Notes under the pieces: generated by a model
What the model was told of the DNA's origin: nothing
What the model saw: the letters and a program-made list of their open reading frames with translations, nothing else
Database searches by the model: none
Translations under genes and position numbers: made by a program
Shown: one piece after another, positions 1-20,444 of the stretch
Numbering within the stretch: the stretch's first letter is position 1
Layout of the letters: every line of letters starts with the position of its first letter
IMG/VR virus record: IMGVR_UViG_3300029787_000359
Coordinates: 2,339 to 22,782 of that record
DNA length: 20,444 nucleotides
Reading direction: 5' to 3' (one strand)
From: a virus

Positions 1-2844
1 AAAATACAGGTAGAGGAATCTGCTGATGAAGATAAAATTAGATTTGATATAGCAGGTACAGAACAACTTACTATTGAAGACGGTGGTATAATACCAACAA
101 CAACGAATGATATTGATTTAGGTACAGCTTCTAAAGAATTTAAAGATTTATATCTTGATGGTATTGCACACATAGATACATTAGACGTAGATGTAAATGC
201 AACTGTTGCAGGTACATTGGGTGTTACAGGTGCTGTAACTCTTAGTAATATATTGTCTATACCAGATGGTAGTGCTTCTAATCCCTCTATAACTAACACA
301 GGCGATACTAACTGTGGTTTATTTTTTAGTGCCTCTGATGAAATTGCTTTTACTGCAGGTGGTGTAGCACAGGTAATATTTGCAGATGGTTCTATTACCC
401 CTCAAACAGATAATGATATAGATTTAGGTGCAAGCGATTATGAGTTTAAAGATGGATACTTTGATGGCACTGTGCATACAGATGCTATTAATCTAAATGG
501 TACAACTATAACTTCAACAGCAGCAGAGCTTAATATACTTGATGGTGTGACAGCTACTGCTGCAGAATTAAACATTATAGATGGTGATACATCTGCTACG
601 TCTACTACAGTAGCTGATGCTGACAGAGTTGTAATGAACGACAACGGTACTATGGTGCAAGTAGCCGTTACTGATTTAGCTGCATATTTAGATGATGAAA
701 TAACAGCCATGCCTAATCTTACATCTGTAGGTACACTAACTACACTTACAGTAGACAATGTAATCGTAAATGGTACTACAATAGGTCACACAGATGACAC
801 AGACCTTATTACTTTAGCTGATGGAGTTGCTACTGTAGCAGGAGAACTTTCTGTAACTACATTAGATATAGGTGGAACAAATGTTACCTCTACTGCAGCA
901 GAGTTAAACATACTTGACGGTGTAACTGCAACAGCTACTGAACTAAACATTATGGATGGTGTAACAGCTAGTACAGCAGAACTTAATACACTAGATGGAG
1001 TAACAGCCGTTGTAGGCGAACTCAATGCCTTAGACTTAGGTAGCACTGCAGTTGGTACAGCAATAGCTTCTAAAGCCGTAGTGCTAGACTCAAACAAAGA
1101 TTACACAGGAATAAGAAACTTTACAATTACAGGTAACTTAACTGTAGGTGGAACACAGACAGTTGTAGATACCGTAACGATGAATGCAGCAAATGCAATA
1201 GTTTTTGAAGGTGCAACAGCAGATGACCACGAAACTACATTAACTATTACAGACCCAACTGCAGATAGAACAATTAAACTGCCTAATCAAAGTGGTACAT
1301 TACCTGTATTAGCAGCAGACAGTGACACAGCAATAACCTCTACACCTGCTGAATTAAACTTGTTGGACGGTGTGACAGCAACAACAGCAGAACTAAATAT
1401 CTTAGATGGTGTAACTTCTACAGCAGCAGAATTAAATATTCTTGACGGTGTAACATCTACTGCAACAGAGTTAAATATTTTAGATGGAGACACAAGTGCT
1501 TCAAGTGTAACTTTAGTTGATGCAGATAGAGTAGTTGTTAATGATAATGGCACAATGAAACAAGTTGCTCTTAGCGACTTTGAAACATATATGGAATCTT
1601 CTATTGATACTTTTAATCAAAATATTCAATTATTAGATACAGGAACTGGTCAAAATGATTTTAAAACATTAACTTTTAAAAGAACTCCTACAGATTCAGC
1701 TATGTCTAATAGTGATAATTTAGGTGAAATAGCTTTTGAGGGTTTATCAGGTACAACTGCTTATATAAGAGGAAATGCCGTAGATGTTTCTGGTGGTTCA
1801 GAAATAGGCGGTTTAACTTTTATGGCAGAAAAAAGTGGTTCTGTTGTACAAGCAATTAATATGTTTACTGGAACTTCAAATTCATTTAACATTATGAAAA
1901 AAGATGTAGATTTTATTGTTTCAACAGATAATGTTACTAATATGCTTCATGTTGATGGAGCTAATGATGGTGTTGGTATTGGTACTACAGGAACAAGTAG
2001 TGCAGCATTAACTGTTGCAGGAACAATAGATTTTGATGGGTTAAAAGGAACTGGTAGTGTAACTGTAACAAATATTTTAGATGAAGATGATTTTAGTAGT
2101 AATAGTGCAACAGCTTTAGCTACCCAACAATCTATTAAAGCGTTAGTAGATTCTTCAGCTAATGTATCAGGGCTAACAGCTACAGGTGCAGAAATAAATG
2201 TAGTAGCTGATGGAGACACAAGCGTAGGTACAACAGCAGTTGCAGGTGGAGATGGTATACCTACTAATGACAGCGGCACGATGCGTCTTACAAGTGTTGA
2301 TACCTTTGATACATATCTTGCAGGTACAACTAAGACACTAACAAATAAAACACTTACTGCTCCTAAAATTGTAGATGGTGGATTTATAGCAGATGCTAAC
2401 GGTAATGAGATACTAATATTTCAAACAGCTAGTTCAGCTACTAACGCATTAGAAATTACTAACTCAGCTAACGGTGGTTCAGTTGTTATCGGAGCAGCAG
2501 GTAGTAGTGATAGTAACATAGACATTGATATATCACCTAAAGGTACAGGTGAAGTTAATATAGCTGCAGGTAATTTAAACTATGGTGGAACAGCAGTAAC
2601 TGCAACAGGTGCAGAATTAAACTTGACAGATGGTTCATCTGGTGGTACAATAGTAAACAGTAAAGCTGTTATATATGGGTCAAGTGGTGAGGTAAATGCT
2701 ACTACACTTCAGATAGCAGGTACGTCTATTACTGCTACTGCAGCAGAATTAAATTATGTAGACGGTGTAACATCTGCAATACAAACACAGCTAGATGCAA
2801 AGGCAACTAAAGGATTTGCCACAGCTATGGCGATTGCCTTATAG
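1..2844 (+). CDS. Repetitive phage tail fibre protein (5' end outside window)
   Basis: The reading frame is open from base 1, so the first in-frame TTG at 217 is not the real start; 947 residues are visible and the N-terminus is missing. The protein is low in charge and rich in Thr, Ala, Asp and Gly. It is built from short beta-type repeats: ten or more copies of a 13-residue unit of the form AELNILDGVTxTx, a longer module DGDTS...DADRVVxNDNGTM present twice well conserved and once degenerate, and a TKTLTNKTLTAPKI segment near codon 785. These are typical of trimeric fibre shafts in marine phages. No C-terminal self-cleaving chaperone domain is visible; the end (LDAKATKGFATAMAIAL) looks helical. 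It probably forms a long fibre that contacts the host surface. Fibre identity is strong; which virion fibre it is cannot be told. Confidence 0.88.
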   Translation, partial: KIQVEESADEDKIRFDIAGTEQLTIEDGGIIPTTTNDIDLGTASKEFKDLYLDGIAHIDTLDVDVNATVAGTLGVTGAVTLSNILSIPDGSASNPSITNTGDTNCGLFFSASDEIAFTAGGVAQVIFADGSITPQTDNDIDLGASDYEFKDGYFDGTVHTDAINLNGTTITSTAAELNILDGVTATAAELNIIDGDTSATSTTVADADRVVMNDNGTMVQVAVTDLAAYLDDEITAMPNLTSVGTLTTLTVDNVIVNGTTIGHTDDTDLITLADGVATVAGELSVTTLDIGGTNVTSTAAELNILDGVTATATELNIMDGVTASTAELNTLDGVTAVVGELNALDLGSTAVGTAIASKAVVLDSNKDYTGIRNFTITGNLTVGGTQTVVDTVTMNAANAIVFEGATADDHETTLTITDPTADRTIKLPNQSGTLPVLAADSDTAITSTPAELNLLDGVTATTAELNILDGVTSTAAELNILDGVTSTATELNILDGDTSASSVTLVDADRVVVNDNGTMKQVALSDFETYMESSIDTFNQNIQLLDTGTGQNDFKTLTFKRTPTDSAMSNSDNLGEIAFEGLSGTTAYIRGNAVDVSGGSEIGGLTFMAEKSGSVVQAINMFTGTSNSFNIMKKDVDFIVSTDNVTNMLHVDGANDGVGIGTTGTSSAALTVAGTIDFDGLKGTGSVTVTNILDEDDFSSNSATALATQQSIKALVDSSANVSGLTATGAEINVVADGDTSVGTTAVAGGDGIPTNDSGTMRLTSVDTFDTYLAGTTKTLTNKTLTAPKIVDGGFIADANGNEILIFQTASSATNALEITNSANGGSVVIGAAGSSDSNIDIDISPKGTGEVNIAAGNLNYGGTAVTATGAELNLTDGSSGGTIVNSKAVIYGSSGEVNATTLQIAGTSITATAAELNYVDGVTSAIQTQLDAKATKGFATAMAIAL
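523..600 (+). repeat. 39-bp tandem repeat array 1 in fibre gene (2 copies)
   Basis: Two adjacent 39-bp units begin at 523 and 562. They encode AELNILDGVTATA and AELNIIDGDTSAT, in frame with the fibre gene. Confidence 0.85.
898..1035 (+). repeat. 39-bp tandem repeat array 2 in fibre gene (4 copies, last partial)
   Basis: Units begin at 898, 937, 976 and 1015 with an exact 39-bp step. They encode AELNILDGVTATA, TELNIMDGVTAST, AELNTLDGVTAVV and a decaying GELNALD. The copies differ mainly at synonymous or conservative sites. Confidence 0.87.
1348..1503 (+). repeat. 39-bp tandem repeat array 3 in fibre gene (4 copies)
   Basis: Units begin at 1348, 1387, 1426 and 1465 with an exact 39-bp step. 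They encode AELNLLDGVTATT, AELNILDGVTSTA (twice) and TELNILDGDTSAS. This is the most regular array. Single dispersed relatives of the unit start at 2188, 2611 and 2743. Confidence 0.88.
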
Positions 2845-2859
2845 ATTGGAGAAACATAA

Positions 2860-3195
2860 ATGGCACAAGATTTTGAACGAACACTAACAAAAGATATAGA
2901 TGCTTCTTTAGCAGATATTAGAGCAGCTGCAGATTCAGATGATGCTATTGTAGGTATTAGATTAGCAAATACAACTACGTCATCAATAGATGTAGATGTA
3001 GCAGTTACAGATAATAGTAATAATGTTACAGCTTATATAATTAAAGGAGCACCTTTACCTGCAGGTTCTAGTTTAGAGCTTATAGATGGTGGTGCAAAAA
3101 TTGTATTACAAAGTGGTGACAAGCTACGAGCTAAATCAACTGCAACTGATTCATTAGATGTTATTGTTTCTGCTGTTGATTCAATTAGTACATAA
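2860..3195 (+). CDS. Small conserved phage structural-type protein (111 aa)
   Basis: The start is ATG with a GGAGA ribosome-binding site eight bases upstream. The sequence alternates short beta strands (IVGIRLANTT, IDVDVAV, YIIKGAPLPAG, LELIDGGAKIVLQSGDKL, LDVIVSAVDS). This pattern looks like a small beta-sandwich and is familiar in marine phage genomes next to tail-fibre genes. There is no signal peptide or membrane segment. Its place between two fibre genes suggests a minor virion or fibre-connector protein, but the function is not known. It is acidic and AT-rich like its neighbours, and it is separated from the long fibre by 15 bases. Confidence 0.75.
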   Translation: MAQDFERTLTKDIDASLADIRAAADSDDAIVGIRLANTTTSSIDVDVAVTDNSNNVTAYIIKGAPLPAGSSLELIDGGAKIVLQSGDKLRAKSTATDSLDVIVSAVDSIST

Positions 3196-3223
3196 GGAGA
3201 ATAGTATATGCCTTATATAGGAA
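3194..3223 (+). repeat. Direct repeat, copy 1: RBS plus start of MPYIG fibre gene
   Basis: AAGGAGAATA is followed four bases later by an ATG that opens with codons for MPYIG. The same arrangement is found at 4242-4271, with about 25 of 30 positions equal by eye. It includes the ribosome-binding site of the 248-aa fibre gene. Confidence 0.75.
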
Positions 3224-3954
3224 CTAAAGCAAAAACCTTTAATACTTTTACTTCTTCTGATGTTAAAGTAACAGATGACTTAACCGTCACAGATGACGCT
3301 AGTGTTGGTGGTAATTTAAATATTACTGGTAATGTTGATGTTGATGGTATTCTTGAAACAGATAATTTAACGATCAATGGTGCTCAAGGAACAGACGGTC
3401 AGGTTCTTACAAGCACAGGCAGTGGAGTAGGTTGGGAAGCAGCAGGGGGTGGGCTAACTCTTATACAAACCGCTACAATAAGTAATACAACGACTGGTGA
3501 TTTTACTATGGCAAGTTGTTTAAGTTCGACTTATCAAAATTATTTTTTAATAACTGATGGTGCAGGTTTAACTACAGGCGATGAAAAAATTGAAATAAAA
3601 GCAGTTGATTCTTCTGGAACTCTTTCTAGTACCTATGCAGGTGGTTTTGCTGATGAAAGTCACTCTGGTTTTACAACTTTTACAGATGCTCTTATGAAAG
3701 TTCGACTTAATGTTCCTGAATCTGGAAAGGGCGGTGGTAATTTTGCTATCTGGTTAAATATGAATGTTAATGCAGCGACAAGGCTTTCTGGTTTAGGTCA
3801 TTATAGTACTAACAGTGATGCTTTTTTAACGCAAGGTTCTTTAACGAATAGCTATACTGGAACGCCAACAGGTCTTAATTTTGCAGTTGATAGTGGTAGT
3901 AAGAAATTTGCAAACGGCATGAAAGTTCGCATTTATGGTTTAAAAGCTTCGTAG
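3208..3954 (+). CDS. Tail fibre protein with MPYIG head (248 aa)
   Basis: The ATG is preceded by AAGGAGA overlapping the stop of the previous gene, so the start is well supported. Residues 1-7 (MPYIGTK) match the head of the fibre at 4256. Residues 21-58 are an LTVT-, GGNLNITG-type beta repeat. Residues 59-78 carry the common fibre motif GAQGTDGQVLTSTGSGVGWE. The C-terminal ~165 residues are a globular beta-rich region with no family I can name, probably the receptor- or surface-binding tip. It is likely a short tail fibre or side fibre in the virion. No transmembrane segment is seen. Fibre class is well supported; the ligand is unknown. Confidence 0.82.
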   Translation: MPYIGTKAKTFNTFTSSDVKVTDDLTVTDDASVGGNLNITGNVDVDGILETDNLTINGAQGTDGQVLTSTGSGVGWEAAGGGLTLIQTATISNTTTGDFTMASCLSSTYQNYFLITDGAGLTTGDEKIEIKAVDSSGTLSSTYAGGFADESHSGFTTFTDALMKVRLNVPESGKGGGNFAIWLNMNVNAATRLSGLGHYSTNSDAFLTQGSLTNSYTGTPTGLNFAVDSGSKKFANGMKVRIYGLKAS

Positions 3955-3966
3955 AAAGGATATAAA

Positions 3967-4239
3967 ATGAGTGAACATACACACACTACTTTTAATATAG
4001 ATGGAACATCTGAAACTACAAACGTGACAACAGAAGAATTAAATAGTCGTACACCTGATGCTGTGTCGGCTGCTGCTCGAATGAGGCAAAAAAGAAATAA
4101 ACTTCTATTTCAAACGGATTGGATGGCAGGTTCAGACGTAACAATGTCAGATGCATGGAAAACATACCGTCAGGCATTGCGTGAACTACCTGCACAATCA
4201 GGCTTTCCTGATGTAGACTTTCCTACAAAGCCATCTTAA
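3967..4239 (+). CDS. Phage tail assembly chaperone-like protein (90 aa)
   Basis: Residues 37-75 show the features of the Phage_tail_APC family: R-x2-RN-x-LL-x2-TDW around residues 40-52, then W64 and YRQALRELP (67-75), and a C-terminal P-x-FPTKP. Members of this family are thought to help tail or fibre assembly, often lie beside fibre genes, and are small soluble proteins. Residues 1-36 (His/Thr rich, then acidic) are variable. The ATG at 3967 follows AAAGGA by six bases. The gene sits between two fibre genes with 12- and 16-base gaps, in keeping with a fibre-assembly role. The family assignment is from recalled motif pattern, not a search. Confidence 0.78.
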   Translation: MSEHTHTTFNIDGTSETTNVTTEELNSRTPDAVSAAARMRQKRNKLLFQTDWMAGSDVTMSDAWKTYRQALRELPAQSGFPDVDFPTKPS

Positions 4240-4241
4240 TA

Positions 4242-4271
4242 AAGGAGAATAACGTATGCCATATATAGGTA
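4242..4271 (+). repeat. Direct repeat, copy 2: RBS plus start of second MPYIG fibre gene
   Basis: This is the second copy of the leader described at 3194-3223: AAGGAGAATA, a four-base spacer, then ATGCC and TATATAGG. It provides the ribosome-binding site for the 346-aa fibre gene. Confidence 0.75.
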
Positions 4272-5296
4272 AATCACCAGAAATGGGTGTAAGAACACGG
4301 TACTACTACACTGTGTCTGCAGGTGCGACTTCCGTTAGTGGCTCAGATGACAATAGTAAATCGTTAACATTTTCAGATGGAGAGTTTGTAGATGTATCAC
4401 TCAACGGTGTAGCTCTTGTTGCAGGAACAGACTACAACACAACAACTGCCAATACAATCGCAGGACTGTCTGCTATGTCTGCAAATGACGTAGTTGAGGT
4501 AATAGTGTATGATGTGTTTTCTGTGTTTAGTGGCGATATATCAGGTGACTTGGCAGTAGGTGGTAATTTAACAGGAGCAGATGGTGGAGCATTATCGGTT
4601 GGTGTTGATTTAACAACAACAGGAAAAATTGGTGCAGGGGGTGCAGTCGATGGTTCTTCATTAATTGCAGTGCATGGTAATGATGGAATAATTCTTAAAC
4701 GCTCTGGTCAAACTAATGGTTTTTTAGTTCGTCCTAATGGTGCAACAGATGGTTTACGATTTTCGCAAGGTGGTACTGGAGATAGATTATCCATTAATGC
4801 CGATGGCGATATTGATGTTGAAACAGGTGACATATTTTTTTCTACAGCAGGAAAAGGTATTGTGCTTGGAGCTACAAGTAACACAGATGCGAACACATTA
4901 GACGATTACGAAGAAGGTGAATTTGTTGTTAGCTGTAACAACAGTGTTACTTTAAAAAGTGCATTGGATACAATGGCGTACATTAAGATTGGACGACTTG
5001 TTGTAATTAGTGGTCAAATTCAAGTGGACAGTGATAACTCTAACGCAGATTTTGCTATTAACAATTTACCATTTACGACTGTGAATGGAACGGAGTCGGC
5101 AGGAGAGTCTGTGTCAGGTAGTATTCGATTATATAACTGGAATGTTGATAGTGATATAATTAACCCTGTGTGTTGGGATGCAGCAGGAACAACCACACTT
5201 TATTTTACGCAAAATAAAGACAATGCAGCTGAAAATGCACTTGATGCTGATGCAGATGCTTACATAAAATTTACATTTACTTACATGTCAAGTTAA
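4256..5296 (+). CDS. Tail fibre protein, MPYIG head and DDYEEG motif (346 aa)
   Basis: The ATG has an AAGGAGA site upstream. Residues 1-88 form a head domain recognisable in many marine phage fibres: MPYIGKSPEMGVRTRYYYT, then DDNSKSLTFSDGEFVDVSLN, GVALVAGTDYNTTTANTI and VVEVIVYDVF. Residues 95-190 are beta-repeat shaft (GDLAVGGNLTG; NADGDIDVETGDI). Residues 200-222 hold GKGIVLGATSNT and the widespread fibre motif LDDYEEGEF, which normally introduces a C-terminal globular domain; here that is the last ~125 residues. It is probably a virion fibre or host-recognition protein. It shares its first residues and RBS leader with the gene at 3208, but the rest is unrelated, as expected of modular fibre genes. 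Confidence 0.85.
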   Translation: MPYIGKSPEMGVRTRYYYTVSAGATSVSGSDDNSKSLTFSDGEFVDVSLNGVALVAGTDYNTTTANTIAGLSAMSANDVVEVIVYDVFSVFSGDISGDLAVGGNLTGADGGALSVGVDLTTTGKIGAGGAVDGSSLIAVHGNDGIILKRSGQTNGFLVRPNGATDGLRFSQGGTGDRLSINADGDIDVETGDIFFSTAGKGIVLGATSNTDANTLDDYEEGEFVVSCNNSVTLKSALDTMAYIKIGRLVVISGQIQVDSDNSNADFAINNLPFTTVNGTESAGESVSGSIRLYNWNVDSDIINPVCWDAAGTTTLYFTQNKDNAAENALDADADAYIKFTFTYMSS

Positions 5297-5309
5297 ACAG
5301 GAGAACCAG

Positions 5310-5561
5310 ATGGCAATTACTAAAGAAATTATTGAAGATAAAATTGAAATTGTTGGCGACTTTAAAATTATTCAAGTTCGCTACGCAACAATTATTAAAG
5401 AAGATGGTGTAGAAATTTCAAGAAAGTTTTTACGCAATTCGTTTTCACCCAATAGCGATATGTCTACTGCTAGCGATGACGTAAAAGCCGTTGCAACACA
5501 ATTTCATACTGATGCTATTAAGGCAGCTTATACAGCCCATCTTGAAAATGCAGCCCCTTAG
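5310..5561 (+). CDS. Conserved hypothetical phage protein (83 aa)
   Basis: ATG with CAGGAGA about six bases upstream. The protein opens MAITKEIIEDKIEIVGDF and continues with KIIQVRYATIIKEDGVEISRKF, a beta-hairpin-like pattern, then a short helical tail. I recognise it as a type that recurs beside fibre genes in marine phage genomes, but know of no assigned function. There are no membrane segments, no cysteines and no catalytic motif. Its place between two fibre genes suggests a minor structural or fibre-assembly protein. Confidence 0.72.
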   Translation: MAITKEIIEDKIEIVGDFKIIQVRYATIIKEDGVEISRKFLRNSFSPNSDMSTASDDVKAVATQFHTDAIKAAYTAHLENAAP

Positions 5562-5600
5562 ATAATTAATGCAGACCAAGAAACATCATAGGAGATTTAA

Positions 5601-6713
5601 ATGAGCAAAGCACGACAACTAGCAGACAACGGTGCAGCCACACCAAATAAAAATATATTAATAAATGGTGCGACAAACATTAGTCAAAGAGGTACATCAT
5701 TTACAGGTTTAGGTTCTTCTAACGCTGTGACTTTTGGAGCAGATAGGTTTTATGTTTACACAGCAAATACAGCAGGACGAGTAACAATGGAACCTCTTAC
5801 AGCAGATGGTCCGTCAGGTTTTGCAAACTCAATCAAACTTAGCTGTACCACTGCTGATACATCTATTGCTGCTAACGAATTAGTTTTATTTTCACAAGCT
5901 ATCGAAGGACGGAATCTTCAACGAACAGACAAAGGTTCAAGCACAGCTAAAAAACTAACAGCGTCTTTCTATGTAAAGGGTAATGCTGCTGCAACCTATA
6001 TGTTTATATTGTACGATACAGATAACAATAGAATATCTACTACGCAATTTGGTGTTACAACTTCTTGGAATAGAATTGAAGTAGCTATACCTGCTGACAC
6101 AACAGGTGCTTTTAATGACGATAATAACCTAAGTGCATACTTTCAATTTTATTTACACGCAGGGTCTAACTATACTAGTGGAACGTATACAGCAGGGTCG
6201 TGGCAAACAAACACAAATGCTAATTTTGCACCTGGAATATCTAGCTTTGTAGATGCTACATCACGAACTTTGTTTATTACAGGCTGTCAATTAGAAGTTT
6301 CAGATGCTGCCACACCTTTTGAGCATAAAAATTATGGACAAGATTTAATTGATTGCCAACGGTATTACACACAAGAAACTGCTGCTTCAGGTTCTGCATA
6401 CAAACGCTATGGATTTGGTGGATGGAATACATCTACAGCAGGTGAAATTTTTATTCCTTTGTCAACACCTATGCGAGACTCTCCACCTACGTTAGTTTCA
6501 AAAGCAGCAGCGAGTTATCAAGCCTATTCTGCAAACGCAACAGATGCTTTAACAGCTATAGCAATAAATGCTGAAACTAATAATGGTACAAACAATAGAA
6601 TTGTTGGACTGACTTTTAGTACATCAAGTGGTGGAGTTGCAGGTGAAGCTGTTCAAGTTACAGCAACGAATGATACAGCTAGTTATCTAGCGTTAGATGC
6701 GGAGATTTCATAA
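5601..6713 (+). CDS. Receptor-binding-type tail fibre with carbohydrate-binding-like N-terminal domain (370 aa)
   Basis: The ATG at 5601 follows TAGGAGA with normal spacing. Residues 16-50 carry the common phage fibre opening N-x-NILINGATNISQRGTSF...ADRFYV. Residues ~60-235 look like a jelly-roll or galactose-binding-like fold (FYVKGNAAATYMFILYD, SWNRIEVAIP). They end in the hallmark GCQLEVSDAATPFEHKNYGQ at 228-247, then LIDCQRYY (249-256). The last ~110 residues are a separate beta-rich tip. The family is found in host-recognition fibres of many phages, where it is taken to bind surface sugars. Its stop overlaps the next ATG by one base (TAATG), so the next gene is probably translationally coupled. 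The ligand cannot be deduced. Confidence 0.85.
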   Translation: MSKARQLADNGAATPNKNILINGATNISQRGTSFTGLGSSNAVTFGADRFYVYTANTAGRVTMEPLTADGPSGFANSIKLSCTTADTSIAANELVLFSQAIEGRNLQRTDKGSSTAKKLTASFYVKGNAAATYMFILYDTDNNRISTTQFGVTTSWNRIEVAIPADTTGAFNDDNNLSAYFQFYLHAGSNYTSGTYTAGSWQTNTNANFAPGISSFVDATSRTLFITGCQLEVSDAATPFEHKNYGQDLIDCQRYYTQETAASGSAYKRYGFGGWNTSTAGEIFIPLSTPMRDSPPTLVSKAAASYQAYSANATDALTAIAINAETNNGTNNRIVGLTFSTSSGGVAGEAVQVTATNDTASYLALDAEIS

Positions 6714-6889
6714 TGGCAATAGAAAATGCAAAATATATAAAAGGTGATATATCAGGTGAAAACATGGCTATAAATTGTGTGTGGGATGGTCAGCACCTTT
6801 CTGTGCCTATAGCTGTAGGTAACAGACATTACGATGAAATTAAAAAACAAGTAGACGAAGGCAAATTAACTATAGCTGATGCTGATTAA
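6713..6889 (+). CDS. Small conserved phage protein (58 aa)
   Basis: A 58-codon frame starts at the ATG that shares its A with the stop of the upstream fibre gene (TAATG), implying termination-reinitiation. The product opens MAIENAKYIKGDISGENMA, contains INCVWDGQHLSVPIAVGNRHY, and ends EIKKQVDEGKLTIADAD. The pattern 'SVPI...NRHY-x-EI...EG-x-LTI' recurs in short proteins of marine phages in my memory, which supports a real gene. No function is known. Without it there would be a ~190-base gap in an otherwise fully coding region. There are no membrane segments. Confidence 0.78.
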   Translation: MAIENAKYIKGDISGENMAINCVWDGQHLSVPIAVGNRHYDEIKKQVDEGKLTIADAD

Positions 6890-6902
6890 ACAAGGAGCAA
6901 GT

Positions 6903-7130
6903 ATGACACAAGAATCAAAAGTAATAAACATAGACGGTAAAGAGTACAAAGAGTCTGACCTCAATCAAGAGCAGACATACTGCATACGTCAGATACGTAG
7001 CTTACAGAATAAGTGTGAGTCATTAAGATTTGAGCTAGACTCATCACAGATGGCACTGCAGTTTGCTACAAGTAAACTCATATCGTCTTTGACTACATCT
7101 GAAGATGATGATGTTAAAATAGCTAACTAA
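6903..7130 (+). CDS. Small coiled-coil phage protein, DUF6447-like (75 aa)
   Basis: The frame extends back to an ATG at 6879, but AAGGAGC at 6892-6898 lies just before the ATG at 6903, and starting there avoids an 11-base overlap with the previous gene, so 6903 is chosen. The sequence opens MTQESKVINIDGKEYKESDL, then NQEQTYCIRQIRSLQNKCES and a long amphipathic helix. 'INIDGKEY...DL' followed by a helical heptad pattern resembles the small DUF6447-type phage proteins; this is a recalled likeness and not certain. Function is unknown; it may be a small oligomer-forming protein. The C-terminus is acidic (TTSEDDDVK). Confidence 0.72.
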   Translation: MTQESKVINIDGKEYKESDLNQEQTYCIRQIRSLQNKCESLRFELDSSQMALQFATSKLISSLTTSEDDDVKIAN

Positions 7131-7135
7131 GGGAG
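7131..7135 (+). promoter_or_regulatory. Shine-Dalgarno site that supports an ATA start at 7143
   Basis: GGGAG lies directly after the previous stop and seven bases before ATA at 7143. No ATG, GTG or TTG in this frame occurs until 7221, which has no comparable site in front of it. Confidence 0.6.
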
Positions 7136-7142
7136 CAAGACC

Positions 7143-7571
7143 ATAGACCCTATTAGTATTGCCTTAGTATCATTTACCGCCCTCAAAAAAGGTATAGCGT
7201 TAGGTAAAGACCTTTCAGCTATGGGCAAAGACCTCAACAAAGTTTTTGATTTCATAGATGGAACGAAAGCTGCACAGAAGTCTGGTAACAAAAATGACCC
7301 ACTCTCTGATTACATTGCCTATGAAAAGGCACTGGATATGGAGAAGCAACTAGAGCAAGTTATATGGGAAACCAGAGGGTCAAAGGGCGTAGCTACATTT
7401 AAACGTATGAGAGCACAAGCTACAGAGCGAGATAGACAGTCTAAGTATGCATCAATTAAAAGACGTAATCAGATAGTTAATATACTCTCTATTATATTTG
7501 GTATAGTTGTATTTGCAGGTGGTTTAGTGGGCATGATATTCTTAGCTAAGTATTTACAGGAGTTACAGTAA
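7143..7571 (+). CDS. Small membrane-anchored phage protein, apparent ATA start (142 aa; holin-like role possible)
   Basis: The first ATG in frame is at 7221, but the frame stays open back to the preceding stop and the added 26 residues (DPISIALVSFTALKKGIALG, then KDLSA) look protein-like. Similar marine phage proteins, as I recall them, begin MDP-, matching an ATA codon at 7143 placed seven bases after GGGAG. Residues ~27-108 are charged and helical. Residues ~110-135 form one hydrophobic membrane span (IVNILSIIFGIVVFAGGLVG), followed by a short KYLQELQ tail. The basic stretch RRNQ just before the span suggests the N-terminal part stays in the cytoplasm. It is next to a second small membrane protein, as in a lysis cassette, but no endolysin is seen, so holin or spanin-like function is only a possibility. 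Confidence 0.72.
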   Translation: MDPISIALVSFTALKKGIALGKDLSAMGKDLNKVFDFIDGTKAAQKSGNKNDPLSDYIAYEKALDMEKQLEQVIWETRGSKGVATFKRMRAQATERDRQSKYASIKRRNQIVNILSIIFGIVVFAGGLVGMIFLAKYLQELQ

Positions 7572-7572
7572 C

Positions 7573-7803
7573 ATGGAAATTAGTCCTATAATATTTTGGA
7601 ATGTGGTACTAACACTTATAATAGCACCTGCTTTCTGGACATTTAGAAACCTCATGAATGAAGTTAAACGTATAGATATACTTCTTAATAGAACAAGAGA
7701 AGACTATGCTACTCGTAAAGAAATGAGAGATGACATGAAGTTAGTTGTTGATGCACTACACAGAGTAGAAGATAAATTAGATAGAGTATTGAGCAAGGAA
7801 TAA
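7573..7803 (+). CDS. Small protein with N-terminal membrane span and coiled coil (76 aa; possible lysis component)
   Basis: The ATG lies one base after the stop of the previous gene (TAACATG), so the pair are probably coupled. Residues 6-24 (IIFWNVVLTLIIAPAFWTF) form one membrane span. Residues 25-75 are a charged, heptad-patterned helix (NEVKRIDILLNRTREDYATR, then MKLVVDALHRVEDKLDRVL). Small single-span proteins with long coiled coils are found among phage holins and inner-membrane spanins. The neighbouring 142-aa membrane protein fits such a cassette placed after tail fibres, as in T7. A structural or scaffold role is also possible. There is no lipoprotein signal. Confidence 0.75.
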   Translation: MEISPIIFWNVVLTLIIAPAFWTFRNLMNEVKRIDILLNRTREDYATRKEMRDDMKLVVDALHRVEDKLDRVLSKE

Positions 7804-7806
7804 ATA

Positions 7807-9972
7807 ATGGCAGTACAAGTAGATTTTAAACCAGAGGCAAAAGAACGAATAGCACGGTCTATGGGATATAATGGAGACATGTCTAAGTTTCCTGCTTTCC
7901 TTGCAAGTGACCCATCTAAACAACACCTCATGGAACGATACAAAAAATATGCAGGTGGTATGGTATTAAAAGCTGCCCAAGGTGATTTAGTAAAAGTTGG
8001 TAAGCATTGGGCTGTAGAACAAGCAGATGGTTCAATGCTTGATACAGGCACTCGTAGTAAAAGTAATGCATCTAATATAGCAAGTAATGTTGCAAAAATA
8101 CAATCATCAGGAGCACAACCAACAGGTGAAATGGTAGACACAGGTAAAACTTGGTCTGTCCGTATGTCTGATGGTACACTACAAGATACAGGTAAAACTA
8201 AACTTGCTTTAGCTAAAAATATGGTTAGTAATATACCTATAGGTACATCTACACCACCACCACCACCTGCTCCACCTGCAGACCCTGCACCACCTGCAGA
8301 CCCTGTTACACCACCACCGCCACCGCCACCTGCTTCTAATTTAGGCAGTGACTTAGGTAGCGATATGGCAAACATGGCTCAGTTTGGAACAGTGCCAGAT
8401 GCAGCAGTTGTAAATACTACAAGTTTAGCGGATGCAGCAGCAGCAGACCCTACTACTACTATTACAGCAGGTACAGGTGAAGTCGGTGCATCTCCCACAG
8501 CAACTGCAACAACTGCAACACAAGCAGCACCAGTAACAGCACCTACACAAACAGACGCAGCTACTATAGAGGCAGAACGTGTCAAGGAAGGTACAGATGC
8601 TGCATTGGGTCAACTTACAACGGAACAACTTGATCCTGACGATCCACGTTTACAGGTAGAGGCACAACAGCAAACAGAGTCAAGTGTGTCAGGTTTGGAT
8701 GCAGCACAAGGTGAAGCTACTACTATTGACCCTGACACTGCACCTAAACGTGTTGTGGGTGACGATGAGCTTGTGGGGGGTAAAGACTTCTCAGGTTCTA
8801 CTGTTGACATGGACAGAGTAGGTGAGACTTTTGGTACAGGAGAAGTAAAGGCAGCATCTGTAGTGGACGAATTAGGTTCTCTTATGGCTGACTTTGAGGG
8901 TGGTAATGTACCTGTTTGGGCTAAAGGTGCAATGCGAGTAGCAAGAGAGAACATGGCAGCAAGAGGTTTAGGTGGTTCATCTATTGCTTCACAGGCTATC
9001 ATACAGGCAGCAATGGCATCTGCTCTACCTATAGCACAAATAGAGGCAGGTAATAAACAGCAGATGGCTTTAGAAAAAGCTAAATATCGTGCAGAGTTTA
9101 TGAAGATTGACTTTGACCAAAAATTTCAAACTAAAGTTATTAATGCAGCTAAAGTTGAAAATGCAGCAAACATGCAGTTTAGTGCAGACCAACAGATTAC
9201 ATTAGAAAATAGTCGTACTGTAAATACAATGAATTTACAAAACTTGTCTAACAGACAAAGCCTTGTATTGGCAGAAGCTAGTGCTTTAGCTAACCTAGAC
9301 ATGGCTAACCTCAACAACAGACAACAAGCAGAGGTAATGAACGCACAAAACTTCTTGCAGGTTGATATGGCTAACATGAGCAATAGACAACAGGTTGAGA
9401 TGTTTAAGGCACAGCAACGTATAGGTGCATTGTTTTCTGACCAAGCAGCAGGTAATGCAGCAAAACAGTTTAATGCTTCCAGTGAAAATCAAATGGAACA
9501 GTTTTTTAAAAACTTACAAACGCAAGTGCAACAGTTCAATACATCACAAACAAATGCTATGGAACAATTTAATGCAGGACAGGCAACCTCTATATCACAG
9601 TTTAATACACAGATACAGAATCAACGTGACCAATTTAATGCACAGAATCAACTTGTAATAGCACAGTCTAATGCACAGTGGCGTAGACAGATTGCTACGG
9701 CTGACACCGCAGCTACCAACAGGGCAAATGAAATAAATGCACAAAATGCATTAAATGTATCTCAACAGGCTTATGCTAATATGTGGCAAGAACGAGCAGA
9801 CAATATGAAAAGAGCTTGGGAATCTGGAGAAAACTCACAAAATAGATTAATGCAAATAGCGTTGCAAGAACTAGAAAACGAAGGTGCGTTAGATGAAGCA
9901 GCTATGGCAGCTAGAACAGAAAGACGAAAAGGAATAGGTGCATGGTTAAGACACATATTCCCATTTACATAA
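7807..9972 (+). CDS. Large virion-associated protein with Pro-rich linker and Asn/Gln-rich helical repeats (721 aa)
   Basis: ATG after AAGGAATAA. Residues 1-60 are helical and basic. Residues ~62-140 hold two related segments (KVGKHWAVEQADGSMLDTG and DTGKTWSVRMSDGTLQDTG). Residues 150-176 are a Pro-rich linker, 180-300 are acidic, Ala/Thr-rich and probably disordered, and 368-410 hold PVWAKGAMRVARENMAARGL followed by GGSS. From ~420 to ~690 the protein is a long helical region rich in Asn and Gln, with LSNRQ, LNNRQ and MSNRQ spaced about 22-24 residues and several QFN repeats. The end (KGIGAWLRHIFPF) is basic and aromatic. There is no catalytic motif. Size and position before other presumed ejection proteins suggest a structural or internal virion protein; I cannot name the family. 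Confidence 0.75.
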   Translation: MAVQVDFKPEAKERIARSMGYNGDMSKFPAFLASDPSKQHLMERYKKYAGGMVLKAAQGDLVKVGKHWAVEQADGSMLDTGTRSKSNASNIASNVAKIQSSGAQPTGEMVDTGKTWSVRMSDGTLQDTGKTKLALAKNMVSNIPIGTSTPPPPPAPPADPAPPADPVTPPPPPPPASNLGSDLGSDMANMAQFGTVPDAAVVNTTSLADAAAADPTTTITAGTGEVGASPTATATTATQAAPVTAPTQTDAATIEAERVKEGTDAALGQLTTEQLDPDDPRLQVEAQQQTESSVSGLDAAQGEATTIDPDTAPKRVVGDDELVGGKDFSGSTVDMDRVGETFGTGEVKAASVVDELGSLMADFEGGNVPVWAKGAMRVARENMAARGLGGSSIASQAIIQAAMASALPIAQIEAGNKQQMALEKAKYRAEFMKIDFDQKFQTKVINAAKVENAANMQFSADQQITLENSRTVNTMNLQNLSNRQSLVLAEASALANLDMANLNNRQQAEVMNAQNFLQVDMANMSNRQQVEMFKAQQRIGALFSDQAAGNAAKQFNASSENQMEQFFKNLQTQVQQFNTSQTNAMEQFNAGQATSISQFNTQIQNQRDQFNAQNQLVIAQSNAQWRRQIATADTAATNRANEINAQNALNVSQQAYANMWQERADNMKRAWESGENSQNRLMQIALQELENEGALDEAAMAARTERRKGIGAWLRHIFPFT
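8251..8335 (+). repeat. CCA/CCN low-complexity tract coding the proline-rich linker
   Basis: Runs of CCA, CCG and CCT with two near-identical copies of GCACCACCTGCAGACCCTG-type sequence encode PPPPPAPPADPAPPADP and PPPPPPPA. The tract could change length by slippage. It also produces long antisense Gly-coding frames that are not genes. Confidence 0.8.
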
Positions 9973-9984
9973 AGGAAAAATAAC

Positions 9985-10206
9985 GTGAAAGATATAACAA
10001 GATTAAGTGTAACCAAAATGGAAAAACTATTGCCAATGGTAGATAAATTAAACTCTAAACAAAAAGAAGTTAAATCTACTGGCTTATTAAATAGATCAAG
10101 TAGGGGAATATCTGTAGATAGTACGTTAACTAAAGAACCTGCGTTAGTAGCAGCTTATTACATAGACAAGTTTAGAAAAATGCGTGAGGGTTTAAAAGAT
10201 GAATAG
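9985..10206 (+). CDS. Hypothetical small protein, GTG start (73 aa)
   Basis: The start is GTG at 9985, preceded by AAAGGA at 9971-9976. The product (MKDITRLSVTKMEKLLPMVD..., 73 aa) is basic and mostly helical, with AALVAAYYIDKFRKMREGLKDE-type helix at the end. It matches no family I know. The gene overlaps the next ATG by eight bases. Its place between two presumed virion genes suggests a minor virion or assembly protein. The long gene-free alternative is less likely in this dense genome. Confidence 0.65.
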   Translation: MKDITRLSVTKMEKLLPMVDKLNSKQKEVKSTGLLNRSSRGISVDSTLTKEPALVAAYYIDKFRKMREGLKDE

Positions 10207-10744
10207 ACAAGTTCTTGAAGAAACATTAAATGCCTCTGTTCCAGGGGAATCACTTACAGCAGAATTGGGTTCTTTTCCTTGGCAAAGACCGCCTAGATTT
10301 TCTAGTGTTAATGAAACAGTACAACACTATTCAAGGCAGTTGTCTGATCCAATAGTGTCTTCTGAACTGTTGTCTTTATTAGATTCAGGTTTAACAGTTA
10401 AGGAAATATCTAATACTTTAGTCAATGCAAGTGTTATGGAAGGGGTTCATAGTTTAGATGTAGGTGTTCTTACTGCTGCTGTTGTTTATGAAATGATTTT
10501 ATATCTAGGTGACGAAGCAGGTGTTTCTTATAGCACAGGTTTAGAAGAGAGTTCTATTGTGTCTAATGAATCTAAAAAAATAATGGCAGATAAAATTATA
10601 AGAGAATTTATGGAAGATGTTGATGAGAGTGAATTAAATTCATCGTTTAATAACATGCCTGTGCAAGAAAATATTGAACCTGTAGAAGAACCTGCTCCTA
10701 GAGGTTTAATGTCAAGACCTGCCATGAATCAAGGAGTAATGTAA
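10199..10744 (+). CDS. Conserved marine-phage protein, probably virion-associated (181 aa)
   Basis: The ATG lies inside the last codons of the previous gene (8-base overlap), implying coupling. Residues 14-35 carry PGESLTAELGSFPWQRPPRF, a motif I recall as a conserved opening in structural-module proteins of marine phages. Residues ~55-110 are helical (LLSLLDSGLTVKEISNTLVN, then VMEGVHSLDVGVLTAAVVYE). The C-terminal ~60 residues are acidic, ending in a Pro/Met-rich tail (EEPAPRGLMSRPAMNQGVM). There are no membrane or enzyme motifs. The function is unknown; the context next to the large internal-virion-type genes suggests a virion or ejection-complex component. Confidence 0.72.
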   Translation: MNRQVLEETLNASVPGESLTAELGSFPWQRPPRFSSVNETVQHYSRQLSDPIVSSELLSLLDSGLTVKEISNTLVNASVMEGVHSLDVGVLTAAVVYEMILYLGDEAGVSYSTGLEESSIVSNESKKIMADKIIREFMEDVDESELNSSFNNMPVQENIEPVEEPAPRGLMSRPAMNQGVM

Positions 10745-10745
10745 A

Positions 10746-12083
10746 ATGTCATTAGGAGATATATTTTCAGGTTACATAGAAGAAGATTTGCGTATACGAA
10801 GAGATGAAGATGAAAGAGAAAAACTTAAAGCTGAAAAGGAAGCAGATAGACTTCAAAGAATAGAAGATCAAAAAATGATGTACGGTTGGACTGCTAATTT
10901 TAATAATAGATTAGATGCACAAAATAAATACGATACTGAATACAAAGCAAATAAACAGATTGTATCTAACATGATAGCAGATTTAGATGGAAAGGTAGCA
11001 TCTGTAAATTTCTTAATACAAAAACAAGGATTTCAAGGAGCACAGGAAACCATAGCTAAATTAAAATCTGCTTCTGAAAGTACTTCAGGAATACGTAGTC
11101 CTATATCTTATTTACCTAGTAAAATTGTAGAATTGTCTCAACAAGAAGGACGTACCACTGCTACATTAGAGCAGTTAACAAATTTTGTAACACAAGCTCC
11201 AAGTATATTAGAAATAAAACCTACAACATTACCTAGTGTTGGAGAAATTAAAAATTTATCTATTAATAGACTTGAATTAAATCAGCCAACAAATTTAGCA
11301 GAACAACCTAATTACTATAAAAATATAGGAATTACAGCTTATACGGAAGCTCAAGCTATGGAAGACGGTCCTGAAAAAGATAAACTATTAAAAACAGCAT
11401 ATAAAGCAAAAAGTTTATCGGTTCTTGCTCAACAAGCATTAGATTATGATCCTAATAGTAGTAATTGGAGTAAAGATGGAAAAGACTATGAAAAATTTAA
11501 TAATATTATGTTGTCTTTATTAGTAGGACAACACTCACCTGACAAAGCAGGAGATTGGACTGCAGACGGTTTATCTTTTGTAGTAAAAGGATTAGAACAA
11601 AAACAAACAACAGAATTAAATATAGTAGCAACTTATTTAACGGATTTGGCTTCTGCTGCAATAGATTCAGGTATGTCTTATGCAGATGTAAAAAGTTATA
11701 TGGTAGATTATATTACAGAAAATCAAAAACCTAGGTTAGATGTTTTTCAACCTTCTGAAACAGATAGTCCTTTTAAAACACAGGTAGGAGGTTCTATTGT
11801 ATTAGCAACAGGCTTTAATAGCGACGGTACAATGATACCTCCAGATTTATTAGATGCAAAATTATTTCCTGACTCACCGTTTAATCCTAATAAAATTAAT
11901 AATTCTAATGTAACAACTGTTCCAGACGGAACTAGTACATCTTTAATGGATACACTAATGAGAGACTATCAAAATGCACAAACCCCATCTGAAAGACGTG
12001 CAATAATACAACAAATGAATCAACAAGAATCTGCTATAAAAGACCCTTGGATTGCATTAGGTAATGTTATTCCTACAAGCTAA
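10746..12083 (+). CDS. Unrecognised virion-module protein with N-terminal coiled coil (445 aa)
   Basis: The ATG at 10746 is one base beyond the preceding stop, and AAGGAG at 10731-10736 lies within the end of that gene. Residues 12-50 are a highly charged helix (DLRIRRDEDEREKLKAEKEA), likely a coiled coil. Residues ~90-160 and 195-235 are helical, and the rest has mixed strands. The C-terminal ~70 residues are Asn/Ser/Thr rich, then a helix (TPSERRAIIQQMNQQESAIK). There are no cysteines, membrane spans or catalytic motifs, and I cannot name a family. Its position before the 1148-aa protein parallels the series of internal virion genes of T7-like phages, so a DNA-ejection role is possible but unproven. 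Confidence 0.7.
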   Translation: MSLGDIFSGYIEEDLRIRRDEDEREKLKAEKEADRLQRIEDQKMMYGWTANFNNRLDAQNKYDTEYKANKQIVSNMIADLDGKVASVNFLIQKQGFQGAQETIAKLKSASESTSGIRSPISYLPSKIVELSQQEGRTTATLEQLTNFVTQAPSILEIKPTTLPSVGEIKNLSINRLELNQPTNLAEQPNYYKNIGITAYTEAQAMEDGPEKDKLLKTAYKAKSLSVLAQQALDYDPNSSNWSKDGKDYEKFNNIMLSLLVGQHSPDKAGDWTADGLSFVVKGLEQKQTTELNIVATYLTDLASAAIDSGMSYADVKSYMVDYITENQKPRLDVFQPSETDSPFKTQVGGSIVLATGFNSDGTMIPPDLLDAKLFPDSPFNPNKINNSNVTTVPDGTSTSLMDTLMRDYQNAQTPSERRAIIQQMNQQESAIKDPWIALGNVIPTS

Positions 12084-12097
12084 TAGAAAGACAATAT

Positions 12098-15000
12098 ATG
12101 ACCGCTGTATATAATACATACGATCAAAAATATTTAAATAGAAAAAATTTATTAGAAGAAAAAGACTTTTTAAATGATGCTACTCTATTTTTAATGGACA
12201 GAGAAGGTTATTCTTCTGACGAATTATCCACAAATGAAAAAATATATGACGCATTTATGGAACATTTTCGTGTACAAAATGTAAATGAAGTTACAGCTAC
12301 AAGAGACCTTTTACACGCTCAAGAAACAGATGATGAGGGCAGAGCACGTATGGGTAGACTTATGGATACATACGATAAAATGGACAGTGACTTTGGTTTA
12401 AAGGCACTAGGAGACTTTGCAGGTGGGGTGTTTACTGCACCCTCTACCTATATAGGTTTAGGTTCTTTTGGTGCAGGTAAAGCTGCAGCACTTGCAGGTA
12501 ATCAGGCATTAAAACTTACTATTAAGCAAGCTATAATGAAGGGCGGTTACAAACCTGCATTAGCAGCAGTTGCTATTGATGCTCCTATAGCTATGGGTAC
12601 AGTAGCTGCACAGGAACAAACAAGAGTAGAAACAGGCTTAAAAGATGAAATAGACATGACAAATGTAGCAATATCTGGTGCTATATCAACTGTAGCAAGT
12701 GGTAGTTTAGGTCTTGCTAGTGGTGTAAACCGCACTATGAAATCATTTGCAAGTGAAAGAATACTTAGAATAAACCAAAGAAAAGTAAAACAAGCTGCAG
12801 AAAAATCATTTAAGACTGTTACCTCTGAAACATTTGATCCTAACAATAAATCATCTAAAGTCGCTGAAGAGTTTAGAGACATATTAGAAAAAGACGCACT
12901 ACGTATAGAAGCAGAAAAATTAAAAAGATCAAAAGTTAAAATTAAAAAAGCAGACTTAATAGAAACAATACCTGAACCATTATCTAAAGGTAAAAAATTA
13001 AAGGAAGAATTAAATTTAACATTTGAACAAAAACAGATACGTAATATAGCTTCCGCTGCAACAAAAATAGATGAGTTAATTCCAGACTTAAAAAACTTAC
13101 CGTTAGATAAAACAGGAAAACCAAAGATAGAAAGATTTTCTTCTAGGCTAACCAGAGGTTTAATAGATGGGCATATTAATTCAGACGACATAACTAAAAT
13201 ACTACAAGATCACGCTTTAACTATGGAAGATTTAGGTCCACTGTATGCTGCTACTATATCCGATGCAGCTTCTGTATTAGGTACAGTAGGTGCAGCAGCC
13301 AAGAAAAGTAAATTAAAAACCGTTAGAGGTGAGCTTGTAACACGTTTAAATGCTTTAGATGACGCAACAAGAGACATAGGTCTTATAACAAATCCTGCTC
13401 GTAAAAAGATAGAAGAACAGTATGGGCAAGGTTGGTTTGCAAAATTAGGAAATGGCATATCTCATGCAAGTAAAGCACGTGTAGGTATGATGACTATACA
13501 GACAGCTACTACAATTAGAAACACAACAAATGGATATATGCGTAACTATGTGTATGCTATGGACAATTTAGGTTCAGGTGCTATAAATTACAGTAAAGGT
13601 AAAATATTAAAGTTTGTAAAACCAAAAGATTATGATGGGTTAGGTGCAAAAAAAACCAAAGAACTTGCAGAAAAAGAAGCCGACACGGCTGTTCGACTAG
13701 GTGTAGCACAATTAAAAACAGGAATGGAGGCTATTTTTTTAAAGGATTTATCTTTTGGTTTAACTGAAGCTATTTTAGGAAGTAATAGGCTTACTGAAAA
13801 ATTTATACGTAGAGAAACTACTTCAGATGCACTATTTAAAATATTACGAGATAAGACATTTGGAAAAACAGATCAGGTGTCTAAGTTGCTACGTGAACTT
13901 GCAGAGGTTGGTGACACGACAGGAACAGAGGGTGGCTTGTTAGGGGTTACAAGATGGTTTAACACACTAAACACTATGAGCGATAATATGTTTAAAAGAG
14001 CCGTATTCTCAAGAGAACTAAACAAATCTATACGTGCTAATCCTATACAAATAACATCTGAAACAGGAACAAAAACAATAAACAATTTAGATCAGCTTCT
14101 AAAGACAGGACGATTTAATCTAATAGATGATAAATCTATATCGGACGCTATGAGCAAAGCATTTGATTTTACCTACCAAACAGGAGACTTTAATAGTCGT
14201 TTAGGTGGTTTTAATAGTATAGCAAAGGGAATAATTAAAGTTGGTCAAAATCCAATAGGAGCTACGGTAATACCCTTTCCTAGATATTTAGTAAATCAAT
14301 TTAGGTTTGCATATGAACATGCTCCTATTTTAGGCATGGTAAATGTAGGTGGTATACTAAATGAAAGCGGTTATCTAGCAGGTAAAAAAGGAATGTTTGG
14401 TACTTCAGCAATAGATATTGAAATATCTGCAGATACCATATCAAAACAATTATCAGGACTTGGTATACTTGGTACTTTTATGGCACTACGTGCAAACTTT
14501 GGTGATGAAAATTCAGGTGCTTATGAATACTATGACCCAACCTCTAATAATTTCTTTGACGCTAGAGCTTCTATTGGACCTTTTTCTGCCTATGCTTTTT
14601 TTGCAGACTTAGCATACCGACAAAACTGGTTTAACTGGCACAGTAATGACAAAGTGAATGGTAATGCCTCAACTAATACTAGAGAAATGATAGAGGCTAT
14701 TGTTGGTGGTCAATATAGAGCAGGTACAGGACTAGCAATAGTAGACGGTTTAATTAAAGTTATGGATGATGGTGTTCGTGCAGGTGCTTCCGATGCAGAA
14801 TTAAAAGAAATAGGAATAAAATTTGCAGGTAACTTAGTTAATACTGCCACTGTGGGTGCAGGAACACTAAAAGATATTGTGTCTGTACTTGATCCTAGCT
14901 ACAGAGTGCTTGATGACAATACAGATGTAGACATGACAGAATACTTTTTTAAACAAGCAGGTAGGTCACTACCACCAAACATATTTGCAGAAATAGATGA

Positions 15001-15544
15001 AACACAACGTAAATTAGAGTCCACTACAAGAAGTGGTGGAGTTAGAAGACCCAATCCTTTTATAAAACAATTAATAGGTTTGTCACCTGTAGAGGAAAGA
15101 ACCATAGTAGAAAACGAATTTAGCAGATTAAAAATAGACTATGTAGAACTTTCTCCTCGACCTATAAAAAGTGATAAACCAATGACAAATGAAGTCAAAG
15201 GATTGATGGGAAGAGACATAGAAAAAAGAGTCCATAGTTTTCTACAGACTCCTTTTTATAAAAATCTTGGCAACGATGAACTAAAAAGAATTGAGTTAAA
15301 AGAAATAATAAATGAAGCTAAAACAGAAGCAAGAAATAAAATACTTGATCCTTTACGTGCTAAAGACGATGACGAATTAAGAAGAATATCTTTAGGTAGG
15401 TTTAGATCATTAAGAGGTACTGAACAAGACAGACTAAGAATAGGTTACAAATCTAAATACGATGGTAACTTAGATAGAGATTTAGATGATGCCGATCCAG
15501 AAGCCCTAAGTTGGATACGTAAATTTCTTAGCACTAAAAACTAA
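12098..15544 (+). CDS. Very large virion protein, probable DNA-ejection (internal virion) protein (1148 aa)
   Basis: ATG 14 bases after the previous stop with a weak AGAAAG site. Residues 1-95 are charged and helical (MTAVYNTYDQKYLNRKNLLE; GRARMGRLMDTYDKMDSDFG). Residues 101-210 are a Gly/Ala-rich hydrophobic zone (GDFAGGVFTAPSTYIGLGSF; ALAAVAIDAPIAMGTVAAQE; VAISGAISTVASGSLGLASG) that could enter a membrane. A basic helical section follows, then further hydrophobic stretches around residues 725-790 (IGATVIPFPRYLVNQFRF; GLGILGTFMALRANF). The C-terminus is rich in charged helices. Size, terminal position in the structural module and amphipathic character resemble T7 gp16-type ejection proteins, but I see no lytic transglycosylase motif at the N-terminus. 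Function is inferred from size and context. Confidence 0.75.
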   Translation: MTAVYNTYDQKYLNRKNLLEEKDFLNDATLFLMDREGYSSDELSTNEKIYDAFMEHFRVQNVNEVTATRDLLHAQETDDEGRARMGRLMDTYDKMDSDFGLKALGDFAGGVFTAPSTYIGLGSFGAGKAAALAGNQALKLTIKQAIMKGGYKPALAAVAIDAPIAMGTVAAQEQTRVETGLKDEIDMTNVAISGAISTVASGSLGLASGVNRTMKSFASERILRINQRKVKQAAEKSFKTVTSETFDPNNKSSKVAEEFRDILEKDALRIEAEKLKRSKVKIKKADLIETIPEPLSKGKKLKEELNLTFEQKQIRNIASAATKIDELIPDLKNLPLDKTGKPKIERFSSRLTRGLIDGHINSDDITKILQDHALTMEDLGPLYAATISDAASVLGTVGAAAKKSKLKTVRGELVTRLNALDDATRDIGLITNPARKKIEEQYGQGWFAKLGNGISHASKARVGMMTIQTATTIRNTTNGYMRNYVYAMDNLGSGAINYSKGKILKFVKPKDYDGLGAKKTKELAEKEADTAVRLGVAQLKTGMEAIFLKDLSFGLTEAILGSNRLTEKFIRRETTSDALFKILRDKTFGKTDQVSKLLRELAEVGDTTGTEGGLLGVTRWFNTLNTMSDNMFKRAVFSRELNKSIRANPIQITSETGTKTINNLDQLLKTGRFNLIDDKSISDAMSKAFDFTYQTGDFNSRLGGFNSIAKGIIKVGQNPIGATVIPFPRYLVNQFRFAYEHAPILGMVNVGGILNESGYLAGKKGMFGTSAIDIEISADTISKQLSGLGILGTFMALRANFGDENSGAYEYYDPTSNNFFDARASIGPFSAYAFFADLAYRQNWFNWHSNDKVNGNASTNTREMIEAIVGGQYRAGTGLAIVDGLIKVMDDGVRAGASDAELKEIGIKFAGNLVNTATVGAGTLKDIVSVLDPSYRVLDDNTDVDMTEYFFKQAGRSLPPNIFAEIDETQRKLESTTRSGGVRRPNPFIKQLIGLSPVEERTIVENEFSRLKIDYVELSPRPIKSDKPMTNEVKGLMGRDIEKRVHSFLQTPFYKNLGNDELKRIELKEIINEAKTEARNKILDPLRAKDDDELRRISLGRFRSLRGTEQDRLRIGYKSKYDGNLDRDLDDADPEALSWIRKFLSTKN

Positions 15545-15547
15545 CTA
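15542..15547. other. Zero-gap convergent gene junction
   Basis: The + strand stop TAA (15542-15544) is followed at once by CTA (15545-15547), which is the - strand stop TAG of the MazG gene. There is no base between the two genes and no stem followed by a U run that could serve as a terminator for either transcript. Confidence 0.9.
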
Positions 15548-15952
15548 TCTACTATCGCCACTACCACTTATCATACCTCGTTTTTTTCTACCTTGCAACT
15601 TTGTCTCGTTCTCTGATGCAATCTTACCAAGAGATATGCCCAAGTCATCTGCTAGTACGGCACAGTACCATAGCACATCGCCTATCTCGCTACCTATCTG
15701 TTCCTTCCATTCCTTTGGTAAGGAACTTGTGCCATCTCTCACCAACTTTTTAACCTTATTAGCTACCTCACCTGCTTCCCCTGCAAGTCCTAGTGCAGGG
15801 TAAAGTATCTTATGTGTTGCAGGATAGATTGCTGTTGTCTTTGCTATCCTTTGATACGAATTAAAATCCATTGAATATTTCCTTTCTAACCAACCGTTAA
15901 CTTCATCTTGTAGTGCTTTCTCATGCTCTGGCAATAGACCTGTTCTGCTCAT
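15545..15952 (-). CDS. mazG: MazG-type nucleoside triphosphate pyrophosphohydrolase
   Basis: The MazG fold signature is present: E59 and E62 in GLAGEAGEVANKVKK, and E89 and D92 in SEIGDVLWY, the ExxE...ExxD set that binds Mg and substrate, followed by the usual N-x-x-KL-x-x-RK end (residues 115-124). Such enzymes cleave NTPs or dNTPs to NMP and pyrophosphate in the cytoplasm; phage copies are thought to adjust nucleotide pools or alarmones. The ATG at 15952 (AAAGG upstream) overlaps the previous gene by 32 bases. An internal ATG at 15871 (residue 28) has a better AGAAAGGA site and begins MDFNSYQ as many MazG proteins do, so a 108-aa form is a real alternative. It is the last gene of the - strand operon. 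Confidence 0.92.
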   Translation of the reverse strand: MSRTGLLPEHEKALQDEVNGWLERKYSMDFNSYQRIAKTTAIYPATHKILYPALGLAGEAGEVANKVKKLVRDGTSSLPKEWKEQIGSEIGDVLWYCAVLADDLGISLGKIASENETKLQGRKKRGMISGSGDSR

Positions 15953-16145
15953 ACTTCATTACCTTTCTCATCTTCTCAAAATAGGCTTTGTTAAAACCTC
16001 TCTCCCATTCACGATATTGCATCGTGTCCTTGTGAAAGGGATTGGCTACCCTACCACGATGAAAGTCATCTACACCTCTTTTGTACTGTATAATTAAAGG
16101 TGCATCATACTTACCTAAGTTATGTCTAGCTCTATTGTTTTTCAT
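15921..16145 (-). CDS. Ribosome modulation factor (RMF)-like protein (74 aa)
   Basis: Residues 19-58 read IIQYKRGVDDFHRGRVANPF followed by HKDTMQYREWERGFNKAYFE. The pattern RG-x6-GR-x2-NP[YF]-x-x-x-T-x-x-Y-x-x-W-x-x-GF matches the core of ribosome modulation factor, the small basic protein that drives dimerisation of host 70S ribosomes; E. coli RMF has RGYQAGIAGR, CPY and QWLGGW at equivalent positions. RMF-like proteins do occur in phages. The protein is strongly basic, without membrane segments. Its ATG is one base after the stop of the reductase gene (TGACATG), so it is probably co-translated. The family call rests on this pattern only; it might be any small zinc-free, RNA-binding phage protein. 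Confidence 0.62.
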   Translation of the reverse strand: MKNNRARHNLGKYDAPLIIQYKRGVDDFHRGRVANPFHKDTMQYREWERGFNKAYFEKMRKVMKYEQNRSIARA

Positions 16146-16146
16146 G

Positions 16147-18054
16147 TCACGCTCCTATATCTACAATTTCACACACATCACCGCTACAAGCAAAGGTTTG
16201 ACTACCTGCTGTGGTGTCTTCTTTTTCGTAGTCCATTAACCTATTCCAATCTATATTCTCAGGACTACTTTTTAACATAGCATTGTATTCTTCCTTTGTA
16301 CAGTCTTGATAGGGTGCTTGTTGATAGACATGATCTGAGTGTGGTAAAAATGACACACCTGACATTTCATTAAAATATCTGTAGACAAATGCACCTACGT
16401 CCATCCATTCATGGTCACGTACTGTAACGGTACAGCTAGGTTTATGCTCACACCATTCCTGTTGATACATAAGCCACATAGTTAATTGATCTACTGCTGA
16501 CATGTCGTTACGTGTAGTAGAGTTGTCAGGTGACTTCATAGGAAAACTAAATACCGTAGTGGCATCAGGCTTCATAACGTCAGGTTCATTTGGTACACCC
16601 ATATCAATCATAAAGTTAGTGAGTGGGTCTTTGTTATCCCCACGTACAGTTCTAATGTAATAGTTACTATGCCTAGCATGTATGCCACTTGCACTGTCAC
16701 ATAATTGTGACACTGTGCCACTAGGTTTAACGCAGGTAATAGCTGTTGACTGTGGTATGTTCCACTTCTTAGCGTACTCTTTGTTTGTGTCCACGGCTAC
16801 CTGTCTTAACATTCGTAATCTATCGCAAAGATATTCGTCTTTGCCATTGGTTAAAACATTATCCATGATACCTGTAAGAGATACACCCAAGAGTCTTTCT
16901 TCTTCTGTGTTATCTGTCCACACTTTTCTAAGGTAAGGAAATTTAGTAAGTGTAGCTTGTGCTGTACCTAAGATAGTGGCTAATCTAATCTTACGAGACA
17001 GTTCTTTGTTAGTATCTGTAGCACGTATAACTACCTCAGTAAGATTACAAAATTGGTATGGTCGTAATATTATTTCCGAACAGGGGTTACAGCCAAACTC
17101 ATAGTTAGAGTCTCTTCTACCATTCTTCTCTGCTTGCTTCTTAGCAGCTACCCTATTAAAGATACCACGCTCACCAGACTTAGATTCAATCAGTGAAGTC
17201 CACTCACGCATAAATGTTTCAGCATTTGGCTTGTCTGTATAACTAACAGAGTTGTTAGACAGTGCCATGTGTGGTGCAGTATCCCACCATTGTCCTGACT
17301 TAGCCTGTCTCATACGTATGTCAGATAAATTAGACAGTGAAATCATAGCTGATCTACGTACACCACCAACCACTACTACCTCACCTATCTTACACATAAG
17401 AGAGTGACAGTCATAACTTGTTAGCTTCTTACCTGCATTGTTAGTAAACAGATTAATTGTAAAGTTAAACAGGTCAACAAGAGGTGCAGGTCCACTTGCT
17501 CTACCACCAAAGGTTTTAAGCCTAGCTCCTGCAGGTCTAACTTTACTGACATTGTACGTGGGTATCTCTCCTGCGTACAGTAAGGCAATCAGTTGACGTA
17601 ATCCTTTAGCCCACCCTTCTTTACTGTCTTTAATAACTATTGTAGTGTCGCTTTTAAACAACTTTTCTGGTATCTCTGGTAGTTTGTTTATGTATTCTCG
17701 TTCTACAGAGAATCCTACCCCTGTACCACACAGCAAGATGTACATAGCTTCATCAAAAGATTTAGGATCATCAACAGGTAGATAGCTACAGTTGTATCCT
17801 GCTGTGTTGTCTCTTGTTAGTGCCTCTCCTGCAGTCATTAGTGCTCTCATAGATGGCATAACTTCTAACCCTAGTATAGCCTGTTCTATATCTGTTTTGT
17901 CCTGTTTAGAAAACTTAACCTTGTCATGCATGTAGTCCACGTAGCGTGATACAGTCTCACCCCATGTTTCTCTACGTCCTTCATCGTCTAGCCATCGTGC
18001 GTAACGTGACGTAGCTATAAAGTTTTGATAGTCTGTTGGTAGCATATTGTTCAT
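16147..18054 (-). CDS. Class II (adenosylcobalamin-dependent) ribonucleoside-triphosphate reductase, monomeric type (635 aa)
   Basis: It reduces ribonucleotides to deoxyribonucleotides using B12, supplying phage DNA synthesis. The key residues align with the Lactobacillus leichmannii enzyme: C89 in GYNCSY (first redox Cys), N323, C325 and E327 in NPCSE (radical Cys and partners), C336 in QFCNL (second redox Cys, +11 from C325 as in the reference), and C-terminal C623 and C628 in FACSGDVCEI for re-reduction. The length is a little below the ~740 aa reference, so it lacks some N-terminal or insert sequence but no catalytic residue. ATG at 18054 follows ACGGAG eight bases upstream. It is in the operon with DUF3310 and MazG genes. 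Triphosphate specificity is inferred from family likeness; the host or community must supply B12. Confidence 0.95.
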   Translation of the reverse strand: MNNMLPTDYQNFIATSRYARWLDDEGRRETWGETVSRYVDYMHDKVKFSKQDKTDIEQAILGLEVMPSMRALMTAGEALTRDNTAGYNCSYLPVDDPKSFDEAMYILLCGTGVGFSVEREYINKLPEIPEKLFKSDTTIVIKDSKEGWAKGLRQLIALLYAGEIPTYNVSKVRPAGARLKTFGGRASGPAPLVDLFNFTINLFTNNAGKKLTSYDCHSLMCKIGEVVVVGGVRRSAMISLSNLSDIRMRQAKSGQWWDTAPHMALSNNSVSYTDKPNAETFMREWTSLIESKSGERGIFNRVAAKKQAEKNGRRDSNYEFGCNPCSEIILRPYQFCNLTEVVIRATDTNKELSRKIRLATILGTAQATLTKFPYLRKVWTDNTEEERLLGVSLTGIMDNVLTNGKDEYLCDRLRMLRQVAVDTNKEYAKKWNIPQSTAITCVKPSGTVSQLCDSASGIHARHSNYYIRTVRGDNKDPLTNFMIDMGVPNEPDVMKPDATTVFSFPMKSPDNSTTRNDMSAVDQLTMWLMYQQEWCEHKPSCTVTVRDHEWMDVGAFVYRYFNEMSGVSFLPHSDHVYQQAPYQDCTKEEYNAMLKSSPENIDWNRLMDYEKEDTTAGSQTFACSGDVCEIVDIGA

Positions 18055-18059
18055 GTTTG

Positions 18060-18218
18060 TTACTCCGTAATAGTTTTAATTGAATGTATCTTAATACCAT
18101 CTATGTCGTAGATGTGTTGCTCTAAACTTTGTTCTATTTCTTCATTGACCATTCCATCAGCAGGTACAGGATACTCTTCCTCGTCAATGTCAAGAACTAA
18201 AAATACTTTAACTCTCAT
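18060..18218 (-). CDS. Small conserved phage protein (52 aa)
   Basis: A 52-codon frame from the ATG at 18218 fills the only sizeable space in this operon. It begins inside the end of the DUF3310 gene (ATGAGAGTTAA, 11-base overlap) and ends five bases before the reductase start. The product reads MRVKVFLVLDIDEEEYPVPA, then DGMVNEEIEQSLEQHIYDID and GIKIHSIKTITE. The beta-helix-beta pattern and the DIDGIKI ending resemble a small conserved phage protein known to me only as hypothetical. It is acidic with no membrane span. Its stop lies within the leader that carries the reductase ribosome-binding site, so it may be coupled to reductase translation. Confidence 0.78.
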   Translation of the reverse strand: MRVKVFLVLDIDEEEYPVPADGMVNEEIEQSLEQHIYDIDGIKIHSIKTITE

Positions 18219-18519
18219 CGTCTTGTTTCTCTGCAATTAATAACTCAAGATACCAGTTGGCTTTCTTTAAGTCCTCTATACCATTCTTGTATCTGTATCT
18301 CCATAGATACTTCATTACGTTACCCTGTAGGTAGTACTCAAAGCCCTCTCCTGTAGCTGCACGTAAAGCATCTATACATTCCACACCGTACTGATTGTAG
18401 TGTGGTGGGTGATTTACCATATCATCTTTCGGTAAATCAAATGTGTCTTCAGTGCTATGCATTGTCATTCCATTTATAGTCAGTTTATCTATTCCTGTTT
18501 TATCATCAAATATTTTCAT
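18208..18519 (-). CDS. DUF3310 protein, nucleotide-kinase-related (103 aa)
   Basis: Residues 35-95 carry the DUF3310 signature: VNHPPHYNQYGVECIDALRA, then YYLQGNVMKYLWRYRYKNG and DLKKANWYLELLI. This domain is also found in T7 gp1.7, a nucleotide kinase, and many phage copies are therefore labelled nucleotide kinase; whether the domain alone has activity is not established. The frame opens at an ATG at 18534, but GGGAG lies eight bases before the ATG at 18519, so the latter is taken as the start, one base after the stop of the upstream gene. Residues 1-34 are unlike the conserved core. Together with reductase and MazG it suggests dNTP supply as the theme of the operon. Confidence 0.88.
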   Translation of the reverse strand: MKIFDDKTGIDKLTINGMTMHSTEDTFDLPKDDMVNHPPHYNQYGVECIDALRAATGEGFEYYLQGNVMKYLWRYRYKNGIEDLKKANWYLELLIAEKQDDES

Positions 18520-18520
18520 A

Positions 18521-18859
18521 CTATGCACTCCCATCTGTATTACTATTAAAATTTAACTTTATCACATTTCCTTCTTTTGTCAATACTCTTTTATTTATTT
18601 CTTGTGTTTCTTTTATAAAGTATCTATGTACCTTATTTCTAAATTCTACGTCTTGTTCCATCAAGGGAACAGTTGTACAAATTAAATTACAAAATTGTAA
18701 CAGGCTATTGTAGTCATCTTCATGCAAGAAATCTTGGTCAGCCATAGTTATACCTACCCTTATCTCTCCTGTCCATCTAAAGTTTTCATCTAAAGAAGGT
18801 GACACGGTTATTATAAAGTCTTCATCTTCAAAATCTATCATTACTTTTTCATCTGTCAT
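18521..18859 (-). CDS. Hypothetical acidic protein (112 aa)
   Basis: The ATG at 18859 overlaps the stop of the endonuclease I gene by four bases (ATGA), a sign of translational coupling. The protein is acidic (MTDEKVMIDFEDEDFIITVS; MADQDFLHEDDYNSLLQF) with alternating strands in the first half and a charged helix and Asn-rich end in the second. I cannot name a family. There are no membrane segments, cysteine clusters or nuclease motifs. It lies between a nuclease and DUF3310, so a DNA-metabolism or host-takeover role is possible. Its last bases contain the ribosome-binding site of the next gene. Confidence 0.72.
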   Translation of the reverse strand: MTDEKVMIDFEDEDFIITVSPSLDENFRWTGEIRVGITMADQDFLHEDDYNSLLQFCNLICTTVPLMEQDVEFRNKVHRYFIKETQEINKRVLTKEGNVIKLNFNSNTDGSA

Positions 18860-19314
18860 TTGTATTTCCTTTTTATTTTAGTACCAGAAAACTTTATAAA
18901 CTTGGGATACTTGTCTTTGCCTTTTTCTTTTAACCATTCTTCAGGTATAATTCTATCGTAGTAATCAAAGTCGTACTTATTGCACCACTGGTAGTATCTA
19001 GTCTTTGCTCCCTTGCGTAACTTACGGTTACTGTTCTCAAAAACAAAACGTATATCTAAATGAGGGTGTTGCTTTTTAATAGCAAGATGTTTCTTCCTAT
19101 CTGCTGCTGTAAACATACCCTTTGTTTCAATTATAATTCCGTTATACAGCACGAAATCTGGTGTATATGTTCTGTACGTTAAATCTTCCCATTCTATCTT
19201 TAACTTTTCATACTTATACTTTATTAACAAGTTATCTAGGTATTGGGCAGTCTTTAACTCTAGTCCACTACGGTATCCATACTTTCGTGCTGCAATAAAT
19301 TGTTTAGCGTCCAC
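18856..19314 (-). CDS. T7-type endonuclease I (Holliday junction resolvase)
   Basis: It is a PD-(D/E)XK nuclease of the T7 gene 3 family, which cuts branched DNA and, in T7, helps break down host DNA and resolve replication intermediates in the cytoplasm. The four catalytic positions are visible: E19 in RSGLELKTAQYL, D53 in YTPDFVL, and E63 and K65 in IIIETKG, equivalent to T7 E20, D55, E65 and K67. The length of 152 aa is close to T7's 149. The C-terminus carries aromatic/basic residues (YYQWCNKYDFDYYDRIIPEE). The start is GTG, sharing one base with the stop of the upstream nuclease (TAGTG). Position in a nuclease pair supports a DNA-processing job. Confidence 0.93.
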   Translation of the reverse strand: MDAKQFIAARKYGYRSGLELKTAQYLDNLLIKYKYEKLKIEWEDLTYRTYTPDFVLYNGIIIETKGMFTAADRKKHLAIKKQHPHLDIRFVFENSNRKLRKGAKTRYYQWCNKYDFDYYDRIIPEEWLKEKGKDKYPKFIKFSGTKIKRKYK

Positions 19315-20168
19315 TATGCGTACTCTTCCGACATAGTTATATAGGACACCATCTTAGGTGATTTAGCCTGTGACTTTACGGCAGGTCGTTCAGTTAAATC
19401 CCAACAAGCATGTCTGTACGAACAAAACCTACAGCCACTGTTTAATACCGTATTACCAGTTGGTTTACCTCTAAAGTATTCTTCAACAGGCTCAAAACAT
19501 CTTTTAAATACATTACTCTTTACGGTGTCTACAGTATTTTTAATCTTGTCTAGTTCGTCCTGTTCATTTACAGAAGATGCAGGTACATACTTAAAATCAC
19601 CTGTTGCCTTATTAACTACCCACCAACCACCAAGTTTTTTCTTGGCAGCTTTGGCATAGCCAACTAACTGTGCTATATAACCAAATGAATCTCCACTTGC
19701 TAGGTCTTCACAGCTAGAAAACTTATTACGGTATGACCAATCGGATGCCGACTTAACATCATCAACAGCACCGTCAATAACAAGATCATATGTTCCATTA
19801 ATATTATCCTCTCCCAAGTCCAGAGATACCTGTTCAGAATCTTCATATTTTACACCTGCTTCCTTTAGGATACCTTTAAATACAGCTTCCACTATATCTC
19901 CTAGCATCATGTTCATTACAAAGGTTGTGGGTTTAGGGAGTGCCTTCTCTGGCTGATTCTTGTCAAACCAGAGTTGGCATGTTGGTCTACCTATGTTGGA
20001 CATACGTAGCTTAAACTCATCTCTCTTATTACCACCACCAAACTGACGTTGCATTGCGTCCATTATATCCTGTCCTATCTGCTTAACGGTGTCCTCAGAG
20101 ATAGAGGACTTTCCGTTTGCAGCATCAGACATGTACTGATGGATAGCTAGTTCAGCTTTATGTTTCAA
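19314..20168 (-). CDS. Cas4/RecB-type PD-(D/E)XK exonuclease with Fe-S cluster motif (284 aa)
   Basis: Residues match the Cas4-like exonuclease pattern: GDIVEAVF (E94), GTYD (D128), VDDVKSAS (D137, K139), QLVGY (Q167...Y171), and four cysteines C64, C246, C249 and C255 (PTC; CRFCSYRHAC), the arrangement that holds a [4Fe-4S] cluster in Cas4 and AddB. It likely degrades or resects DNA in replication or recombination, in a place where T7 would have gene 6 exonuclease. No cas genes are nearby, so this is a phage replication enzyme. The TTG at 20168 shares TTGA with the upstream stop; an internal ATG at 20132 is an alternative. No strong ribosome-binding site is visible for either. Confidence 0.88.
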   Translation of the reverse strand: MKHKAELAIHQYMSDAANGKSSISEDTVKQIGQDIMDAMQRQFGGGNKRDEFKLRMSNIGRPTCQLWFDKNQPEKALPKPTTFVMNMMLGDIVEAVFKGILKEAGVKYEDSEQVSLDLGEDNINGTYDLVIDGAVDDVKSASDWSYRNKFSSCEDLASGDSFGYIAQLVGYAKAAKKKLGGWWVVNKATGDFKYVPASSVNEQDELDKIKNTVDTVKSNVFKRCFEPVEEYFRGKPTGNTVLNSGCRFCSYRHACWDLTERPAVKSQAKSPKMVSYITMSEEYA

Positions 20169-20395
20169 TGTGGTATCTCATCTGTATCAATGTCAATGAA
20201 GTCTTCAACCATTTCCTTGTCAACAGTCTCATGCTTACCAATGTTCTCTGACCAAGAGTTGAGTATGTATGTATTATAATTCTCAACCCAAGACATAAGA
20301 TTACCAAACATTTCTTGATCCTCTGGTAATATGTCTAGTGTTTTAGTCATGTCCAGTGTGGGTGCAGGTGTATAAAATATATTACCATTATTCAT
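20165..20395 (-). CDS. Hypothetical small acidic protein (76 aa from ATG; frame open to the window edge)
   Basis: The first ATG in the frame is at 20395 (MNNGNIFYTPAPTLDMTKTL, then acidic helix FGNLMSWVENYNTYILNSWS). The frame continues open to the right edge, so a longer product cannot be excluded; a TTG at 20440 would give 91 aa. No clear ribosome-binding site is seen for the ATG. I cannot name the family. It ends DFIDIDTDEIPH, and its stop overlaps the next gene's start, so it is coupled to the Fe-S nuclease gene. Its position suggests a helper protein of the replication module. Confidence 0.62.
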   Translation of the reverse strand: MNNGNIFYTPAPTLDMTKTLDILPEDQEMFGNLMSWVENYNTYILNSWSENIGKHETVDKEMVEDFIDIDTDEIPH

Positions 20396-20444
20396 TTTAT
20401 TAGACTGCGTATCAAGTGTAATGACATGCTGTACAGGCAATCTT

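Follow-up and report, generated by a model that had tools for sequence, protein, structure and literature searches.

The window analyzed here, a 20,444-nucleotide stretch of viral DNA taken as a whole and drawn from a virus record of 22,782 bases, carries behind a tail fibre gene an open reading frame for a small protein that begins at an ATA codon and is preceded by a Shine-Dalgarno sequence (Table 1); in some relatives the gene lies ahead of holin and endolysin genes. By hydropathy, a C-terminal span similar to that of the window's protein was found in 9 of the 10 family members checked (L103 had none above the threshold), and structure prediction for the product of the ATA gene gave a pLDDT of 68.2 and a pTM of 0.44. 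For clades AB and D (described below), six contigs were compared (G001, G002, G004, G005, G011, and G012), and in each the next gene downstream adjoins the family gene; it was not found in the two clade C contigs, G008 and G009.

Table 1. Features at the ATA-start locus, in window coordinates. Energies are for the duplex with the anti-Shine-Dalgarno sequence (kcal/mol).
Feature	Position	Strand	Remarks
Upstream gene, 75 aa	6903..7130	+	ATG at 6903 with AAGGAG ahead of it; start in the ORF list is 6879
TAA stop before the ATA gene	7128-7130	+	stop of the upstream gene
Shine-Dalgarno sequence GGGAG	7131..7135	+	-7.6
Spacer CAAGACC, 7 nt	7136-7142	+	between GGGAG and ATA
ATA start codon	7143..7145	+	presumably read as fMet
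Coding sequence from ATA, 142 aa	7143..7571	+	open to TAA at 7569-7571
Codons 2-26	7146..7220	+	lost if the start is only at ATG 7221; purifying selection between ATA-start relatives
Internal ATG, codon 27 (ATA = codon 1)	7221..7223	+	Shine-Dalgarno energy only -2.9
C-terminal hydrophobic segment, residues 109-139	7467..7559	+	one membrane span by hydropathy
Next gene, 76 aa	7573..7803	+	N-terminal hydrophobic span by hydropathy

A GTA_holin_3TM gene is present in 10 of 18 contigs. In seven of them the distance to the family gene is 0.1-0.7 kb (G006, G007, G008, and G015, which are near-copies; G009; and two members with ATG, G016 and G017); in G004, G012, and G013 it is about 21-30 kb. The order in G008 (clade C) is the family gene, an 84-aa ORF, the GTA_holin_3TM holin, and the endolysin. 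The product of the ATA gene itself had no holin match in PHROGs or Pfam and was not classed as a holin, and several phages that carry the family have another holin; a fair guess at its identity would be a membrane protein of the late or lysis module. The window's phage is a candidate HMO-2011-type podovirus. The gene at 7807 matched HMO-2011 (56.6% over 57% of the query) and CRP-345 (50.4% over 70% of the query) among 27 marine-phage records in all, and CRP-345 carries its homologue of the ATA gene immediately ahead of that of gene 7807. Gene 12098 gave weak matches to CRP-2 and CRP-13. A MazG-like gene and a ribonucleotide reductase occupy positions 15548-18054 on the minus strand of the window, and ribonucleotide reductase was present in all eight other contigs compared.

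An earlier note, made from the letters of the DNA alone, proposed that a phage membrane protein starts at the ATA. It pointed out that the frame holds no ATG, GTG, or TTG from the preceding stop to position 7221 and that GGGAG stands seven bases ahead of the ATA; both readings proved correct, and homologues aligned with their residue 1 at this ATA codon, which supports the proposed start. Relatives were collected by a protein search of viral contigs (36 sequences), a profile built from 12 sequences (74 sequences), and a further search that added the truncated contig L157. The residue-1 alignment comprised 76 sequences, namely the window, 74 contigs, and L157, with L036 excluded because it does not reach the start. 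The codon at residue 1 was ATG in 43 sequences, ATA in 12, ATC in 4, TTG in 8, GTG in 4, GTC in 3, and GTA in 2. Thus, AUA or AUC occupies the aligned first codon in 16 of the 76, a canonical ATG, GTG, or TTG in 55, and GTC or GTA following an ATG in the remaining 5. An ATG was found 1-2 codons earlier in every GTC and GTA row and in 3 of the 4 GTG rows; the contigs with an ATG 1-2 codons ahead of the aligned residue, which is then valine, are L090, L092, L093, L096, L097, and L116-L118. The homologue alignment that the note had called for therefore places starts at the codon aligned with 7143 or 1-2 codons before it, with ATG the commonest codon there. No ATA or ATC occurred among the 59 sequences outside three clades, where either the aligned codon or the ATG 1-2 codons before it ends in G. 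The opening MDPISIAL, which the note had matched to related phage proteins, agrees with that of the nearest ATG-start relative, L050, which begins MDPISIALL.

Deposited annotations of cultured roseophages place the start at the same position. The query's residue 1 corresponds to the first codon of CRP-9 gp60, CRP-4 gp32, CRP-2 gp64, CRP-1 gp58, and CRP-603 gp68, whose products are 24-33% identical, and to the second codon, after an ATG, of CRP-345 gp45 (27.7% identity with a clade C protein as the query); the opening of the latter is Met-Ile-Asp-Pro. These six genes are homologous to the ATA gene and start at the same residue or, for CRP-345, one codon earlier, but they do so with ATG or GTG, unlike the window. 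The window's protein also matched PHROG 32327 with an E value of 4.5e-6, its residues 1-140 aligning with profile positions 2-148 of 152, and 26 of the 36 members of alignment A2 matched this profile at an E value of 0.01 or better. A search of bacterial and archaeal genomes gave 96 pattern matches, of which none was a relative.

A single base change would turn the ATA into ATG, and the earlier note had offered a sequencing error as one alternative. Such an error, whether of sequencing or of assembly, is effectively ruled out by the occurrence of ATA or ATC at this codon in 15 other contigs from 15 IMG datasets, with diverged surroundings. The same ATA is present in L046 (99% protein identity) and in L048/L049 (94%), and ATA or ATC recurs in two further, diverged clades.

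The other alternative in that note was initiation at 7221. Translation from this ATG only, with the preceding 26 codons untranslated, would use the earliest in-frame ATG, GTG, or TTG of the gene. Codons 2-26, however, evolve as protein between ATA-start members, which counts against initiation at 7221 alone. The window and L048, both with ATA, differ by 12 synonymous and 0 nonsynonymous changes in these codons, and the window and L047 by 12 and 1, respectively. The clade C pair L056 and L081 showed 6 synonymous and 2 nonsynonymous changes, whereas the clade D pairs gave 6 and 4 (L082 and L083), 4 and 3 (L083 and L107), and 3 and 3 (L082 and L107). By these comparisons, translation of codons 2-26 is well supported in clades AB and C; it is less clear in clade D, where purifying selection is weaker. 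Where homologues have canonical starts, these lie at codon 1 or 1-2 codons ahead of it, the Shine-Dalgarno site at 7221 is weak (Table 1), and Met27 is replaced by valine in L103/L105 and by leucine in L116/L117. We therefore regard a start at 7221 alone as very unlikely. Met27 is mostly conserved among the relatives, and the Shine-Dalgarno site ahead of it is weak in the contigs examined. Residue conservation and site strength in those contigs gave no sign of a second start at codon 27.

The window's upstream gene shares its reading frame with the ATA gene, and its TAA ends 12 nt before the ATA, so that ribosomes arriving by readthrough of this stop, or elsewhere by frameshifting, were a real rival to initiation at the ATA; only the TAA and four codons stand between the two genes. 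We compared the upstream genes of 15 ATA/ATC members, leaving out L157. In 6 members (the window, L046, L048, L049, L083, and L115) the gene nearest upstream shares the frame of the start (frame 0); it occupies frame 1 in 6 others and frame 2 in 3, and the 9 of 15 in another frame count against readthrough as a general route. The upstream stop may be TAA, TGA, or TAG and lies 4 to 21 nt ahead of the start (48 nt in L115), and the upstream genes are 73, 75-83, 87, 164, 276, or 467 aa long. Relatives of the window's own upstream gene are present in G001 and G004, whereas G002, G005, G008, G009, G011, and G012 gave none at an E value of 1e-5. Outside the Shine-Dalgarno stretch, the linkers are dissimilar. 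Within clade D, AGGAGATAGAACA-ATA is conserved in L082, L083, L084, and L107 behind upstream genes of 276, 164, 467, and 276 aa, respectively; the exception in this clade, L157, carries a different Shine-Dalgarno unit. Delivery of ribosomes from the upstream gene is thus highly improbable.

A maximum-likelihood tree was computed for 55 distinct proteins with residue 1 omitted. The ATA/ATC starts fall into three separate clades, and the well-supported branches require at least four changes. In clade AB, the window, L046, and L048/L049 have ATA, L047 and L115 have ATC, and L050 has ATG; clade C comprises L056-L058 and L114 with ATA and L081 with ATC; and clade D comprises L082-L084 and L107 with ATA. 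L157, which has ATC, was too short to be placed in the tree, but it matches clade D over its 18 residues. Counting L157 in D, both ATA and ATC are present in every one of the three clades. Recent exchange of the 5' end was considered as the source of the separate clades and rejected, as codons 2-26 show 64-75% DNA identity versus 62-65% for codons 27-130 in the AB and D pairs listed; an older exchange of the 5' end between clades may have occurred. Changes between A and C at the third start-codon base occurred in each clade, and a change between A and G at most once (L050). Since A/C changes are about as frequent as A/G changes at fourfold sites within the clades, these base changes do not support active avoidance of ATG, and that argument was dropped.

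Several contigs are near-copies, and the number of distinct ATA/ATC initiation regions is 11. All 11 have Shine-Dalgarno energies of -7.3 kcal/mol or better at proper spacing (median -8.7 kcal/mol, range -11.0 to -7.3), compared with a median of -4.0 kcal/mol (-10.3 to 0.3) for 31 distinct ATG regions and -7.3 kcal/mol for 5 distinct GTG/TTG regions. The difference between ATA/ATC and ATG regions gave a Mann-Whitney p of 2e-6 with kinship ignored. A kinship-aware test found about 3.6 of 4 independent pairs in agreement and 0 against (p 0.125); with only four such pairs on the tree, 0.05 is unreachable. AUA/AUC starts are therefore associated with strong Shine-Dalgarno sites, but not significantly once kinship is corrected for. 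Over the 12 nt to each side of the start, and with all frames considered, the 11 regions contain no ATG, GTG, or TTG except for a GTG at -8 in L056 and L081 that is part of the Shine-Dalgarno sequence itself. No usable canonical start lies near the ATA/ATC codon where the homologues start, with the exception of L084, which has an in-frame ATG 11 codons upstream. Folding of 12 start regions gave z-scores of -0.91 to 1.27, with no indication of RNA structure at the start. Genetic recoding and a phage-borne initiator tRNA were rejected; AUC is used besides AUA, and no tRNA gene was found in the window and eight other contigs, several of which are fragments.

The bases around the ATA might instead belong to a promoter for a phage RNA polymerase. 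Compared with the SP6 promoter consensus, the clade C stretch (in L123, which is G008, around position 5002) has 4 mismatches in 21 positions, where shuffled sequences averaged 6.3, and a gene for a T7-type RNA polymerase is present in G008. The SP6-like stretch is nevertheless unrepeated in G008, where the next best has 7 mismatches (shuffles 6.0); the sister sequence L081 has TATCG where L056 has TATAG; only 1 of 9 records yielded the polymerase; and in the six further contigs tested, the best SP6-like stretches had 5 or 6 mismatches. We consider a promoter at this site to have very little probability. Initiation at AUA 7143 is predicted with high confidence for this small membrane protein gene. 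The comparative evidence for it consists of the position of the start, its recurrence in three clades, the apparent translation of codons 2-26, and the strong Shine-Dalgarno sites.

Other non-canonical starts were sought among 338 greedily called ORFs of nine phage contigs by screening for ATA, ATC, ATT, or CTG before the first canonical start, with a Shine-Dalgarno energy of -6.5 or better and an extension of at least 2 codons. The screen flagged the ATA gene in seven contigs (the window, G004, G008, G002, G001, G011, and G009), with an additional ATT three codons on within the gene in G008 and G009. In G012 an in-frame ATG 11 codons upstream hid the gene from the screen, and the family member in G005 starts with ATG. 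Only two other matches had an extension of at least 2 codons: G011:20644, where the canonical ATG has the better site, and G009:193, a 50-aa ORF at the end of its contig. Ten more matches lie immediately before an ATG.

An exact scan for GGAG-N7-ATAGACCCTAT matched 22 contigs: 3 of the first family, 4 full-length and 1 broken (after 29 codons) member of a second family, and 14 others that look like chance matches. As the pattern was derived from the first family, the second family is a found example and provides no estimate of frequency. It is a phage protein of 121 aa, with members among L183, L185, L193, L199, and L204-L283. Two members had no Pfam or PHROG match, and comparison of the profiles of the two families gave no evidence of homology, aligning 13 residues at 2% probability. 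Among the best 80 of 348 relatives, the start codon is ATA in 36, ATG in 41, GTG in 2, and CTT in 1; the last is L208, whose unrelated 5' end is included in the tally but not in the tree. On the best DNA tree, built from 59 distinct sequences, 8 changes of the ATA label are needed; well-supported branches require at least 3. Of the 36 ATA members, 26 have their next canonical codon at position 42, 4 at position 15, and 6 at position 6; for these last six, conservation would also allow a start five codons on. Over codons 2-41, comparison of L229 with L239 and of L229 with L230, in which the next canonical codon is codon 42, gave 11 synonymous and 0 nonsynonymous changes, and the more distant ATA pairs L229/L204 and L229/L214 gave 14 and 11 and 21 and 8, respectively. 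With kinship ignored, the Shine-Dalgarno energies are -8.8 to -9.3 for 7 distinct ATA regions; for 17 distinct ATG regions the median is -5.2 (-11.2 to 1.8). By sequence comparison, AUA starts thus appear to recur in phage genes, in three clades of one family and in several places in the tree of the second.

In L239 the second-family gene is accompanied by a DUF5675 gene, small ORFs, and a SprT-like gene whose match falls below the Pfam cut-off, and a 27.7% identical Vibrio phage gene comes after a gene annotated as endolysin; a role in lysis is suggested. Screening of 778 ORFs in the second-family loci gave 52 matches in the second family itself (several codons per gene) and 14 elsewhere. Of the latter, 13 are an ATT before a 74-aa ORF downstream of the second-family gene (L229-L283), a third candidate for an AUH start that we rejected: read by eye, its Shine-Dalgarno sequence and extension seem to lie within the last part of an upstream gene read in a different frame, and the apparent start is probably an artefact of this overlap. 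The fourteenth match is an ATT five codons before the SprT-like gene in L205, with an energy of -8.5.

Third-base-mismatched start codons are read by the initiator tRNA at a reduced rate and are screened by IF3, and Escherichia coli infC and pcnB start at AUU. To our knowledge, AUA initiation is known from few bacterial genes. The ATA gene resembles Staphylococcus aureus infC, ccpN, and cvfC1 and E. coli infC and pcnB in that a start differing from AUG in its third base occupies a conserved position and is paired with a strong Shine-Dalgarno site. Discrimination by IF3 has been demonstrated for some genes of this class. It differs from the infC/ccpN class in that those are cellular genes for which reduced output has been measured, whereas the ATA gene encodes a phage membrane protein known from its sequence; furthermore, AUC is used and the codon varies among AUA, AUC, and AUG in related phages, unlike in that class. 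According to the S. aureus study (PMC13009471), infC and ccpN start at AUA and cvfC1 at AUU behind strong Shine-Dalgarno sites, reporters with AUA or AUU and an extended Shine-Dalgarno sequence yielded about 10% of AUG expression in poor medium, and ccpN reached up to 30% of AUG expression in rich medium. IF3 and pairing strength at starts are treated in PMC10158994. Streptomyces sigR (PMC5472188) likewise has a non-canonical start that keeps output low; its start is GTC, where the phage gene has AUA or AUC, and repression by IF3 was established for that gene. Among the matches listed in a literature search over titles and abstract openings of open-licence papers, none concerned AUA/AUC starts in phage genes.

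The arrangement at 7143 is that of the S. aureus AUA/AUU starts and points to a low, set output. The likely explanation is that AUA 7143 is a weak but real start which, together with its strong Shine-Dalgarno site, keeps the output of a late membrane protein low. GGGAG seven nucleotides upstream would position the 30S subunit at the AUA, and the initiator tRNA would decode the AUA (AUC in relatives) with a third-base mismatch, presumably yielding a product that begins fMet-Asp-Pro-Ile. Initiation would be several-fold weaker than at AUG, with the strong Shine-Dalgarno site compensating in part for the weak codon, and the single-span membrane protein would probably be made from the late gene cluster at a set, low level. 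We infer the low output, its being selected for, and any use in timing from this arrangement.

It is also possible, although less likely, that the AUA is a real start with a weak codon that has no selected role, the strong Shine-Dalgarno site leaving its third base of little consequence and free to drift. The changes seen at that base do resemble those at fourfold sites within the clades, and the ATG relative L050, which has a weaker site (-5.5), sits inside the window's clade. Free drift fits poorly with the absence of ATA and ATC from all 59 sequences outside the three clades, where the codon or a preceding ATG ends in G, and with the cost of such starts, since AUA gave only about 10-30% of AUG output in the system measured in PMC13009471. 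Two families with no detectable relation have, moreover, made the same switch.

Selected low output, our favored reading, has a more speculative extension that we think doubtful, namely that phages repeatedly place AUA/AUC starts on small late or lysis-module membrane proteins as an IF3-sensitive valve. Were this the case, output would be low under strict IF3 control and would rise as the host translation apparatus changes late in infection; the dose of the membrane protein, and possibly the time of lysis, would track the state of the ribosome, and the two families would represent separate cases.

With gene finders limited to ATG, GTG, and TTG, the window's protein would lose its first 26 codons, and in 26 of the 36 ATA members of the second family the next codon open to such a finder is 41 codons on. 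The N-termini of proteins with AUA/AUC starts may thus be wrong in virus records. Both families also provide natural sets of AUA, AUC, and AUG alleles that are useful for studying the trade-off between Shine-Dalgarno and start-codon strength.
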